DNA from: Sandaracinus amylolyticus
GTDB taxonomy: Bacteria; Myxococcota_A; Polyangia; Polyangiales; Sandaracinaceae
NCBI RefSeq assembly: GCF_000737325.1
Contig: NZ_CP011125.1
Location: 4,464,001 to 4,528,000, forward strand
Direction: 5' to 3'
Length of the DNA stretch: 64,000 nucleotides
Part shown: piece by piece, positions 1-64,000 of the stretch
Numbering within the stretch: the first letter of the stretch is position 1
Layout of the letters: each line of letters opens with the position of its first letter
Translations under genes and position numbers: made by a program
Notes under the pieces: model-generated
Seen by the model: the letters and a program-made list of their open reading frames with translations, nothing else
The model's database searches: none
Told to the model about the DNA's origin: nothing

Positions 1-37
1 GGAATCGCGCGAGAGACCCGGGCCGTTCGCCCTTTGT

Positions 38-67
38 TTGACGCTCGATCACGGCCCGTGCTATCCG
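38..67 (+). promoter_or_regulatory. possible sigma70-like promoter before the sulfatase-like gene
   Basis: A TTGACG hexamer at 38-43 is followed 18 bases later by TATCCG at 62-67. The -35 is close to consensus and the -10 is weak. It would leave a leader of roughly 90 bases before the gene at 165. In DNA this GC-rich a chance match is possible. Confidence 0.3.
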
Positions 68-164
68 CGGGGCCACTGCACGCGCTCACAGGGAACGCCG
101 GTGCAGCGCCCGGCTCCGGCTGCCGGCGCGCTCCGACGTCCCGAAGGCGGGCGCCGGAGGGATG

Positions 165-2543
165 ATGTCGCGCACGAAGCTGTTCTGCCTGCTCGCGATC
201 GCGATCAGCACGGGGATCGCCGGTCTCGTCGGATGTGGACCGAGCTCCGAGGCGAGCACGGAGGGCAGCGCCGAGAGTGACACCGCCGCCGCCGCGGGCC
301 CCCAGGGCGCCGCCCCGGCCGCCGCGGCCTCGCTGCGCATGCAGCAGGACCTGCTCGACATCGCGCACCTCGCCGACGTCGACCACCACGGCCTCTACGT
401 CGACTTCGGCACGCCGGCGCGCATGAAGTACACGATCGGCCACTGGCGCACCGGCTGGGGCTCGGACGGCGCCGACGGCGACGAGACGTTCACCCACGCG
501 ACCGACGCGTCGCGCGTGTACTTCTCGATGCGCCAGGCCGGCCCGGTGACGATGCGCGTCCGCATGCGCCCGATCGGCTCGCGGCGCCTCCAGGTCTTCG
601 TCAACAACCGCTCGCTCCCCGAGGGCATCCAGCTCGCCGAGGGCGCCGAGTTCCGCGACTACGACATCGCGATCCCCGCCGACATGATCCGCGCGGGCGA
701 GAACGCGCTGCTCCTCCGCTTCGGCGGCACCACGCGCGTCGGCGACGAGAACGTCTCGGTCGCGGTCAGCTCGATCCGCTTCATCCCCGGCACGCCCACC
801 GAGGGCGAGCGCTTCCTCGCGCCCGATCTCGCGGCGCTCGTCGCGCAGATCGACGTCGGCGGCACCGAGCGCCGCGCGATCGCGGTGCGCGCCCCCACCA
901 CCGTCACGTATCACCTCGAGGTCCCGCAGGGCGGTCGCCTCGTGCTCGGCGTCGGCGGCGAGGGCACGGTCGCCGGCGCGCGCGCGCGCATCGTCGTGCA
1001 GCCCGAGGGCGGCGAGGCCGCCGAGGTCTACTCGGCCGCCGTGGGCAACCGCTGGGACGATCAGAACGTCGACCTCACGCGCTTCGCGGGCCAGGTCGTG
1101 CGCCTCGAGCTCATCGCCGAGGGCACGGGCGAGGGCGGCCGCGTCGCGTGGTCGGTCCCCGGCATCATGGTGGCGCCCCCGCAGGTCGCGGAGCTCCGCC
1201 CGGTGCGCAACGTCGTCGTGCTCCTCATCGACACGCTGCGCGCGAGCAAGCTGCGCCCGTTCAACCCGCAGTCGCGCGTGCGCACGCCGGTCCTCGAGCG
1301 CATCGCGCAGGAGGGCACCGTCTTCGAGGCGGCGCAGTCGCAGGAGAACTGGACGAAGCCGAGCGTCGCGTCGGTGCTCACCGGCCTCACGCCTTCGACC
1401 CACGGCGCGAAGACCGACGCCGCGCGCGTCCCCGACAGCGCCGAGCTCGTCAGCGAGGTGTTCGACGGCGCGGGCTTCGCGACCGGCTCGTTCCTCGCGA
1501 ACGGCTACGTCTCGGATCGCTTCGGGTTCCGCCAGGGCTGGGACCACTACGTCAACTACATCCGCGACAACCGCAGCACCGAGGCCGAGGACGTCTTCCG
1601 CGAGGCGGGTGACTTCATCGAGCAGCACAAGGACGAGCGCTTCTTCGTCTACATCCAGACGATCGATCCGCACGTCCCCTACGACCCGCCGGCCGAGTTC
1701 CTCTCGATGTACGACTCGCGTACGGACTACGCGGGCCAGGTGCGCCCCCGCATGACGGGCGAGCTGCTCGAGCGCGCGAAGCGCAACCCGCCCGAGGTCA
1801 CGTTCGACGCGAGCGATCGCCGCCGCCTCGAGGCGCTCCACGACGGCGAGATCAGCTACCACGATCGCGAGCTCGGCCGCTTCCTCGAGCGCCTCCAGCA
1901 GCTCGGCGTGGGCGAGGACACGCTGCTCGTCATCACCTCCGATCACGGCGAGGAGTTCAACGAGCACAACAGCTGGGGCCACGGCCACAGCCTCTATCAG
2001 GAGCTCATCAACGTCCCGCTGATCTTCTGGCGCCCCGGCGTCGTCCCCGCGCAGCGCGTCGCGCACACCGTCAGCACCATGCAGATCTCGCCGACGGTGC
2101 TCGAGCTCGCGCAGGTCCAGGGTCTGCGCAACGCCGAGGGGCGCGCGCTCACGCCCGAGCTCCGCGGTGAGATCCCGGCGGGCCCCCAGGTCGCGTTCAG
2201 CGACTTCCTCGACGATCGCCGCGCGATCCGCGCCGGTCGCTGGAAGCTGATCCTCCGCGGCCACAACCCGACGATGTTCGACCTGCAGAGCGACCCCGGC
2301 GAGCAGCGCGAGCTCGACATGAACCGCCACCCGATCGCGGCGCGCTACCTGCGCGTGCTGATCGGCCAGTACCTCGGCGCGATCGATCGCGGGAATTGGC
2401 TCAGCGCGGATCAGCGCGCCCGCACGCAGCTCGGCACGGAGTCGATCGAGATCGATCCCGTGCTCTGCGCGCAGCTGCGCGAGCTGGGTTACGGCTGCAC
2501 CGAGGGAACCGCGCCGCCTTCGGCGGTCGGCCAGACCGACTGA
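165..2543 (+). CDS. sulfatase-like (alkaline phosphatase superfamily) lipoprotein
   Basis: The product is about 792 residues. It begins with a lipoprotein signal (hydrophobic stretch, then a Gly-Cys lipobox near residue 25), so it should be an exported lipid-anchored enzyme. An acidic/alanine linker leads to a beta-rich region (about 60-335) and then a sulfatase fold (about 345-720), seen in the metal site NVVVLLIDTLRA, the segment SDHGEEF and the HGHS motif. The usual formylglycine signature (Cys/Ser-x-Pro-x-Arg) is absent. The equivalent site reads NWTKPSVASVLTG, so a Thr may be the nucleophile, as in phosphoglycerol transferases, or the substrate may not be a sulfate ester. Two adjacent ATGs exist at 162 and 165. 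The second is chosen because the GGAGG at 156-160 is better spaced. The specific substrate is unknown. Confidence 0.85.
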   Translation: MSRTKLFCLLAIAISTGIAGLVGCGPSSEASTEGSAESDTAAAAGPQGAAPAAAASLRMQQDLLDIAHLADVDHHGLYVDFGTPARMKYTIGHWRTGWGSDGADGDETFTHATDASRVYFSMRQAGPVTMRVRMRPIGSRRLQVFVNNRSLPEGIQLAEGAEFRDYDIAIPADMIRAGENALLLRFGGTTRVGDENVSVAVSSIRFIPGTPTEGERFLAPDLAALVAQIDVGGTERRAIAVRAPTTVTYHLEVPQGGRLVLGVGGEGTVAGARARIVVQPEGGEAAEVYSAAVGNRWDDQNVDLTRFAGQVVRLELIAEGTGEGGRVAWSVPGIMVAPPQVAELRPVRNVVVLLIDTLRASKLRPFNPQSRVRTPVLERIAQEGTVFEAAQSQENWTKPSVASVLTGLTPSTHGAKTDAARVPDSAELVSEVFDGAGFATGSFLANGYVSDRFGFRQGWDHYVNYIRDNRSTEAEDVFREAGDFIEQHKDERFFVYIQTIDPHVPYDPPAEFLSMYDSRTDYAGQVRPRMTGELLERAKRNPPEVTFDASDRRRLEALHDGEISYHDRELGRFLERLQQLGVGEDTLLVITSDHGEEFNEHNSWGHGHSLYQELINVPLIFWRPGVVPAQRVAHTVSTMQISPTVLELAQVQGLRNAEGRALTPELRGEIPAGPQVAFSDFLDDRRAIRAGRWKLILRGHNPTMFDLQSDPGEQRELDMNRHPIAARYLRVLIGQYLGAIDRGNWLSADQRARTQLGTESIEIDPVLCAQLRELGYGCTEGTAPPSAVGQTD

Positions 2544-2558
2544 TCAGCTGACCCGAAC

Positions 2559-2635
2559 ATCGGCTCGCCCGGAGGTCCCTCCCGTCCGCGCGCTCCGCGC
2601 GCTCCCTTGCCGAACCTCCGGGACGAGCACTCCTG
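2559..2635 (-). repeat. single copy of a dispersed palindromic repeat
   Basis: This stretch, 16 bases after the sulfatase-like gene, shares its layout and most bases with the units of the two four-copy arrays at 28876-29238 (opposite orientation) and 42925-43262 (same orientation). The shared blocks are a CGGCTCGCCCG edge, a GTCCGCGCGC-loop-GCGCGCTCC hairpin and a GGGACGAGCACTCC edge. The central GCGCGC palindrome would fold as a stem-loop and could stop or stabilise the upstream transcript. Confidence 0.75.
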
Positions 2636-2715
2636 TCTTCACTGACATCACGTCGTCACCCGAACGGCCCGCCCACGCGGGCCGTTCGCATTCCGTCAGC
2701 TAGTCTGCGCGCCTC

Positions 2716-5541
<2,826 letters not shown>

Positions 5542-5608
5542 GCGGCGCCCGCGGGCCGGTCGCGGGGGCGCGCTCGGCCGCGCGCCGCGACGCGATCCGC
5601 TGCGCCGC

Positions 5609-5860
5609 GAGCCGTCCTGCGGGAGGACGAGGCGTGGATCTCGCGCCCGCGAGTCGTCCTGCGAGAGGACGAGACGTGGATCGCGCTTCCGAGCCTCGTC
5701 CTGTGGGAGGACGAGACGCGGATCGCGCTTCCGAACCTCGTCCTGTGGGAGGACGAGACGCGGATCGCGCTTCCGAACCTCGTCCTGCGGGAGGACGGCA
5801 CCCGGATCGCGCTTCCGAGCCTCGTCCTGCCACAGGACGGCACGCGGTGCGCGCCGCGGC
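5609..5860 (+). repeat. tandem array of 42-bp hairpin-bearing repeats
   Basis: About six units follow polA. The best-kept unit spacing is 42 bases, with the shared core GCGCTTCCGA-CCTCGTCCT. Most units carry a self-complementary CTCGTCCT-loop-AGGACGAG (8-base stem, 5-base loop). The arms covary in part: the last unit has CCACAGG in place of GTGGGAGG. The array occupies most of the 395-base gap between polA and the convergent gene at 5937. I see no coding signal in it. Open frames across it are a by-product of the multiple-of-three period. Confidence 0.85.
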
Positions 5861-5936
5861 ATCCCGTCCTGGCACGAGTCGTCACGTCGCGGCACCGTCC
5901 GCCTCTCGACGCGGCGCGGCGGATCGCGTGCGAGCC

Positions 5937-6833
5937 TCAGATCACTGCACGCAGGCTCCCCGCCGGAGCCAGCGACGGCAGCTCGGGATGGAGTGCGCTC
6001 CACACGATCGCAGCGGTCTCCACGATGCGCGGCCCCGGCCGGTTGAAGTACGCGTTGCCGTCCGCGATCCACAGCGGGCGATCCGCGAGCGGGCCGAGCT
6101 TCGCCTTCACCGCGTCGAGCTCGCGCTCGGTCTGCGCGATCGGGAACCCACACGGCGCGAGCAGCACGACCTCGATCGCGTCGGCGGCCGCGTGGATCTC
6201 GCTCCACGCGATCGCGCGTGTCGGCGCGCCCTCGTGCGCGAGCACCGGCGCGCCCCCCGCGACGCGCACGAGCTCCGGCGTCCAGTGCCCGGCCACCATC
6301 GGAGGCTCGAGCCACTCGAGCACCAGCACGCCGCGCGTCGCACCGCGCGCGCTCGCGACCTCGCGCAGCCGCGCGTCCATCGAATCGATCACGCGGGTGG
6401 GGTCGGCGTCGATCGCCGTCGCGACGCGGCGAACGTCCTCTCGCACGTCGTCGAGCGTGCGCGGCGCGAGCGAGACGATCGCGACGTCGCGGCCGATCGC
6501 CCGACACGCCGCGGCGTGCACCTCGGCCGACGGGATCGCGCACACCGCGCACGCGTCCTGGGTGACGATCACGTCGGGCGCGAGCGCGCGCAGCAGCACC
6601 TCGTCGACGTCGTAGAGCGAGAGCCCCGCGACCGCGCGCTCCCGCACCGCCGCGTCGATCGCCGACGACGACGCGTGCGGATCGATCGAGGTGCGCGTGA
6701 CGCGCGGCAGTGATCGCGCCGTCTCCGGGAAGTCGCACTCGTGCGAGACCCCGACGACGCGCTCGCCGGCGCCGAGCGCGAACAGGATCTCGGTCGCGGC
6801 AGGAAGGAGCGAGACGATGCGTGAGGAGGTCAC
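5937..6833 (-). CDS. BtuF-like (cobalamin/Fe3+ type) substrate-binding protein
   Basis: The 298 residues begin RIVSLLPAATEILFALGAG, the classic opening of BtuF-like periplasmic binding proteins, and continue with ECDFPE and PRVT motifs typical of the cobalamin-binding subgroup. No signal peptide is visible: the GTG start at 6833 leads straight into the fold, so the protein may be cytoplasmic or a binding-fold protein with another job. A Cys-x-x-Cys pair (DACAVCAIP) near residue 95 is typical of this subgroup. No ABC permease or ATPase lies nearby. It is divergent from the hydrolase at 6894. Confidence 0.8.
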   Translation of the reverse strand: MTSSRIVSLLPAATEILFALGAGERVVGVSHECDFPETARSLPRVTRTSIDPHASSSAIDAAVRERAVAGLSLYDVDEVLLRALAPDVIVTQDACAVCAIPSAEVHAAACRAIGRDVAIVSLAPRTLDDVREDVRRVATAIDADPTRVIDSMDARLREVASARGATRGVLVLEWLEPPMVAGHWTPELVRVAGGAPVLAHEGAPTRAIAWSEIHAAADAIEVVLLAPCGFPIAQTERELDAVKAKLGPLADRPLWIADGNAYFNRPGPRIVETAAIVWSALHPELPSLAPAGSLRAVI

Positions 6834-6893
6834 GCCACGAGGATGGATCGATCTCGCTCGTCCCGTGCTCGACTCCGACTATCCTCTCGCTCG

Positions 6894-7718
6894 ATGCTGG
6901 TCGAGACGCGACGCTGCGGGCGGCTCTACGTCGACGTGCGAGGCGAAGGATCGCCCATCGTCCTCTGGCCCTCGGTGCTCTGCAGCGGCGCGATGTGGAG
7001 CTCCATCCCCGAGGAGCTCTCGCGCGCGCATCGCGTCATCAACATCGACGGTCCGGGGCACGGTCGGAGCGCGCGGGTGCGCGAGCCGTACACGCTCGAC
7101 GACAACGTCGACGCCGCGCTCGCGGTGCTGGACGCGTGCGGCGTGCGCCGCGCGGTGTGGTGCGGGCTGTCGTGGGGCGCGATGGTCGGCATGCGCCTCG
7201 CGTTGCGGGCGCCGGAGCGCATCTCGGGGCTCGTGCTGATCGACGGCAACGCGGACCGCGAGGTCCCGGAGAAGCTCCCGGCGTACCGCGCGATGGCGAT
7301 GATCTCGCGTGTGCTCGGCCCGATCCCACCGCTGCTCGATCGGCTCGAGCCGATCTACTTCTCGCCGTACTCGCTGCGCGCGAACCGCCCGATCGTCGAC
7401 GCGTTCCGGCGCGGCGTCGCGTCGATGGATCGCGAGTCGATCCGCCGCGCGGTCGACGCGGTGATCCTCGGACGCGAGGACCTGCGCCCGCAGCTTCCGC
7501 GCATCGAGGCGCCGACGCTCGTGGTGGTGGGCGCCGACGACGTCGCGACCCCACGCGCGCGCTCCGAGGACATCGTCTCGGGCATCCGCGGCGCGCGTCT
7601 GGTGCAGATCCCGCGCGCGGGCCATCTGAGCGCGTGGGAGCAGCCCGACGCGGTCCGCGAAGCGATCGAGGGCTTCCTCGCGACGCTCGCACCCCAGGGC
7701 GCCCGCCGCACGGCGTGA
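6894..7718 (+). CDS. alpha/beta-fold hydrolase
   Basis: About 274 residues from the ATG at 6894; an upstream in-frame ATG at 6843 would add a poorly conserved Arg/Ser-rich tail. The fold is shown by the strand and oxyanion region PIVLWPSVLCSG, the nucleophile elbow CGLSWGAMVG (Gly-x-Ser-x-Gly with Ser as the likely nucleophile), a late Asp (VVGADDVATP) and a catalytic His in AGHLSAWEQPD. This resembles the 3-oxoadipate enol-lactonase and haloperoxidase-like group. The substrate cannot be told from sequence. Confidence 0.88.
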   Translation: MLVETRRCGRLYVDVRGEGSPIVLWPSVLCSGAMWSSIPEELSRAHRVINIDGPGHGRSARVREPYTLDDNVDAALAVLDACGVRRAVWCGLSWGAMVGMRLALRAPERISGLVLIDGNADREVPEKLPAYRAMAMISRVLGPIPPLLDRLEPIYFSPYSLRANRPIVDAFRRGVASMDRESIRRAVDAVILGREDLRPQLPRIEAPTLVVVGADDVATPRARSEDIVSGIRGARLVQIPRAGHLSAWEQPDAVREAIEGFLATLAPQGARRTA

Positions 7719-7958
7719 TCGTCGCGGCACGCGCCGCGCGCACGCGTGACGGCGTGACCGAGCACGCGCAGGTGGCACGTGGACGAGCACGTGGAACGAG
7801 CACGTGCACGCGCACGGTGCGACGTCGGCTGCGGCGACGATGGCCGAGCGGCGAGCCCATCGCCATCGAGGCGAGGCGCGAAGCGCGAGCCCGTTCCGCG
7901 ATGACGACGATCCGCGAGGACTAGCGAGGCCCCCGTGCCCCCCGCCCGGGCCGAGACC

Positions 7959-9158
7959 TCACCCCGCGCGGCCGATCAGCCGCCGAGCGATCCGAACCGC
8001 GAACGCCCCGTCATCGGGCCGCAGCTTCGTCTGCCACCCGAGCCGAAGTCGCGTCCCCCGCCACTCGATCGACCGCGACATCGCCGCATAAGGCCAGATC
8101 GCGAGCAGCAGCACGTCCTTCAGCGGCGCGCAGAGCAGCAGCTTCCACGGCATCGCCTCGCCGCGCGTCCGGCGCAGCAGCATCGCGTCCGTGCTCGCCT
8201 TCGCGATCACCAGCGCGAGCAGCGCCGCCACGAAGCGCACGTCGAAGCCCGACAGCACCGTCGCGATCACCGCCAGGCCCACCGGGTTCGCGAACACGTC
8301 CGCGACGAACGCGGGAGGGTGGATCACCGCGCGCATCTTCAGCCATCGCGCGTGGCGGCTCATGAACCGGTCGATCGTCACGTCGTGGTTCACGTTCTCC
8401 GCGACGGTCGTCGAGAGGATCACCTTGCGGCCCGCCTTCTCGAACGCGCGCCCGAGCAAGTAGTCCTCCGCGAGCACGTCCTTCACGCGCTCGAGCCCAC
8501 CGAGCTCGTCCAGCACGCTGCGGCGGAACAGCATCGACTTGCCGATCACGCACGTCACGCCGAAGTAGCGCAGCGCGAAGCACGTCGACGGCGCGATCAT
8601 CGCCGAGAGCTGCAGGTTCTCCATCGCCGCGCCCGGCGATCGCTCGCCGACGCCGACGACCATGCTCGAGAGCAGCGCGCCGTCCTCCTCGATCAGCTCG
8701 CTCACCACGCGGCGCAGGTAGTCCGGTCGCGCGCGCACGTTCGCGTCGCTCTGCAGCACGAGATCGTGCTTCGCCGCGCGCAGCGCGCCCGCGAGGTTCG
8801 CGACCTTCGGGTTGAGGCCGTACTCGGGATCCGAGAGCACGAACCGCACGCTGATCTCGGGGTACCGCGCCGCCACGCGACGCGCGACCGGGAGCGCGTC
8901 GTCGTCGGGCTCGGCGGTCGCGAACACGATCTCGATCGGCCCGCCGTAGTCCTGCGTGAAGAACGACTCGAGGTTCTGCTCGAGCGACTCCTCGATCCCC
9001 TTGAGCGGCTTGAGCAGCGAGACCGCTGGCAGTCGATCGTTCGCGATCGCGCGCGCGCGTCTCCTCGTGTGCCGCAGCGTCGCGATCGCGCCGAGCCCGA
9101 AGAAACCGTACGCGAACACCGCGCAACCGAGCACGATCCAGGGCAGCATTTCCACCAT
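7959..9158 (-). CDS. family 2 glycosyltransferase, ceramide glucosyltransferase/HpnI-like
   Basis: The 399 residues start with a membrane segment (about 4-28), followed by a GT-A domain: LLKPLKGIEESLEQNL, then DDDALP, the SDAN block (DXD equivalent), EDYLLG, and an RHARW motif that fits the (Q/R)XXRW signature of processive family-2 enzymes. Two or three membrane segments follow near residues 285-345. This is the architecture of ceramide glucosyltransferases and of HpnI, which acts on hopanoids. It probably glycosylates a membrane lipid from the cytoplasmic face. No hopanoid or sphingolipid genes are adjacent, so the acceptor is open. Confidence 0.85.
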   Translation of the reverse strand: MVEMLPWIVLGCAVFAYGFFGLGAIATLRHTRRRARAIANDRLPAVSLLKPLKGIEESLEQNLESFFTQDYGGPIEIVFATAEPDDDALPVARRVAARYPEISVRFVLSDPEYGLNPKVANLAGALRAAKHDLVLQSDANVRARPDYLRRVVSELIEEDGALLSSMVVGVGERSPGAAMENLQLSAMIAPSTCFALRYFGVTCVIGKSMLFRRSVLDELGGLERVKDVLAEDYLLGRAFEKAGRKVILSTTVAENVNHDVTIDRFMSRHARWLKMRAVIHPPAFVADVFANPVGLAVIATVLSGFDVRFVAALLALVIAKASTDAMLLRRTRGEAMPWKLLLCAPLKDVLLLAIWPYAAMSRSIEWRGTRLRLGWQTKLRPDDGAFAVRIARRLIGRAG

Positions 9159-9304
9159 CGGGATCCCCCGGGGAGGGCACGCGCGAACGGCTCGCGTGCA
9201 GTACGGAAGAAGCTTCTAAGCGGGCGGTGTGGCGGGCGCGGGTCGAGACGGGGCCGAACGATGTCACGGAGCGTGACCGCCCCGCAAACCCTGCGCGCGG
9301 CGCG

Positions 9305-9985
9305 TCAATAGCACGCGCGCGCGCAGGTGCGGAGCTGGGCCCGGCACGCGCGCTCGCACGCGAAGCGATCGAACTCGTCGCAGCGCGCCGTGCACGCGAG
9401 CCACGAGGGCCGGCACGCCGCCGCGCAGTGCGCGGGCTCGACGATCGGCATCACCGCCGGGCGCGACGCACGACGCTCACGCGCGCTCGGCGTCGAGCGC
9501 GGCGCCTCGGGCGATCCGACGAGCTCGGCCTGGCGCCCATCGCTCGGCGTCACCTCGGGCGCGCGCTCGACGGGCGGCGTCGCGCCGAGGTCGACGCTCG
9601 CCGGCTCGGGCGCGCGCACCGGCTCGTCGGCGCTCGTGCTCGAGGCCTCGGCGACGTGCTGGGCCTCCGATGCGATCGCCGGGCTCGTCTCCGTGAGCGG
9701 CACCGGGTCCGCGTCGCTCCCGCCCGTCGCGAGCGCGACGACCGCAGCGCGCTCGGGATCGAGCCGGAGGAGCCGCTCGCGCACGTAGTCGATGCGCGCC
9801 GGGTCCTGACCTTCCTGCCAGTGCGCGGCCCACGCCTGCCAGCACGCGCGTCGCTCCTCGACCGGCACGCGACGATCGAGATCCGCTGCGTAGCAGCGCT
9901 CGAAGTACACCTCGCTGCGGTGCACGCGACGTAGACTCGGGCCACACCCGATCGCGGCGATCGTCATCCCGATCGCGAACAGCAT
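9305..9985 (-). CDS. hypothetical lipoprotein with Cys-rich C-terminus
   Basis: About 226 residues from the ATG at 9985, which gives a short lipoprotein signal (MLFAIGMTIAAIGC). A more upstream start would overlap the divergent gene. A helical region (40-95) is followed by an Ala/Glu/Pro-rich linker (100-190) and a compact tail with eight cysteines in CxxxC spacings, probably disulfide-bonded outside the cytoplasm. Family not recognised. Confidence 0.7.
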   Translation of the reverse strand: MLFAIGMTIAAIGCGPSLRRVHRSEVYFERCYAADLDRRVPVEERRACWQAWAAHWQEGQDPARIDYVRERLLRLDPERAAVVALATGGSDADPVPLTETSPAIASEAQHVAEASSTSADEPVRAPEPASVDLGATPPVERAPEVTPSDGRQAELVGSPEAPRSTPSARERRASRPAVMPIVEPAHCAAACRPSWLACTARCDEFDRFACERACRAQLRTCARACY

Positions 9986-10037
9986 GCGGACCGCGGCGAG
10001 CACGACTGCCGAGCAACCTATCACCCCGGGGTGGGGC

Positions 10038-10565
10038 ATGCTCGATCTCGCGCACCTCGGTCGGCTGCACCTCGCGTGGAGCGCGCACGGCCTCGTGTGG
10101 ATCGAGCAGCTCGCGCTCGACGTCGATCACGACGCGCGCGTGCGCTGGCTGCCCGAGGTGCCGCGCGACGCGAGCGCGAGCGACGTCCCCGCGCGCTTCG
10201 CCGATCCGCTGCGCGCGTTCGACGCGGGCGCGCCGATCGATCCCGCGACGCTCGACGTCGATCTGCGCGGCACCGAGTTCCAGAACCGCGTCTGGTCCGC
10301 GCTGCGCGCGGTGGGGCGCGGGCAGGTGCGCACGTACGCGGGGCTCGCGGCCGACGCCGGGTCGCCTCGCGCGATGCGCGCCGTCGGCATGGCGATGTCG
10401 AGGAACCCGATCCCGATCGTCGTGCCCTGTCATCGCATCATCGCGCAGGGCTCGCGCATCGGCGGCTACACCGGCGGTCTTCCGCGCAAGCGCGTGCTCC
10501 TCGCGCTCGAGGGGGTCGGCATCGACGGCGATCGCGTGATCGGATCGCAGCTCTCGCTGCTGTGA
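10038..10565 (+). CDS. ogt: methylated-DNA-protein-cysteine methyltransferase
   Basis: About 175 residues. The enzyme repairs O6-alkylguanine by moving the alkyl group to its own cysteine. The active-site motif VVPCHRIIAQ is intact, preceded by the helix-turn-helix and arginine-finger region (TYAGLAADAGSPRAMRAVG) and the FQNRVW segment. The chosen ATG at 10038 has GGGGTGGGG just upstream. An in-frame ATG at 9984 would overlap the promoter region of the divergent lipoprotein gene. It is one of several DNA-repair genes in the window. Confidence 0.95.
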   Translation: MLDLAHLGRLHLAWSAHGLVWIEQLALDVDHDARVRWLPEVPRDASASDVPARFADPLRAFDAGAPIDPATLDVDLRGTEFQNRVWSALRAVGRGQVRTYAGLAADAGSPRAMRAVGMAMSRNPIPIVVPCHRIIAQGSRIGGYTGGLPRKRVLLALEGVGIDGDRVIGSQLSLL

Positions 10566-10586
10566 CTGTGCTACGCACCGCGCGCG

Positions 10587-11510
10587 ATGCGCCGGTACGC
10601 TCTCGCGCTGCTGCTCTGTCTGCCGGGCTGTTGCTCGTCGTGCGGGTGCGGCGCCGCGGCTCCGCTCGCGGGCGGCCCGACGCCCTACGCGCGCTGCGCG
10701 ATCGCCGACCCGCCTCCCGCCCGCAGCGCTCGCGTGGGTGATCTCACGTGGCGCATCGAGGACCGCTCGCTGGCGATCGAGGGGCTCCCCGAGTCGTTCC
10801 CGATCGCGCTCGCGCGCGGCCCGGCACCGTTCCGCGATCCGCTCGCGCTCGACGCGCTCGGCCCGGCGCGGCTGCTCGTGGTGATCGGCTCGCTCGGCGA
10901 CGACGAGGCCACCGCCACCGCGAACGTCGCAGCGCTCGGGCAGCTCTCGATCCCCACGTTGATCCTCGCGGGAGGGCGCGACGATCCCGCGCACCTCCGC
11001 GCCGCGCTCGACGCGCTCGAGGAGCCCGCGCGTGACCGGGTGATCGACGTCTCCGCGCTGCGCTCCGTGCGCATCGGCACACACCTCGTGCTCGTGCCCG
11101 CCGCGGGCGCTCCCGAGGGCCGGTACGCGCGCGCCGACACCGCGTGCGGCCTCGGCGCGGACGATGCCGAGGCCATCGCCGATGCGCTCGGCGATCCCGG
11201 CGAAGGAGAGCGACGCATCCTGCTCTCGTGGGCCGCTCCCGCGGCGATCGGCGCCGAGGGCGGTGACGCGGGCAGCCCCTCGATCGCGGCGCTCGCGAGC
11301 ACGATCGGCGCGCGACACGCGCTCGTCGCGTGGCCGGAGTCGCACGCCGGCCGTGTGCTCTCGAGCGACGACGCCGTGACCGCGTTCGCCCCTGCGCTCG
11401 CCGGTCCGGAGCTGGTCCGCGCCGACGGGAGCCGCGCGCCGAGCCGCCCTCTGCTGCTCACGATCGGGCCCTCGGGAATCGGCACGACGCCTGCCCCGGA
11501 CTCTCCTTGA
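10587..11510 (+). CDS. lipoprotein with possible degenerate metallophosphoesterase fold
   Basis: The 307 residues open with a signal ending in LPGC followed by more Cys residues, so it is a lipoprotein. The body resembles a calcineurin-like phosphoesterase in outline: a strand then IGSLGDDE, later LILAGGRDDP in the position of GNHD, and WPESHAGR near the end. The metal ligands are mostly missing (no Asp-x-His at the first site, no Asn-His pair). It may be an inactive relative, and the assignment is tentative. It starts 21 bases after ogt. Confidence 0.65.
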   Translation: MRRYALALLLCLPGCCSSCGCGAAAPLAGGPTPYARCAIADPPPARSARVGDLTWRIEDRSLAIEGLPESFPIALARGPAPFRDPLALDALGPARLLVVIGSLGDDEATATANVAALGQLSIPTLILAGGRDDPAHLRAALDALEEPARDRVIDVSALRSVRIGTHLVLVPAAGAPEGRYARADTACGLGADDAEAIADALGDPGEGERRILLSWAAPAAIGAEGGDAGSPSIAALASTIGARHALVAWPESHAGRVLSSDDAVTAFAPALAGPELVRADGSRAPSRPLLLTIGPSGIGTTPAPDSP

Positions 11511-11534
11511 CTCCCCGAAGGCCTCTTCTATACC
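11507..11534 (+). promoter_or_regulatory. sigma70-like promoter of the yceD-rpmF-fab operon
   Basis: TTGACT (11507-11512) and TATACC (11529-11534) are separated by 16 bases, close to consensus for this GC-rich genome. The -35 sits on the stop codon of the preceding lipoprotein gene. Start of transcription would be near 11541, some 35 bases before yceD. Confidence 0.6.
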
Positions 11535-11575
11535 TAGCGCCCTTTTTCGGGGCCCTTTGCGGTCACCAAAGCGTC

Positions 11576-12169
11576 ATGGCGGAATTCGAGATCAAGGTGC
11601 TCGAGCTCGAAGCGGGCGGGAAGCAGTACGACTTCCCGCTCCGCCGCGCGTGGCTCGACGCATCGCTCGGTCTGGCCGACGCGAAGCCCGGTGACGCGCT
11701 CAAGGCCGATCCCGCGCAGCCCGACGGCGTGGTGTCCGTCTGGGTCGAGAAGACCGGCGAGGACGTGGTCGTGCGCGGCCGCGTCAAGACGCACCTGATC
11801 GCCGAGTGCGCGCGCTGCCTCGGCGAGGCGCACGTCCCGGTCGACACCGCGGTCACCGCGCTGTTCACCGCGCGCGGCGAGACGATTCGTCCCGTCGCCG
11901 ACGAAGAGGACCTGACGCCCGAGGAGCTCGACACCGAGTTCTATCGCGGCGACACCGTCGTCCTCGATGCGCTCGTGCGCGAGCACGTGCTGCTCGAGGT
12001 CCCGATGCAGACGCTCTGCAGCGAGACCTGCACGGGCCTCGAGGTCCCCGCCGCGATCCGCGGCCCGGCCGACCTCCACGAGGCGCCGATCCACGAAGGA
12101 AAGAAGGTCGATCCGCGCCTCGCGCCGCTGATGGACCTGATGGACAAGACGAAGAAGAAGGGCTCCTGA
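11576..12169 (+). CDS. yceD: YceD/DUF177 family protein
   Basis: The 197 residues carry the DUF177 core: HLIAECARCLG with its Cys-x-x-Cys, a long acidic middle (EEDLTPEELDTEF), and the second Cys-x-x-x-Cys motif (LCSETCTGL). DUF177 proteins are almost always encoded directly before rpmF, as here. They have been tied to 23S rRNA accumulation in some bacteria and plants, and the exact role is not settled. The chosen ATG at 11576 lies just downstream of the promoter; the frame is open upstream but reads like non-coding sequence. Confidence 0.9.
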   Translation: MAEFEIKVLELEAGGKQYDFPLRRAWLDASLGLADAKPGDALKADPAQPDGVVSVWVEKTGEDVVVRGRVKTHLIAECARCLGEAHVPVDTAVTALFTARGETIRPVADEEDLTPEELDTEFYRGDTVVLDALVREHVLLEVPMQTLCSETCTGLEVPAAIRGPADLHEAPIHEGKKVDPRLAPLMDLMDKTKKKGS

Positions 12170-12196
12170 GCCGAGCCCACCCGAGGAGGATCCACC

Positions 12197-12394
12197 GTGG
12201 CCGTTCCGAAGCGCCGTACCACCCGTTCCAAGCGCAACATGCGTCGCGCGAACCACGACAAGGTCGCCGCCCCGACGATCGTCGCCTGCGCCAACTGTGG
12301 CGCGATGACGGTCCCGCACCGGGTGTGCGAGGCCTGCGGCCACTACGGCGGCCGTCAGGTGAAGGACAAGGGCCAGGCCGAGAGCGAGTCCTGA
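12197..12394 (+). CDS. rpmF: 50S ribosomal protein L32
   Basis: A 65-residue protein beginning AVPKRRTTRSKRNMRRA, the hallmark L32 N-terminus. Two Cys-x-x-Cys pairs (CANC and CEAC) make it the zinc-binding form of L32. It has a GTG start at 12197 with GAGGAGGA placed seven bases upstream. It is the second gene of the operon, followed by the fatty-acid synthesis genes in the conserved order. Confidence 0.97.
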   Translation: MAVPKRRTTRSKRNMRRANHDKVAAPTIVACANCGAMTVPHRVCEACGHYGGRQVKDKGQAESES

Positions 12395-12440
12395 TCGGAT
12401 CGGATCCCGATCGCCGGGGGGGCGGTCGACCGGAGGGAAC

Positions 12441-13187
12441 GTGTTCGATCTGAAGGACAGAGTCGCGCTGGTCACCGGTGGCTCGCGCGGGATCGGCCGC
12501 GCGTGCTGCGTCGCGCTCGCGAAGCAGGGCGCGTACGTCGCGATCAACTACTCGAGCAACGAGAGCGCCGCGGCGCAGACGCTCGACGTCGTGCGCGCGG
12601 CGGGCGGCGACGGCGAGATCATCCGCTTCGACGTGGCGGATCCCGAGGCGTGCGACCAAGCGGTCACCGACCTCGTGAAGCGGAAGGGGCGCCTCGACAT
12701 CCTCGTGAACAACGCGGGGATCGCGATGGACCAGCTGCTGATCCGCATCAAGCCGGAGGAGCTCGAGAAGACGTTCTCGACGAACGTCGCGGGCTCGCTC
12801 TGGTGCGCGAAGGCGGCGATGCGCCCGATGATGAAGGCCAAGCGCGGCCGCATCATCAACCTGTCGAGCGTCGTGGCCGAGTCGGGCAACCCCGGGCAGG
12901 CCGTGTACTCGGCCAGCAAGGCCGCGCTGCTGGGGTTGACGAAGACGCTCGCGCGGGAGTACGCCTCGCGCGGCGTCACGGTCAACGCCGTGGCGCCCGG
13001 CTTCATCGAGACGGACATGACGTCGAGCCTGCCGGAGCAGGCGAAGCAGGCGATCGTCGCCCAGACCCCGCTCGGGCGTCAGGGCACGGCGGAGGAGGTG
13101 GCCGCCGCGGTCGTCTTCCTCGCGAGCGACGAGGCCTCGTACGTCACGGGTCAGACCATCCGCGTCAACGGCGGCATGTACGTGTGA
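12441..13187 (+). CDS. fabG: 3-oxoacyl-[acyl-carrier-protein] reductase
   Basis: The 248 residues form a classical short-chain dehydrogenase. It has the NADPH motif TGGSRGIGRA, NNAG, the catalytic Ser in NLSSV, YSASK (Tyr and Lys), and the C-terminal GGMYV ending typical of FabG. It reduces 3-oxoacyl-ACP in the elongation cycle. It has a GTG start with GGAGGG upstream. It sits between rpmF and acpP. Confidence 0.96.
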   Translation: MFDLKDRVALVTGGSRGIGRACCVALAKQGAYVAINYSSNESAAAQTLDVVRAAGGDGEIIRFDVADPEACDQAVTDLVKRKGRLDILVNNAGIAMDQLLIRIKPEELEKTFSTNVAGSLWCAKAAMRPMMKAKRGRIINLSSVVAESGNPGQAVYSASKAALLGLTKTLAREYASRGVTVNAVAPGFIETDMTSSLPEQAKQAIVAQTPLGRQGTAEEVAAAVVFLASDEASYVTGQTIRVNGGMYV

Positions 13188-13197
13188 GCACGCGCAG

Positions 13198-13215
13198 CGC
13201 TCCGAGGGCGGAGCG
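13198..13215 (+). other. stem-loop between fabG and acpP
   Basis: CGCTCCG (13198-13204) and CGGAGCG (13209-13215) form a perfect 7-base stem with a 4-base loop in the 72-base gap. There is no T-run after it, so it is more likely an RNA stability or processing element than a full terminator. Confidence 0.5.
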
Positions 13216-13259
13216 TCTGGCGCAAGGATTCAGGCGGTCGGAGCAAGAGAGGACCGAGC

Positions 13260-13496
13260 ATGGAGATCGCAGACAAGGTCAAGGAGATCGTCTCGCAGCA
13301 GCTCGACGTCGACGTCGCGCAGATCAAGCCGGAGTCGCAGTTCATCGACGACCTCGGCGCCGACTCGCTCGCGATCGTGGAGCTCGTGCTCGCGTTCGAA
13401 GAGCAGTTCGAGATCGACATCCCCGACGAGGACACCGAGAAGATCCGCACGGTCGGCGACGCGATTTCCTATATCTCGACGCGTACCAAGAAGTGA
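13260..13496 (+). CDS. acpP: acyl carrier protein
   Basis: The 78-residue acidic protein has the phosphopantetheine site [10 protein letters not shown], where the Ser carries the prosthetic group, and the usual [12 protein letters not shown] segment. It shuttles acyl chains between the Fab enzymes. Start ATG with a GAGAGGA Shine-Dalgarno-like stretch upstream. It is flanked on both sides by spacers rich in hairpins, which may set its expression apart from fabG and fabF. Confidence 0.96.
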
Positions 13497-13502
13497 TCGG
13501 GT

Positions 13503-13589
13503 CCGACTCGCCGTACAGGTGAGTCGGCAGATCCTCCGCAGAGCGGAGCGACTCTGGAACAGGCTGGGTCTTTACCGAGACCCAGCCTG
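13503..13589 (+). other. three consecutive stem-loops between acpP and fabF
   Basis: The 114-base spacer holds three perfect hairpins in a row. The first is CCGACTC/GAGTCGG (13503-13509 with 13521-13527), the second CTCCGC/GCGGAG (13534-13539 with 13543-13548), and the third a 12-base stem (13560-13571 with 13578-13589) around a 6-base loop. None has a T-run. Partial termination, or protection of the acpP message, would fit the high demand for ACP. Confidence 0.6.
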
Positions 13590-13610
13590 AAACCTTCGGA
13601 GAGGCGGAAG

Positions 13611-14873
13611 ATGCGTAGGGTGGTCGTCACGGGAGTGGGCGCGGTGAGCCCGGTGGGCGCGGACGTCGAGACCACCTGGAACGCTCTGCTCGCAGGCAAG
13701 AGCGGCATCGGGCCGATCCAGCGGTTCGACGCGAGCACGTTCGCGTGCCGCATCGCCGGCGAGTGCCTCGACTTCGATCCCGAGAAGTACATCGAGAAGA
13801 AGCGGCTCCGCGAGGGCGATCGCTTCATCCACCTCGCGATGGGCGCGTCCGTGCAGGCGGTCGAGCGCTCGGGCCTGCTCGCGACGCCGCTCTCGGAGGA
13901 CGACCTCGAGCGCGTCGGCACGTTCATCGGCGTCGGTCTCTGCGGTCTCGAGCTGATCGAGCGCATGAAGGAGACGCTGCTCGAGAAGGGCCCCCGCCGC
14001 ATCTCGCCGTACTTCATCCCCGCGGCGATCTCGAACCTCGCGCCGGGTCACGTCTCGATGCGCTACGGGTTCAAGGGCCCGAACTACACGACGACGAGCG
14101 CGTGCTCGTCGGGCGCGCACGCGGTGGGCGAGGCGTTCCGCTGGATCCAGCGCGGCGACATCGACGTCGCGGTCGCGGGCGGCGCGGAGAGCACGATCAG
14201 CGGGCTCGGCGTGGGCGGGTTCACGGCGATGCGCGCGCTCAGCGAGCGCAACGACGAGCCGCAGCGCGCGAGCCGTCCGTTCGACCGTGACCGCGACGGC
14301 TTCGTGATGGCCGAGGGCGCGGGCGTGATGATCCTCGAGGAGCGCGAGCGCGCGATCGCGCGCGGCGCGAACATCCTCTGCGAGATCCTCGGCTACGGCG
14401 CGACGAGCGACGCGTACCACCTGACGCAGCCGGCCCCGGAGGGCGAGGGCGCGCAGCGTGCGATGAAGAACGCGCTCCGCGACGGCAAGATCGATCTCGA
14501 GCGCGTGCACTACGTCAACGCGCACGCGACGAGCACGCCGACCGGCGACAAGCAGGAGCTGCAGGCGCTCAAGAAGATCTTCGGCGAGCGCGCGCTGGGG
14601 AAGAAGGACGCGAACGGCGTCTGGATCTCGGCGACGAAGAGCATGACCGGGCACCTGCTCGGCGCGGCGGGCGGCATCGAGGCCGTGTTCGCGGTGCTCG
14701 CGCTGCGCGACGGCGCGGTTCCGCCGACGATCAACCTCGAGAACCCCGACGACGAGGCCGAGGGCATGGATCTCGTGCCGCACGAGGCGCGTCGTCGTTC
14801 GATGGACGTGGTGCTCTCGAACAGCTTCGGGTTCGGCGGGACGAACGTCACGCTCGCCTTCGGCAAGCACTGA
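13611..14873 (+). CDS. fabF: 3-oxoacyl-[acyl-carrier-protein] synthase II
   Basis: The 420 residues match KAS II, the condensing enzyme of fatty-acid elongation. The catalytic Cys lies in TTSACSSGAHAVGEA, followed by the two His motifs NAHATSTPTGD and TGHLLGAAGG and the Gly-rich C-terminus NSFGFGGTN. It starts with ATG (GGAGAGGCGGAAG before it). Last gene of the operon; a strong G/C hairpin begins eight bases after its stop. Confidence 0.97.
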   Translation: MRRVVVTGVGAVSPVGADVETTWNALLAGKSGIGPIQRFDASTFACRIAGECLDFDPEKYIEKKRLREGDRFIHLAMGASVQAVERSGLLATPLSEDDLERVGTFIGVGLCGLELIERMKETLLEKGPRRISPYFIPAAISNLAPGHVSMRYGFKGPNYTTTSACSSGAHAVGEAFRWIQRGDIDVAVAGGAESTISGLGVGGFTAMRALSERNDEPQRASRPFDRDRDGFVMAEGAGVMILEERERAIARGANILCEILGYGATSDAYHLTQPAPEGEGAQRAMKNALRDGKIDLERVHYVNAHATSTPTGDKQELQALKKIFGERALGKKDANGVWISATKSMTGHLLGAAGGIEAVFAVLALRDGAVPPTINLENPDDEAEGMDLVPHEARRRSMDVVLSNSFGFGGTNVTLAFGKH

Positions 14874-14880
14874 TTCTCCC

Positions 14881-15060
14881 GGGGGGCTCCGCCCCCCCTC
14901 GACCCCGGCCGCTTCGCGCTGCGCGCGGGGCCCCAGCCCGCTCGCGTCTCGAGCTTGCGAGCGGGTCGCGGGCGGGGAGCCAGCCGCGCGCGCGTCTCGA
15001 GCTTGCGAGGGGCGGGGCGACGGGCTCCAGCCGCGCGTCTCGAGCTTGCGAGCGGGCCGG
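14881..15060 (+). repeat. G/C hairpin element followed by repeats with a CTCGAGCTTGCGAG core
   Basis: GGGGGGC-TCC-GCCCCCC (14881-14897) forms a 7-base stem right after fabF and may end its transcript. A second G/C-rich arm pair follows (to 14934). Behind it are three copies of GCGTCTCGAGCTTGCGAG with G/C spacers. In the first copy, CCCGCTCGC/GCGAGCGGG forms a perfect 9-base stem. The first 55 bases match the element at 47801. No coding signal is visible in the 330-base gap. Confidence 0.75.
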
Positions 15061-15203
15061 CCGATCCCGGTCGTTCGCACCACGTGAGCCGACGGCTGCG
15101 CGCGAGCCGAACGTGGGTCAGGGTTGGGCACCCGACGACGGCGAACGCCAACCCAGGATGGCGCAACGCTCAGTCGGGTACGCTGCTTGCCAGGAGCTCG
15201 TGC

Positions 15204-15647
15204 ATGTCGTCGTCGGACTCGATCGTCATCGCTTGTGATCACGCCGGACTGCCGCTGAAGCAAGAGATCGTCGCCGCGCTCCAGGAGCTCGGCCGCGCGT
15301 TCGAGGATCTCGGCACGCACGACACTGCCTCGGTCGACTATCCCGACTATGCCCGCCGTGCCTCATCGCTGATCGTGGAGGGCAAGCACCGGTTCGCGGT
15401 GCTGATCTGCGGGAGCGGCGTCGGGATGGCCATCGCGGCGAACAAGCTCCCGCAGATCCGCGCCGTCGTGTGCAGCGAGCCCTACAGCGCCGCGATGTCG
15501 CGCCGGCACAACGACGCGAACGTGCTCTGCATGGGCGCCCGCGTCGTCGGTCCGGGCCTGGCGCGCGAGATCCTCGAGGCGTTCCTCGGTCAACAGTTCG
15601 AAGGCGGTCGCCACCAGCGCCGCGTCGACAAGCTCGAGGCGTGCTGA
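15204..15647 (+). CDS. rpiB: ribose-5-phosphate isomerase B
   Basis: The 147 residues carry the RpiB/LacAB signatures: ACDHAGLPLKQ, VDYPDYA, the active-site Cys in LICGSGVGMAIAANK, and SRRHNDANVLCMGARVVG with the catalytic His. The enzyme interconverts ribose-5-P and ribulose-5-P in the pentose phosphate pathway. The start at 15204 has CAGGAG upstream and matches the usual length. A longer open frame upstream runs into repeat DNA. Confidence 0.95.
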   Translation: MSSSDSIVIACDHAGLPLKQEIVAALQELGRAFEDLGTHDTASVDYPDYARRASSLIVEGKHRFAVLICGSGVGMAIAANKLPQIRAVVCSEPYSAAMSRRHNDANVLCMGARVVGPGLAREILEAFLGQQFEGGRHQRRVDKLEAC

Positions 15648-15651
15648 TCGC

Positions 15652-15849
15652 GTGAAGCTCCCCGTCGACCGCGTGTTCCGCGACGAGCGCGTCCGCTACG
15701 TGCTGAAGCTGCACTGCGAGGACTGCGCGCTCTGGGACGACACGCGCGACGCGTGCGCGCACGGATACCCGACCGACGAGCACCGTGCGCCGCGCGACGC
15801 GGAGAGCGATCAGCGAGTCGTGTTCTGCAAGGACTTCGAGGTGGCGTGA
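15652..15849 (+). CDS. small four-cysteine protein, function unknown
   Basis: A 65-residue protein with a GTG start four bases after rpiB, so probably co-translated with it. Cys residues occur as HCEDCALWDD, then DACAHGYPT, then VVFCKDF, spaced like a small zinc or Fe-S knuckle. I do not recognise the family. Confidence 0.7.
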   Translation: MKLPVDRVFRDERVRYVLKLHCEDCALWDDTRDACAHGYPTDEHRAPRDAESDQRVVFCKDFEVA

Positions 15850-15877
15850 CGCGGGCGCTTCGCACACGCTCGCGCGC

Positions 15878-16228
15878 ATGATCCGAACCCTGCTCCCAGC
15901 GCTCGTCTTCGCCCTCGTTGGTTGTTCGAGCACGAGCCCTCCCGATCGCGTCCGCGAGCTCGTCTGCGCCGCGCAGGCGTCAGACGCGCAGTGCAGTGAA
16001 GCGTGTCGCGCGGCGACCACGACGTGCGGCGAGCTCTGGAGTCGCATCGACGAGCTCGGCAGCACGATGGGTGCGTGCCTCGACGCGTGCCCGACCATCG
16101 AGGTCTGCGACGGTGGCTCGCAGTACCACTGCGACTGCTACGCGGATTGTGTCGCCGCGCAGAGCGAGGCAGTGCAGGACGCGCTGCTCGAAGCGAACGA
16201 GTGCGAGCTCCCTCCGGAGTGCCGCTGA
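15878..16228 (+). CDS. small Cys-rich lipoprotein
   Basis: The 116 residues open with a lipoprotein signal ending LVGC. The mature part has about ten cysteines in repeated CxxxC spacings, probably disulfide-bonded outside the cytoplasm. Family not recognised. It converges with the gene ending at 16235. Confidence 0.7.
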   Translation: MIRTLLPALVFALVGCSSTSPPDRVRELVCAAQASDAQCSEACRAATTTCGELWSRIDELGSTMGACLDACPTIEVCDGGSQYHCDCYADCVAAQSEAVQDALLEANECELPPECR

Positions 16229-16234
16229 TCGCGA

Positions 16235-16750
16235 TCAGCCGTCGACGTAGGGCACACCGAGCACGCGCGCGAGCTGCTGCGCGCCGATGCGCATCGGCCA
16301 CTTCATGCGATCCGCGCGGATCTCGCGGCGCGACGGCAGGAGCGCGATCGCGTGCGCGCCGACGCCGCGCTTGATCACGAGGTCCCACTCGAGGTCGAGC
16401 GCCTTGCGCTCCTCGACCGCGATGCGCGTCGAGACGACGGTGACTCCGGTGATCTGCGCGAGGTCCATCGACGCGCGGCCGAGGCGCAGCTTGCCCGCCG
16501 CGCGGTCGATCACGAGCGGCGACGGCGTCGTCCATGCCCACGCGGCGTACAGGACGAACGGTGCGGCAAGCGCGAGCGGGATCGCGAGCACGAAGAGGCG
16601 CTCGATCGAGAGCACGCTCGCGAGCGAGCCCATTCGCGCGAGCTCGAGCAGCATCAACGCCTCGATCGGCAGCACCACGAGCAGCGACGCGATCGCGAGC
16701 AGCGTGGGGAGCCACGGCGGCGCGATCAGCGAATCACGGATGGGTGTCAT
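16235..16750 (-). CDS. small membrane protein, function unknown
   Basis: About 171 residues from the ATG at 16750, which has AAGAGAG just upstream. Two long hydrophobic stretches (about 12-40 and 50-75) span the membrane; the rest is a soluble beta-rich tail with the look of a PH-like cytoplasmic domain (IDRAAGKLRLGRASMDLAQI). It sits 32 bases downstream of ligA on the same strand. Confidence 0.65.
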   Translation of the reverse strand: MTPIRDSLIAPPWLPTLLAIASLLVVLPIEALMLLELARMGSLASVLSIERLFVLAIPLALAAPFVLYAAWAWTTPSPLVIDRAAGKLRLGRASMDLAQITGVTVVSTRIAVEERKALDLEWDLVIKRGVGAHAIALLPSRREIRADRMKWPMRIGAQQLARVLGVPYVDG

Positions 16751-16782
16751 GCTCTCTTCTTGTCGACCACGCGCCGCGCCCG

Positions 16783-18855
16783 TCACGCGCCCGTGCCGGC
16801 GAGCAGCGCGAGGAGCGCGCTCTCGTCGAGGACCGCGACGCCCAGGCTCTGCGCCTGCTCGAGCTTCGTGCCCGCCTCGGCGCCCGCGACGACGTAGTCG
16901 GTCTTCTTGCTCACCGAGCTCGACACGCGGCCGCCCGCGGCCCGGATGCGCGCGCTCGCGGCCTCGCGAGAGAGGCCCGGCAGCGTCCCGGTGAGCACGA
17001 ACGTCTTGCCCGCGACGCCCTCGACCGCGATCGCGCGCTCCTCGACCGCATCGAGCTTCACGCCGTGCGACGCGAGGCCGCGCACGATGTCGCGCATCGC
17101 GGGCGACGCGAGCACCGCGAAGATCACGTCCGCGCTCCGTCGCGCGAGCCCCGGGATCACGCCGGTCCCGCTCGTGGGCGCGACCTCCGCGATCGCGCCC
17201 TGGTCGCCCGCGACGTAGCGCTCTGCGAACGCGAGCAGCGCGTCCATCGTGCGGAAGTGAAGGGCGAGATCGCGCGCGAGCGTCTCGCCCACGTGACGGA
17301 TCGCGAGCCCGTGGAGCAGGCGCGTCAGCCCGCGCTCCTTCGCGCCCGCGATGCGCTCCGCGATCTTCTGCGCGCTCTTGTCGCCCATGCGGTCCAGCTG
17401 CGCGAGATCACGCGCGCGCAGCGCGAAGAGCTGATCCGGCGTGCGCACCGCGAGCTTCGTAACGAGCTGATCGACCACCGAGTCGCCGAGCCCCTCGACG
17501 TCCATCGCCTTGCGCGACGCGAAGTGCGCGAGCCGCTCGCGCAGCTGATCGGGACAGCGCGGGCTCGTGCAGAAGAGGAAGATCTCCTCGCGCTCCAGCG
17601 CGCTGCCGCACGAGGGGCACACGCTCGGCGCAGTGAACGAGGCGGTGCCCGGCGCGCGGAGCGCGTGCTCCGCGAGCGCGACCTGCGGGATGATGTCGCC
17701 CGCCTTCTCGACCGCCACCCAGTCGCCGACGCGCACGTCCTTGCGCTCGAGCTCGACGAAGTTGTGCAGGCTCGCGCGCACCACGGTCGTCTGCGCGAGG
17801 CGCACCGGCGCGAGCTCCGCGACCGGCGTGAGCTTGCCCGACTTGCCGACCGTCACCGTGATCCCGAGCACGCGCGTGAGGCGTCGCTCGGGTGGGAACT
17901 TCCACGCGACGCCCCAGTGCGGATGGTGGCTCGTCGCACCGAGCCGCGCGTGCGCGTCGCGATCGTCGATCTTCAGCACCATGCCGTCGATCTCGAACGG
18001 CAGCGACGCGCGCTTCGCGGTCCAGGCCTCGCAGACGTCGATCGCCTCGTCGAGCGTCGTCACGTGCGTCGCGAGATCGGCGTACGTCGGCGCCCCGAGA
18101 TCGCGCAGCCAAGCGAGCAGACCGCGCTGCGTGCGCGGCACCGCGACGTCGTCCGATGCGCGCGCGAGCTGGTAGAGGAAACAAGCGAGCCCGGCCTCGC
18201 GCAGCCCGCGCACGTCCTTGCGCTTCACGAGGCCGGCGCACCCGTTGCGCGGGTTCGCGAGCGGCGCCTCGCCGGCAGCGATCAGCGCGGCGTTGTGCCG
18301 CTCGAACGCATCGCGCGGCCAGTAGAGCTCGCCTCGCAGCTCGATCGTGCCGTGATCGATCGCGATGCGATCGGGCACCGCGCCCGTCGCGCGCACCTGC
18401 TTCGTCACGTCGTCGCCGCGTGTGCCGTCGCCGCGCGTGATCGCGCGCGCGAGCTCTCCGCGCTCGTAGATCAGCGCGATCGAGATGCCGTCGACCTTCG
18501 GCTCGATGGTGAGCGCGGGCATCGCGTCCTCGGGCATCGCGAGCTCGATCGCGCGACGGGCGATCCACGCCGCGAGCTGGTCGCGCATCGGAATCGGCGC
18601 GCCGCGCTCGTCGCGCCGACCATGCGAGAGCTTGTCGAGCGAGAGCATCGGCACCTCGTGCACGACGCTCGCGAACCCCTCGGTGTGATCGGCGCCGGGG
18701 CGCGCGTCGATCGCGATCCCGAGCCGCTCTGCGAGCACGCGATGGCGCTCCACGAGATCGTCGAAGACCGCGTCGGGGATCTCGGGCGCGCCCGCCCGAT
18801 AGCGCGCCTCGTGGTGCCTGATCTGCGCGTCGAGCGCGTCGAGCTCGTCTCTCAT
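16783..18855 (-). CDS. ligA: NAD-dependent DNA ligase, divergent LigA-type
   Basis: The 690 residues have the LigA domain order: Ia domain, adenylation domain with the lysine motif EPKVDGISI, OB fold, Cys zinc finger (CPSCG with CTSPRC), helix-hairpin-helix region and C-terminal BRCT (about 610-690). It should seal DNA nicks using NAD. Several normally strict positions differ. The Ia motif reads HEARYRAGAPEIPDAVFDDL, where most enzymes have YH and YD. The usual NPRNAAAGSLRQ is NPRNGCAGLVKRK. It may be a paralogue for repair rather than the replicative ligase. The start at 18855 is the first good Met. It is divergent from the PARP gene 111 bases away. Confidence 0.92.
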   Translation of the reverse strand: MRDELDALDAQIRHHEARYRAGAPEIPDAVFDDLVERHRVLAERLGIAIDARPGADHTEGFASVVHEVPMLSLDKLSHGRRDERGAPIPMRDQLAAWIARRAIELAMPEDAMPALTIEPKVDGISIALIYERGELARAITRGDGTRGDDVTKQVRATGAVPDRIAIDHGTIELRGELYWPRDAFERHNAALIAAGEAPLANPRNGCAGLVKRKDVRGLREAGLACFLYQLARASDDVAVPRTQRGLLAWLRDLGAPTYADLATHVTTLDEAIDVCEAWTAKRASLPFEIDGMVLKIDDRDAHARLGATSHHPHWGVAWKFPPERRLTRVLGITVTVGKSGKLTPVAELAPVRLAQTTVVRASLHNFVELERKDVRVGDWVAVEKAGDIIPQVALAEHALRAPGTASFTAPSVCPSCGSALEREEIFLFCTSPRCPDQLRERLAHFASRKAMDVEGLGDSVVDQLVTKLAVRTPDQLFALRARDLAQLDRMGDKSAQKIAERIAGAKERGLTRLLHGLAIRHVGETLARDLALHFRTMDALLAFAERYVAGDQGAIAEVAPTSGTGVIPGLARRSADVIFAVLASPAMRDIVRGLASHGVKLDAVEERAIAVEGVAGKTFVLTGTLPGLSREAASARIRAAGGRVSSSVSKKTDYVVAGAEAGTKLEQAQSLGVAVLDESALLALLAGTGA

Positions 18856-18966
18856 CCGCGCGAGAGAGTACCGCTTGCGGCGTCGCGCGCGTTTCGAGGA
18901 AGCTGCTGCGGCGACGCTCCGTAGAGCCGCTCTGCGGGCTCGAACGGAGCGAGGGAGGGCGAGCGG

Positions 18967-20391
18967 ATGGCCAAGGCGAAGGCGTGGAAGTTGGGGAGCC
19001 CAGGGGAGCCCTCGTTCCCCGGCGACTTCGAGATCGTGAAGCGCGCCGTCCTGCAGCTCACCGACGTCGTCAACAACAACAACAAGTACTACGGCATCGA
19101 GCTGCACCGCGCGGGCAACGCGTACCGCGTGTTCACGCACTACGGGCGCACCGACGACCTCGAGACGAACCCGAACGCAGGCGCGAAGGAGAGCCGCTAC
19201 TTCGACGATCTCGCCTCGGCCGACGCGTGTTACGCGCAGATCTATCGCGAGAAGACCGCCGCCTCGAAGGGCTACAAAGAGGTGTCGCTCGCCTCGAGCA
19301 AGATCGGCTCGCACAAGGCGCGCGGCACGAGCAGCGGGCAGATCGACGAGCGCACGCTCGAGAAGATCGAGGGCGAGAAGGAGAAGCGCGCCGCGATCCC
19401 CAAGTCGACGCTGCCGCCCGGCGTGCAGTCGATGCTGCAGTACGTCTACGACGAGGCGACGAACGCGCTGACGTCGACGGTCGCCGCGAAGATCACCGCG
19501 CACGGCATCGAGACGCCGCTCGGCGTGCTGACCATCGGACAGATCGAGCGCGGCGAGGCGATCCTGAACGACGCGTTCAAGGTCTTCGAGCAGCGCGGCA
19601 CGAAGGCGCAGGCGGAGCTCTCGCGTCTGTCGAGCGACTTCTACTCCGCGATCCCGCACCGCCTCGGCCGCACGCGCGCGGAGATCCAGGCCGCGGTGCT
19701 CGACTCGCTCGAGGAGTTCGCGGCGAAGCAGGAGACGCTGCAGCTCATGCGCGACATGCTCCAGGTCAACGGCGAGGGCGGCAGCGTCCTCTACGACTCG
19801 GAGATCGACGCGAAGTACAAGGCGCTCAACTGCGAGATCGGCTGGATCGAGCCGGGCACCGGGCCGTGGAAGGAGATCGCAGACTACGTCGAGCGCTCGC
19901 AGATCAAGAGCAAGAGCGTGAAGGTGCGCAACGTGATGACGCTGAAGCGCGCCGGCGAGCACGACGCGTTCACCGACGGCATCGGCAACCACCGCATGCT
20001 CTTCCACGGATCGCGCATCAAGAACTGGGTCGGCATCCTCTCGCGCGGGATCCTGCTGCCGAAGATCGTCGTCAGCATGGGCGTGAAGCGCACCGACGCA
20101 GGCTGGCTCGGCAACGGCATCTACTTCGGCGACGCGGCGTGCACGAGCGCGTTCTACACGTCGCCCGGCAAGAAGGGCACGCGCCTCATGAGCGTCGCGC
20201 GCGTCGCGCTCGGCAAGACCGCCGAGTACACGAAGATCACCTACGGGCTGAACGGCCCGCCCGAGGGCTTCGACTCGTGCCACGGCGTGCGCAACAAGCC
20301 GGGCACGTCGTCGCAGTTCGCCGACGACGAGTACGTCGTCTATCGCACGCAACAGCAGCGGCTCGAGTACCTCGTCGAGTTCACGGCGTGA
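18967..20391 (+). CDS. WGR-domain poly(ADP-ribose) polymerase (PARP)
   Basis: The 474 residues form a bacterial PARP. A WGR domain spans about 27-108 (NNNNKYYGIELHR, with HYGRTD in place of the WGR core), a helical regulatory domain about 150-290, and the ADP-ribosyltransferase domain about 300-474. The H-Y-E triad of true PARPs is visible: His347 in LFHGSR, Tyr386 in GNGIYFGD and Glu455 in DDEYVVYR, so chain elongation is possible. In eukaryotic PARPs, WGR binds damaged DNA and relieves the helical domain. It heads a one-strand cluster running to 28877 and is back-to-back with a DNA ligase. GAGGGAGGG precedes the ATG. Confidence 0.95.
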   Translation: MAKAKAWKLGSPGEPSFPGDFEIVKRAVLQLTDVVNNNNKYYGIELHRAGNAYRVFTHYGRTDDLETNPNAGAKESRYFDDLASADACYAQIYREKTAASKGYKEVSLASSKIGSHKARGTSSGQIDERTLEKIEGEKEKRAAIPKSTLPPGVQSMLQYVYDEATNALTSTVAAKITAHGIETPLGVLTIGQIERGEAILNDAFKVFEQRGTKAQAELSRLSSDFYSAIPHRLGRTRAEIQAAVLDSLEEFAAKQETLQLMRDMLQVNGEGGSVLYDSEIDAKYKALNCEIGWIEPGTGPWKEIADYVERSQIKSKSVKVRNVMTLKRAGEHDAFTDGIGNHRMLFHGSRIKNWVGILSRGILLPKIVVSMGVKRTDAGWLGNGIYFGDAACTSAFYTSPGKKGTRLMSVARVALGKTAEYTKITYGLNGPPEGFDSCHGVRNKPGTSSQFADDEYVVYRTQQQRLEYLVEFTA

Positions 20392-20405
20392 GAGGAGAAG
20401 CAGCG

Positions 20406-21146
20406 ATGCTCGTCAAAGTGGTCCTCTGCGACGTGAACCCGAAGGTCATCCAGGCGTGGCGCGCGACCTTCGAGGAGAACCCCGAGGTCGAGATCGTGCA
20501 CGGCTCGATGCTCGACATGTCGACCAGCGCATGGGTCTCGCCGACGAACTCGGCGGGCCGCATGGACGGCGGGCTCGATCTCGTGATCAAGAACTACCTC
20601 GGCGTCGGCATCGAGAAGACGCTGCAGCGCACCATCAAGGATCGCTACGCGGGACGCATGCCGGTCGGCCACGCAGCGTGCACGCCGACCGAGCGCGTGC
20701 AGCCGCGCTTCCTGATCTCGACGCCGACGATGGTCTCGTCGTCGGAGGACATCAGCGCGACGATGAACGTCGCGCTCGCGTGCGCGGCCGCGTTCCAGGC
20801 GGTGCACATCCAGAACACGGTCGAGCCGGGCACGATCCGATCGGTCGCGCTGCCGGGCCTCGGTGCGAACACGGGGAGGGTGCCCGCGGAGATCTGCGCG
20901 GACCTGATGTGGACCGCGTACGACCTCTTCCGCGAGCACGCGTTCACCGACTTCGCGGCGGTGCGCCAGGCGCTCGAGAGCATCCTCGGCGACCTCGGAC
21001 CGACGTCGACGCAGTACAAGCAGAAGGCCGCGCCGGGCCTCTCGCAGATGGGCATCACCCCGTCGAAGCCGACGATCGGCGGTGCGCTCGAGGACTTCGA
21101 CGACTCGGAGTTCGAGGACGACGAAGACTTCAGCGACGACGAATGA
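20406..21146 (+). CDS. macro-domain protein (ADP-ribose reader or eraser)
   Basis: The 246 residues contain a macro fold: EIVHGSMLDMS, then VSPTNSAGRMDGGLD (the phosphate-binding Asn/Gly loop, residues 44-58), and the glycine loop ALPGLGANTGRVP. Macro domains bind ADP-ribose, and many remove it from proteins. A helical region (about 165-225) and a strongly acidic tail follow (last 18 residues nearly all Asp, Glu, Phe, Ser), which suggests contact with a basic partner. It begins 15 bases after the PARP gene with GAGAGGAGAAG upstream, so the two are surely one operon. Confidence 0.92.
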   Translation: MLVKVVLCDVNPKVIQAWRATFEENPEVEIVHGSMLDMSTSAWVSPTNSAGRMDGGLDLVIKNYLGVGIEKTLQRTIKDRYAGRMPVGHAACTPTERVQPRFLISTPTMVSSSEDISATMNVALACAAAFQAVHIQNTVEPGTIRSVALPGLGANTGRVPAEICADLMWTAYDLFREHAFTDFAAVRQALESILGDLGPTSTQYKQKAAPGLSQMGITPSKPTIGGALEDFDDSEFEDDEDFSDDE

Positions 21147-21173
21147 TCGCGACGACGATTCGGATTCGCTGAA

Positions 21174-23705
21174 GTGATCCCGACGAGACGATTCCGGCGT
21201 CCGACCGGGGACGATCGTTACGCGGTCGTCTCCGTCGAGCCGTCTTCGGCGCAGCCGGGCGCTGGCTCACTCCAGGGACAGTGGCTGATCCGCGTCGCGC
21301 GCGGCATCGCGCCGGGGTCGCTCTCGAGCGGGACGGTGTACGGGCCGTATCCGACGAACCTCGCGGACGCGCGCGCCGAGGACGTGGTCCGCGCGCTGCT
21401 CGGCGAGGGGTTCACGCCCTCGGTGCACGAGGAGCTGATCGAGGCGCTCTCGTCGTCGGATCCCGCGCGTCGTGCGCGCGCGGCGATCGCGCTCGGTTGG
21501 CGTCGCGAGCGCGCGGTCGTGCCGGCGCTGCTCGCGGCGGCCGCGACGAAAGGGCCCGAGCTGCCTTCGATCGTCGAGGCGCTCGGGCGCATCGGGGATC
21601 CCGCGGCGATCCCCATCACGCGCGAGCTCGCGAGCAAGAAGCTGCTCTCGCGGCGACGCGCGGGCGTGGAGGCGCTGCGGCTGCTGGGCGACGCCGAGGG
21701 GCTCGCGGAAGCGCGCGCCGCGGGACAGAAGCGCTTGCCGCCCAGCATCGCGCAGGCGATCGGCGCGCTCGACGAGAACGACCTGCGCAAGAGCAACGTG
21801 GCGCCGCTGCTCGAGGTGATCGACGCGCTCGAGAAGGCGCGCGTCGGGATCGTGGCGGATCAGCTCTACGAGGCGGGCACGCCTGCGCTGGTCGCGACCG
21901 CGCGCCGGATGCTGCGCGCGTCCGACGTGTCGGCGCCGCACGTGTGGCGCTACGCGAAGAGCGTGCTGAAGCGCGCGATGCTGCGCGAGGACGCGGCGAC
22001 GTTCGCGCTGATCGCGCACGCGATCGAGCAGCGCGCACGGAGCACCAAGGGAAAGAGCGCGAGCCTCAAGTCGGGGCTCGACGGAGAGACGCGCTCGACG
22101 CGCGTCTTCGGTCGCAAGACCCAGCGCTGGGCGATGCGCGCGTGCTGGCGCTACCTGCGACGGATCGCGAAGTGGAGGCCCGAGCGCTACGCCGAGATCG
22201 CGGCCGAGGTGCTCTGCGCGTACCGGCCCGAGGATCGCGCGCCCGAGCAGGGGCTCTTCGGGCCGCTCGCGCATTCGTATGAGCTCCAACGAATTCTGTT
22301 CGCGCGCAGCACGCGCGTGGTGCTCGACGACCGCACGCTGAAGACGCGGTTCGCGAGCGCGGCCGCGAAGATGGCCGTCGCGAGCGTGCGCGAAGAGGCG
22401 TTCCCGGAGCTCTGGGACGCGCGCCCGGACGCGTACCTGCGAGCGCTCGTCGGGGGACGGCTGCGCGAGGTGCAGGACTTCGCGCTCGCAGGCGTCGCGC
22501 GTCATCCCGGCCTCGCCCAGCGCCTGCAGAACGGCGACATCGCGTCGCTGCTCGCGTCGGAGCACGAGGGTGTGGTCGCGGTCGCGCTCGCGGAGCTCGA
22601 GCGACGCTTCGACGCGACGAAGCCCGATCTCGCGCTGCTCTCGCGCTTGCTCGACTCGGAGAGCGCGTCGGTGCGCGCGCGGGGCGCCGCGCTGCTCGAT
22701 CGTTCGCGGCTCGCGTGGTCCGGCGATCCCGAGGGCGTGCTGCGGCTGCTCGATCGCGAGCGCCCGGTCGCGCGCGCCGAGATCGCGAGCATCGTCGCGA
22801 GCGCGCTGCGCGACGCCGCGCGTGATGCGCGGATGGCGATCGCGAAGCGGCTCGTCGATCGGCTGCGTGAGGGCGGAGACGACGATCGGCTCGCGTCGAT
22901 CGCGGAGCTGCTCGCGAGCGCGCTGCGAGACGAGGTCGCGAGCGTGCTCTCGTCGACCGAGCTCATCGCGTGGATCGATCGCGGCGGGAACGCGGCGAAG
23001 CGTGTCGCGGGGCGGCTGCTCGCGGGTCGACCCGAGGCGCTGGCGCTGATCGGGCTGCCGCGCCTCACCGCGCTCGCCGACTCGGAGGTCGCGACGGTGC
23101 GCGAGGCCGCCGTCGCGCTGCTCGATGCGGCCGAGGGCGAGCTGCGCGCCGATCCGACGCCGCTCTACACGCTCGCGGAGTCGCGCTGGGACGACGTGCG
23201 GCGTCCCGCGCTCGCGCGGCTGCGCGCGCTGATCACGGTCGAGCAGCACGGGCTCGATGCGGTGATCGCGCTCTGCGACTCCAACCACGCGGAGGTGCAG
23301 GCGCTGGGGCGCGAGCTCGTGCTCGCATCGTTCGATCGCCTCGACGCGGACGCCGTGCTCTTCCGGCTGATCGAGCACCCGCAGCGCGCGATGCGTGCCT
23401 TCGCGATGGAGCTCGCGACGCAGCACCTGCGCCCTGGGTACGTGCCGCTCGCGCGATGCGAGGCGTTCTTCCGCACGGTGCTGCTCGAAGTGCGCGCGGA
23501 TGCGGCGACGAAGCGCCGCGCGATCGACTTCCTCGTCACGCGCGGGCAGCTCGACGCGCAGCAGGGCGCGCTCGCGGCATCGCTGCTCGATCGCGTGCTG
23601 CGCACGCGCACCGTGCGCGACTTCGAGCGCGTGATCGTCGGGCTCGCCGCGATCCAGACACGCTTCCCCGAGGTGCGCAGCGCGCTCTCGACGGAGGGCG
23701 CATGA
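21174..23705 (+). CDS. large HEAT-repeat protein
   Basis: The 843 residues are almost wholly alpha-helical repeats. Clear HEAT units include ALSSSDPARRARAAIALGW and EALGRIGDPAAIPITRELA near 85-150, and further ones from about 435 to 760. The first 75 residues are beta-rich (QGQWLIRVARG, VYGPYPT) and could be a very divergent WGR-like module; this is weak. No catalytic motif is seen, so it is probably a scaffold or nucleic-acid-binding solenoid. GTG start at 21174, 27 bases after the macro gene. Its stop overlaps the next start (ATGA), implying translational coupling. Confidence 0.85.
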   Translation: MIPTRRFRRPTGDDRYAVVSVEPSSAQPGAGSLQGQWLIRVARGIAPGSLSSGTVYGPYPTNLADARAEDVVRALLGEGFTPSVHEELIEALSSSDPARRARAAIALGWRRERAVVPALLAAAATKGPELPSIVEALGRIGDPAAIPITRELASKKLLSRRRAGVEALRLLGDAEGLAEARAAGQKRLPPSIAQAIGALDENDLRKSNVAPLLEVIDALEKARVGIVADQLYEAGTPALVATARRMLRASDVSAPHVWRYAKSVLKRAMLREDAATFALIAHAIEQRARSTKGKSASLKSGLDGETRSTRVFGRKTQRWAMRACWRYLRRIAKWRPERYAEIAAEVLCAYRPEDRAPEQGLFGPLAHSYELQRILFARSTRVVLDDRTLKTRFASAAAKMAVASVREEAFPELWDARPDAYLRALVGGRLREVQDFALAGVARHPGLAQRLQNGDIASLLASEHEGVVAVALAELERRFDATKPDLALLSRLLDSESASVRARGAALLDRSRLAWSGDPEGVLRLLDRERPVARAEIASIVASALRDAARDARMAIAKRLVDRLREGGDDDRLASIAELLASALRDEVASVLSSTELIAWIDRGGNAAKRVAGRLLAGRPEALALIGLPRLTALADSEVATVREAAVALLDAAEGELRADPTPLYTLAESRWDDVRRPALARLRALITVEQHGLDAVIALCDSNHAEVQALGRELVLASFDRLDADAVLFRLIEHPQRAMRAFAMELATQHLRPGYVPLARCEAFFRTVLLEVRADAATKRRAIDFLVTRGQLDAQQGALAASLLDRVLRTRTVRDFERVIVGLAAIQTRFPEVRSALSTEGA

Positions 23706-25438
23706 CTGCGACGTCCTTCGCGTACAAGTACGCGGGCCGCAGCGGTGCCGTCGCGAGCGGCGATCGCGCGCGCCTCGCGCTCGCGACGAGCACGCTGCGC
23801 GAGGCGACGTACTTCGCAGGTGAGCTCGATGACGTGCTCCCGCTGCGCGAGGGGCTCGCCGCGCTCTACGACGTCGCGGTCAGCGACTTCCGATATCACC
23901 CGCGCGATCGCACCGCGTTCCGTGCGTGGCTCGCGGAGCAGGACCGCCTGTTCCTCGCGGGGCTCGCCGCGAAGAGCACGCACGCGAAGGCGCGCCTCGG
24001 CGAGATCCAGCTGCGCATCGGCGAGCTCGATCGGGCCCGCGCCGAGCGTCGCGCGTCGTTCGAGAAGGCGCGCCGCGCGTACGTGCAGTGGGCGATCGAG
24101 GACGAGCTCGAGCGCTCACTGGTGCTCGATCCCGTGGTCACCGTGCACCCCGACGAGCTCTCGTTCGAGGCGTTCTCGCGCGATCAGAGCAGCTACGCGC
24201 GGCTCGCGGTGGGGCACGCGGCGTTCTCGCGCATCGACGCGATCGAGCACGGCACGACGAACGTCGACTTCTCGTCGCGCCTGCACGATCACTTCGATCG
24301 GATGCGCAGCTATCGCGCGACGCGGTTCGAGATCGCGCCGGGTGGCTTCGAGGCCGAGACGATCGCGGCGCTGCCCGAGACCGCGCGGTCGGTGCACGAG
24401 AAGAAGATCACGATGCCCGAGGGCTGGCTCGCGGGCTTCCTCCAGGTGCACGGCCTGATGTCGATGGGGCTCGAGCGCGTCGAGCTCGCGCCCGTCGACG
24501 TCTACAACGTGATCCGCGTGATCCGTGCTCGACGCGCGCAGGCGTCACCGCGCTCGCTGCGCTGGCAGCTCACGCCCGGCGAGCGCACGAAGATCCTGAT
24601 CGAGCCCTTCGACGTGCTCGTGACCGGCTCGCCGATCAGCAGGTTCCACGGCGCGAAGGAGCGCTCGATCCGCACGTGGGGCCGCGATCGACTGCGCGTG
24701 CTCGAGCGCGTGCTGCCGCTCGCGGAGCGCGTGCAGGTATTCCTCGCGGGCTCCGGCCTGCCGAGCATCTGGGTGTGTGATCTCGGTGGACGCGTGACGT
24801 TCACGCTCGCGCTGTCGGGCTGGACCGACAACGACTGGGCCGGCGGTCAGGCGAAGTTCGATCTGCTCACGCGTCGCCTGCCGACGAACGCCGACGAGCT
24901 GACGCGTGTCTACGGCGCGCTGCGCGATGCCCGTCGCGCGACCGACGCGGAGATCGCCGCACGTTGTGATCTCGGCGTCGAGAAGGCGCGCAGCGCGCTC
25001 TCGATCCTCGCGCAGGCGGGACGCGCGATGTACGACGTCGTGAGCGGCCTGCATCGCCATCGCGATCTCTTGCTGGTGCCGTTCTCGGCGAGCGCGGCGA
25101 TCGCGGAGGCGAAGGTCGCGGAGATCGAGTCGAGCCCGAAGGCGAAGACCGCGAAGGAGATGATCGACCACGGCGGCGTACGGATCATCGCGCGCCGTCC
25201 GACGTCGATGGGGTACAAGCTCTCGGGCAGCGCGCGCGGAGAGAGCGGTCCGCCGGTGCGCCCGCTGCTCGCGGTGGATCACGAAGGACAGATCCTCGAG
25301 GCCAGCTGCACGTGCGTGTTCGCGGAGAAGCACGGGCTGACCAAGGGACCCTGCGAGCACGTGCTCGCGCTGCGGCTCGCGCACATGGCGAAGCTCGAGG
25401 AGGAGGATCAGGCGAAGAAGAAAGGATCGTCGTCGTGA
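23702..25438 (+). CDS. SWIM zinc-finger protein
   Basis: The 578 residues end in a SWIM zinc finger: Cys536-x-Cys538 (SCTCVF), Cys551-x-His553 (PCEHVL). SWIM fingers bind DNA or proteins. The N-terminal half has a helical, charged stretch (about 95-145), and the middle (about 270-460) is mixed alpha/beta with no enzyme motif I recognise. The start overlaps the HEAT gene stop by four bases, so the two are probably made together in fixed ratio. The stop lies 13 bases before the retron RNA. Confidence 0.88.
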   Translation: MTATSFAYKYAGRSGAVASGDRARLALATSTLREATYFAGELDDVLPLREGLAALYDVAVSDFRYHPRDRTAFRAWLAEQDRLFLAGLAAKSTHAKARLGEIQLRIGELDRARAERRASFEKARRAYVQWAIEDELERSLVLDPVVTVHPDELSFEAFSRDQSSYARLAVGHAAFSRIDAIEHGTTNVDFSSRLHDHFDRMRSYRATRFEIAPGGFEAETIAALPETARSVHEKKITMPEGWLAGFLQVHGLMSMGLERVELAPVDVYNVIRVIRARRAQASPRSLRWQLTPGERTKILIEPFDVLVTGSPISRFHGAKERSIRTWGRDRLRVLERVLPLAERVQVFLAGSGLPSIWVCDLGGRVTFTLALSGWTDNDWAGGQAKFDLLTRRLPTNADELTRVYGALRDARRATDAEIAARCDLGVEKARSALSILAQAGRAMYDVVSGLHRHRDLLLVPFSASAAIAEAKVAEIESSPKAKTAKEMIDHGGVRIIARRPTSMGYKLSGSARGESGPPVRPLLAVDHEGQILEASCTCVFAEKHGLTKGPCEHVLALRLAHMAKLEEEDQAKKKGSSS

Positions 25439-25450
25439 CGCGCGCAGTGC

Positions 25451-25709
25451 GTCGAGGACGAGGGGTCGGGGAGCCCAGCGCGCTCATCACGCGCAACGGC
25501 CTAGCCATCGGTGCGGTGCAACGCCGCGCAGGCTCACGTGCTCTCCATTCGTCACGGGCCCGGTCGGCACCCGGGTCCCACGGCCCTGCCCGCCCGCAGC
25601 TGGTTGGGGACCTCCGGTCCCCGCGGGCATCGGCAGGGCCGCGGGACCCTATGGTGGACAGGTCCCGTCCCAGGGCTCTTCGTAGGCGCCCCGGCCCCTC
25701 GTCCTCGAC
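25451..25709 (+). ncRNA. retron msr/msd RNA (template and primer for msDNA)
   Basis: The gap between the SWIM and RT genes has every part of a retron RNA. The ends pair: a1 at 25451-25471 with a2 at 25689-25709, 21 consecutive pairs including one G-U. Directly after a1 comes AGC (25472-25474), whose G is the expected 2'-OH branch point. The msr part has hairpins at 25478-25494 (GCGCG/CGCGC) and 25513-25527. The msd part is one long stem: 25573-25590 with 25632-25649 (17 of 18 paired), continued inside by GCCCGC/GCGGGC and GGGGACC/GGTCCCC around a 3-base tip near 25614. The exact msDNA ends cannot be read from sequence alone. Confidence 0.88.
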
Positions 25710-25730
25710 GGATTGCAGGAACGCGCTCGC

Positions 25731-27137
25731 ATGAGCGACGAGAAGGACCCGCAGAAGGCCGCGCTCGTCAAAGCGGTCCTCGCGTCGCTCGACGACGCGA
25801 CCGCGCTCTCGCGCATGAAGACGCTCGGCTTCTGGCCCGTGCACGAGCCGGTGCCGGGCGATCCGCCGGGCGAGATCGTCGAGCGCGCGGAGCTCGACGC
25901 CGAGCTCGCGACGCTGGTGAAGATCGCGAGCGACGGCGAGAAGCCCGAGAAGGCGCTGCAGCGCGAGCGCATCCGGCGCTGGAAGGAGAGCCGCGAGCGT
26001 CGCAAGGCGAAGAAGGCCGAGCGCATCGCGGAGGCGAAGCAGCGCGCCGACGCATGGCGCGCGCAGCGCGCCGAGCGCCTCGTCTACGCGGGCCTCGGCG
26101 TCAGCGCGGGGCTGCACGACGTCGAGAGCGACGTCGCGACGCTCGAGGCGTGCGGACTTCCGATCTGGCGCGACGCGCGCGACGTCGCGAGCGCGCTCGG
26201 CATCTCGATCGCGAAGCTGCGCTGGCTGACGTTCCACCGTCGCGGCGCGACGCTCGTGCACTACCACCGCTACGGAATCCCCAAGAAGACCGGCGGAATT
26301 CGCGCGATCTCGGCGCCCAAGCCCGCGCTCGCCGAGGCACAGCAGAACGTGCAATCGTTGGTGCTCCAACGAATCGCGCCGAGCGACGAGGCGCACGGCT
26401 TCGTGCGCGAGCGCTCGGTCGTGAGCAACGCGCGGCCGCACGTCGGGCGCGCGGTCGTGGTGAACCTCGACTTGCGCGACTTCTTTCCGACGATCTCGTT
26501 CCGCCGCGTGAAGGGCCTGTTCGCGAAGCTCGGCTACTCCGAGCAGGTCGCGACCGTGCTCGCGCTCCTGTGCACCGAGCCGCCGCGCGTGCCCGCCGAG
26601 CTCGACGGGCAGCGCTACCACGTCGCGCTCGGCGCGCGCGTGCTGCCCCAGGGCGCGTGCACCAGCCCCGCGATCACGAACCTGATCTGCCGCCGCCTCG
26701 ATGCGCGGTTGCGCGGCATCGCGCGCGCGCTGGGGTTCACGTACACGCGCTACGCCGACGACCTCACGTTCTCGGGCGACGATCCCACGAAGCTCGCGTC
26801 GCTGTTCGGCATGGTGCGCAAGGTGATCGCGAGCGAGGGGTTCGCCGAGCACGAGGGCAAGACGCGCGTCATGCGCCGCGGCGCGCGCCAGGAAGTGACG
26901 GGCGTCGTGGTGAACCGCGCAGTGCGTCTGCCGCGCGACGAGAAGCGCGCGCTCCGCGCGTTGCTGTACAACTGCGCTCGCTTCGGGATGGAGAGCCAGA
27001 ACCGCGACGGTCGTCCGAGCTTCGCGTCGTACCTTCGTGGGCGCGTCGCGTGGGCGGTGATGGTCGAGCCCGCGCTCGGGCCGCGGCTCTTCCCGGCGCT
27101 CGAGCGCGCGCTCGAAGGTCGGCGCAGCGATCTCTGA
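25731..27137 (+). CDS. retron reverse transcriptase
   Basis: The 468 residues carry all retron RT marks: motif A NLDLRDFF (about 245-252), PQGACTSPAITN, the catalytic YADD (341-344), the retron-specific NAxxH (NARPH, 234-238) and VTG (389-391). It copies the msd part of the RNA at 25451-25709 into msDNA branched from the msr guanosine. The first 120 residues are an Arg/Lys/Glu-rich helical extension, a feature I associate with myxobacterial retron RTs. It starts 21 bases after a2 and ends 12 bases before the ADP-ribosylglycohydrolase fusion gene. Confidence 0.95.
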   Translation: MSDEKDPQKAALVKAVLASLDDATALSRMKTLGFWPVHEPVPGDPPGEIVERAELDAELATLVKIASDGEKPEKALQRERIRRWKESRERRKAKKAERIAEAKQRADAWRAQRAERLVYAGLGVSAGLHDVESDVATLEACGLPIWRDARDVASALGISIAKLRWLTFHRRGATLVHYHRYGIPKKTGGIRAISAPKPALAEAQQNVQSLVLQRIAPSDEAHGFVRERSVVSNARPHVGRAVVVNLDLRDFFPTISFRRVKGLFAKLGYSEQVATVLALLCTEPPRVPAELDGQRYHVALGARVLPQGACTSPAITNLICRRLDARLRGIARALGFTYTRYADDLTFSGDDPTKLASLFGMVRKVIASEGFAEHEGKTRVMRRGARQEVTGVVVNRAVRLPRDEKRALRALLYNCARFGMESQNRDGRPSFASYLRGRVAWAVMVEPALGPRLFPALERALEGRRSDL

Positions 27138-27149
27138 TCGGGGGAATCG

Positions 27150-28877
27150 ATGGGAGAGCGAAGAGGCAGCGGGGACGGGACGATGCAGCTCGATCTGCTC
27201 GGCGCCGAGGTCGCGCGTCCGACGAAGTCGAGCCCGGGCACGGTCGTGGCCGATGCGCCCGCGAAGGTCACGTCGAGCACGCATCCGATGCGCGTCACGT
27301 GGGTCGAGCCGCGCATCGGCGTCGCGCACGCGCCCGGCGTCGTCGAGATCGCGGAGACCGGCATCGAGTGGTCGCGTGATCTCGCGAGCGATCTCGACGC
27401 GCTGCGCGCCGAGGGCGCCGACGTGCTCGTCGACCTGACGACCGACGAGGAGCGCGCGCGCGGCGGGTACGGCGCGATCGAGGATCTCGCGGACGAGCGC
27501 GAGCTCGTCGTGATCCGACTCCCGATCGTGCCCGAGGGCGCGCCCTGCGAAGACGCGCACGAGGTGCTCGAGCGCATCGAGTCGCACGTCTCCGAGGACG
27601 CGAAGGTCGTGCTCGTCTCGCGCGAAGGGATGGGGCGCGCGGGGACCATCGCAGTCGCGCTGCAGGTGCGCAGCGGGCGCGCGCTCGACGATGCGCTGCG
27701 CGCGACACGCGAGCTGCGTGGGCGCAAGGTGGCGAGCAGCGACGCGCAGCGCGAGTGGCTCGAGCAGATCGCGCAGCACGTCGCGTCGGCGAGTGCCATC
27801 GACGACGGCGAAGAGGGCGATCTCTGGAGCGCGCGCGAGCTCGACGACGACGACCTCGGTCCCGAGCTCCCCGAAGCGGCGATCCGCGAGACGATCCCGC
27901 CGGAGATCCGTCCCGCCACGCCGCGTGCGCGCGCTCTCTCTCCGCGTGCCTCCGCGGTCGGCGGCGCGGTGCTCGGCGCCGCGATCGGCGATGCGATGGG
28001 GCACCCCACCGAGTTCATGTCGCTCGAGGCGATCCGCCGGAAGTGGCCGCCTCACGGCGTGACCGCGTTCGAGCTCTACTGGGAGCGCGGCGGCAAGCGC
28101 TTCGCGCCGTACACCGACGACACGCAGATGGCGGAAGCGGTGCTGCGCTCGCTCTTGTGGTCGCGCCGCGAGGGCGCGGATCTCGACGCGACGATGCAGC
28201 ACATGGCGCGTGCGTTCGTGGAGTGGGCGGAGCGCCCGCAGGGCGGACATCGCGCGCCGGGCAACGCGTGCCTCAGCGGGTCGCGCGCGCTCGCGCGCGG
28301 TGAGCACTGGTCGCGCGCCGGTGGACCGACCGCGGGCGGATGCGGATCGGTGATGCGCGCGTATCCGTTCGGCCTGCTCTACGCCCACGATCTCTCGCGC
28401 TGTGAGGAGTGGTCGGTCGCGCACAGCAAGCTCACGCATCGCGATCCGATCGCGCTCGCGGCCAGCGCGGCGATGGCGATCGGCGTGGCGCGCGTGCTGC
28501 GCGGCGATCCGACGCGCGTCGTGCTCAGCGAGATGATCGCCGCCGCTGCGCGGTACAGCGCGCGCACTGCGGTGATGATGGCCGAGGCGCTCGACGACGC
28601 GGATGGCGGCGTCGCGCCCGAGACGACGCTCGATCGACTGCGCGGCTGGGCAGCGCACGAGGCGATCGCGGCCGCGGTCTACCTCTTCGCGCGCTCGCCC
28701 GACGATCCCGAGCGCGCGATCCTCGAAGGCGCGAACAGCCCCGGCGACAGCGACAGCCTCGCGACGCTCTCGGGCGCGCTCGCCGGTGCGCGCGCCGGGC
28801 TCGGTGCGCTGCCCGACGCGTGGGTGCGCGACGTCGAGCGCAGCGACGATCTGCTCGCGCTCGCCCTCGAGATCTGA
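27150..28877 (+). CDS. phosphatase-fold/ADP-ribosylglycohydrolase fusion
   Basis: The 575 residues join two domains. The N-terminal part (about 55-215) resembles a dual-specificity or CDKN3-like phosphatase, but the signature loop reads VSREGMGRAGT: the catalytic Cys is Ser157 and the preceding His is Val, so phosphatase activity is unlikely. The C-terminal part (about 268-575) is an ADP-ribosylglycohydrolase (ARH/DraG type) with both metal sites: TDDTQM, and GDSDSLATLSGA near the end. It should remove ADP-ribose from proteins or nucleic acid, opposing the PARP at 18967. An internal ATG at 27183 is an alternative start. It is the last gene of the cluster. Confidence 0.92.
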   Translation: MGERRGSGDGTMQLDLLGAEVARPTKSSPGTVVADAPAKVTSSTHPMRVTWVEPRIGVAHAPGVVEIAETGIEWSRDLASDLDALRAEGADVLVDLTTDEERARGGYGAIEDLADERELVVIRLPIVPEGAPCEDAHEVLERIESHVSEDAKVVLVSREGMGRAGTIAVALQVRSGRALDDALRATRELRGRKVASSDAQREWLEQIAQHVASASAIDDGEEGDLWSARELDDDDLGPELPEAAIRETIPPEIRPATPRARALSPRASAVGGAVLGAAIGDAMGHPTEFMSLEAIRRKWPPHGVTAFELYWERGGKRFAPYTDDTQMAEAVLRSLLWSRREGADLDATMQHMARAFVEWAERPQGGHRAPGNACLSGSRALARGEHWSRAGGPTAGGCGSVMRAYPFGLLYAHDLSRCEEWSVAHSKLTHRDPIALAASAAMAIGVARVLRGDPTRVVLSEMIAAAARYSARTAVMMAEALDDADGGVAPETTLDRLRGWAAHEAIAAAVYLFARSPDDPERAILEGANSPGDSDSLATLSGALAGARAGLGALPDAWVRDVERSDDLLALALEI

Positions 28878-29238
28878 GTCCCTACCGGAGTGCTCGTCCC
28901 GCGTGTCCCGGACGGGAGCGCGCGAAGCGCGCGCGGACGGTAGGGCCGTGCGGGCGAGCCGATTTCGAGTCCCTACCGGAGTGCTCGTCCCGCGTGTCCC
29001 GGACGGGAGCGCGCGAAGCGCGCGCGGACGGTAGGGCCGTGCGGGCGAGCCGATTTCGAGTCCCTACCGGAGTGCTCGTCCCGCGTGTCCCGGACGGGAG
29101 CGCGCGAAGCGCGCGCGGACGGTAGGGACGTGCGGGCGAGCCGATTTCGACTCCCTACCGGAGTGCTCGTCGCGCGTGTCCCGGACGGGAGCGCGCGAAG
29201 CGCGCGGACGGTAGGGACACGCGGGCGAGCCGATTTTC
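28876..29238 (+). repeat. four tandem copies (91 bp) of the dispersed palindromic repeat
   Basis: Units start at 28876, 28967, 29058 and 29149; the last is about two bases shorter. Copies are almost identical. Each has an outer CCCTACCG/CGGTAGGG pair, an inner GCGCGC-GAA-GCGCGC hairpin and a GGGCGAGCCGAT edge. The first unit begins inside the stop codon region of the ADP-ribosylglycohydrolase fusion gene. The array fills most of the 403-base gap before the next gene; only about 40 bases remain for a promoter. No coding signal. Confidence 0.92.
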
Positions 29239-29280
29239 GAGCCGCTTGCCCGGGCCGGGGCGTCTCCTAAGCTCTGGCGC

Positions 29281-30855
29281 TTGGTCACGCAGTCAGCACC
29301 AGCCTGGACGCGCGCGGAGCGGATCTCGTGGGCGCTCGCGGGCGTCGCGCTCGCCGCTGCGTGCATCGCGCACGCGTCGTTCGGGTACTCGCACTCCGAC
29401 CTCTCGGGACACGCGCTCGGCAGCGACGACGCGTTCATCTCGTTCCGCTATGCCGAGCGGTTGCTCGCGGGCGACGGGCTCGTGTTCAACGCGGGCGAGC
29501 GCGTCGAGGGCTTCACGAACCTCGGGTATCTGCTGCTCTGCGTGCCCGGCCTCGCGCTGCTCGGTCGCGACGGAGTGATCGCGTGGGCGGTCGGGCTCAA
29601 CCTGCTCGCCGCGCTCGGTGCCGCGGCGCTCGTCGCGTCGTGGCTGCGGCGCGTGTTGCCCGCGCATCTCCGCGTGATCGCGCCGTGGGTGGTCGCGATC
29701 CAGCCCGCGCTCTGGATCGCGGTGGCGTCCGGGCTCGAGACGCCGGTCGTCGTGCTCCTGCAGGTCGCGCTGTGGAGGATCGTCGACGCGATGGCCGAGC
29801 GCGATCGTGCGCGTCCCATCGAGCTCGTCGCGATGGCCTCGATCGCGATCTGCGCGGTGCTCGTGCGCGCCGATGGATTCATCGGCGTCGGGATCGCCGT
29901 CGTGTTCCTCGCGCTGCGCCGACACTTCGGCGTCGCGGGCGCGCTCGCTGCGGCAGGTGCGCTGGCGTTCGCCGCCGTGCTCGCGTTCCGTCTCTCGTAC
30001 TACGGCGACGTCCTTCCCAACACCTACTACGCGAAGGTCTCGGCGCCGTTCTGGATGCGCGTGCCCGCAGGCATCGTGCAGCTCGGCATCGTCGCAACGC
30101 AGCAGGGCTTCGCGCTCGAGCTCGTCGCGATCGGCGCGGCGTGGGTGCTCGCGCGTCGCGGCGGACGCCTCGTGCCGAGCTACGCCGCGTTCCTCGGAGC
30201 GGGTGTCGTCGCGTACTGGGTGTGGGTCGGCGGCGACGTCTTCCAGGAGCGCTTCCTCGTCGGGCTCTATCTCGTCGGCAGCGCGCTCGCGCTCTCGATC
30301 GCGGCGAGCACGAGCCGCCTCGCGCGATGGACGCCCGCGATCGCCGGCGCGCTCGTCCTCGTTCACCTGCTCCCGTGCGTGTTCGATCTGCGCTTCCGCT
30401 ACACGACGACGCGCACCGATCGTTGGGTCGCGCTCGGTCGTCATCTCGCGGAGCACGCGCCCGAGGGCGCGACGATCGCGGTCGACGCGGCGGGCAAGAT
30501 TCCGTTCTTCTCGGGCCTGCGCGCGATCGACATGCTCGGGCTGAACGATCGCGAGCTCGCGCATCGCGAGCGCACGCGCTTCGACGTCGGTCACGACGCG
30601 TACGATCCCGACTACGTGCTCGGGCGGCGTCCCGATCTCGTCGCGTGCTGGATCGAGCCCGACCTCGACATGTTCTACGGCCTCGATCGCGCGCGCTGGC
30701 AGGGCGCGGGCTATCGCCTCCGCTGGCTCGTGTTCGCGGACGAGAACGAGCACGGTCGCACCGAGATCCTCGACGCCCGCGAGGTGCCCGGCGCGCTCGT
30801 GCCCGCGCTGATCCGCGCGGGGTTCCGCTACGCGGTGCTCGACCGCGCGCCGTGA
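29281..30855 (+). CDS. GT-C type membrane glycosyltransferase
   Basis: About 524 residues with roughly nine or ten hydrophobic segments up to about residue 365, then a soluble C-terminal domain. The first outside loop has the GT-C signature [19 protein letters not shown] followed by GERVEGFTN, very like arabinofuranosyltransferase AftB-type and related lipid-linked sugar enzymes. It should transfer a sugar from a polyprenyl-phosphate donor on the outer face of the membrane. The product is unknown. The start is uncertain: the TTG at 29281 is the furthest in-frame start. Confidence 0.8.
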
Positions 30856-30895
30856 GGGGAGGGCGCGCGCGAGGTGAGCGTACGCCCTCCCTCGC

Positions 30896-33800
30896 ATGGA
30901 TCCGATCCAGACGCTGACCCGAGCGATGGACGCGGTCGCGAAGGCAGTCGATCACCGCGATCACGAGCCCGACCCTGCGCGCGCCGACTGGCCGCGCCTG
31001 CGCAACCACGTCACCGAGCTCCGGCGTCGGATGGAGGACGAGGTGATCGCGAGCTTCGCGACGCTCGCGATCGAGCTGCCGCCGGGCGCCCGCGAGAAGG
31101 TCGCCGACAACGTCGCGTTCCTCGCGATCGAGCTCAGCGCGATCGTGCGCGCATCCGCCGACGAGAGCGGCGCGGTGCGCTTGCTGCGCGCCGCGCACAA
31201 GCTCGGTCCACGAGGCCTCGTCGCGGAGGAGCTCGAGGGCGCGATGCGCGAGCCCGCGACGCACCTCGCGCTGTGCCGTGCGCGCTGGAACCACCGGCAG
31301 GGCGACTTCGACGTGGGCGATCGCATCCTGCGCGAGGCGCGGCGCACCGCGAAGGACGCCGGTCTCCGCAAGCTGATCGAGACCGTGCTCAACGGCTCGC
31401 GGCCGCTCACGAACGGCGCGCCCGCGCTCTTCCGCGTCAACGGGTTCGGCGTGGGCATCTACGGCGAGCGCGATCGTCGCGACGACGGCTCGTACGTCAC
31501 CACGCACTGCATCTCGGCGCTCTTCGTCCCCATCTTCCCGCTCGGCGCGTACCGCGTGATCGATCAGGGCCACGGCTCGTACCTCTTCTTGTCGAAGGAG
31601 CCGCTCTCCGCGTTCGCGCGCGGGTGGCGCTGGGCGCTGCTCGCCGCGGTCGTGCTCGGCGTCGTCTCGACGGCGGTCTCGAGCTACCTGAGCTCGCCGT
31701 CGCGCCTCGCCGCGATCGCGCTCGAGGACGCTCGTGCGGTCGATGCGCGCGGCGACGTGGACGCGTCGCTCGCGGCGTACGACGGACTGCTCGCGGGCGC
31801 GGGGTACGATCTCGATCTCGCGGATCGCGAAGCCGTCGGCGTGCGCTACGTCGATGTGCTCGCGAGCACCGTTCCGACGCCGCTCACCGAGGATCGGCTC
31901 GACGCGTTCGACCGCGCGATGACGCGCTGGCAGTCGGTGCCGCAGTACGCGCGCAGCGGCGCGCCCGAGCGACACCTCCAGGAGCGCGTGGCGGCGTGGG
32001 CGAGCGAGCTCGGCGAGCGCGACGAGCGCTCGCTGCGCGCCGCGCTCACCGTCGTCGAGCGCGGGATCGCGGTCACCACACCGTCGTCGCCGCTCGACGC
32101 GCGGCGGAGCGCTCTCCATCGCGCGCTCGGCGAGCGCCTCGCGCCCGAGTGGCCCTTCGAGGCGCTCGACGAGCACGTCGCGAGCGGGCTCGACGAAGCG
32201 GGCGTGCGCGCCGCGGCGCCGATCGTCGAGCGCGTGATCGCGTCGCCCTCGCTCGTCCTCGCCGCGTCGCGATCGCTCCGCGCGTGGGCGAGCGCTGCGC
32301 GCATGGACACGCTGCCGCTGCGCGATCGCGTGAGCGACGCGCTCGCCGCCGCCGACGCGATGCAGGCCGACGCCGAGCGCGCGGCCGCCCTGGCGTCGGG
32401 CGACGAAGCGCTCCTCCGCGCGTCGCTCGCGCGCTTCCCCGACGATCACGACTGCGTCGCCGCGCTCGCCGATCTCTCGCGCGCACGAGGCGACAGCGCT
32501 GCCGCCACCGCGACGCTCCGCGCGCTCGGGAGCCCGGGCGTGCTCGCGCCCACCGCGCTCGCGAGCCTCGCCGCCGCCGAGCTCGACGTGGGGCACCTCG
32601 ACGATGCGCGCGCGCTCCTCGCGCGCCGCGTGATGCCGCGACTCGGCGAGCTGCGCGAGGCCCAGCAGGCGATGTCGCGCATCGAGCGCGAGCGCACCGA
32701 GTCCCTCGTCTCGCGGCTCGAGATGGGGCTCGGCCCGCCCGAGGTGCAGGCGCGCCTGCGCGTCGCGAGCGACGACGAGACCCGCGCGATCGTCTCCGAG
32801 CACCTCGCGAGCGAGCTCTCGCGCGATCCCGAGCTCGGCGCGGCGCGCGCTCGCTACGAAGCGATCGCGCCGATCGTTCCGTCGGTGCTCCAGCTCGCGA
32901 TGATCGAGCTGCGCCGCGGTGGAGAGCGCAGTGGCGCCGAGCGTGATCGCGCGCTCGCCGATGCGGAGCGGCTCTTCCTCGCGATCCAGGCCGAGGCGGC
33001 GAGCGTCCCCGCGTACCACCTCGGGCTCGGTCAGGTGTACTACCGTCTCGGTCGCGAAGGGCAGGGCGAGCAGGAGCTCCAGTCGGTGCTCGCCTCGGGC
33101 GACGAGGATCTCGCGCTCCAGGTCGCGCGCGCGTATCGCGAGCTCGGTCTCGAGCCGCGCGCGAGGGAGGTCGCGACCGGCGTGTACGAGCGCGGACAGC
33201 AGCCGCAGGCAGGTCGCGCCGCGATGCTGCTCTCGATCCTCGCGGACCGCATCGAGGACACCGAGACGTGGCTCGCCCGCGCGCCGCAGGACACGCCCGA
33301 GGTGCGCACCCGGCTGACCGACGTCCGCGGGCAGCGCGCGCTGCGCGAGCGTCGCTACGACGACGCGGACCGCCTCTTCGCGGAGGTCGCGCGCGACTGG
33401 GATCGCGCGGGCGATCGCGACATGCCCGCGCTCAACAACGCCGCGGTCGCGCTCGGGGCGCGCTACGAGGCCACCGCGGATCCCTCGCACCTCGATGCCG
33501 CGCTCGATCGCCTCGAGCGCGCGGTCCGCCTCGCGCCGGATCAGAGCATCACGATCTCGAACCTCGCCGACGCGCATCGCTTCCGCGGCACGCTGCGCGT
33601 CCTCTCGCGATGGCTCGACGGGCGCGCGCTGCGCCTCGATCGCAGCCAGGCCGACGCGCTGCTCGGCATCATGACCGCGGGCGCGCACCGCGCGGAGGTG
33701 ATCGCGGCGCTGCGCGACGATCCCGGCATCCGCCGCGCGATCGAGCTGACGCACCAGGAGCAGGTGCTCGCTCCGCGGCGCGCCGGCGCCTGGGAGCGCG

Positions 33801-34531
33801 AGCTCGCGCTGCTGCGTCGCTGCGGCGATCCGAGCGCGCTCGTCGATCTCGAGGCGCGCATCGCGCGCGTCGGCGAGCTCGAGGTGAACGAGCAGCGCGC
33901 GGCGTGGGAGCGCGGCGAGTGGGACGCCGAGATCCTCGTGCACGCGGAGCGCGCGCTCGCCGATGCCGACGATCGACTGGCGCGCGCTCGTCGAGGTCGC
34001 GATCCGCGCGCCGTCGCCGCGCTCCTGACGATCCGCGGGAACGCGCTCCTCGAGCGCGCGACCGTGAGGGCCGAGAGCCGCGACGCCGACGTCGACCTCG
34101 CGATCGCGGCGTACCGCGAGGCGGCCGCCGCGTGGCCCGAGCTCGGCGCGTCGTCGATGCTCGCGCAGGCGCACGTGACGCGCGCGTTGTTGCGCGACGC
34201 ATCGCTCCGCGTGCGCTGGGAGGCCGAGCGCCGCCGCTTCTCCGTCGTCGCGATCCTCCATCACGCGTCGAACGATCCCGCGCAGGCGGCGCAGGTGCGC
34301 GCGTCGAGCGACGTCCGCGATGCCGTCGCCGCCCTGAGCGCGCTCGATCCCGTCGTGCTGCGCGTCGACGAGCTCTGGATCGCGGAGAGCGCCGCGGACG
34401 CGGCGATGATCGCGCGCCTCGCGCCGGTCCGCGCGCGCGAGGATCTGCGCGCCGCGTACGCGATCGATCGCCGTCTCGATCCCTCCGACAGCGAGAGCGA
34501 CGAGCGCCTCGCCACCCTCGCGTCGCGCTGA
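30896..34531 (+). CDS. large TPR protein with one membrane segment
   Basis: The 1211 residues are mainly helical repeats of TPR type (for example PAYHLGLGQVYYRLGREGQG near 705 and ALNNAAVALGARY near 845). One membrane span lies at about 243-265, placing an N-terminal domain of 240 residues on one side and the long repeat region on the other. The N-terminal domain includes GFGVGIYGERDRRDDGSYVT and FVPIFPLGAYRV, a short motif seen in membrane-associated TPR proteins. No enzymatic motif; probably a scaffold. Confidence 0.8.
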   Translation: MDPIQTLTRAMDAVAKAVDHRDHEPDPARADWPRLRNHVTELRRRMEDEVIASFATLAIELPPGAREKVADNVAFLAIELSAIVRASADESGAVRLLRAAHKLGPRGLVAEELEGAMREPATHLALCRARWNHRQGDFDVGDRILREARRTAKDAGLRKLIETVLNGSRPLTNGAPALFRVNGFGVGIYGERDRRDDGSYVTTHCISALFVPIFPLGAYRVIDQGHGSYLFLSKEPLSAFARGWRWALLAAVVLGVVSTAVSSYLSSPSRLAAIALEDARAVDARGDVDASLAAYDGLLAGAGYDLDLADREAVGVRYVDVLASTVPTPLTEDRLDAFDRAMTRWQSVPQYARSGAPERHLQERVAAWASELGERDERSLRAALTVVERGIAVTTPSSPLDARRSALHRALGERLAPEWPFEALDEHVASGLDEAGVRAAAPIVERVIASPSLVLAASRSLRAWASAARMDTLPLRDRVSDALAAADAMQADAERAAALASGDEALLRASLARFPDDHDCVAALADLSRARGDSAAATATLRALGSPGVLAPTALASLAAAELDVGHLDDARALLARRVMPRLGELREAQQAMSRIERERTESLVSRLEMGLGPPEVQARLRVASDDETRAIVSEHLASELSRDPELGAARARYEAIAPIVPSVLQLAMIELRRGGERSGAERDRALADAERLFLAIQAEAASVPAYHLGLGQVYYRLGREGQGEQELQSVLASGDEDLALQVARAYRELGLEPRAREVATGVYERGQQPQAGRAAMLLSILADRIEDTETWLARAPQDTPEVRTRLTDVRGQRALRERRYDDADRLFAEVARDWDRAGDRDMPALNNAAVALGARYEATADPSHLDAALDRLERAVRLAPDQSITISNLADAHRFRGTLRVLSRWLDGRALRLDRSQADALLGIMTAGAHRAEVIAALRDDPGIRRAIELTHQEQVLAPRRAGAWERELALLRRCGDPSALVDLEARIARVGELEVNEQRAAWERGEWDAEILVHAERALADADDRLARARRGRDPRAVAALLTIRGNALLERATVRAESRDADVDLAIAAYREAAAAWPELGASSMLAQAHVTRALLRDASLRVRWEAERRRFSVVAILHHASNDPAQAAQVRASSDVRDAVAALSALDPVVLRVDELWIAESAADAAMIARLAPVRAREDLRAAYAIDRRLDPSDSESDERLATLASR

Positions 34532-34540
34532 GCCGCTCGG

Positions 34541-35131
34541 CTACTCCGCGGCGCCCGCCGCCGGCGTGCCCCTCGGCGCATCGAGGCACGCGCGCGCGCG
34601 CACGCCGTACTCCACACCCGCCGCGAGCCCGAGCACCGCCGCGGCGATCGCCGCGGGCAGCGCGACCTGATCGACGTCGAAGAGCAGCGCGCCGAGCACG
34701 AGGAACTGCGCCACCGTCGTCGCCTTCCCGCTCGGCCGCGCGCAGTACTCGATGCGCGAGCGGAACGTCCCCACCGAGACCGCGAGCGTGATGCCCGCGG
34801 GCACCACCAGGATCTCGCGCGTGGCGGTCAGCACCAGCAGCCACCACGGAGGCTGCCGCTCGATCCACACGCCCGCGAGCACCGCGAGCACGAACACCTT
34901 GTCGCAGACCGGGTCGAGCCACTCGCCCAGCTTCGGATCCGCGTGCGCGCGCCGCGCCATCACTCCGTCGAGCGCGTCGGAGATCCCGGCCACGACCATC
35001 AGCGCGAGCACCGCGAGCGGCTCCGCGCGCACGAGCAGCGCGACCACGGCGAGCGGCAGCCGCACCAGGCTCATGAGGTTCCACGGCCGCGCGAGCTCGC
35101 GCAGCAAGCTGGTCTCGGTCCCGTGGCTCAC
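34541..35131 (-). CDS. CDP-alcohol phosphatidyltransferase family protein
   Basis: The 196 residues are largely membrane-embedded and contain the complete family signature: SDALDGVMARRAHADPKLG followed by EWLDPVCDK (four conserved Asp). Such enzymes join a CDP-linked lipid to an alcohol, for example in phosphatidylglycerol-phosphate or cardiolipin synthesis; PgsA-like is the nearest guess. GTG start at 35131. Confidence 0.9.
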   Translation of the reverse strand: MSHGTETSLLRELARPWNLMSLVRLPLAVVALLVRAEPLAVLALMVVAGISDALDGVMARRAHADPKLGEWLDPVCDKVFVLAVLAGVWIERQPPWWLLVLTATREILVVPAGITLAVSVGTFRSRIEYCARPSGKATTVAQFLVLGALLFDVDQVALPAAIAAAVLGLAAGVEYGVRARACLDAPRGTPAAGAAE

Positions 35132-35200
35132 GCGCCCACCATACAGAGCGGCTCTCTCTCAGGTAGCCCCGGCGGCGGGCGCTGCCACGCCCTCTCGGGC

Positions 35201-36340
35201 TCACGTGGAGAACGCGAAGCGCGCGACGTCGTCCCACATCTCCTCGAACTCGCGCTGCCCGAAGTCACTCATCGTGCGCATCCAGTCGACGTGCAGCGGT
35301 GCACGGTGCGGCGCGTGGAAGTGCCCGATCACGTCGAGGTGATCGGCCCACGCGGCGTGCACCACTTCGCCCCAGACCTGCGAGCGCGTGGGCACCATCG
35401 CGTCGTTGCCCTTCGCGCTCGGGATGCGGCCGTACGCATCGATCAGCACCTTCGCCTGCGCGTCGTCGGGCGCCGGGAGCAGGTGCTCGGGGAGCGACGA
35501 CGCGATCGCGTACAGCGCGCGGTACACGTTGTACATCGCCTGGTTCGTCGGGCTCGGGCCCACGCGCGCCTGACGCCCCAGCGTCGGCGGCTTCGCCTGC
35601 GCGACCACGCACCCGCGGCGCACTCCGTCGCGCTCGGTCGCGAGCGCGTTGAAGAGATCGAGGCCCTCGGGCGTGAGCTGCACGAGCAGCGTCTGATCGC
35701 TGCGCACCTGCGCGAACACCTGCTCGATCTGCAGCCGCCGCTCGGGGCTGAAGTCCTTGATGACGAGATCGTAGACCTGCTCGATCACACCGCCCGCGAC
35801 CAGCCTGCCTGCGCCCGTCGATCCCAGCGCGCTCGCGAGGACCACGAGCGCGGGCAGCGGGATCGTGCCCACCCGGATCGCGTAGATCGTGACCAGCGAG
35901 AGCAGGAAGAGCAGCCGCTGCCCGAGCAGGCTCGTGAAGAACGCCGCGGTCGGCGCGCCGTAGTGCGGCGACGTCACCGCGACGACGGTGCGCACCCGCG
36001 ACGCGACCGACTCGGGATCGACCGCGCAGTGCAGCGACGCGCGCGGCGCGACCGCGAGCCGCGCGTCGAGCCCGCCGGTCGAGTGCCCGATCAGGTGGAT
36101 CGGCCCGCCGTCCCCCGAGGTCTCCGCCATGATCTCCACCAGCCGCCCCGCGCGCCGGCGCAGCGACGCCGTGGGGAACGTCGGCGCGTAGTGGATCACC
36201 GCGTCGACGCCGCGCATCCGCGTCCACGCGAGCAGGTGCTCCCGGACGTGCGCGAAGTAGCGGAAGTCGCCGAAGTTCGCGAACCCGAAGAACCCCGGCA
36301 CGAGGTACACGTGGTGCCGCACTCGTTCGGTGTAGCTCAC
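35201..36340 (-). CDS. alpha/beta hydrolase, lipase-like
   Basis: About 379 residues. The start (YLVPGFFGFANFGD) and the nucleophile elbow IHLIGHSTGGLDARL (Gly-His-Ser-x-Gly) fit triacylglycerol lipase or cutinase-like esterases; AWADHLDVIGHF near the end supplies a candidate His. A hydrophobic stretch around 165-195 may be a lid or membrane contact. A GTG at 36340 overlaps the upstream gene stop (GTGA), so the two are likely coupled; a second GTG at 36322 is an alternative. Confidence 0.82.
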   Translation of the reverse strand: MSYTERVRHHVYLVPGFFGFANFGDFRYFAHVREHLLAWTRMRGVDAVIHYAPTFPTASLRRRAGRLVEIMAETSGDGGPIHLIGHSTGGLDARLAVAPRASLHCAVDPESVASRVRTVVAVTSPHYGAPTAAFFTSLLGQRLLFLLSLVTIYAIRVGTIPLPALVVLASALGSTGAGRLVAGGVIEQVYDLVIKDFSPERRLQIEQVFAQVRSDQTLLVQLTPEGLDLFNALATERDGVRRGCVVAQAKPPTLGRQARVGPSPTNQAMYNVYRALYAIASSLPEHLLPAPDDAQAKVLIDAYGRIPSAKGNDAMVPTRSQVWGEVVHAAWADHLDVIGHFHAPHRAPLHVDWMRTMSDFGQREFEEMWDDVARFAFST

Positions 36341-37503
36341 TCGAACGCGTAGATCTCGAGGAGATCCCCGCTCTCGCGCGCGTACGCGCCGTGCCACACC
36401 CGGTCGCTGCCGGGGAAGACGACGTCGGGGTGTCGCAGCACGCGCGTCGTCGCGCGATCGTGCCCGTGAGGATCGTCGTCGGTGTGGCGGAGCTCCTCGA
36501 CGCGCGATGCCTCGATCGCGCGCTGCGCCTCTGCGAGCGTCGCGCCGCCCGCCGCGCGCACGTCGCCCTCGTGCACCGCGTACCACTCGATCAAGTGCGC
36601 GCGCAGATCACCGACGAAGCGCGATGGCAAGCGACACCGCGTGACGCGCCACGCGTCGCCACACACCGACGTGTCGCGCCCGGCGTCCTCGAGGCACACC
36701 AGCACGTCCGCCGCGCAGACGTCGTCGGGCCAGACCGCGTCGGGATCGTGGTGCGTGATCGCGAGCTCCGAGACCACGAGCTCGACCTCCGCGGTGCGGC
36801 GCACGATGCCGCTGCGACGACGCGCGGTGACCACCAGGCGCGCGCTGCGATCCGACGCCGCGCGCGCGACGTCGTCGTACCGCAGATCGAAGCGCAGCAC
36901 CGGCATCTCGCCCACGAGCGCGATCTCTCCGCCCGACGGCGCGATCATCCGCGGCTCGGAGAGCGCTCTGCCGAGCGTGACCGCGCCTCGATACCGCGCG
37001 CCGCCGTCGATCCACACCGGCGAGAGCCCCGACGCGATCGCCACCTCGCGCTCACCGCTCCCCGCGCCGATGCGCGGCCGCACCCGGAGCCGCACCACGT
37101 AGCGCGCGTGGGGCGCACGCGCGGCGCGCAGCGCGACGCGCAGTGGCATGCCCATCACGACCTCGGACATCTCGTCCTCGTCGAGCTCGACCTCGAAGCG
37201 ACGCGCCGACACGACGCGCGTCACGCCGCGCGCGCTCGTCACCTCGAGCACGTCGCGCGACGCGCGCCCCGCGATGACGAAGCGCCCGACGCCGCCCTCG
37301 ACGCGCCCGTCGATCGCGGGATCGATCCACACCGTCAGCCCCTCCGCGCGCACGCGCGCTTCGCTCAGCGCGTCGAGCTTCGCGTCGTCGATCACGATCA
37401 CGCCGTCCGGTCCCCCGTCGTTCGCCTCGCCCTCGTCCAACTCCGCCGCGCAGCCCGCGAGCACCACCATCGCCGCGCACACCCATGTCGTCGTTCGGTC
37501 CAT
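36337..37503 (-). CDS. hypothetical lipoprotein
   Basis: The 388 residues begin with a lipoprotein signal (VLAGC) and an acidic Gly/Asp stretch. The body is beta-rich up to about 250, then contains four Cys in a short block (DDVCAADVLVCLEDAG, SVCGDAWRVTRC) and a helical tail. Family not recognised. The ATG at 37503 is used; the very long frame extending upstream to 41775 is antisense to other genes. It is the first gene of a two-gene unit with the lipase. Confidence 0.75.
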   Translation of the reverse strand: MDRTTTWVCAAMVVLAGCAAELDEGEANDGGPDGVIVIDDAKLDALSEARVRAEGLTVWIDPAIDGRVEGGVGRFVIAGRASRDVLEVTSARGVTRVVSARRFEVELDEDEMSEVVMGMPLRVALRAARAPHARYVVRLRVRPRIGAGSGEREVAIASGLSPVWIDGGARYRGAVTLGRALSEPRMIAPSGGEIALVGEMPVLRFDLRYDDVARAASDRSARLVVTARRRSGIVRRTAEVELVVSELAITHHDPDAVWPDDVCAADVLVCLEDAGRDTSVCGDAWRVTRCRLPSRFVGDLRAHLIEWYAVHEGDVRAAGGATLAEAQRAIEASRVEELRHTDDDPHGHDRATTRVLRHPDVVFPGSDRVWHGAYARESGDLLEIYAFE

Positions 37504-37656
37504 GCGCGGCCCACGAGCAAGCGCACGACCGCGCTCCGCGCGACGCGTTCCAACGGTTTTCGCACCGCGATCGGGCGGGCCCGCCCGCCACCCGCCGCCA
37601 CCCCGCCATGCGCCGTCGCATGCGCGATCGCGCGGCGCGCGATACGCTCGCGCCGG

Positions 37657-38904
37657 ATGACCAGCCAGCGGTGGAGCGTGGGTCTTCTGCTCGTGGGCTC
37701 GATCTGGGTCGCGAGCGCGACGGCTCACGCGTACGGCCGCGGCATCGACGTCGCCGACTGCTCGGGCTGTCACTCCGGCGGGCGCGCGCCGATGATGCGC
37801 TTCACCTCGACGCCCGCGATGCCATCGCCGGGCTCGACGGCGCGCATCCGCATCGAGATCGAAGCGGTGAACGGCAGCGCCGGCGGGTTCCGCATCGCGA
37901 CGAGCGGCCCCGGTTCGCTGCGCACCGTCGGCGAGGGCACGCGCGCGACGGGCGAGGACGTCATCGTGCACAGCACGCCGCGCACCGCGAGCGGCGGCTG
38001 GGTCACGTTCGAGGTCGACTACGTCGTCCCGAGCGGCACGGGCGACGTGCAATTCACCATCGGCGGCATGTCGGCCAACCGCGACGGCGGCTCGCGCGGC
38101 GACGGCGGCGCGACGATCCGCCGCAGCCTGGTGTGGGGCTGCGCGGGCTCGACGTTCTACGGCGATCTCGACGGCGACGGATACGGCGCGGCCTCGCGCG
38201 GATCGATCACCGCGTGCGAGGCGCGCGACGGCTGGTCCGCGCGCGACGACGACTGCGACGACAACGACGGCATGGCGCACCCCGGCGGCACCGAGGCGTG
38301 CAACCGCCGCGACGACGACTGCGACGAGACGGTCGACGAGGGCACCGCGACCGCGACGCTCTATCCCGACGCCGACGGCGACGGCTGGGGCGGGCGCGAG
38401 GGCGATCCCGTGACCGGCTGCGATCGCCCCGGCTACGGGGTCGGCAACGACGACTGCGACGATCGGGATCCCGGCACGAACCCCGGCGCGACCGAGGTCT
38501 GCGGCGGGCGCGACGAGGACTGCGACGGACGCGTCGACGAGCGCGTGCGCCCGGTCTGCGGCGTCGGCATGTGCGCGCGCGCGTCGCTCTCGTGCGACGA
38601 GCGCGACTGCATGCCCGGCGATCCCGGCGTCGAGACCTGCAACGCGTGGGACGACGACTGCGACGGCGCGACCGACGAGGAGAGCGACCTCTGCCCCGAC
38701 GGTCAGATGTGCGATCTCGGCCTCTGCGTCGGCGAGGGCACGCCGCGCCGCGACGGCGGCGTGAGCCGGCTCGACGGAAGCACGACGACACCGCCGCCGC
38801 CGGTGTCGGGCGGATGCTCGATCGCAGCGCGCGCGAGCAGCTCGGTGCTGCCGTGGATCGCGGCCCTCGCGCTCGTCGTGGCCGCGCGCCGTCGTCGTCG
38901 TTAG
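37657..38904 (+). CDS. exported CxxCH/MopE-repeat protein with MYXO-CTERM-like tail
   Basis: The 415 residues start with a signal peptide (to about 26). Right after it is DCSGCHSGG, a single CxxCH heme-c site. A beta domain follows (about 45-150; Reeler-like in outline), then repeated acidic Cys motifs (ARDDDCDDNDG, CNRRDDDCDETVDEG and similar) as in MopE-type metal-binding proteins. The end has a Gly-Cys, a membrane span and a run of five Arg, matching the MYXO-CTERM sorting tag. Probably anchored on the cell surface. It is divergent from the lipoprotein gene at 37503. Confidence 0.85.
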   Translation: MTSQRWSVGLLLVGSIWVASATAHAYGRGIDVADCSGCHSGGRAPMMRFTSTPAMPSPGSTARIRIEIEAVNGSAGGFRIATSGPGSLRTVGEGTRATGEDVIVHSTPRTASGGWVTFEVDYVVPSGTGDVQFTIGGMSANRDGGSRGDGGATIRRSLVWGCAGSTFYGDLDGDGYGAASRGSITACEARDGWSARDDDCDDNDGMAHPGGTEACNRRDDDCDETVDEGTATATLYPDADGDGWGGREGDPVTGCDRPGYGVGNDDCDDRDPGTNPGATEVCGGRDEDCDGRVDERVRPVCGVGMCARASLSCDERDCMPGDPGVETCNAWDDDCDGATDEESDLCPDGQMCDLGLCVGEGTPRRDGGVSRLDGSTTTPPPPVSGGCSIAARASSSVLPWIAALALVVAARRRRR

Positions 38905-39758
38905 ATGGCGGCGAGGATCGCCTCGCCGTGGGTCCACAGGATCGCGCCGCCCGCGGCGTCGATCACGGTGCGGCGCGCGCTCGGGATGCGATGCGCGAGC
39001 GACGCGCCGAGGTCCGGTGAGTGCACCGGGCTCGTGTCCTCCGCGCCGTACCAGAGCGAGACCGGCATCGAGATGCGCCCGAGGTCGAACGGCCACGCGC
39101 CGAACGCGAGCACGGTGTCGCGCGCGTAGCCCTCGCCGCCCTGCGCGAAGCCCTCGTCGAGCGCGCGCCGGTACGCCGCGTCGAACGCCGGGTCGGCGTA
39201 CACCGCGCGATCGGCGTCGCCGATCATCGCGAGCACCATCTGGCGCATCATCGCAGGCGTCATCCCGCGGAAGAACGCCTCGGCGCCCTCGGGATCGCGG
39301 GCGACGCGCTGCACGATGCCGCGCACGTCGGGCACCAGCAGCTCCGCGAGGTGCGGCGCCGCGAGCTCGTCGGTGCCCGACACGATCACGAGCGAGCGCC
39401 CGATCTCGTCGGCCGCGCACGCGATCCCGAACGGCGCGCCCTGCGAGAACGCGACGATCGCGGGCGAGCCCAGCGCGCGCGCGATCACGAAGTCGCGCAC
39501 GTCCTCGACCCAGTCGGCGAGGGTGCGCCCCGCGAGCGGATCCGAGGCGCCGAGCCCCGGACGATCGACCGCGACGAGCCGCACGCCGGCGCGCTCGACG
39601 TCCTCGCGCCGCATCGAGAGCGCGCTGCTCGTGCCCGCGCCGCCGAAGAAGAGAACGGGCGCGCCGTGCTCCGGCCCTTGCTCCGACCAGCCCAGGAACC
39701 GCCCGCTCGGCAGGCGCGTGCGCCCGCGTCGCGCGGGCTCGAAGCTCGTGTCGTCCAT
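38901..39758 (-). CDS. alpha/beta hydrolase
   Basis: About 285 residues. It has the fold of small hydrolases: PVLFFGGAGTSS (oxyanion region), VDRPGLGASDP, a nucleophile elbow AFSQGAPFG (Ser with Gln before the Gly) and the acid ALWYGAEDTSPVH. The start at 39758 matches the family; the frame extends upstream into repeat DNA. Its stop overlaps the stop of the MYXO-CTERM-like gene by four bases on the other strand (TTAG). Substrate unknown. Confidence 0.85.
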   Translation of the reverse strand: MDDTSFEPARRGRTRLPSGRFLGWSEQGPEHGAPVLFFGGAGTSSALSMRREDVERAGVRLVAVDRPGLGASDPLAGRTLADWVEDVRDFVIARALGSPAIVAFSQGAPFGIACAADEIGRSLVIVSGTDELAAPHLAELLVPDVRGIVQRVARDPEGAEAFFRGMTPAMMRQMVLAMIGDADRAVYADPAFDAAYRRALDEGFAQGGEGYARDTVLAFGAWPFDLGRISMPVSLWYGAEDTSPVHSPDLGASLAHRIPSARRTVIDAAGGAILWTHGEAILAAI

Positions 39759-39861
39759 CGCGCGATCTTTGGTGGTGACCGGCTCGGTCCGCCACGCGAT
39801 CGAGCGTGCCTCGAGGCCAGGCGCTCCGCCGAGCCGCGACCCGACGGGCACGAGCAGCGAC

Positions 39862-40130
39862 GCGAGCGCGCGAGAAGCGAAGCGGCCGGGGCGCGAAGCA
39901 CAGCCACGACGCGAGAAGCGAAGCGGCCAACGCGCGAAGCAAAGCCACGACGCGAGAAGCGAAGCGGCCAGCGCGCGAAGCAAGCCACGACGCGAGAAGC
40001 GAAGCGGTCGGCGCGCGAAGCACAGCGGCCGGCGCGCGAAGCACAGCCACGCCGCGAGAAGCGAAGCGGACGACGCGGGAAGCGCAGCGGCCAGCGCGCG
40101 AAGCACGGCCGCGACGCGAGACGCGAAGCG
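39862..40130 (-). repeat. imperfect tandem repeat, unit about 48 bp
   Basis: Five to six variable copies share CGCGAGAAGCGAAGCGGCC and GCGCGCGAAGCAAAGCCACGA blocks, so each unit alternates GCGCGAAGC and GCGAGAAGCGAAGCGG. It fills most of the 414-base gap upstream of the hydrolase gene. Its reading frames stay open because the period is a multiple of three, but the encoded Arg/Lys/Ser runs do not look like protein. Confidence 0.75.
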
Positions 40131-40172
40131 ACCGGCTCGGACGCGAGCCGGTCGCTCGGCGTGGGGAGCGCT

Positions 40173-41051
40173 TCAGGTCTTGGGCGCGGCGGGCTTCGGC
40201 TTTGCGCGCTTCGGGCGGGTGCCGATCACCTGACGCAGCGCGGTGCCCAGCGGCAGCCGCGGGATCGACGGGTGGTTCGAGCGCGCCGCCTCGAACGCGC
40301 GCCACGCCTCGCGCGCCTCCGCGAGCACGATGCCCTCGAGGACGTTGACCTCGGGAGGATCGTTCGCGCTCGCGCGCCCCGAGCCGACGCGATCGGCGCC
40401 GGCGGTGAGCAGCGCCTCGGCGGCCCGCTCCGCGCTCGTGACGTCCGCCTCGGTCAGGTGCGCGCCCGCGACGAGCGCGCGCGCCGCTTCGTCGGTGCGC
40501 GCGCGCTCGATCCAACCACGCGCGAGCTCCGCGAGCTGCCGGAGACCTCGGGCGAGCGTGTCCTCGTGATCGAAGTCGCGCTCGACCGCGTCGAGACGCG
40601 CCGCCTCGGCGCTGCCGCGCGCGATCGACGAGAGCGCGTGCGCGAGATCGCCGAACACCGCGCGCCCGCGGCGCAGCGCCGCGTTGCGCTGCGCCGACGC
40701 CGAGGTCGCGCCGTCGCGCTTGCCCGTCGCGGTAGCGAGCGCGTCGGCGAGCTCGAGCGTCGTCTGGGCGAGGAACGCGCGGCGCGGCGCGCCGTAGCGG
40801 ATCGTCGTGCCGTACTTCGCGACGCTCGCGTCGATGTGCGCGATCAGCGGGCCGAGGTCGCGCAGCACGCCGTCGGCGCGGGTGCGCGCGCCCAACGCGG
40901 CGCGATCCTCGGGTGTGGTCTGCGCGAGGAACGCCGCGCGCTCGGGCTCGCGCAGCGGCGCGAGCGCGGCGAGCGAGCGCTCGGCGATCTGCACGGTGGG
41001 GGAAGGGCGCGCGGTCGTCGCCTTGCGGGTGGTCTTCTTCGAGGTGGCCAT
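40173..41051 (-). CDS. hypothetical helical protein
   Basis: The 292 residues have a Lys/Thr-rich start and a Lys/Pro/Ala-rich end around a predicted all-helical middle. One motif is repeated within it (RAAFLAQTTPE at about 38, RRAFLAQTTLE at about 89), which suggests an internal duplication. No enzyme motif and no signal peptide. Not recognised. Confidence 0.65.
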   Translation of the reverse strand: MATSKKTTRKATTARPSPTVQIAERSLAALAPLREPERAAFLAQTTPEDRAALGARTRADGVLRDLGPLIAHIDASVAKYGTTIRYGAPRRAFLAQTTLELADALATATGKRDGATSASAQRNAALRRGRAVFGDLAHALSSIARGSAEAARLDAVERDFDHEDTLARGLRQLAELARGWIERARTDEAARALVAGAHLTEADVTSAERAAEALLTAGADRVGSGRASANDPPEVNVLEGIVLAEAREAWRAFEAARSNHPSIPRLPLGTALRQVIGTRPKRAKPKPAAPKT

Positions 41052-41096
41052 GCGCGCGACGGTATCGACGGCGCGCGCGGGCGCGCAAGTCGCCGG

Positions 41097-42104
41097 TCAG
41101 AACCAATAGGCGAGGTTGAGGCCCACGCGCCCGCGCCGCGTCTCGTCGGAGAACGCGAACGACGTGCTGAGGCCGACCTCGAGCTCGGGCAGCTTCGGAT
41201 CGAAGTAGTAGAAGCCGAGCTCGGGCTCGACGACGACCTCGTCGGCCGGCTCGACGATCGAGAGCGCGAGGTCGTCGATCTCGTCGGCGAAGCTCCAGCT
41301 CACGCGCGAGCCGAGCAGGATCTGCAGCGGCACGCCGAGCGATCCGAAGTTGAACGACGCGCCGAGCGCGCCGCCGAGCCAGCCCTCGTCGTCCTCGACG
41401 TCGTCGAATTCGACGCGGCGCGCCTCGGCGCGGAAGCTGCCGGCGAAGCCGAGCCACTCGGTCGCCGTGAGCACCCCCGTGACGGAGCCTCCGAGGGTGC
41501 CGCGGCTGCCCGAGAAGTCGGGCGAGCGGAGGCGGCTCTCCGGCGGACGCTGTCCGGTGAGCAGCGGGATCACGGTGCGCGCGGGCGCGATGCCGGCCGC
41601 GGCGCCGGCGGTGACGTCGACGCGCAGCGACAGGAGGAACGCGTCGGTCTCGACGACGCGCACGACGCCGGAGAGCCGCCCGCCGCCGAACCCGTTCGCG
41701 CCGATGACGAGCCCGGCGTCGTAGTCGATGCCGCCGATCGCGCCGCCGTGCACGCCGACCTCGAGCCCGAGCCACTCGGTGAGCGCGATGCCGAGGACGA
41801 ACCGCTGATCGAGCTGCGCGAGATCACCTTCGAGGTCGCGCCGCGGCACGCGCTCTCCGCGCAGCTCGAACTGCGAGACGCCGATGCCGGTGCGGCTCGT
41901 GACGCGCGTCGCGACGAAGGGGAGCTCGATGTTCTCGAACTCCGAGTACGCGTGGCCGCCGACGCTGCGCGCCGAGCGTGCGGTGGGGTGCGGATCCTCG
42001 GCGGGGAGCGGTGTCGTCTGCGCGAGCGCGGAGCCTGCCGCGAGGAGCACGCAGGCGCAGATGGCCGATGCAGGGACGACCGCGCTGGGGGTAGGTCGGG
42101 TCAC
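41097..42104 (-). CDS. outer-membrane beta-barrel-like protein
   Basis: The 335 residues start with a signal peptide ending in AGSALAQ and consist of amphipathic beta strands, ending in a terminal Phe (NLAYWF), as outer-membrane barrels do. Family not recognised. It faces the gene at 42310 across a 205-base divergent gap. Confidence 0.72.
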   Translation of the reverse strand: MTRPTPSAVVPASAICACVLLAAGSALAQTTPLPAEDPHPTARSARSVGGHAYSEFENIELPFVATRVTSRTGIGVSQFELRGERVPRRDLEGDLAQLDQRFVLGIALTEWLGLEVGVHGGAIGGIDYDAGLVIGANGFGGGRLSGVVRVVETDAFLLSLRVDVTAGAAAGIAPARTVIPLLTGQRPPESRLRSPDFSGSRGTLGGSVTGVLTATEWLGFAGSFRAEARRVEFDDVEDDEGWLGGALGASFNFGSLGVPLQILLGSRVSWSFADEIDDLALSIVEPADEVVVEPELGFYYFDPKLPELEVGLSTSFAFSDETRRGRVGLNLAYWF

Positions 42105-42309
42105 GAGAGCGCTTCGCGCAACTCACGTGCCCGGCTCGGAGCGCGTCGATCGCGCGAACCGCGCGCGTGAGGACGCGGCGGCGGTCCTCTCCGCGCGCGG
42201 GCTCGTGCGGCGTGCGCGAGGATCGCGATCGAGGGACGTCGTGAGCGCGATGACGGGCGATCGCGCCGGGGCGCAGCTGGCTCGGCGTTCGCTCCTGTCG
42301 GACCCGACG

Positions 42310-42915
42310 ATGCGACGTCCCGTCGAATGGGTCCTCTCCGCGGCGCTGATCGCGGCGCTCGCCGGGCGCGCTCGCGCGCAGGAGGGATCGCCCGACGCGC
42401 ACGCTCCAGCCGACGCGCGTGCCGCCGCTCCGGCGACCGCCGCGCAGCCGCCGCAGCCGACGACGGTCCCCGAGCTCGCGGTGCCGGTGTTCGGGCTCGG
42501 GACGCAGGTCGTGCTGCTCGCGCCCGCGCCGACGGCGGGCGCGGGCGCGTTCGCCGCGACCTACGATCTCGGCGTGCTGCACGTCGATGCGCTGCTCGGC
42601 GTGTTCCTGTCCGACGCGTTCGAGAGCTCGGTGCGCGGGACCGTGCGCGTGTTCTTCCCGGTCCACCGCGGGCCCATCGCGGACTTCTCGCTCGGCGTGG
42701 GCGGAGGCGTCGGGTACATCGAGCCCGCGGGCGGACAGCTGCAGGTGCTCGGAGAGGCGCTCGCCGGCGCGAAGATCCGCTCGTTCATCGGGCGGAACAT
42801 CGCGCTCGAGGCGACGATCGGCGCGAACCTGCTCTTCATGGACGGCGACTTCGAGAGCGTGTCGATCGGCGGACGGCTGCTCGGCGCCGCCGGGTTCATG
42901 TACTACTTCCGCTGA
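42310..42915 (+). CDS. small outer-membrane beta-barrel-like protein
   Basis: The 201 residues begin with a signal peptide (to RARAQ), a Pro/Ala linker, then beta strands rich in Gly (DFSLGVGGGVGYIEP) and finish MYYFR. It looks like an 8-stranded barrel of the OmpA or OmpW kind in general form, though no family is certain. The ATG at 42310 is chosen because the signal peptide begins there. Confidence 0.7.
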   Translation: MRRPVEWVLSAALIAALAGRARAQEGSPDAHAPADARAAAPATAAQPPQPTTVPELAVPVFGLGTQVVLLAPAPTAGAGAFAATYDLGVLHVDALLGVFLSDAFESSVRGTVRVFFPVHRGPIADFSLGVGGGVGYIEPAGGQLQVLGEALAGAKIRSFIGRNIALEATIGANLLFMDGDFESVSIGGRLLGAAGFMYYFR

Positions 42916-42924
42916 CTCGAAGGC

Positions 42925-43262
42925 GGCAGAAGATCGGCTCGCCCGCCGGTCCCTACCGTCCGCGCGCTTCGCGCGCTCCCGTGCGGGACCCGCGGGACGA
43001 GCACTCCGGCAGAAAGATCGGCTCGCCCGCCGGTCCCTACCGTCCGCGCGCTCCGCGCGCTCCCGTGCGGGACCTGCGGGACGAGCACTCCGGCAGAAAG
43101 ATCGGCTCGCCCGCCGGTCCCTACCGTCCGCGCGCTTCGCGCGCTCCCGTGCGGGACCCGCGGGACGAGCACTCCGGCAGAGAGATCGGCTCGCCCGCCG
43201 GTCCCTACCGTCCGCGCGCTTCGCGCGCTCCCGTGCGGGACCTGCGGGACGAGCACTCCGGC
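42925..43262 (-). repeat. four tandem copies (84 bp) of the dispersed palindromic repeat
   Basis: Units start at 42925, 43008, 43092 and 43176 (first one base shorter). They are the reverse complement of the 28876 family: GATCGGCTCGCCCG edge, GTCCGCGCGC-loop-GCGCGCTCC hairpin, GGGACGAGCACTCC edge. The outer CGGTAGGG arm of the 28876 units is replaced here by CCGGCAGA. The array exactly fills the gap between two convergent genes (ending at 42915 and 43267), so it may stop both. Confidence 0.92.
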
Positions 43263-43266
43263 AAGC

Positions 43267-45639
43267 TCACTGCTGCGCCATCAGGCGATCGATGTCGCGC
43301 TGGTGGTCGCGCGTGAGCTCGCCGGAGAGGTCGATCACGACCTCGACGAGCTCGCCGGTGAACGGGAAGGGCGCGCGGTACTCGGACGGAACCACCGCGT
43401 CGTAGTGGTCGCGCCCGCAGCTCAGCCCCGCGATGCCGAAGACGTTGGGCACGGTGAACGGGAGCATGGCGCTGCCGACGAGGCGGCCATCGAGGTAGAG
43501 CTGACTGCGCCCCGGCACGCCCTTGCCCGCGGCGAGATCGGGCGCGCCGGTGGGCTCGAACTCGTAGCGCAGCGTGTGCTCGCCCGAGGGCAGCACGACG
43601 TTCGAGCTGACCTTCATCTTGTGGAGCCCGAGGTAGTTGTGGACGTGGTGCAGCCGGCCCTCGGCGACGTAGAGCGAGTACCCGCCGTGACGATTGCCGT
43701 GCGCGAGGAGGACGCCCTCGGCGCCGCCCGCGGGGATGCGCACCTTCGCCGTGATGCTGTGCGGGCGGTTGTAGATGCGCGGCGCGGCGGCGAACGGGAT
43801 CGGCGCGCCGCCGGGCTGGAGCACGTAGCGGTCGCGCGGGCGCGCGACCGTCGGCCGCGGGACGTTCATGCGCGCGACGTCGCCCGCCGCGAGCGGCATC
43901 ACGCCGTACCGGCCGGCCTCGACGTACCAGCGCCGGGTCATGCTGCGGAGGATCTCCGGGTGCTCGGCGGCGACGTTGCGCGTCTCCGAGGGATCCTCGT
44001 CGAGGTGGTAGAGCTCCCAGCCGCTGCGGTCGAGCTCTTCGAGCACTTCGCGCGTCAGGGACGTCCTGCCGAACAGCCAGCCTCGACTGGCGCCCTCGGT
44101 GAGGCTCGGACCGGGGAACGGACAGACCGCGCGCCAGCCGTCGTGATGGATCGCGCGGTGTCCGAACATCTCGAAGTACTGGGTGACGTGCTTGGTCGGC
44201 GCGGCCGCGTCGTGCAGCGTGTGCGCGAAGCTGACGCCTTCGATGGGCGACTGCGTGACGCCGCGGATCGTGCTCGGGGGCTCGAGGCCGAGCGTCTCGA
44301 GGATCGTCGGCACGATGTCGATCACGTGCAGGTACTGCGTGCGGATCTCGCCCGAGGCCGGGATGCCGCGCGGCCACGAGACGATGCACGGGTCGCTCGT
44401 GCCGCCGCGATAGGTCTCGCGCTTCCACCGCCGGAACGGTGTGTCGCCGGCCCACGTCCAGCCCCACGCGTAGTGCGGGAACGTGTCGGGGCCGCCCCAG
44501 TCGTCGTAGTGCCGGAGGTTGTCCTCGAGGCGCTCGGGCGCGCCGTTGAAGAAGAGCATCTCGTTGAACGTGCCGTGCACGCCGCCCTCGGCGCTGGCGC
44601 CGTTGTCGGAGATCGCGACGACGAGCGTGTTCTCGAGCTCGCCGATGCGCTCGAGGTAGTCGAGGATGCGGCCGAAGTGGTGGTCGGTCTGGCTGAGGAA
44701 CGCTGCGTAGACCTCCATCTGTCGCGCGTACATCCGCTTCTCGTCGGCGGAGAGCGTGTCCCACGCGGGCACGTCGGGATCGCGCGTGGAGAGCGTGGTG
44801 CCCGCGGGGATGACGCCGAGCTCGAGCTGACGCGCGAACACCTGCTCGCGGTACGCGTCCCAGCCCATGTCGAAGCGGCCTCGATAGCGATCGATCCAGG
44901 ACTTCTCGACGTGGTGCGGCGCGTGCCCGGCGCCGGTCGCGTAGTAGAGGAAGAAGGGCTTCTCGGGCGCGCTCGCGTCGGCGTCCTGGATCATCCGGAT
45001 CGCGCGGTCGGCGAGATCGACGTTGAGGTGATAGCCCTCCTCGGGCGTGCGCGGAGGCGTGACCGAACGGTTGTCCTCGGTGAGATCGGGGTGCCATTGG
45101 TCGGTGTCGCCGCCGAGGAAGCCGTAGTACCGCTCGAAGCCGCGACCGAGCGGCCAGCGCGTGAACGGGCCTGCCTGCGTGGTCTCCTCGGGCGGCGCGA
45201 GGTGCCACTTGCCGACGGCGAACGTGTTGTAGCCGTGCTCGAGCAGCATCTCGGACAAGAAGCCGTGCTCGAAGCCGACCATCCCGTTGTGCGCGGGGAA
45301 GCCCATCGAGAGCTCGGTGATCGCGGAGAGGCCGAGCGTGTGGTGGTTGCGGCCGGTGAGCAGCGCGCCGCGCGTCGGCGAGCAGAGCGCGGTGGTCTGC
45401 ATGTTCGTGTACCGCAGGCCACGGGATGCGAGGCGATCGAGGTTCGGCGTCTCACAGAGGCCGCCGAAGCACGAGAGCTGTCCGAAGCCGACGTCGTCGA
45501 GGACGAAGATCAGCACGTTGGGCGCGCCGTCCTTCGCGCGGCGGTACGCGGGCCAGGCGGGCGTGGACTCGTCCACCGTCATCCCGATGCGGCCCGGGAA
45601 CGGCTTGCCCGGCTCGTACTCGTCGTAGTCGCTCGCCAT
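43267..45639 (-). CDS. arylsulfatase, formylglycine type
   Basis: The 790 residues make a full-length sulfatase without signal peptide. The signature TALCSPTRGALLTGR is intact, with Cys86 the residue converted to formylglycine; metal-binding Asp48-Asp49 (VLDDVGFGQ) and SDNGAS are present, and HYD and KWHLAP follow. The C-terminal 170 residues form a beta-sandwich typical of large arylsulfatases. It hydrolyses sulfate esters; substrate unknown. No formylglycine-generating enzyme or transporter is nearby. It lies 76 bases downstream of the AraC gene, with GGAGGAGAG before its ATG. Confidence 0.93.
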   Translation of the reverse strand: MASDYDEYEPGKPFPGRIGMTVDESTPAWPAYRRAKDGAPNVLIFVLDDVGFGQLSCFGGLCETPNLDRLASRGLRYTNMQTTALCSPTRGALLTGRNHHTLGLSAITELSMGFPAHNGMVGFEHGFLSEMLLEHGYNTFAVGKWHLAPPEETTQAGPFTRWPLGRGFERYYGFLGGDTDQWHPDLTEDNRSVTPPRTPEEGYHLNVDLADRAIRMIQDADASAPEKPFFLYYATGAGHAPHHVEKSWIDRYRGRFDMGWDAYREQVFARQLELGVIPAGTTLSTRDPDVPAWDTLSADEKRMYARQMEVYAAFLSQTDHHFGRILDYLERIGELENTLVVAISDNGASAEGGVHGTFNEMLFFNGAPERLEDNLRHYDDWGGPDTFPHYAWGWTWAGDTPFRRWKRETYRGGTSDPCIVSWPRGIPASGEIRTQYLHVIDIVPTILETLGLEPPSTIRGVTQSPIEGVSFAHTLHDAAAPTKHVTQYFEMFGHRAIHHDGWRAVCPFPGPSLTEGASRGWLFGRTSLTREVLEELDRSGWELYHLDEDPSETRNVAAEHPEILRSMTRRWYVEAGRYGVMPLAAGDVARMNVPRPTVARPRDRYVLQPGGAPIPFAAAPRIYNRPHSITAKVRIPAGGAEGVLLAHGNRHGGYSLYVAEGRLHHVHNYLGLHKMKVSSNVVLPSGEHTLRYEFEPTGAPDLAAGKGVPGRSQLYLDGRLVGSAMLPFTVPNVFGIAGLSCGRDHYDAVVPSEYRAPFPFTGELVEVVIDLSGELTRDHQRDIDRLMAQQ

Positions 45640-45715
45640 CGTCTCTCCTCCGGTCGGCGAGACGCTCGCGTGCAACGCAGGTACCCGTGCTGCGCGTCGG
45701 GGGTGGCGGCGCGGC

Positions 45716-46705
45716 TCAGCGCGCGTCGCGCACCTTCGAGGGGCTCCGGCCGTGCCAGCGGCGGAACGCGCGGGCGAAGGCGCTCGCGTCGGTGAAGCCG
45801 AGCTCGATCGCGATGCGCGTGATCGCATCGTCGGTGTGCTCGACGCGGTCGAGGGCGATCGCGGCGCGCCGCGCGTCGACGAGCGCGCGGAACGAGGTGC
45901 CGGTGTCGGCGAGGCGCCGGCGGAGGGTGCGCTCGGTGACGCCGAGCTCGGCGGCGATGCGGCTCGCGCGCGCGTCGGGGCGCGCGGCGAGCGCGTCGGC
46001 GACGTGATCGACGAACGTGCGCTCGGGGGCGATGCGAGCGAGCTCGTCGCGGACGAAGCCGGTGACGAACGCGTGCATCGGCGCCGACGCGAGGCGCGGC
46101 ACGGCGTCGAGGTCGGCGCGCGGGAGCACGATCGCGTTCTCGCCCGCGTCGAAGACGAGCGGCGCGCGCAGCACCTCCTCGAGCGCGCGCACGCCGCGCG
46201 GCGCGGCGTGGGCGAAGCGCACCTCGTCGACGCGGATCGGACCGTCGACGATGCTGCGCAGGCCGAGCACGAAGTGCGCGACGATCGACTCGCTCGCCGC
46301 GTCGACCCCGGCGGTGGCGGCGCCCGCGCGGGCCCAGCGCGCGACGACGCGCGAGGCGCCGAGCTCGACGCTCCACCGGCCGTCGTCGTTGATGACCGGG
46401 TAGTGCTCGGTCGCGGTGCGCAGCGCGTCGAGCGCGGTGGGCGCGGTGAGGATCGAGAAGCCGTAGGGGCCGAAGCCCTCGACGCGCGCGTGCGCGGCGA
46501 CCTTCGAGGTGAGGGCGCGCCCCGCGTCGCGGGTGACGGCGTGCCAGAGCGCGTGCAGGCGCTCGACCGCGATGCGCCCGCCGCCGCCGCGCAGCACGTC
46601 GCCGGGGATGCGCGCGCGCGCGAGCAGAGCGGCGCGATCGAGGCCGGCGCGCTCGGCGATCGCGAGGATCTGCTCGACCGCGTCGGTGCGGACGGTGCTC
46701 GGCAC
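45716..46705 (-). CDS. AraC family transcriptional regulator
   Basis: The 329 residues have an N-terminal OruR/ArgR-like sensor part (IAERAGLDRAALLARARIPG) and a C-terminal double helix-turn-helix (about 235-325), with the family signature IAIELGFTDASAFARAFRRWHGRSPSKVR (given here as pieces: IAIELGFTDAS, AFARAFRRWHG, RSPSKVR). It is probably the regulator of the sulfatase gene that follows on the same strand, an inference from position. It diverges from the lipoprotein gene at 46794. Confidence 0.9.
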   Translation of the reverse strand: MPSTVRTDAVEQILAIAERAGLDRAALLARARIPGDVLRGGGGRIAVERLHALWHAVTRDAGRALTSKVAAHARVEGFGPYGFSILTAPTALDALRTATEHYPVINDDGRWSVELGASRVVARWARAGAATAGVDAASESIVAHFVLGLRSIVDGPIRVDEVRFAHAAPRGVRALEEVLRAPLVFDAGENAIVLPRADLDAVPRLASAPMHAFVTGFVRDELARIAPERTFVDHVADALAARPDARASRIAAELGVTERTLRRRLADTGTSFRALVDARRAAIALDRVEHTDDAITRIAIELGFTDASAFARAFRRWHGRSPSKVRDAR

Positions 46706-46793
46706 GCGCTCCGAGGATAGCGTGTCCGCTCCGGCACGGTCGCGCGTCCGGAGCGGTCGAGTCGGTGGCGCGTGGGCTCGCTAGGTCTCGCGC

Positions 46794-47573
46794 ATGAAGA
46801 CCGATTGCTTGCTTCCGATCGCCGTCACGCTGGCGCTGTCGCTCGCGCACGGCGGGTGTGTGGATCCCGAGAGCGTGCCCCCGGCGACGCGGAGCGCGGG
46901 CGGCGAGGCGGCGGCGCGACGCGCGCTGGTCGTGGTGCCGTACGGCGCGCCCGACGCGCGGCGGGGCGACGCGGTGGTGCACCTCTTCGTCGAGGGTGCG
47001 CCGACGGCTGGAGACGCGTGCGCGGCGCCGGCGTGCGTGGCGCTGCGCTCGGGCGCGGACGGCGCGCTGGTGGCGGAGCTCGCGGCGGGGGCGCGGCTCG
47101 CGTACCGCGTGATGCCCGACGCGAGCTTCGTGCGGACGATCGCGAGCGGCGCGGTGGTCGAGCCGGGGGCGGGGCCGCTGCGCCTGCACACGGTGCCGCG
47201 CGTCGTGCTCGCGGCGATGTTCCGCGACGCCGGCGTGACGGCGCAGGACGGGCGCGGGCACGTCGCGGGCGTGGTGCGCGGGGCGGACGGCGCGCCGCTC
47301 GCGGGCGTGGTGCCGCGCATCGTCGACGACGCGGGGCGCGAGATCACGGCGGGGAGCCTGCTGGTGTCGCCGTCCGACGTGCCCGGGGCGCTCACGAGCG
47401 GAGGGACCGAGACGTCGTCGAGCGGCCGCTTCGCGATCGTGAACCTGCCGCCGAGCGGGTCGCTGCGGGTCGAGGTGTGGCGCGCGAGCGAGCGGATCGC
47501 GTCGGAGCGCATCCCGGTCGAGGCGGACGCGCTGAGCATCGTGTCGCTGCGCGCGAGCGAGGCGGCGCGGTGA
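46794..47573 (+). CDS. lipoprotein with carboxypeptidase-regulatory-like domain
   Basis: The 259 residues begin with a lipoprotein signal (AHGGC). The C-terminal 110 residues look like a carboxypeptidase-regulatory-like beta domain (GHVAGVVRGADGAPLAGVVPRI, given as GHVAGVVRG and APLAGVVPR; then SSGRFAIVNLPPSG). Its stop overlaps the next start (GTGA), so it is coupled to the DUF4266 gene. Confidence 0.72.
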   Translation: MKTDCLLPIAVTLALSLAHGGCVDPESVPPATRSAGGEAAARRALVVVPYGAPDARRGDAVVHLFVEGAPTAGDACAAPACVALRSGADGALVAELAAGARLAYRVMPDASFVRTIASGAVVEPGAGPLRLHTVPRVVLAAMFRDAGVTAQDGRGHVAGVVRGADGAPLAGVVPRIVDDAGREITAGSLLVSPSDVPGALTSGGTETSSSGRFAIVNLPPSGSLRVEVWRASERIASERIPVEADALSIVSLRASEAAR

Positions 47574-47794
47574 GCGCGCGCGGGGTGGTCGTGGTGGCGC
47601 TGGGGATCGCGTGGGCAGCGAGCGGGTGCGTGGTGGTGCCCGCGTACCAGCGCGGGGCGTTCGTGGATCCGGCGATGGACCCGGCGTCGCGCGCGCTGGC
47701 GGTGCGCTCGCGGCGGCAGCTGTACACGTCGCGCGAGGCGGCGGCGGGCGGCGACGGAACGAGCGCGGGGGGCGGATGCGCGTGCGGGAATTAG
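47570..47794 (+). CDS. DUF4266 small lipoprotein
   Basis: A 74-residue lipoprotein: signal ending ASGC, then VVVPAYQRGAFVDPAM and ALAVRSRRQLYTSREAAAGG, the conserved DUF4266 core, and a Gly/Cys tail (GGGCACGN). DUF4266 genes usually sit next to DUF3570 genes, as here. GTG start at 47570 overlapping the upstream stop by four bases. Function unknown. Confidence 0.85.
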   Translation: MSARGVVVVALGIAWAASGCVVVPAYQRGAFVDPAMDPASRALAVRSRRQLYTSREAAAGGDGTSAGGGCACGN

Positions 47795-47800
47795 TTGCCC

Positions 47801-48045
47801 AAGGGGGCTCCGCCCCCTTTCGAACCCCGGCCGCCGCCTCCGGCGGCGCTGCGCGGGGGCCCCTACGCCCCCTTGCTCGTCGTCGGCGGGCGCGTCTGGA
47901 GAACGGGTGTCGTCGGCGGCGGGCGCGTCTGGAGAACGGGTGTCGTCGGCGGCGCGCGCGTCTCGAGGACGGGTGTCGTCGGCGGCGGGCGAGTCTCGAG
48001 AACGCTGGTCGTCGGCGGGCGTGTCTGGAGAACGGGCGTCGTGCT
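47801..48045 (+). repeat. G/C hairpin element plus 33-bp tandem repeats inside the DUF4266-DUF3570 unit
   Basis: AGGGGGC-TCC-GCCCCCT and the following CCCCGGCCGC...GCTGCGCGGGG are the same element as at 14881. From about 47878 come five units of 33 bases with the core GGCGCGTCTGGAGAACGGG-TGTCGTCGG, loosely akin to the GCGTCTCGAG core behind the other element. The element separates the DUF4266 and DUF3570 genes by 272 bases. The open frame through the array is a by-product of its period. Confidence 0.8.
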
Positions 48046-48066
48046 CGGCGGGTGGTGCGCGGGTCG

Positions 48067-49185
48067 GTGAGCGCCGCGCTGCTCGTGGTGCTGCTCGCGG
48101 TGCCGGGGGTCGCGTCGTCGCAGGACGACGAGGGGCTGCGCTTCGAGCGCTTCGAGGCGCGGTTCGCGACGTTCGTGCAGCGCGGGGCGGGATGGCAGTC
48201 GCAGGCGAGCGACGATCCGCGGGCGCCGGGCAGCGAGGCGCTCGAGGTGTACCAGCCCGCGCTCTACGCGCGGCTGCGCGAGGGCAGGGAGACCGTCCAC
48301 GAGATCACGGTGCCGATCGACGTGGTGACGAGCGCGTCGGCGGATGCGCTCGACGCGGTGTCGACGGCATCGCTCGTGAACGAAGCGGTGGGGCTCCACG
48401 TGGCGCACCGGTTCGCGCTCGACGCGGACACGCGCGTCACCGCGCGCTGGGGCGGCAACGTCGAGGAGACGCTGCGCTCGGGCACGGTGGGGCTCTCGAT
48501 CGCGCGCGAGCTCGCGGAGGACAACGCGACGCTCGTGGTGTCGGCGGACGTGATCGCGGATCACCTCGATCGCATCCTGCCGAACGGGTCGACGCCCGAG
48601 GAGCGCGGGCGCGTGGCGGCGACGTTCAACGTGTCGCTCGCGCAGCTGCTCTCGCCGACGACGATGATCGAGCTCGCGGGCGGCGCGACGCTGCAGGCAG
48701 GAGAGCTCGCGACGACGTGGGGCTCGGTGCCGACGCTCGCCGGTGGGCGCGCGGCGGAGGTGCTCCCCGACACCCGCGCGCGCTACGCGGTGCGCGCGAC
48801 GCTGCGCCAGGCGGTGCTCGAGACGATGACGTTCGGCGAGGCGGCGTACCGGCTCTACGCGGACGACCTCGGCGTGGTCGCGCACACGGGAGAGCTGGGG
48901 ATCACGCAGTACGTGATCCCGGGGACGCTGTGGATCCGCGCGGACGCGCGGGTGCACACGCAGACGGCCCCGTGGCTCTGGACCTCGCTGCTGCAGGACG
49001 ACGGGGCGCCCGGGCCGCGCACCGCGGACTCCGATCTCGCGGAGCTCGTCGCGATCGAGGGCGGCGGCGCGCTGCGCTGGATCTACGACCGCGGCAGCTG
49101 GCTGGAGCTCGAGGGGGCGCACTACGTGCGGACCAACGGGCTCGACGTGACGCGCGTCGCGCTGACGTGGGGCCAGGCGTTCTAG
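48067..49185 (+). CDS. DUF3570 outer-membrane protein
   Basis: About 372 residues from the GTG at 48067, which starts a signal peptide (to SSQ). The body is repeated beta strands and the last residue is Phe (LTWGQAF), so it is an outer-membrane barrel. It fits DUF3570 by its neighbour (DUF4266) and by VPIDVVTSASADALDA and TLWIRADAR patches. Other members of this gene set in other bacteria (thioredoxin-like and FAD:protein FMN transferase genes) are not seen. An alternative start lies slightly upstream at the edge of the repeats. Confidence 0.78.
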   Translation: MSAALLVVLLAVPGVASSQDDEGLRFERFEARFATFVQRGAGWQSQASDDPRAPGSEALEVYQPALYARLREGRETVHEITVPIDVVTSASADALDAVSTASLVNEAVGLHVAHRFALDADTRVTARWGGNVEETLRSGTVGLSIARELAEDNATLVVSADVIADHLDRILPNGSTPEERGRVAATFNVSLAQLLSPTTMIELAGGATLQAGELATTWGSVPTLAGGRAAEVLPDTRARYAVRATLRQAVLETMTFGEAAYRLYADDLGVVAHTGELGITQYVIPGTLWIRADARVHTQTAPWLWTSLLQDDGAPGPRTADSDLAELVAIEGGGALRWIYDRGSWLELEGAHYVRTNGLDVTRVALTWGQAF

Positions 49186-49188
49186 CGA

Positions 49189-50346
49189 CTAGGCGCGGCC
49201 CGGGATCTCGTCGAGGAGCGTGAGCGCGGCGTCGTTCCAGCGCGCCTCGAACACGTCGCGCGGAGTCTCGAGGAGCGCGCGGAAGTGCGCGCTCTTGGTG
49301 AGCGCGTCGGAGCGCTCGTGCAGCTCGGGGCGTGCCTCGCGGATCGCGTGGAGGGCGCGCGCGTAGCCCGCGGTGGTCGGCATGCGCTCGCATCCGGCGA
49401 CGAGCGCGTCGATCGTCTCGAGCAGGCTCTCGCCCTCGAGCATCGTCGCGACGCGCGCGCCCCACGCGTCGAAGAAGGGCCCGAGCGGGACGCGCAGCTC
49501 GGGGCGCGCGCGGAGCCCACGCGGCTTGCGCAGCGCGAAGTGTCGGTGGTTCTCGAGCGCCATCGACGAGCCGTCGATCACCGACTTGTAGAGCTCGCCC
49601 GCGGTCCAGAGCCGGCCCATGTGGCGGAGGTTGCGCTCGGCGTCGAAGGGCGAGGTCGTGAGCCCGTGGAAGTCGCGGCGCAGCGGGTCGGTGATCGGGA
49701 GATCCCACATGTCGATCACACGATCGAGATCGCCGAAGTTGTGCGCGATGCTCACCGACGCGAGCAGCGCGCCGACTCCGTCCTTCGCGCGCCAGAGCGA
49801 GCCGAAGATCTGCGAGTGCTGCTCGGTCTCGCGCGCGATCGCCTCGAGCAGCGATGCGCGCAGCGTCTTCGCGTCGGCGGCGCGGTACTGACCGAGCGCG
49901 GCGTACGCGCCCGCTGCGACGGTGAACCACTCGCCGGCGTGTCCGTGCAGCGGCACGTGCTCCCACTCCGTGCCCTTCGCGCCGTAGCTCGCGCGGCTCG
50001 TGAGCGGCGTGAAGTCCCAGCCGCGGCTCTCGAGGACGAGGCGCCCCATCTCGAGCGCGGTGACGAGCGGCAGGCCGGGCGCCCAGAGCTTGCGGCGGAT
50101 CTGGTTGTCGACGTCGGTCGGCACCGGGGTCGCGCACGTGAGGTAGTGCGCGCTGACGCAGAGCCGGAAGTACTCGGCGTGAGAGAGCGACGCGGGCATC
50201 GCGCGATCGAGCTCGCGCACGAAGGTCGCGGGCGGCGTGTCGATCACGCCCTCGTCGAAGACGTACGGCGCGGTGTTGCGGACCTGCGAGAGGAGCAGCT
50301 CGGGCGCGATGCCGCGGGGCGCTTGGCTCGGAGCGGGGCGGGACAC
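49189..50346 (-). CDS. protein of unknown function
   Basis: About 385 residues from the GTG at 50346. Mainly helical, with His/Glu/Asp-rich stretches: TEWEHVPLHGHAGEWFTV, ARETEQHSQIFGSLWRAKDG, VSIAHNFGDLDRVIDMWDL. These could be a metal site, but no known motif matches. No signal peptide. Convergent with the DUF3570 gene, three bases apart. Confidence 0.7.
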   Translation of the reverse strand: MSRPAPSQAPRGIAPELLLSQVRNTAPYVFDEGVIDTPPATFVRELDRAMPASLSHAEYFRLCVSAHYLTCATPVPTDVDNQIRRKLWAPGLPLVTALEMGRLVLESRGWDFTPLTSRASYGAKGTEWEHVPLHGHAGEWFTVAAGAYAALGQYRAADAKTLRASLLEAIARETEQHSQIFGSLWRAKDGVGALLASVSIAHNFGDLDRVIDMWDLPITDPLRRDFHGLTTSPFDAERNLRHMGRLWTAGELYKSVIDGSSMALENHRHFALRKPRGLRARPELRVPLGPFFDAWGARVATMLEGESLLETIDALVAGCERMPTTAGYARALHAIREARPELHERSDALTKSAHFRALLETPRDVFEARWNDAALTLLDEIPGRA

Positions 50347-50369
50347 GAGCGAGGATATAGCGCGCGGGA

Positions 50370-50864
50370 TCAGAGGATGCGGGACATCCACACGCTCGGG
50401 ATCGCGGCGTCGAAGCCCACCTTCGCGTAGGCGCGACGCGCGGGCGCGTGGCTCGGGTCGCCGCCGGTGCCGACGGTCGCGGCGCGCATGCCGGCCTCGC
50501 GCATGCGTGCGAGCGCGAAGTCGTACATCGCGGTGCCGATGCCGTGGCCGGCGTGATCGGGATCGACGGCGTTGAGGCCGATCTCGCCGACCTTCGTGGT
50601 GGGGTCGAGGCGGACCGAGACGAACCCGACGACGATCGCGGCGCGCTGCGCGGCGTAGACCTCCCAGCCCGAGTCGGGCTGGAGCATCGACGCGAGCAGG
50701 GCAGGCTGTGCGGCGTCGTCGCGCGCCTGGACGAGCTCGTAGAGCTCGTCGCCGAGGATGGCGCGGAACGACGCGAACACCGGCGCGAACGCCGCGGCGC
50801 GGATCTGCTCGAAGCGCGGGAGATGCTCGGCGCCGGCGCGGGAGAACGAGAGGTCGTCGGCCAT
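50370..50864 (-). CDS. GNAT-family N-acetyltransferase
   Basis: About 164 residues from the ATG at 50864. The acetyl-CoA-binding motif lies in EIGLNAVDPDHAGHGIGTAM (the Gln/Arg-x-x-Gly-x-Gly/Ala loop is HAGHGIG), after the strand VVGFVSVRLD; ARRAYAKVGFDAA completes the fold. Acetyl acceptor unknown. An upstream in-frame start at 50906 is possible. Confidence 0.85.
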   Translation of the reverse strand: MADDLSFSRAGAEHLPRFEQIRAAAFAPVFASFRAILGDELYELVQARDDAAQPALLASMLQPDSGWEVYAAQRAAIVVGFVSVRLDPTTKVGEIGLNAVDPDHAGHGIGTAMYDFALARMREAGMRAATVGTGGDPSHAPARRAYAKVGFDAAIPSVWMSRIL

Positions 50865-50931
50865 GCTCGACCGAGTCTGCGCGGGGCCGCGCGCGGCGTC
50901 GATCACGCGCCACCGGGTCCCCGCGCGGCGC

Positions 50932-51873
50932 TCAGAGGCCCCAGTGGCTCTCCAGCCATTGCGTCACGATCCCGACCTCGCTCGCGGGATCGCTACGCAC
51001 CCCCGAGAGCGCCCGATCGAACATCACGATCTCGTAGACGTCGCCGTGGAGCCGCGAGTCCCTGGTGCCGATGCCGCCCCGGCCGATCCTGGCCTCGCTC
51101 GAGAGGCTCGAGAGCACCCGCACGCCTGGCGTGAACGTGCCGCCGACAGGCTGGTCGTCGGCCCAGATCGCGACGAGGTCGGTCGCACCGCCCATCGGGA
51201 GCGTGATCGTCTCGACCGATGCGCCGAGGACGTGCGGGCCGGCATCGATCTCGATCGGCGCGGTCGTCGAGACGCAGCTTCCGTCGAGCGTCACCTCGGC
51301 GCGAACACGCCAACCGAGCGCGAGCCCGGGCACGGCGCCGTTCCAGCACGACGCTGCGTGACCGTGATCGACGCCGAGCACCGCGCCGGGCCTGTCTTCG
51401 GTGCGCGCGACGACGAACATGGTGAAGCCCGCGGGTGACGCGAGCAGCGTCGCGAGCTCGAGCGCGAGCATGCCGTGATCCGCGGTCTCCTCGGACCACG
51501 CGGTGGTCGGCGTGAAGCGCACCGCCGGGCGCGGGCTGAGGAGGCCCGGCGTGATCGCGATCGGACCGGTGCCGGGTGCGGCGGCGATCGCGTCGCGGTG
51601 CGCCGACGATTGATCCCGCCAGCGCGTGATCGTGCGGCGATCGCGTGTGGTCTCGACGCCGCGATCGGCGCGCAGCCAGAGCGCGAGCCCGCCGACCCAC
51701 GACGGCGTCGGCGTGCAGCTGCCGCTCGCGAGCTCCATGTGCGGCGGACAGCTCGGCAGATCCGGCGGCGGCACGACGACCAGCTCCTCGGCGCCGGGCT
51801 CGGCATCGCCGACGTCGAGCGCGCATCCGGCGAGCAGTGCCGCCACGAGCGCGGTGCATGCGAGCGCGCGCAT
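50932..51873 (-). CDS. concanavalin-fold lipoprotein (first of a tandem family)
   Basis: The 313 residues have a lipoprotein signal (ALLAGC), a Cys-bearing linker and a beta-sandwich of LamG/concanavalin A type, visible in LALWLRADRGV, ITRWRDQSSAHRDA, AVRFTP and GDVYEIVMFDRAL, ending in WLESHWGL. Such domains often bind sugars. It is 55-60 percent similar by eye to the gene before it, whose stop it overlaps by one base (TGATG). Confidence 0.82.
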   Translation of the reverse strand: MRALACTALVAALLAGCALDVGDAEPGAEELVVVPPPDLPSCPPHMELASGSCTPTPSWVGGLALWLRADRGVETTRDRRTITRWRDQSSAHRDAIAAAPGTGPIAITPGLLSPRPAVRFTPTTAWSEETADHGMLALELATLLASPAGFTMFVVARTEDRPGAVLGVDHGHAASCWNGAVPGLALGWRVRAEVTLDGSCVSTTAPIEIDAGPHVLGASVETITLPMGGATDLVAIWADDQPVGGTFTPGVRVLSSLSSEARIGRGGIGTRDSRLHGDVYEIVMFDRALSGVRSDPASEVGIVTQWLESHWGL

Positions 51874-52802
51874 CAGAGCCCCCAGTGACGGCGGAGCCAG
51901 CTCGTCGCGAGGCCGAGCTCGCTCGAGAGGTCGTCCGGCTCACCTTCGAGCGCGCGATCGAAGATCACGATCTCGTGCACGTCGCCGTCGAAGCGCGTGT
52001 CGGTCCCGGTGCTGCCGAAGCCGCGCCCGATGCGACCGTCGAGCAGCGGTGCCGTCGTGACGAAGGGCTCGTACGGATCGAGCACGTGCACGTGCTCGTA
52101 GGGACCGGCGTAGAGCTCGCGGAGGTGTCCGTCTCCGAAGAGCGGCACCGGCGAGGCGATCCCGGTGAGGATCCGCGGGAGCGGCTCGAACCACGCTTGA
52201 GCGACGAGCGCGCGGCAGTTCGTGTCCATCGTCGCGTGATCGGCGTCGCTGTACCCGAGGAAGAACGCGCCGCCTTCGCCCGCAGGGCAGCCCGTCGTGC
52301 CCACGCCGGCACCGAGCACGTGATCGTTCGTGGTCTCGCTCTCGCGGCTCGCGACGACCATCACGGTGACGCCGTGCGCGCCGGCGATCGGCGAGAGATC
52401 GACGGTGAGCATCCCGGTGTCCTGCGTCGCGACCGACCACGCGCCGCTCGGCACGAACCGAATCGCGTGGCGCGGCTCGATCAGCCCGGGGACGACGGCC
52501 GCCGGGCCGGTGCCGCTCACCGTGGCGACCGCGTGGCGATCGTTCGGCGACTGGTCCTGCCACTGCGTCACGCGGCGGCGATCACGGGCGGTGATCACGC
52601 CGCGATCCGCGCGCAGCCAGAGCTCGACCCCGCCGACGAACGTCGGGGTCGGCGTGCACCCGCCTGCGACCATCTCGGTGTACGGCGGGCAGAGCGCCTC
52701 GCGGGCGACGCCGAGCTCCGCGTCGCCGACGTCGGCGACGCAGCCGCTCAGCATCACACCGCACGCGACGAGCGCGCGCTCCCATCCGGTTCGAATCGCC
52801 AT
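51873..52802 (-). CDS. concanavalin-fold lipoprotein (second of a tandem family)
   Basis: About 309 residues, paralogous to the neighbour at 50932. Shared landmarks: signal ending LSGC, CTPTPTFVGGVELWLRADRG, RRRVTQWQDQSPNDRHAV, GDVHEIVIFDRAL, and the end WLRRHWGL. The two arose by tandem duplication, and a decayed third copy lies upstream at 52904. Probably a surface-exposed sugar-binding lipoprotein. Start ATG at 52802. Confidence 0.82.
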   Translation of the reverse strand: MAIRTGWERALVACGVMLSGCVADVGDAELGVAREALCPPYTEMVAGGCTPTPTFVGGVELWLRADRGVITARDRRRVTQWQDQSPNDRHAVATVSGTGPAAVVPGLIEPRHAIRFVPSGAWSVATQDTGMLTVDLSPIAGAHGVTVMVVASRESETTNDHVLGAGVGTTGCPAGEGGAFFLGYSDADHATMDTNCRALVAQAWFEPLPRILTGIASPVPLFGDGHLRELYAGPYEHVHVLDPYEPFVTTAPLLDGRIGRGFGSTGTDTRFDGDVHEIVIFDRALEGEPDDLSSELGLATSWLRRHWGL

Positions 52803-52903
52803 CGAGCCTCCCGTGATCGCGAAGACGTCTCGACGCGCGATCACGGGTGGACGGTGCTGGAGGTGCGACGCGCCGAGGAACTGAGGAGAACCCCAGGGCG
52901 CGA

Positions 52904-53035
52904 TCAGAGCGACCAGTGCGCGCCGAGCCAGCGCGACGAGGCTCATCTCGCTCACGCCGTCGTTGGGGGTCACCTTGGAGCGCGCGGTCGGAGATGACGA
53001 TCTCGTACACGTCGCCGCGGAAGCGCGTGTCACTT
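52904..53035 (-). pseudogene. remnant of a third concanavalin-fold lipoprotein gene
   Basis: Only the last 45 codons remain. Read in pieces they match the two intact copies: SDTRFRGDVYEIVISDRAL, then a frameshift, NDGVSEMSLVA, another shift, and WLGAHWSL with stop at 52904-52906. Two frameshifts and the missing 5' part make it a dead gene. Confidence 0.8.
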
Positions 53036-53270
53036 CGAGCACGAGGTGCACGATCACTGCGACGTGATCGCGCTCTCGACGCGCATCCCGCCGCCCTTCC
53101 GGCCCTGCGAGCCGTTCTTGCTCAGCTACGCGGCGGGCCACCACGCGACGTTCAGACCCGCGTTCCCCGAGCCGCTGCGCGTGCGCTACGAGCTCGAGCC
53201 CGACCGCGTCCGCATCTGGATCGCGCCGCGCCCGAGGGTGCGCGAGGTGGACCGACGTGCGCGTGGTGGC
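53028..53270 (+). pseudogene. orphan coding-like fragment
   Basis: In the plus frame, codons here end in G or C almost without exception, and the protein (CHFEHEVHDHCDVIALSTR, RVRYELEPDRVRIWIAPRP) looks real. It has no proper start: it joins the remnant of the lipoprotein gene at about 53031 and runs out near 53270. It appears to be the inside of a gene whose ends are lost. No homologue recognised. Confidence 0.35.
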
Positions 53271-53282
53271 CGCTGCCGTGCG

Positions 53283-54626
53283 TCACGGATTCGAGAGCAG
53301 CAGGACGATGGCGTCGCTGCCGGCGACCATCGTGATCACGTCGTGCGCGAGGTCTCCGTTCACGTCGCCGATCAGGATCGCGCGCGGGACGCTGCCGACG
53401 CCGACGAGCGGGGGATCGGGCACGAAGAGCCCCGTGCCGTCGTTCCTGTCGATGTGGAGCGAGCTGTCCTCCCAGTGCGCGACGCGATCGACGTCGCCAT
53501 CGTGATCGACGTCGCCGAGCGTCACGATGCGGACGCTGCCCGGGATCGTCTCGATCTCACCGACGTCGAGCGCACCTTCGTTCGCGCGCACGAGCTGGTA
53601 ACCGGACGCACCGGAGAGCACGAGGTCGAGGTCGCCGTCGCCATCGACGTCACCGCTCGCGATCCGGTCCGCCCAGGGCAGCACGGGAGAGTCGGTCCGG
53701 GTCCACGTCGCCGCGCTGCTGGCGCCGCTGCCGCGGAAGGTCGCGAGCATGCTCGGCGTGTCGAACGAGTCCTTGAGCAACACGACGATCTCGGGCGCTC
53801 CGTCGCCCTCGAGATCCGCGACGATCAGATCGCTCGGGACGCGATCGGCGAGCACCAAGCCCGGCGCGTCCGTCAGCGTGCCTCCGTCGTTCCGGAAGAG
53901 CGCGACGTACGGCTGCGACGGGAACGGATGGACGAGCGCGGCGAGATCGTCGTCGCCGTCGTCGTCGAGATCGGCCGCGTCGAGCGCGTGCGCGTTGCCC
54001 GTCAGCCTCAGCGTCGTGATCGGCTCCGCGGGGCCGCTCGCGGCGAGCGGTCTCACCGAGATCTGCGGGGTGCGCGTGTCGATCCACGCCATCGCGGCGA
54101 GGTCCGCGGTGATGCGACCGACGGTGATGCGCGAGGGACCGAGCCCGCCCTCGAAGCGCTCCGCGGTCGGCGCGCCGTCGACGACGCGCACGAGCACGAT
54201 CCTGCTCGGGTCGTACTCCGACGCGAGCAGCTCGAGCACGCCGTCGTGATCGAGGTCGGCCAGCGCGCCGTCGCCGGGATCGCGCACGTCGACGATGCTC
54301 GGCGCGCCGAGGCAGAGCTCGCCGGGATCGACGATGCCGTTGCCGCACGCGGGCAGCGTGCAGTCGGCCTCGCAGCCGTCGGCGTCGAGGTCGTTGCCGT
54401 CGTCGCACGCCTCGCCCTCGTCGATCACGCCGTCGCCGCACGCAGGGCCGGCGTCGCGACCCGCGTCGGAGGGCGCATCGGGAGCCGCGTCGCCCGGCGC
54501 ATCCGTCGTCTGCGCGTCCTCGACGCGCGCGTCGACTGCGACGTCGCGACCCGCGTCGATCACGTCCGTCGCGCTCGATCCACATCCGACGAGCGCCACC
54601 ACGAGCACCATCCAATTCCTGAGCAT
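53283..54626 (-). CDS. FG-GAP/VCBS-repeat lipoprotein with Cys-rich DUF4215-type repeat
   Basis: The 447 residues open with a lipoprotein signal (ALVGC), an Asp/Ala-rich linker and one myxobacterial Cys repeat (CGDGVIDEGEACDDGND). The remaining 330 residues hold FG-GAP/VCBS beta-propeller blades with calcium-like loops: DLDHDGVLEL, DLDDDGDDDLAAL, DVDGDGDLDLVL, DVDHDGDVDRV, DVNGDLAHDVI. Such propellers bind ligands on the cell surface. It diverges from the lipoprotein gene at 54744. Confidence 0.87.
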   Translation of the reverse strand: MLRNWMVLVVALVGCGSSATDVIDAGRDVAVDARVEDAQTTDAPGDAAPDAPSDAGRDAGPACGDGVIDEGEACDDGNDLDADGCEADCTLPACGNGIVDPGELCLGAPSIVDVRDPGDGALADLDHDGVLELLASEYDPSRIVLVRVVDGAPTAERFEGGLGPSRITVGRITADLAAMAWIDTRTPQISVRPLAASGPAEPITTLRLTGNAHALDAADLDDDGDDDLAALVHPFPSQPYVALFRNDGGTLTDAPGLVLADRVPSDLIVADLEGDGAPEIVVLLKDSFDTPSMLATFRGSGASSAATWTRTDSPVLPWADRIASGDVDGDGDLDLVLSGASGYQLVRANEGALDVGEIETIPGSVRIVTLGDVDHDGDVDRVAHWEDSSLHIDRNDGTGLFVPDPPLVGVGSVPRAILIGDVNGDLAHDVITMVAGSDAIVLLLSNP

Positions 54627-54661
54627 CGCGTCGCACCCTACGCGGGGCGCGCGATCTCGGG

Positions 54662-54708
54662 ACCTGGGGACCTCCGTAGGTCGTCGCTCCCTGCGGATCT
54701 CCCCAGGT
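54662..54708. promoter_or_regulatory. inverted repeats in a divergent promoter region
   Basis: ACCTGGGGA (54662-54670) and TCCCCAGGT (54700-54708) are perfect 9-base inverted arms 29 bases apart. Between them GACCT-CCGT-AGGTC (54669-54682) is a second, shorter palindrome. The region lies between two divergent genes (starts 54626 and 54744), so it is a candidate operator for both. Confidence 0.5.
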
Positions 54709-54743
54709 GCGCGTTCGAACCGTGCACGCATACCGTGCGCGTC

Positions 54744-55925
54744 ATGTCGCGCTTGCTCGTGTGCTCCGTCCTGCTCCTCGCCGCGTGTGGATCGGACCCG
54801 GTCTCGCCCATCACCGACGCGGGCACCGACGCGCCCGTCGTCGACGCGTTCGTGCCGGACGACGCGCCGGTCGACGCAGCAGTCGTCGAGGACGCCTCGA
54901 CGGCCGACGCGGGCAGCGAGACACCGGCCGAGCGCTGGGTGCGGCAGGTCGCGGAGGCGTGGTGCGCGCAGTGGCCGCGCTGCGGTGAGAACGCGCGGGT
55001 GTATGGCTCGCTCGCGGACTGCGTCGCGACGCAGTCGAGGCCGCTCGCGGAGCTGGCGGACGGGCTCGACCGCGGGACCGTGGAGGTCGATCCCGCGGGC
55101 GAAGCCGCGTGCCGCGAGGTCCTCGCGACGTCGTGCGATTGGCCCGCGTTCGACTTCGCGCACCCGCCCTGCCGTGACGCGCTCGTCGGCTCGGTGCCGC
55201 TCGGAGGTGCGTGCGGCACGAGCCTCGACTGCGGGCGCGACGCGGTCTGCGCGCACGCTGGCGGTGCGTGCCCGGGGGTGTGCACCGCGGCTCCCGACGT
55301 CGGCGACGAGTGCGATCCGCGCGCGCTCGCGCCTTGCACCCGCGCGCGCGAACACGGGGTCGTGTGCGATCCCGTCACCGGCGACTTCACGCGCGGCATC
55401 TGCCGCGAGATCCTGCGCGACGTCACGCGCACCCCGGGGGATCGCTGCGGCCGCATCGGCGACGCCGACGACGACGTGCACATCCTCCGCACGTGCGGCG
55501 ACGGCATGGTGTGCACGCCTCTCGACGGCGAGAACCGGTGCGTCGTGCAGGTCCCCGAGGGAGGCCGCTGCTCGCGATCGAGCCTGCTCTGTGGCCCCGG
55601 TCTCGGGTGCTCCCTCGAGGAGCGCTGTGAGCGGCTCGAGGTGGTCACCGACGAAGGCGGCGCGTGCGACGGCACGATGCGGGTCTGCCAGTTCGATCTC
55701 GGCCTCCAGTGCGCGGGCGGCGTGTGCACGCGCTTCACCGAAGGGCGCGTGGGGGATTCGTGCTTCGATCCGTCGAGCGCCGAGTGCGACGAAGGCCTGC
55801 AGTGTGATCGGTCGATCGGCGAGTGTGCGGTCCCGCTGCCCGCGGGCGTGCCGTGCGGGCACGACACCCAGTGCGCGAGCTGGACCTGCCGCGACGGCCT
55901 CTGCACGGAAGCGTTGTGCCGATGA
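54744..55925 (+). CDS. Cys-rich lipoprotein (first of a tandem pair)
   Basis: About 393 residues. Lipoprotein signal ending LAAC, an Asp/Ala/Val-rich linker, then a region with about 30 Cys in a regular pattern (CGTSLDCGRDAVCAH, CGPGLGCSLEERC, CASWTCRDGLC). Probably many disulfides. Function unknown. Its stop overlaps the start of the next gene by four bases (ATGA). Confidence 0.85.
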   Translation: MSRLLVCSVLLLAACGSDPVSPITDAGTDAPVVDAFVPDDAPVDAAVVEDASTADAGSETPAERWVRQVAEAWCAQWPRCGENARVYGSLADCVATQSRPLAELADGLDRGTVEVDPAGEAACREVLATSCDWPAFDFAHPPCRDALVGSVPLGGACGTSLDCGRDAVCAHAGGACPGVCTAAPDVGDECDPRALAPCTRAREHGVVCDPVTGDFTRGICREILRDVTRTPGDRCGRIGDADDDVHILRTCGDGMVCTPLDGENRCVVQVPEGGRCSRSSLLCGPGLGCSLEERCERLEVVTDEGGACDGTMRVCQFDLGLQCAGGVCTRFTEGRVGDSCFDPSSAECDEGLQCDRSIGECAVPLPAGVPCGHDTQCASWTCRDGLCTEALCR

Positions 55926-57112
55926 GCCGCGCAACCCGCGCGATGCTCGCGATCGTGCTTGCGGCGTGTGGTGGCGAGCCGAGCGCGGCGATCGACGCCG
56001 GGCTCGATGCTCCGGCGGACGCGTTCGTTCCTGCTGACGCGGCGGAGCCGATCGATGCTTCGCACGACGCGGCGAGCGAGGACGAGGACGCGCAGGTGCC
56101 GTCCGACGGCGGCAGCGCGTCGCCCGCCGAGCGCTGGGTGCGCGCGATCGCGCGAGCGCAGTGCGGTCGGTGGCCGCGCTGCGGAGATCTCGCGTCGTGG
56201 GTCGCGGTGTACGCGGACTGCGTGCCTGTCCTCGAGCGCTTCTATGGGTTCTACGGTGCGGCGCTGGAGCGTGGCGCGGCCGAGATCGATCCCGCGCGCG
56301 AAGCCGCGTGCATCGAGCACCTCGCCACGACGTGTGATCGCGTCGAGCTCGCGCTCGCGGGCCCTCCGTGCCGCGACGTGATCGTCGGGCGTGCTCCGAT
56401 CGGCGCGGCGTGCGGGACGACGGTCGAGTGCGGTCGGGATGCGCACTGTGCGCATCCCGAGAACAGCTGTCCCGGGGTGTGCACCGTCGCGGCGGACGTC
56501 GGTGATGCGTGCTCGCTCGGTGAGCTCCATGCGTGCACGCGCGCTCGTGATCACATGGTCGAGTGCATGCCCGACGCGACGGGCACGAGCGGGACGTGCC
56601 GCGAGATCGTCGTCAGCGTCGCGAGCGTCGCCGGCGATCGCTGCGGTCGCATGGGGAATCCCGAGAGCGACGTTCAGATCGATCGGCGCTGCACGGACGG
56701 GCTCGTCTGCGCCGTCGTCGGTGACACGCAGCGCTGCGTCGAACCGCTCGAGGAGGGCGGTGCGTGCGCGCCCGGCCGTGTCTGCGGCGCAGGCCTGACG
56801 TGCTCGGCGTCGCGGTGCGTGCGCGCGATGCTCGTCGATGAGGGAGAGGCGTGCGACGGCGTGGCGCGCGTCTGTCCGATCGATCGCGGGATGCGTTGCC
56901 AAGCCGGCACGTGCGCGCGCGTGACCGACGGCGCGCCGGGCGCTCCCTGTGGTGATCCGACGAGCGCCGAGTGCGCGCCGGCGCTCGTGTGCGATCGGCG
57001 CGTGGGACGATGCGTCGCCCCGCGTGACGCCGGCGCCGCGTGCGAGCGCGACATCCAGTGCGCCAGCCGGACCTGCCAAGCCGGAACGTGCGCGGAGCTG
57101 CGCTGCCGCTGA
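55922..57112 (+). CDS. Cys-rich lipoprotein (second of a tandem pair)
   Basis: About 396 residues, clearly paralogous to the preceding protein along its whole length. Shared landmarks: AERWVRAIARAQCGRWPRCG, CGTTVECGRDAHCAH, DRCGRMG, and the end CASRTCQAGTCAELRCR. Signal ending LAAC. It is translationally coupled to the first by the ATGA overlap. Function unknown. Confidence 0.85.
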   Translation: MSRATRAMLAIVLAACGGEPSAAIDAGLDAPADAFVPADAAEPIDASHDAASEDEDAQVPSDGGSASPAERWVRAIARAQCGRWPRCGDLASWVAVYADCVPVLERFYGFYGAALERGAAEIDPAREAACIEHLATTCDRVELALAGPPCRDVIVGRAPIGAACGTTVECGRDAHCAHPENSCPGVCTVAADVGDACSLGELHACTRARDHMVECMPDATGTSGTCREIVVSVASVAGDRCGRMGNPESDVQIDRRCTDGLVCAVVGDTQRCVEPLEEGGACAPGRVCGAGLTCSASRCVRAMLVDEGEACDGVARVCPIDRGMRCQAGTCARVTDGAPGAPCGDPTSAECAPALVCDRRVGRCVAPRDAGAACERDIQCASRTCQAGTCAELRCR

Positions 57113-57220
57113 GCGGCAGCGACGGCGACAGGAAAGCGTCCCCAGTAGGACCCGACACGTTCGTGACCCGCGCACTCTCGCTCGCAGCGTAGCTCCCGGT
57201 TCGCCGAGTCCTCGTGACCC

Positions 57221-57560
57221 GTCTCGTTCGACGGCGAAGAGCGCGGCTACGCGCACACGACGGTGGGCGACATCGCCGCGCGGGCGGGGCTCACCGAGCG
57301 CACGTTCTTCCGGCGCTTCACCGACGAGCGCGAGGTGCTCTTCTCGGGCTCCCAGGAGCTCGAGGGGCTCGTCGTGAGCGCGGTCGCCGCGGCGCCGTCC
57401 GGGCTCGCGCGGCGTGCCCGCGCAGACCGCGCGCCTCGCCTCGGAGATCGGCATCACGGTCTTCGTCCAGGCCTTCGAGCGCTGGATCGCGGCGCCTGCG
57501 CGCAGCCCGAAGTCGACGCTCGCCGATCAGATCCGCGCGGTGCTCGCCGAGCTGCGAGGG
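57221..57560 (+). pseudogene. TetR family regulator remnant with internal deletion
   Basis: The first piece (57221-57400) encodes a TetR helix-turn-helix, GYAHTTVGDIAARAGLTERT then FFRRFTDEREVLF. After AVAAAPSG the frame is lost. A second piece in another frame (from 57414) gives the usual TetR C-terminal end (TARLASEIGITVFVQAFERW, TLADQIRAVLAELR). Roughly 70-80 residues in the middle are missing, so the gene is inactive. It lies in a 547-base gap with no other gene visible. Confidence 0.75.
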
Positions 57561-57659
57561 CTCGCAGCGCGAGCATCGCCACGCCGCGCAGGAGGTCGAC
57601 GTGAGCCATCCGCGGAGCACGTCGAGGTGCTCCGGGCGCAGTCGAGGGTCCCGCGGCCT

Positions 57660-59402
57660 TCAAGGGCACGGCGCTTCGACGATCGCGGGCGTGCCGGTCC
57701 AGCCCGGGGCGCCGCTCGCGCGGAGGACGGTGCTCCCGCAGCGCTCATGAGCCGTGCCGGAGTTCGAGAGCCCTCCTTCCGGCGCCCAGGTCGTCAGGCT
57801 GCCGTAGATGTCGAGCGTGCCCCAGTTCCCGACGCCGACGCTCGTCTCCAGACTGCCCCCGACGGCGATGATCACCGTGCCGCCGGCGAGCATCCGGAAC
57901 CGACCGCCCACCGTCAGCATGCCGTGGGTGGTGAGCGTGCCCGTGTTGGTCATGCCGATGTCGGCGGCGTGCAGGTCGAGGTCGCCCCGGTTCACGAAGG
58001 TGCCTGCGTTGTCGAGCGCGCCGTAGCTCTCGATGGCGCCGCCCACTTCGTTGGTCAGCGTTCCTTCGTTCAGCAGCCTCCCCCGATCGGCGTTGACCTG
58101 CATGCTGCCCGTGTTGGTGATCGTGCCGGCGTTGGTGAGCTGGCAGTGCAGCCGGATGCCGCCCGCGTTGACGAGCGTCGCTGCAGCGGCGTTCGTGAAG
58201 CCGCACGACACGGCGGCATCGGTGTACGTGTCGAGCGTGCCGGTGTTCGTGAGCGTGCCGCGGTTCTCGAAGCGGCGGCTGGTGTCGATGTGCCCGTGGT
58301 TCACGAGCGTGCCGGTGTTGGTGGCGCTCTCCCCCGCGGAGACGTTCGCGTCGAAGGTCGCGCCTGCCGCGAGCGTCATCGTCCCCGCGTTCAGGAACGC
58401 GCACGAGTCTCGGCTGGTGCACTCGACGGTGCCCGAGGCGACCGTCCACGTGCCCTCGTTGGTGAAGCGATGGAGCCCGAACGTCCCGTGGCTGGTGATC
58501 GTGCCGCCCGACGCGTTGACGAACGCCGAGGGGCCCTCCGCCGCGCCGGTCGTGAGCGTGTGGCGCAGGACGAGCGTGCCCTCGTTGGTGAACGTCGCCG
58601 GGGTGGCGGGGTCGGGCCCGCGCAGGACGAGCGTGCCGTCGATGATGAGCTCACCGCGGTTCACGAGCGTGCCCGTCACGGTGACGGTCGCGCATCGGAA
58701 CGAGCGCACCGCCGCGCCGGCGGGGATCGTCACCGTGGTGCCTTCGGGGATGGTGACGAAGGTGCCGCTCGAGGGGACGACGCCACCCCACGTGGCCGCC
58801 GCCGTCCAGTCGCCGTCCGCGACGGCGGTGGCGCCCGTCGACGCCGTGCCGCACGCGACCGAGCAGTCGTCGGCGCCGAAGCCTTCGAGGCAATCGCACG
58901 TGTAGGCGCCGACACCATCGACGCACGTGCCGCCGTTCAGACACGGATTCACGCTCGGGCAGGGGACGTCGATGGTCTCGCAGGTCGGTCCCGAGAACCC
59001 CGCCGCGCAGGTGCAGACGTAGCCGCGCTCGTCGTCGGGGGCACAGGTGCCGCCGTTCGCGCAGGGCGTCCCCGCGCACCCGTCGACGACCTCGCAGCGC
59101 TCGCCCGCGAGCGGCGGCGTGCACGTGCAGACGAAGCCGCCTTCGTCGTCGGGCTCGCAGCCGTTGCCGACGCCGCACGGCCCCGGGTCCGTGTCGCACG
59201 GGCTCGGGGCGTCGCCGTCACTGCGAGCCCGCGATGCATCGTGGGGCGACGCGTCGAGGAACGATGCGTCACCAGGCGATGCGTCTCGCGTCGGGAGCGA
59301 GCCGGCGTCGCGATCGTCGGGAGTGACGTCGGAGTCACACCCTCCGAGCGCGACGGTGGCCACGAGCACGAGCGCAGACGCGAGGAACCGAGTCGAAGGC
59401 AT
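57660..59402 (-). CDS. EGF-repeat surface lipoprotein with NTGTL-type beta repeats
   Basis: The 580 residues have a lipoprotein signal (ALGGC), an Asp-rich linker, three EGF-like modules (CAGTPCANGGTC, CTCAAGFSGPTC; CLNGGTCVDGVGAYTC), then about 380 residues of short beta repeats built on phrases such as TLTNTGTL, TFVNRGDL, TLVNHGHI and ATFTNEGTLVL. These suggest a right-handed beta-helix, as in adhesins. The protein ends with two Cys-containing blocks. It is paralogous to the gene at 59479 and probably a surface adhesin. Confidence 0.87.
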   Translation of the reverse strand: MPSTRFLASALVLVATVALGGCDSDVTPDDRDAGSLPTRDASPGDASFLDASPHDASRARSDGDAPSPCDTDPGPCGVGNGCEPDDEGGFVCTCTPPLAGERCEVVDGCAGTPCANGGTCAPDDERGYVCTCAAGFSGPTCETIDVPCPSVNPCLNGGTCVDGVGAYTCDCLEGFGADDCSVACGTASTGATAVADGDWTAAATWGGVVPSSGTFVTIPEGTTVTIPAGAAVRSFRCATVTVTGTLVNRGELIIDGTLVLRGPDPATPATFTNEGTLVLRHTLTTGAAEGPSAFVNASGGTITSHGTFGLHRFTNEGTWTVASGTVECTSRDSCAFLNAGTMTLAAGATFDANVSAGESATNTGTLVNHGHIDTSRRFENRGTLTNTGTLDTYTDAAVSCGFTNAAAATLVNAGGIRLHCQLTNAGTITNTGSMQVNADRGRLLNEGTLTNEVGGAIESYGALDNAGTFVNRGDLDLHAADIGMTNTGTLTTHGMLTVGGRFRMLAGGTVIIAVGGSLETSVGVGNWGTLDIYGSLTTWAPEGGLSNSGTAHERCGSTVLRASGAPGWTGTPAIVEAPCP

Positions 59403-59478
59403 GGGCCGAGGCTCTGCCTCGCAGTGCGGCGCCGCTATCCGGAAAGCGAAGCGACACGGATGGCACGCGCCGCGCGCT

Positions 59479-61542
59479 TCACGGACAGGGCGACTCGACC
59501 ATCGCGGGATTGCCGCCCCACGACTCCCCACCGCGAGACAGGCTCACCGTGCTGCCACAGCGCTGGTGGACCGTGCCTTGGTTGTTGAGATGACCGCGGC
59601 TTCCGCCCACCACGAGTGTCCCTTCGACGTCGTACGTGCCCCAATTGCCGATCGGCTCGAAGGCCTCCAGCAGACCGCCCGCGACGATGTGCAGAGTGCC
59701 GCCCTCCTGCGCCTGGAACCGCCCCACGACGGAGATCGTGCCGTGGTTCGTGAGCGTGCCGCTCTGGATGGACACCCTCCCGTCCGGCTGCGCGCTCAGC
59801 CGTCCTCGGTTCACGAACGCGCCGAAGAGCTCCGTGAGGCCCGCGACGCGGATCACACCGCTGGCCTCGTTCGTGAACGTTCCGTGGGCACGCATCACAC
59901 CGCGCGCGTCCAGGATGCCGGTGTTCGTGAACGCGCCGTGGCTCGCGAGCGGGCAGTTCGAGTCGATCGTCCCCGAGCTCGTCAGCGTGCCCGTCCCGCC
60001 GTTGGTGAAGGAACAGCCGATCTCCCCATCGAAGATGGTCTCCATCCTGCCGGTGCTCTCGAAGATGCCGCGGTTCTCGAACACGCGGCTCGTGCGGAAC
60101 GTCCCGTGGTTCACGAGGCTGCCGCTGCTCACCGCGGTCTGCACGGGCGGGACGCTGACGTCGAGGACGGCGCCTGCGGCGACCGTCACGGTTCCCGAGC
60201 TGTCGAATGCGCACGACGTGTTGCTCGTGCACCCAGCAGCGCCGTCCGCGATCGTCCACGTGCCGCCGTTCGTGAGACGGTTGAACGTGACGCTGCCGCG
60301 GGTCGTGAAGGTGCCACCGGCGGCGTTGACGAACACCGAGAGCCCGGCCAGGCCCGCGGTGCTCGACAAGCCATCGTCGAGCACGAGCGTGCCCTCGTTC
60401 CGCAGCGTCGCTGCCACGGCCGGGCTCGGCCCGCGCAGGTTGAGCACCCGGTCCGCGGTGAGGTGGCCACGGTTCACGAGGGTGCCGGAGACGCTGATGC
60501 CTGCGCAGCCGACGGAGCGCACCGTCACGCCGGCGGGGATCGTCACGGTGCGTCCCGTGGGGATCACGACGAAGGTGCCACTCGAGGGAACGACCCCGCC
60601 CCACGTGGCGGGCGCGGTCCAGTCGCCGTCGACGACGGCGGTGGCCGTCGCGCCGCTGCACGAGACGGAGCAGTCATCGCCACCGAAGCTCGGCGCGCAG
60701 TCGCAGTCGTAGTCGTCCAGTCCATCGACGCACGTGCCGCCGTTCAGGCACGGGTCGGGGGTCGGGCAGTCGTCGACGTTGGTGAGGCACGTCGATCCCG
60801 AGTACCCCGGCGGGCAAGCGCACGTGAAGCCATCGACTCCGTTGGTGCACGTGCCGCCGTTCAGGCAGGGGTTCGAGAGACACTCGTCGATGCGCGCGCA
60901 CGTGTCGCCGAGGAAGCCCGGGGCGCACGCGCAGCGGAAGCCCTCTTCGCCTTCCGGGGTGCACGTGCCGCCGTTCAGGCACGGGCTCGTGGTGCACAGG
61001 TCCACGCTCCCGCACGTGTCACCGACGTACGGGGCCGGGCACGTGCACGCGAAGGCGCCGTCCTCGGTGTGCGCGCACGTGCCGCCGTTCGAGCAGGGGC
61101 TCGCCTCGCAAGGGTCGGGGTGCTCGCAGAGCCGGCCGACGAAGCCCTCGACACAGTCGCAGCGAACGCTCCGCTCGTCGATGTGCGTGCAAGCGCCGCC
61201 GTTCATGCACGGGCTCGTCGTGCACCAGTCCAGCATGTCGCAGCGCGCCCCCACGAGCGGAGGCGGACAGCACGCGACGCCGCCGTCGCTGAGAGGCGTG
61301 CAGTTGGCGTCGCCGCAGGGATCGGTGCTGCATGCGTTGCCGGCGTCGCCCGTCGGGCTGGCGTCGAGCGTGGGATCGACGCCGGCGTCGAGGAGCGGGT
61401 CGAGGCCGCCGTCGCGCATCGATGAGTCGCCCTCGGGCGGCGTCCCTCCGTCGGGAGCGGCGTCCGACCCGCACCCCGAGGCGAGGGCGACGGTGAGCAC
61501 CAGCAGCACGGACCCACGAAGTGCACGCGACGCAGAAAGCAT
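59479..61542 (-). CDS. EGF-repeat surface lipoprotein, larger paralogue
   Basis: The 687 residues repeat the plan of the neighbour at 57660 with about seven EGF-like modules instead of three (CLNGGTCTPEGEEGFRCAC and similar) and the same beta-repeat half (TLVNRGHL, TLTNHGTI, SFTNGGTGTL). Signal ending ASGC. Shared ends (GNWGTYDVEGTL, CGSTVSLSRGG, ending VESPCP). It differs by extra EGF modules, so the pair shows module gain or loss after duplication. Probably a cell-surface adhesin. Confidence 0.87.
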   Translation of the reverse strand: MLSASRALRGSVLLVLTVALASGCGSDAAPDGGTPPEGDSSMRDGGLDPLLDAGVDPTLDASPTGDAGNACSTDPCGDANCTPLSDGGVACCPPPLVGARCDMLDWCTTSPCMNGGACTHIDERSVRCDCVEGFVGRLCEHPDPCEASPCSNGGTCAHTEDGAFACTCPAPYVGDTCGSVDLCTTSPCLNGGTCTPEGEEGFRCACAPGFLGDTCARIDECLSNPCLNGGTCTNGVDGFTCACPPGYSGSTCLTNVDDCPTPDPCLNGGTCVDGLDDYDCDCAPSFGGDDCSVSCSGATATAVVDGDWTAPATWGGVVPSSGTFVVIPTGRTVTIPAGVTVRSVGCAGISVSGTLVNRGHLTADRVLNLRGPSPAVAATLRNEGTLVLDDGLSSTAGLAGLSVFVNAAGGTFTTRGSVTFNRLTNGGTWTIADGAAGCTSNTSCAFDSSGTVTVAAGAVLDVSVPPVQTAVSSGSLVNHGTFRTSRVFENRGIFESTGRMETIFDGEIGCSFTNGGTGTLTSSGTIDSNCPLASHGAFTNTGILDARGVMRAHGTFTNEASGVIRVAGLTELFGAFVNRGRLSAQPDGRVSIQSGTLTNHGTISVVGRFQAQEGGTLHIVAGGLLEAFEPIGNWGTYDVEGTLVVGGSRGHLNNQGTVHQRCGSTVSLSRGGESWGGNPAMVESPCP

Positions 61543-61624
61543 GGCGGCGATGGTCAGCGCGCCCTCCGGCCGCCGCTATCCGAATTGCGAAGCAGCACGA
61601 GAGGCGCACCGCCGGCGCGCTCGG

Positions 61625-62662
61625 TCAGCCGACAGGCACCCAGCGCCGCGCGCGCGTCTGCATGGGGCTCTCGCCGAACCGCGCCTTGTAGCTGACGCTG
61701 AACCGACCGAGGTGCGTGAAGCCCGCATCGTGCGCGACGTCCGTCACCGAGCTCGCGACGTCGTCGGTCAGCAGCCGCACGCGGGCACGCTCGAGGCGAC
61801 GCGCGCGGACGAACTCGAGCGGCGAGCAGCCTCGGTGCTTGCGGAAGCCCGCCTGCAGCGAGCGCGCGCCGACGCCGGTGAGCTGCGTGAGGTGTGCCAT
61901 GGTGACCTGCCGATCGGCGTTCGCCTCGAGGAACTCCGCTGCACGTCGCACGTGCGCCGGCTCGGCCGCTTCCGTGCGCACGAACAGCCGCGCGTGGCTG
62001 TGGGGCTGGGTCAGCAGCAGCTTGAACAACAGGGCCTCTGCGAGCCGCTCTCCCATGCCCGCCCCTTCGAACGAAGGGTGTTCTTCGTCCGCTTCTCTCA
62101 GCACGTGAGAGAGCAGCGCCCGGAGCGGAGTGACCTCGGCCGCGTCGAGCTCCACACGCGGCCGGAATCGAACCTCGCCCGAGGCCACGCCGGTCAAGGT
62201 CGTCATCGCGTCGCGCACGGCGTGGTGCGGCATGTTCAGCTGGACGATCTGACTGCCGGACTCGACGCTCACGCGGCTGCACTGGCGCGGATGCGCGAGC
62301 AGGCCCGTGCGGCCGCGAACGATCGGGACGACTCCGTCACCCGTCGTCGCCTCCACCGAGGCCGCGCTCAACGCGAACGACAAGAGATAGGTGTCCGTCT
62401 CCGGACAGTCGGCGAGGGAGCGGCCCTGGGTCTCGTGGGTCGAGAGCGTCAGTGGACCGAGCGCGAGCTGGTGCGCGCGCCAACCGAAAGCCTCTCTGCT
62501 CGAGACCTTGTGGATGCGCACCGGCGCCGTCATCCGGCTGTAGACCGACGACGCCTCGTCGAGCTCGCACGTCTCGAAGCGCGAGAAACGAGAGAGCGGC
62601 AGCGCGAGCGCGGGTGAAGACGTCACGACGCCCGAGGATCGCGGATCCGCGGTCGGGGACAA
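61625..62662 (-). CDS. AraC family transcriptional regulator
   Basis: Up to 345 residues. The C-terminal 110 residues form the AraC double helix-turn-helix ([21 protein letters not shown], given as [16 protein letters not shown]; then [26 protein letters not shown]). The N-terminal 220 residues are an AraC-binding-like sensor. The start is uncertain: a TTG at 62662 is the furthest, a GTG about 11 codons in is another. It may control the EGF-protein pair downstream on the same strand (inference). Confidence 0.88.
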
Positions 62663-62746
62663 GCCCGAACGGCCCCGGGGCTCTCGGCGCCCGAGACGCC
62701 GCGGCCTCGGTCGAGGAGACTCCGCCCGTCTCGTCCCGGAGAAGCC

Positions 62747-63268
62747 ATGTCCCTACGCATCACCGCCGTCCGCGGCGACATCACGAAGGGCCGACGTGGA
62801 CGCGATCGTCAACGCGGCGAACGTCGCGTGCCTGGGCGGCGGCGGGGTCGACGGCGCGATCCACCGCGCCGCGGGGAAGAAGCTGCTCGAGGGCTGCCGC
62901 GCGCTGCCCGAGGTGTCCCCCGGCGTTCGCTGTCCGGTGGGCGAGGCCCGCATCACACCGGGCTTCGAGCTCCCGGCGCGCTGGTCATCCACACCGTCGG
63001 CCCGCGATACTCCAGGTCGCCGAGCGACGCCGTGCGTCTCGCGTCGGCGTTCCGTAGCTCGCTCGTGCTCGCCGAGCAGCACGCGCTGCGCAGCATCGCG
63101 TTGCCCGCGATCTCTTGCGGCGTGTACGGCTATCCGAGCCCCGAAGCGGCGAACGTCGCCGCGTCCGTGGTGCGCGAGCGCGCGTGGGCCCTCGACGAGA
63201 TCCGCGTCGTGCTCTTCGACGAGGCGACGCGGAGCGCGTTCGAGGAAGCGCTACGCTCGCCGGCGTGA
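62747..63268 (+). pseudogene. macro-domain (YmdB-like) gene with two frameshifts
   Basis: Three reading-frame pieces make one macro-domain protein of about 172 residues: [14 protein letters not shown]; then [20 protein letters not shown] to [10 protein letters not shown]; then [10 protein letters not shown] to [14 protein letters not shown] and the end. One extra base near 62790 and one missing base near 62980 would restore it. Catalytic Asn and the Gly-rich loop are kept. Either a recent pseudogene or two sequencing errors. YmdB-type enzymes deacetylate O-acetyl-ADP-ribose and remove ADP-ribose. Confidence 0.8.
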
Positions 63269-63334
63269 AGCCGGAAGACGCCGCGGAGATCGTGGGCGCG
63301 CCGCTCGCGTGAGCGCCCTCCGCCGAGCACGAAC

Positions 63335-63580
63335 ATGCCCCCACGGAGAGCACGCTATGCAGCGCTCCTCCGCGGCGTGGCGCCGATGAACGCCTCGATG
63401 CCGGAGAGCTCGCGCGCGTTCGAGCGCGCGGGGTTCGAGCACGTGAAGACGGTGCTCGCGAGCGGGAACGTGCTGTTCGACGCGCCGGAGCTGCTGGCCT
63501 CCGCCGAGCGCGTTCTCACCGACCTCGGCGTACTGTGGACGCGGCTCGACTCCAAGGGCGCGAGCCCTTCAAGCGACCGT
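63335..63580 (+). pseudogene. truncated DUF1697 gene
   Basis: The N-terminal 75 residues fit DUF1697: [34 protein letters not shown]. The family normally continues for another 80 or so residues, but after LTDLGVLWTRLDSKG the match stops and the frame runs into tRNA DNA. The 3' end has been lost. Confidence 0.7.
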
Positions 63581-63684
63581 GTTCCCCGCGGGCGTGACCT
63601 TCGACAGCGAGGCGTTTGGAACCCCGCAAATCGCGAGTGTCTTCCTGCACTTGCGCGCCGTCGGCGCGCCCGGAAGTGGCGGAG

Positions 63685-63757
63685 CGTCCCCAGAGGGATT
63701 CGAACCCTCGTAGCCACCGTGAAAGGGTGGAGTCCTGGGCCTCTAGACGATGGGGAC
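63685..63757 (-). tRNA. tRNA-Glu (anticodon TTC)
   Basis: On the minus strand, GTCCCCA and TGGGGAC form the acceptor stem with discriminator G. The anticodon stem CCACC/GGTGG encloses CTTTCAC (anticodon TTC). The T-arm GAGGGTTCGAATCCCTC is perfect. 73 bases, no CCA encoded. Confidence 0.97.
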
Positions 63758-63836
63758 GGTGGTACTTCTGTTCGGACGGGCTCTGACGCGCTCTGGCTCG
63801 CGCGCCCGGCTCCCTATGACGAGGGCGCGGGGTGTT

Positions 63837-63909
63837 TGGGCCGTGCAGGGCTCGAACCTGCCACCGTCGGGTTAAAAGCCCGCTGCTCTGCCGGCTGAGC
63901 TAACGGCCC
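63837..63909 (-). tRNA. tRNA-Lys (anticodon TTT)
   Basis: On the minus strand, GGGCCGT pairs with ACGGCCC. The D-arm is GCTCAGCCGGCAGAGC, the anticodon loop CTTTTAA (TTT), and the T-arm GCAGGTTCGAGCCCTGC. Discriminator A; CCA not encoded. It is 79 bases upstream of tRNA-Glu in transcription order, so the two may be one transcript. Confidence 0.97.
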
Positions 63910-63925
63910 TCGGGAGAGCCGCGAG

Positions 63926-63954
63926 CCTTTACTCCGGCGCGCGCGATCGGTCAA
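63926..63954 (-). promoter_or_regulatory. sigma70-like promoter of the tRNA genes
   Basis: On the minus strand TTGACC (63954-63949) and TAAAGG (63931-63926) are separated by exactly 17 bases. The expected transcription start is about ten bases before the tRNA-Lys 5' end. It is the best promoter match in the window. Confidence 0.65.
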
Positions 63955-64000
63955 GGAGAGTGGGATGTGGGTTACGCGCTGCGTCAAACACGTGACGCCA

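What the first reader, a model, noticed from the sequence alone, without database searches (positions are those of the whole stretch)
18967..28877. One-strand cluster joining ADP-ribosylation (PARP, macro, ARH) with a retron, HEAT and SWIM proteins
Six genes plus a non-coding RNA lie on one strand with gaps of about 0-30 bases, or stop/start overlaps, apart from the RNA-bearing spacer. The order is WGR-PARP, macro, HEAT, SWIM, msr/msd, RT, phosphatase-fold/ADP-ribosylglycohydrolase. Known family roles supply a writer (H-Y-E PARP), a reader/eraser (macro) and a second eraser (ARH) of ADP-ribose, with a retron between them. Retrons are anti-phage tripartite systems in which msDNA or RT holds an effector in check. 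Inference: msDNA or DNA ends sensed through WGR/SWIM/HEAT proteins control a PARP that marks a host target, or the cluster is a repair system. My memory is that HEAT/SWIM-type partners of myxobacterial retrons may already be catalogued; the link to PARP, macro and ARH genes is what may be new.
Basis: partly seen in the sequence, partly recalled or inferred. Interest (0 to 1): 0.95.

Follow-up and report, generated by a model that had tools for sequence, protein, structure and literature searches.

The report
Retron operon with PARP ADP-ribosylation genes
A bacterial retron (an enzyme that copies a small RNA into DNA) sits in one conserved gene cluster with a PARP-type enzyme and its reversal enzymes, in four bacterial phyla, which points to an unrecognised system that tags and untags molecules at DNA ends, for phage defence or DNA repair.

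Summary
The cluster is a type XIII retron (RT, SWIM and HEAT genes plus a covarying msr/msd RNA), preceded by WGR-PARP and macro genes and followed by an ADP-ribosylhydrolase (ARH).

The link is not chance. In a tree of 94 type XIII RTs the window's RT lies in a 99%-supported clade of 20. In 17 of these, PARP-macro-HEAT-SWIM-RNA-RT keeps the same order, across Myxococcota, Planctomycetota, Acidobacteriota and Pseudomonadota. The other three carry the same PARP and macro elsewhere in the genome. Of the 74 RTs outside the clade, one has a linked PARP.

Additions to the finding:
1. A second NAD+-dependent DNA ligase (LigA) lies divergently beside PARP; one relative encodes ARH fused to LigA directly after the RT.
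2. By sequence the PARP catalytic domain is nearest to human vault PARP4.
3. The SWIM protein is predicted to hold a PCNA-like sliding-clamp fold (Z 17.3, 222 residues).
4. ARH is accessory (9 of 17 loci).

Type XIII retrons are catalogued; the PARP/macro/ARH/LigA module is not in PADLOC or in papers I could search. Mechanism is inferred: retron- and DNA-end-gated, reversible ADP-ribosylation, for phage defence or repair.

The parts
16783..18855 (-). LigA-type NAD+-dependent DNA ligase (690 aa), divergent from the PARP gene; second LigA copy of the genome
   Evidence: two PF01653 matches in the genome (this one and 10195492); same place in the sister species; LigA also linked in L064, L065, L094 and L156. 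dN/dS 0.15.
18967..20391 (+). WGR - PARP regulatory - PARP catalytic protein (474 aa), H347/Y386/E455 triad
   Evidence: Pfam; triad and WGR residues invariant in 18 sequences; only PF00644 match in the genome; nearest solved structure is human PARP4.
20406..21146 (+). macrodomain protein (246 aa) with acidic C-terminal tail
   Evidence: Pfam; loop PTNxxGxMDGGLD and PGLGAxxG conserved in 8 sequences; dN/dS 0.05.
21174..23705 (+). HEAT solenoid protein (843 aa), type XIII WGR/HEAT-ARM family, with an N-terminal four-strand-plus-helix unit that may be a degenerate WGR
   Evidence: PADLOC WGR_XIII 338 bits and HEAT-ARM_XIII 230 bits; AlphaFold2 mean pLDDT 90.
23702..25438 (+). SWIM zinc-finger protein (578 aa) with a predicted PCNA-like clamp fold (residues 37-375)
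   Evidence: PADLOC SWIM_XIII 534 bits; zinc ligands C536, C538, C551, H553 invariant; VIA-align Z 17.3, 2.6 A over 222 residues to human PCNA.
25451..25709 (+). retron non-coding RNA (msr-msd), bounded by a 15-bp perfect inverted repeat a1 25451-25465 / a2 25695-25709
   Evidence: conserved architecture in 22 sequences.
25502..25505 (+). putative branch site TAGC (priming G at 25504)
   Evidence: Sequence; TAGC/TGGC at the same place in most homologues. Assigned by analogy with known retrons.
25511..25529 (+). msr hairpin (8 pairs)
   Evidence: 100% of cells paired, two pairs with double changes.
25554..25668 (+). msd long hairpin
   Evidence: Whole-structure covariation score 0.459 against 0.159 in shuffles; 91% of cells paired against 38-44% in slid versions.
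25731..27137 (+). retron reverse transcriptase (ATG start; an upstream TTG at 25713 is possible)
   Evidence: PADLOC RT_XIII 533 bits; NAxxH, YADD and VTG motifs conserved in 17 sequences.
27150..28877 (+). DSP-phosphatase-like domain (signature Cys replaced by Ser) fused to ADP-ribosylhydrolase (DraG/ARH type; ARH at residues 272-556)
   Evidence: Pfam; nearest solved structures MJ1187, DraG and ARH3; TDDT and GDSDS metal motifs present, phosphatase signature VSREGMGRAG.

Best explanation
The locus is a PARP-bearing subtype of type XIII retron. Shown here: a co-directional PARP-macro-HEAT-SWIM-msr/msd-RT cassette that has stayed together or moved together across four phyla, with an ARH and a LigA recruited repeatedly. 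Inferred: the RT makes a long-hairpin msDNA that forms a nucleoprotein with the HEAT scaffold and the PCNA-fold SWIM protein. This complex holds the DNA-break-activated WGR-PARP in check, or positions it. When foreign or damaged DNA disturbs the complex, the PARP uses NAD+ to ADP-ribosylate DNA ends or proteins at those ends. The macro protein and ARH remove the mark from host molecules, and the accessory LigA reseals the cleaned nicks. I judge the most likely biological role to be defence against invading DNA with built-in reversal and repair of the host. How far it is plain DNA repair instead is open.
For: Conserved order in 17 of 20 loci of a 99%-supported RT clade, and the same PARP and macro elsewhere in the genome in the other three. 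The macro subfamily (over 290 bits in 14 of 317 class genomes) and the PARP subfamily (over 690 bits in 15) follow the retron-clade genomes plus fragmentary assemblies of the same genera. H-Y-E triad and WGR residues invariant. Related macro genes in Actinobacteria sit divergent to an ART-family ADP-ribosyltransferase, so this macro family pairs with a transferase in a second context. ARH and LigA lie within 11 kb in 7 of 12 genomes with the system against 0 of 18 other type XIII genomes, Fisher p = 0.0004; they are fused in L156. PCNA-like fold of the SWIM protein. Literature: PARP3 reversibly mono-ADP-ribosylates phosphorylated DNA ends, and MACROD2, TARG1, PARG and ARH3 remove the mark (PMC5725667). 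Retrons in general hold an effector in check until phage infection (PMC12548924). All seven genes are under purifying selection (dN/dS 0.05-0.20).
Against: No expression, biochemical or phage data. ARH is absent from 8 of 17 linked loci and LigA from most. Three clade members keep the PARP away from the retron, and G142 has a solo PARP of this subfamily, so physical linkage is not essential. The Fisher counts treat related genomes as independent. The clamp fold comes from one AlphaFold2 model (mean pLDDT 74, 19 sequences), and no sequence match to PCNA was seen. Nothing shows that the msDNA touches the PARP.
Confidence: 0.42

Rival explanations
1. It is a DNA strand-break repair module, not a defence system. 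WGR-PARP senses nicks or breaks and marks them, the PCNA-fold SWIM protein and HEAT scaffold assemble enzymes on DNA, macro and ARH clear ADP-ribose from the termini, and LigA seals. The RT and msDNA serve as a structural or regulatory DNA cofactor.
For: A second LigA beside PARP, ARH-LigA fusion after the RT, ARH-LigA pairing only in genomes with the system among those compared, PCNA-like fold, two separate erasers, the same flanking genes in the sister species, purifying selection. In L094 an RT of another type XIII clade has independently gathered ARH, LigA and a WGR-PARP.
Against: Patchy distribution (SWIM_XIII in 91 of 289 class genomes), spread across phyla and several retron paralogues per genome are more like defence genes than housekeeping repair. 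Retrons with known function are anti-phage.
Confidence: 0.36
2. PARP-macro is a self-contained ADP-ribosylation pair (a DarTG-like transferase with its antitoxin) that uses the retron operon only for shared transcription or shared mobility, with no mechanistic link.
For: Three clade genomes keep PARP and macro apart from the retron; G142 has a solo PARP; Actinobacteria have the macro with an ART and no retron nearby.
Against: Those same three genomes keep both halves despite separation, and PARP/macro occurrence tracks this RT clade over 317 genomes. Gene order is kept across four phyla. The PARP carries a DNA-end-sensing WGR domain and shows no match to the DarT models.
Confidence: 0.12
3. 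Chance neighbourhood of unrelated genes.
For: None found beyond the looseness of ARH and LigA.
Against: Same five-gene order in 17 loci of four phyla; label changes on the tree 3 against 16.7 in shuffles, 0 of 500 as low.
Confidence: 0.02

Closest known systems
Type XIII retrons (PADLOC-DB RT_XIII, SWIM_XIII, WGR_XIII, HEAT-ARM_XIII; the classification of Mestre et al. 2020 is known to me from memory, the paper is not held)
   Same: RT, SWIM and HEAT genes all match the type XIII models; msr-msd lies between SWIM and RT.
   Different: PARP, macro, ARH and LigA are not part of PADLOC's type XIII models (the window's PARP and ARH proteins gave no PADLOC hit). They mark one RT clade within type XIII.
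Bacterial WGR-PARPs (Herpetosiphon and Clostridioides type; PMC4245714, PMC5966428)
   Same: WGR-PARP_reg-PARP layout, H-Y-E triad, Y in place of W in the WGR motif as is usual in bacteria.
   Different: Those surveys report bacterial PARPs as mostly closest to the DNA-repair PARPs (Clade 1). This one scores best with PARP4 (218 bits, against 141 PARP2, 119 PARP1, 112 PARP3), and I found no mention of such an operon in the passages read.
Human vault PARP4
   Same: Nearest solved catalytic domain.
   Different: No BRCT, VIT, vWA or vault-binding region in the 474-aa protein.
DarTG and ART-macro pairs
   Same: An ADP-ribosyltransferase next to a macrodomain protein; weak DarG match.
   Different: The transferase is of PARP type with WGR and regulatory domains; a retron, HEAT and SWIM proteins and a second eraser are added.
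PCNA-type sliding clamps
   Same: Predicted two-domain clamp fold covering all of PCNA (Z 17.3, 2.6 A, 222 aligned residues).
   Different: Only 10-11% identity, a long helical insertion, added helical and SWIM parts, and no Pfam match.

Membership tests
Retron | RT with NAxxH, YADD and VTG motifs | tested here: met
   Invariant or nearly so in 17 aligned RTs.
Retron | msr-msd RNA upstream of the RT with a1/a2 inverted repeat, AGC branch site, msr hairpin and msd hairpin | tested here: met
   15-bp perfect repeat, TAGC, hairpins; covariation in 21 distinct sequences with controls.
Retron | msDNA is made in the cell | not testable with these tools
   Needs nucleic-acid extraction or sequencing.
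Type XIII retron | RT, SWIM and HEAT proteins match the type XIII models above other types | tested here: met
   RT_XIII 533 bits against 377 for the next model; SWIM_XIII 534; WGR_XIII 338 and HEAT-ARM_XIII 230.
Type XIII retron | anti-phage activity | not testable with these tools
   No assay available; I found no report for type XIII.
DNA-dependent PARP (WGR-PARP) | WGR, PARP_reg and PARP domains with H-Y-E triad | tested here: met
   Pfam; H347, Y386, E455 invariant in 18 sequences.
Vault PARP4 | catalytic domain closest to PARP4 | tested here: met
   against PDB chains only.
Vault PARP4 | VIT, vWA and vault-binding regions | tested here: not met
   474-aa protein with only WGR, PARP_reg and PARP in Pfam.
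DarTG toxin-antitoxin | DarT-family transferase | tested here: not met
   No DarT match in PADLOC; PARP family instead.
PCNA sliding clamp | two-domain clamp fold | tested here: met
   AlphaFold2 model, Z 17.3 to 1axc.
PCNA sliding clamp | sequence-level membership (Pfam PCNA) | tested here: inconclusive
   No PCNA hit among 19 members; fold similarity only.
PCNA sliding clamp | ring assembly around DNA | not testable with these tools
   Needs structure or biochemistry.

The most novel reading that the evidence does not exclude
A retron-based DNA machine in which msDNA, a PCNA-fold SWIM protein and a HEAT scaffold gate a vault-PARP-like enzyme that reversibly ADP-ribosylates DNA ends, with dedicated erasers (macro, ARH) and a ligase. 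To my knowledge this would be the first retron coupled to a PARP, the first with a sliding-clamp-like subunit, and a bacterial counterpart of PARP-ligase strand-break signalling.
Probability: 0.3. Interest if true: 0.95.

Novelty: new variant of a known kind. Interest (0 to 1): 0.86.

Why it matters
What msDNA from myxobacterial retrons (the first retrons known) does is still unclear, and bacterial PARPs have no established pathway. A fixed operon that joins the two, with erasers, a ligase and a predicted clamp, gives a concrete, testable partner set for both. If the gating model is right, it adds reversible ADP-ribosylation at DNA ends to the known retron effectors and would be a bacterial counterpart of PARP-dependent break signalling in animals.

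Tried and rejected
Rfam at gathering thresholds finds no known retron family here; the RNA was shown by comparison instead. A first LigA search used the wrong reading frame and was redone. The Mestre 2020 classification paper is not held, so its type XIII description was not checked; searches for retron with macrodomain, WGR/PARP, PCNA/SWIM or ADP-ribose found no description of this operon in the held library. Sigma-70 promoter and terminator scans gave nothing above chance, so operon limits were not settled. Pfam finds no WGR in the clade's HEAT proteins; the strand-rich N-terminus in the model is only suggestive, since VIA-align rows covered residues 475-839 alone. Vault PARP membership was rejected because VIT, vWA and vault-binding regions are missing. 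The reading of the DSP domain as an active phosphatase was rejected because its signature Cys is Ser in both species that have it. A chance neighbourhood was rejected.
Full report
WHAT IS THERE. The window is part of a single-contig 10.33-Mb genome, positions 4464001-4528000. A genome of the same family (G234) matches a contig titled Sandaracinaceae (L161), so the host is probably a member of that family (inference). Between 18967 and 28877, six genes and one RNA lie on the + strand: WGR-PARP, macro, HEAT, SWIM, msr/msd, RT and DSP-ARH. Gaps are 14, 27, -4 and 12 bases apart from the RNA spacer. Just outside, 16783-18855 on the minus strand is a LigA-type DNA ligase, divergent from the PARP gene; the genome has another LigA at 10195492. 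The PARP is the only PF00644 match of the genome.

IT IS A TYPE XIII RETRON. PADLOC models RT_XIII (533 bits; next best 377), SWIM_XIII (534), WGR_XIII (338) and HEAT-ARM_XIII (230) match the RT, SWIM and HEAT proteins. Retron RT motifs NAxxH, YADD and VTG are conserved in 17 relatives. The spacer holds a perfect 15-bp a1/a2 repeat (25451-25465 / 25695-25709), TAGC at 25502, an 8-bp msr hairpin and a long msd hairpin. Aligned over 22 sequences, 27 of 40 consensus pairs show changes on both sides. Counted on the 21 distinct rows, 91.0% of cells pair, against 73.4% in shuffles and 38-44% when partners are slid by 1-3 columns; the covariation score is 0.459 against 0.159. Caveat: the structure was derived from the same alignment, which favours it over the slid versions.

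THE PARP AND MACRO GENES BELONG TO IT. SWIM_XIII was found in 91 of 289 genomes of the class. I fetched about 93 loci and annotated them with profiles built from the window proteins. A macro alignment then brought in 32 loci of named genomes, many from other phyla. In a tree of 94 type XIII RTs the window's RT sits in a clade of 20 (SH-aLRT 99). Seventeen of these have PARP, macro, HEAT, SWIM, RNA spacer and RT in the same order and strand, in Myxococcota, Planctomycetota (including Tautonia sociabilis), Acidobacteriota and Pseudomonadota. The three exceptions (L059, L104, L105) have the same PARP and macro subfamilies elsewhere in their genomes. The label needs 3 changes on the tree against 16.7 in shuffles. 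Outside the clade only L094 carries a linked PARP, of a different kind.

CO-OCCURRENCE. Over 317 class genomes the macro subfamily exceeds 290 bits in 14 and the PARP subfamily exceeds 690 bits in 15. These are the 11 clade genomes, then G289 (full cassette on one contig, L187), G288 (contig cut inside SWIM, L190) and G259 (fragmentary, L188), and for PARP one exception, G142, which has a solo PARP (L194). For the 25 genomes tested, PARP of any kind is present in 11 of 11 clade genomes and 2 of 14 others (Fisher p = 2e-5); shared ancestry inflates this figure.

ARH AND LIGA ARE ACCESSORY BUT RECURRENT. ARH is linked in 9 of 17 loci: after the RT (window, L042, L064, L065, L156, L163, L170), convergent (L047), or before PARP (L181). 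LigA is linked in several loci in different arrangements. In L156 a single 1069-aa reading frame directly after the RT holds ARH (residues 20-318) and LigA (465-1008). In G094 and G187 an ARH-LigA pair sits away from the retron. In L094, another type XIII clade, the order is RT-ARH-LigA-WGR-PARP. From the match lists, ARH and LigA lie within 11 kb in 7 of 12 genomes with the system and in 0 of 18 other type XIII genomes (Fisher p = 0.0004; strict neighbours 5 of 12 against 0 of 18, p = 0.006).

THE PROTEINS. PARP: H347, Y386 and E455 and the YGR residues of WGR are invariant in 18 sequences. Against solved structures the profile scores PARP4 218 bits, PARP2 141, PARP1 119 and PARP3 112; a published survey reports bacterial PARPs as mostly closest to the DNA-repair PARPs (PMC4245714). 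VIT, vWA and vault-binding regions are absent, so it is not a vault PARP in layout. Macro: macro loops conserved; nearest solved relative is the yeast protein of 1njr (33 bits). Actinobacterial relatives (L175, L178) stand divergent to an ART-family transferase without any retron nearby. ARH: nearest MJ1187, DraG and ARH3; the fused DSP-like domain has Ser for the catalytic Cys. HEAT: a solenoid (AlphaFold2 mean pLDDT 90) whose first 80 residues form four strands and a helix, which could be a degenerate WGR; not proven. SWIM: the model (mean pLDDT 74) matches PCNA with Foldseek E 5e-8 and VIA-align Z 17.3, 2.6 A over 222 residues, covering PCNA from end to end. No sequence-level match to PCNA was found. 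All seven genes evolve under purifying selection between the two sister species (dN/dS 0.05-0.20).

MECHANISM. Shown: gene content, order, RNA structure, co-occurrence, intact catalytic residues, predicted clamp fold. Inferred from the families: WGR-PARPs are activated by DNA ends; PARP3 mono-ADP-ribosylates phosphorylated DNA ends, and macrodomain hydrolases and ARH3 remove the mark (PMC5725667); LigA seals nicks; retron complexes restrain effectors (PMC12548924). I therefore propose that RT, msDNA, HEAT and the clamp-like SWIM protein gate the PARP, that its product is made at DNA ends, and that macro, ARH and LigA undo and repair it on host DNA (confidence 0.42, as defence). The rival of a pure repair module stands at 0.36; the two share most biochemistry and differ in trigger and purpose. 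An independent PARP/macro pair riding along (0.12) and chance (0.02) are less likely.

NOVELTY. Type XIII retrons are known. The PARP/macro core, the ARH/LigA accessories, the PARP4-like catalytic domain and the PCNA-like fold were not found in PADLOC or in the searchable literature. The key classification paper could not be read, so prior mention cannot be excluded. I file it as a new variant of a known kind.

Noticed in passing
28876-29241: Four head-to-tail copies of a 91-bp unit right after the ARH stop codon, each with a G+C-rich inverted repeat.
   Followed up: no
G000 C1:7364649-7368387 (L040): The same genome has a second type XIII retron of another RT clade, with HEAT and SWIM but no PARP, macro or ARH nearby.
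   Followed up: partly
L164:14960-15410: A planctomycete copy carries two tandem retron RNAs with different msd stems before one RT.
   Followed up: no
L156:16750-19956: ARH fused to LigA in one reading frame directly after the retron RT.
   Followed up: yes
L073:10557-17081: Another type XIII clade has a 2175-aa WD40+HEAT protein between the HEAT and SWIM genes; L091 has a WGR + beta-propeller protein upstream of HEAT.
   Followed up: partly
L047, between msd and RT: About a dozen copies of a short repeat (CTGGCACCCTCCRGA) between the RNA and the RT gene.
   Followed up: no
L042:15618-17677: The LigA of the sister species reads in two frames that switch near 16571, so it may be frameshifted there or mis-assembled.
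   Followed up: no
G000, L001-L008: Eight further RT genes with near-equal RVT_1 scores (115-120 bits), probably one mobile-element family.
   Followed up: no

What the first reader, a model, noticed from the sequence alone, without database searches (positions are those of the whole stretch)
25451..25709. Retron msr/msd RNA recognised from base-pairing alone
The spacer before the RT has 21-base closing arms a1/a2, an AGC branch-point context right after a1, two short msr hairpins and one long msd stem with a 3-base tip. All parts sit where established retrons have them, and no published retron sequence was needed to see it. It predicts a new msDNA of roughly 80-150 nucleotides.
Basis: seen in the sequence. 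Interest (0 to 1): 0.8.

Follow-up and report, generated by a model that had tools for sequence, protein, structure and literature searches.

The report
Retron operon carrying a PARP pair
The stretch is a genuine type XIII retron RNA next to its reverse transcriptase, and in a small clade of myxobacteria this retron is almost always found together with a PARP enzyme and a macrodomain protein, which suggests an undescribed retron variant that uses ADP-ribosylation.

Summary
Confirmed and extended. Window 25450-25710 is a retron ncRNA directly upstream of an RT (25731-27137) whose best model is PADLOC RT_XIII (E 1.6e-160). The closing arms a1/a2 are real: 22 bp, score 71.6 against a shuffled maximum of 38.6. 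In 11 sequences the 60-pair fold covaries strongly: 114 cells changed on both sides, against 39.5 in shuffles and at most 25 when slid.

One detail is probably wrong. The CAGC after a1 (25476-25479) lies in an insertion found only in this genus. The conserved priming site is CCTA|GC, branch G 25504, beside a covarying 4-bp helix (25500-25503/25683-25686). Predicted cDNA is about 129 nt.

The main new result is the operon. PARP (triad intact), macrodomain, HEAT, SWIM, ncRNA and RT occur in that order in 9 genomes. In 183 genomes of the order, PARP orthologues occur in 14; the close RT clade occurs in 13 of those and in no others, in three cases with PARP and macrodomain genes elsewhere. Canonical type XIII HEAT proteins carry a WGR domain; this clade's do not, and PARP supplies one. 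msDNA production and function are untested.

The parts
18967..20391 (+). [quoted passage not shown] H347-Y386-E455 triad
   Evidence: Pfam PARP 3.8e-29, PARP_reg 4e-15, WGR 6.2e-10; nearest solved relative PARP4, E 2.5e-49; triad conserved in 9 of 9
20406..21146 (+). macrodomain protein, about 246 aa
   Evidence: Pfam Macro 1.8e-11; conserved next to PARP
21174..23705 (+). HEAT-repeat protein of type XIII retrons, without a recognisable WGR domain
   Evidence: PADLOC WGR_XIII 3.6e-101 and HEAT-ARM_XIII 1.2e-68; no Pfam WGR
23702..25438 (+). SWIM zinc-finger protein of type XIII retrons; start overlaps the HEAT stop by 4 nt
   Evidence: PADLOC SWIM_XIII 1.1e-160
25450..25471 (+). arm a1
   Evidence: mostly gapped in relatives other than G353; a different insertion in G485
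25500..25505 (+). CCTA|GC: priming site, predicted branch G 25504
   Evidence: G and C invariant in 11; CCTA pairs with TAGG 25683-25686 with compensatory changes
25511..25529 (+). conserved msr hairpin GTGCGGTG-CAA-CGCCGCGC
   Evidence: 100% of cells paired in 11 and in 23 sequences
25554..25668 (+). msd stem-loop; base 25554-25565/25657-25668, inner stems 25578-25589/25633-25644 and 25607-25612/25616-25621, tip TCC 25613-25615
   Evidence: 88-98% of cells paired, many double changes; column mapping
25554..25682 (-). predicted reverse-transcribed DNA, about 129 nt, 5' end at about 25682
   Evidence: inferred from the CCTA/TAGG helix and the base of the msd stem; folds as DNA z -5.1
25683..25686 (+). 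TAGG, 3' partner of the priming helix
25689..25710 (+). arm a2
25731..27137 (+). retron reverse transcriptase, type XIII, with N-terminal extension
   Evidence: PADLOC RT_XIII 1.6e-160; NAxxH, YADD, VTG; clade support 93/99
27150..28877 (+). DSP-type phosphatase fused to ADP-ribosylglycohydrolase
   Evidence: Pfam ADP_ribosyl_GH 3.5e-60, Tc-R-P 1.6e-6; hydrolase also beside the RT in G353, G485 (opposite strand), G465, G442

Best explanation
This is a type XIII retron of a distinct clade whose working set includes a PARP and a macrodomain protein. Shown by sequence: the operon, the RNA fold and its covariation, and the co-occurrence. Inferred: the RT primes from the 2'-OH of G25504 and copies 25682 down to about 25554 into a branched msDNA of about 129 nt. 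The RT-msDNA complex, with the HEAT and SWIM proteins, is held as a phage or DNA-damage sensor. PARP, whose WGR domain stands in for the one that other type XIII HEAT proteins carry, acts as the NAD+-using effector or signal. The macrodomain protein, and in some genomes the hydrolase downstream of the RT, removes or restrains ADP-ribosylation until the complex is disturbed. Retron identity of the RNA: about 0.97. Branch at G25504: about 0.88. PARP-macro working with the retron: about 0.65. PARP as effector and macrodomain as restraint: about 0.4.
For: RT, HEAT/WGR and SWIM all match type XIII models. The 60-pair fold covaries in 11 sequences and the core in 23. Each a1 pairs best with its own a2 in 30 of 31, ties counted. 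The priming helix CCTA/TAGG changes in step. PARP-macro-HEAT-SWIM-ncRNA-RT in the same order in 9 genomes. PARP in exactly 14 of 183 genomes: 12 with the full close RT and G384 with a 63% identical fragment at a contig end; Fisher p 5e-19 (not corrected for relatedness). PARP-macro at a separate locus in G066 and G378, PARP and macro on two other contigs in G206. Pfam WGR in HEAT proteins of 4 of 4 canonical operons, 0 of 6 of this clade; WGR in 4 of 4 PARPs tested. Catalytic triad kept in 9 of 9.
Against: No msDNA, ADP-ribosylation or phage phenotype has been measured. Most co-occurrence is physical linkage in related genomes, so independent gains and losses are few; only three genomes are informative in trans. 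G379 (76% complete) has PARP-macro and no close RT. Most type XIII operons lack PARP, so it is not needed for type XIII in general. The hydrolase is beside the RT in only 5 genomes. Which protein is effector and which is restraint is a guess.
Confidence: 0.6

Rival explanations
1. An ordinary type XIII retron that happens to lie next to a PARP-macro cassette; the two are inherited together but do not work together.
For: The 15 canonical type XIII loci in the set have HEAT and SWIM but no PARP in the DNA read, 4-20 kb each. PARP-macro stands apart from the retron in G066 and G378 and is present in G379 without a close RT.
Against: The in-trans genomes still carry both; genera g1, g3, g10 and g22 contain species with both and species with neither; the WGR domain is missing from HEAT exactly in the clade with PARP.
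Confidence: 0.25
2. The PARP-macro pair is a DNA-repair or NAD+-signalling module for which the msDNA is an activating nucleic acid ligand, without a defence role.
For: WGR domains bind DNA and take part in DNA-dependent activation of PARPs (PMC5966428); the predicted msDNA is a highly structured DNA.
Against: The remaining partners match models from a defence-system library; no repair gene was seen conserved with the operon in the loci read.
Confidence: 0.12
3. The branch point is G25478 (CAGC directly after a1), with GCC/GGC 25473-25475/25685-25687 closing the helix.
For: This pairing is in the single-sequence MFE fold; CAGC is a known branch context in Mx162 and Sa163 (PMC6868368).
Against: Present only in this genus; the alternative is invariant and covaries across 11 and 23 sequences.
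Confidence: 0.1
4. The region is a fortuitous GC-rich hairpin, not a retron RNA.
For: High G+C gives some strong chance helices: random pieces of the window reach a score of 55.4.
Against: Score 71.6; 0 of 100 shuffles reach the observed score in any of 7 loci tested; covariation.
Confidence: 0.02

Closest known systems
Type XIII retrons (PADLOC RT_XIII, HEAT-ARM_XIII, WGR_XIII, SWIM_XIII)
   Same: RT, HEAT protein, SWIM protein, gene order, ncRNA between SWIM and RT, conserved msr hairpin and priming motif
   Different: PARP and macrodomain genes precede HEAT; the HEAT protein lacks a recognisable WGR domain; TAGC or TGGC at the branch instead of the TTGC of most of the canonical group; an ADP-ribosylhydrolase downstream in some
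Myxobacterial retrons Mx162, Sa163 and Mx65
   Same: RT with N-terminal extension, long msd, ncRNA of about 240-260 nt (features from PMC6868368)
DarTG toxin-antitoxin phage defence (PMC9967889, PMC11481870)
   Same: an ADP-ribosyltransferase gene next to a macrodomain gene
   Different: the transferase is a WGR-PARP with H-Y-E triad and no PADLOC match; the macrodomain matches DarG only at E 0.0038; attached to a retron
Bacterial PARPs with WGR-PARP_reg-PARP_cat (PMC5966428)
   Same: domain order, H-Y-E triad, tyrosine in the first WGR position (YGR)
   Different: member of a retron operon; sequence nearest to PARP4 among solved structures

Membership tests
Retron | retron RT motifs (NAxxH, YADD, VTG) | tested here: met
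   NARPH, YADD, VTG in the window RT and nearly all relatives
Retron | a1/a2 inverted repeat closing the ncRNA, conserved as pairing | tested here: met
Retron | conserved priming G context at the inner end of the closing helix | tested here: met
   CCTA|GC with covarying helix, G25504
Retron | msd stem-loop downstream of the msr | tested here: met
Retron | production of branched msDNA | not testable with these tools
   needs RNA-DNA extraction and debranching
Type XIII retron | RT of type XIII | tested here: met
   RT_XIII is the best of 57 matching models, 1.6e-160
Type XIII retron | SWIM protein | tested here: met
   SWIM_XIII 1.1e-160
Type XIII retron | HEAT/WGR_XIII protein | tested here: met
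   WGR_XIII 3.6e-101, best stretch residues 95-591; HEAT-ARM_XIII 1.2e-68
Canonical type XIII architecture | N-terminal WGR domain on the HEAT protein | tested here: not met
   Pfam WGR in 4 of 4 canonical, 0 of 6 in this clade; hence filed as a variant
DarTG | DarT transferase and DarG antitoxin | tested here: not met
   no PADLOC hit for the PARP; DarG E 0.0038 only
Active PARP | H-Y-E catalytic triad | tested here: met
   H347, Y386, E455 in 9 of 9
Active PARP | ADP-ribosyltransferase activity | not testable with these tools
   needs purified protein

The most novel reading that the evidence does not exclude
A retron subtype in which a PARP and a macrodomain protein form the effector-restraint pair, with the WGR DNA-binding role moved from the HEAT protein to the PARP, so that msDNA or its loss controls ADP-ribosylation during phage infection.
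Probability: 0.4. Interest if true: 0.85.

Novelty: new variant of a known kind. Interest (0 to 1): 0.6.

Why it matters
The effector logic of type XIII retrons, to which these HEAT and SWIM proteins belong, is not described in any paper I could read. A clade that carries a PARP, an enzyme with well-known chemistry and inhibitors, together with a macrodomain eraser or reader gives a directly testable handle on it. It would also tie bacterial PARPs, whose roles are poorly known, to a retron. The RNA result gives an exact, falsifiable branch point and cDNA length.

Tried and rejected
Rfam at gathering threshold gave only two tRNAs, and a permissive search of the region only a chance miRNA match. 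A covariance model for genome-wide search was not built: a model of about 250 positions lies beyond the sizes for which calibration times are given. The structure prediction of the macrodomain family did not finish (last asked), so no fold comparison was made. The paper that defined the retron types is not held, and no held paper joins retrons with PARP and macrodomain operons, so prior description cannot be excluded. I considered whether the PARP in G250, outside the order, extends the link; its contig is too short to tell. The 23-sequence MAFFT alignment does not align the arms or the long msd stem well, so only its core helices were counted.

Full report
What was checked. The finding proposes a retron msr/msd RNA at 25451-25709. 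Arms 25450-25471 and 25689-25710 pair over 22 bp with one G-U. The piece folds with z -8.85, and the arm score of 71.6 is far above 100 dinucleotide shuffles (maximum 38.6) and above 295 random pieces of the same GC-rich window (maximum 55.4). The long msd stem with the tip TCC is there.

What it sits in. The window lies in a single-contig genome of 10,327,335 bases; this equals the size I remember for Sandaracinus amylolyticus, which was not verified. On the + strand follow PARP 18967-20391, macrodomain 20406-21146, HEAT 21174-23705, SWIM 23702-25438, ncRNA, RT 25731-27137, and a phosphatase-ADP-ribosylglycohydrolase fusion 27150-28877. Apart from the ncRNA, the gaps between the genes are 12-27 nt or a 4-nt overlap, which suggests one transcription unit (inference). 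RT, HEAT and SWIM proteins match the PADLOC type XIII retron models; the other three are identified by Pfam.

Covariation. Searches of 377 genomes of the phylum and 183 of the order gave relatives. In every relative of the close RT clade the SWIM-RT gap holds a long inverted repeat whose letters differ while pairing is kept. Arms of 31 loci, crossed with each other, hybridise at -44.6 kcal/mol on average with their own partner and -17.4 with others, and the own partner is best, ties counted, in 30 of 31 (the arms were chosen as the best helix in their own locus, which favours this). On the alignment of 11 sequences, the window and 10 close relatives, 60 pairs are 92.4% filled, with 114 cells changed on both sides against 39.5 in shuffles and 12-25 when slid. 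The structure came from these same sequences, which favours it over the slid versions. A core of 21 pairs holds in 23 more diverse sequences.

Branch point. The alignment places an invariant GC at window 25504-25505, preceded by CCTA, which pairs with TAGG at 25683-25686. Across the relatives the four pairs read CG or TA; CG, TA or GC; always TA; AT or GC; with one mismatch in 44 cells. In most of the canonical type XIII group CCTT pairs with AAGG in front of GC. A review gives TAGC as the commonest context and CAGC for Mx162 and Sa163 (PMC6868368), so context alone does not decide; the covariation does. By the rule that synthesis starts beside the closing helix and stops near the base of the msd stem, the cDNA would be about 129 nt, from 25682 to 25554 (inference). 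It folds as DNA with z -5.1.

PARP and macrodomain. Order-wide, PARP orthologues at 63% identity or more occur in 14 of 183 genomes. Twelve hold the close RT and one more, G384, a 63% identical fragment at a contig end; G379, 76% complete, holds none. No genome searched in the order has the close RT without PARP. The close macrodomain orthologue follows the same set of 14. Nine genomes have PARP, macrodomain, HEAT, SWIM, ncRNA and RT in one order; in G066 and G378 the PARP-macro pair is elsewhere, and in G206 PARP and macrodomain are on two other contigs. Fisher's test gives 5e-19, but it ignores relatedness. More telling are genera g1, g3, g10 and g22, which contain species with both and species with neither, and the in-trans cases. 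These remain few events. The RT clade is supported at 93/99.

WGR domain. Canonical type XIII HEAT proteins begin with a WGR domain (4 of 4, Pfam); those of this clade do not (0 of 6), including G066 and G206, where PARP lies elsewhere. The PARPs carry WGR, regulatory and catalytic domains and an intact H-Y-E triad in 9 of 9. The best solved relative of the PARP is PARP4, ahead of PARP1 and PARP2.

How it may work. A retron complex of RT, msDNA, HEAT and SWIM proteins, with PARP as effector or signal and the macrodomain protein, sometimes with the ADP-ribosylhydrolase, as restraint. The operon and the co-occurrence are shown; the roles are inferred by analogy with DarTG (PMC9967889) and with retrons whose RT-msDNA complex holds an effector in check (PMC12548924).

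Novelty. The retron is a member of a known type. The PARP-macrodomain link was not found in any paper held, but the paper that defined the types is not held, so this is a likely rather than certain new variant.

Noticed in passing
G000:C1:7367446-7368648 (L068): A second RT_XIII-like RT in the same genome, of the sister clade, with a SWIM gene upstream and its own ncRNA about 1 kb upstream of the RT match with 33-nt arms; a1 ends in ACGAGCCCAC, a GAGC context like that reported for Mx65.
   Followed up: partly
G000:C1:8768948-8769961 (L070): A third, long-branched retron-like RT without a SWIM or HEAT match nearby.
   Followed up: no
L047:2862-4295, and L051 and L058 at similar places upstream of the HEAT gene: Some canonical type XIII operons carry an extra protein with a WGR domain and a beta-propeller just upstream of the HEAT gene.
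   Followed up: partly
window 16783 to about 18800, minus strand: A gene that reads like an NAD-dependent DNA ligase (by eye, no family search) lies divergently next to PARP.
   Followed up: no
L003: A contig binned as Candidatus Sigynarchaeota (archaeon) encodes an RT of this family with a SWIM partner; binning error or transfer not examined.
   Followed up: no
G250:C763:3-1043 (L143): A PARP 55% identical to the window's, outside the order, on a 5.7 kb contig; the genome has a canonical type XIII retron elsewhere.
   Followed up: partly
window 63685-63909, minus strand: Two tRNA genes.
   Followed up: no
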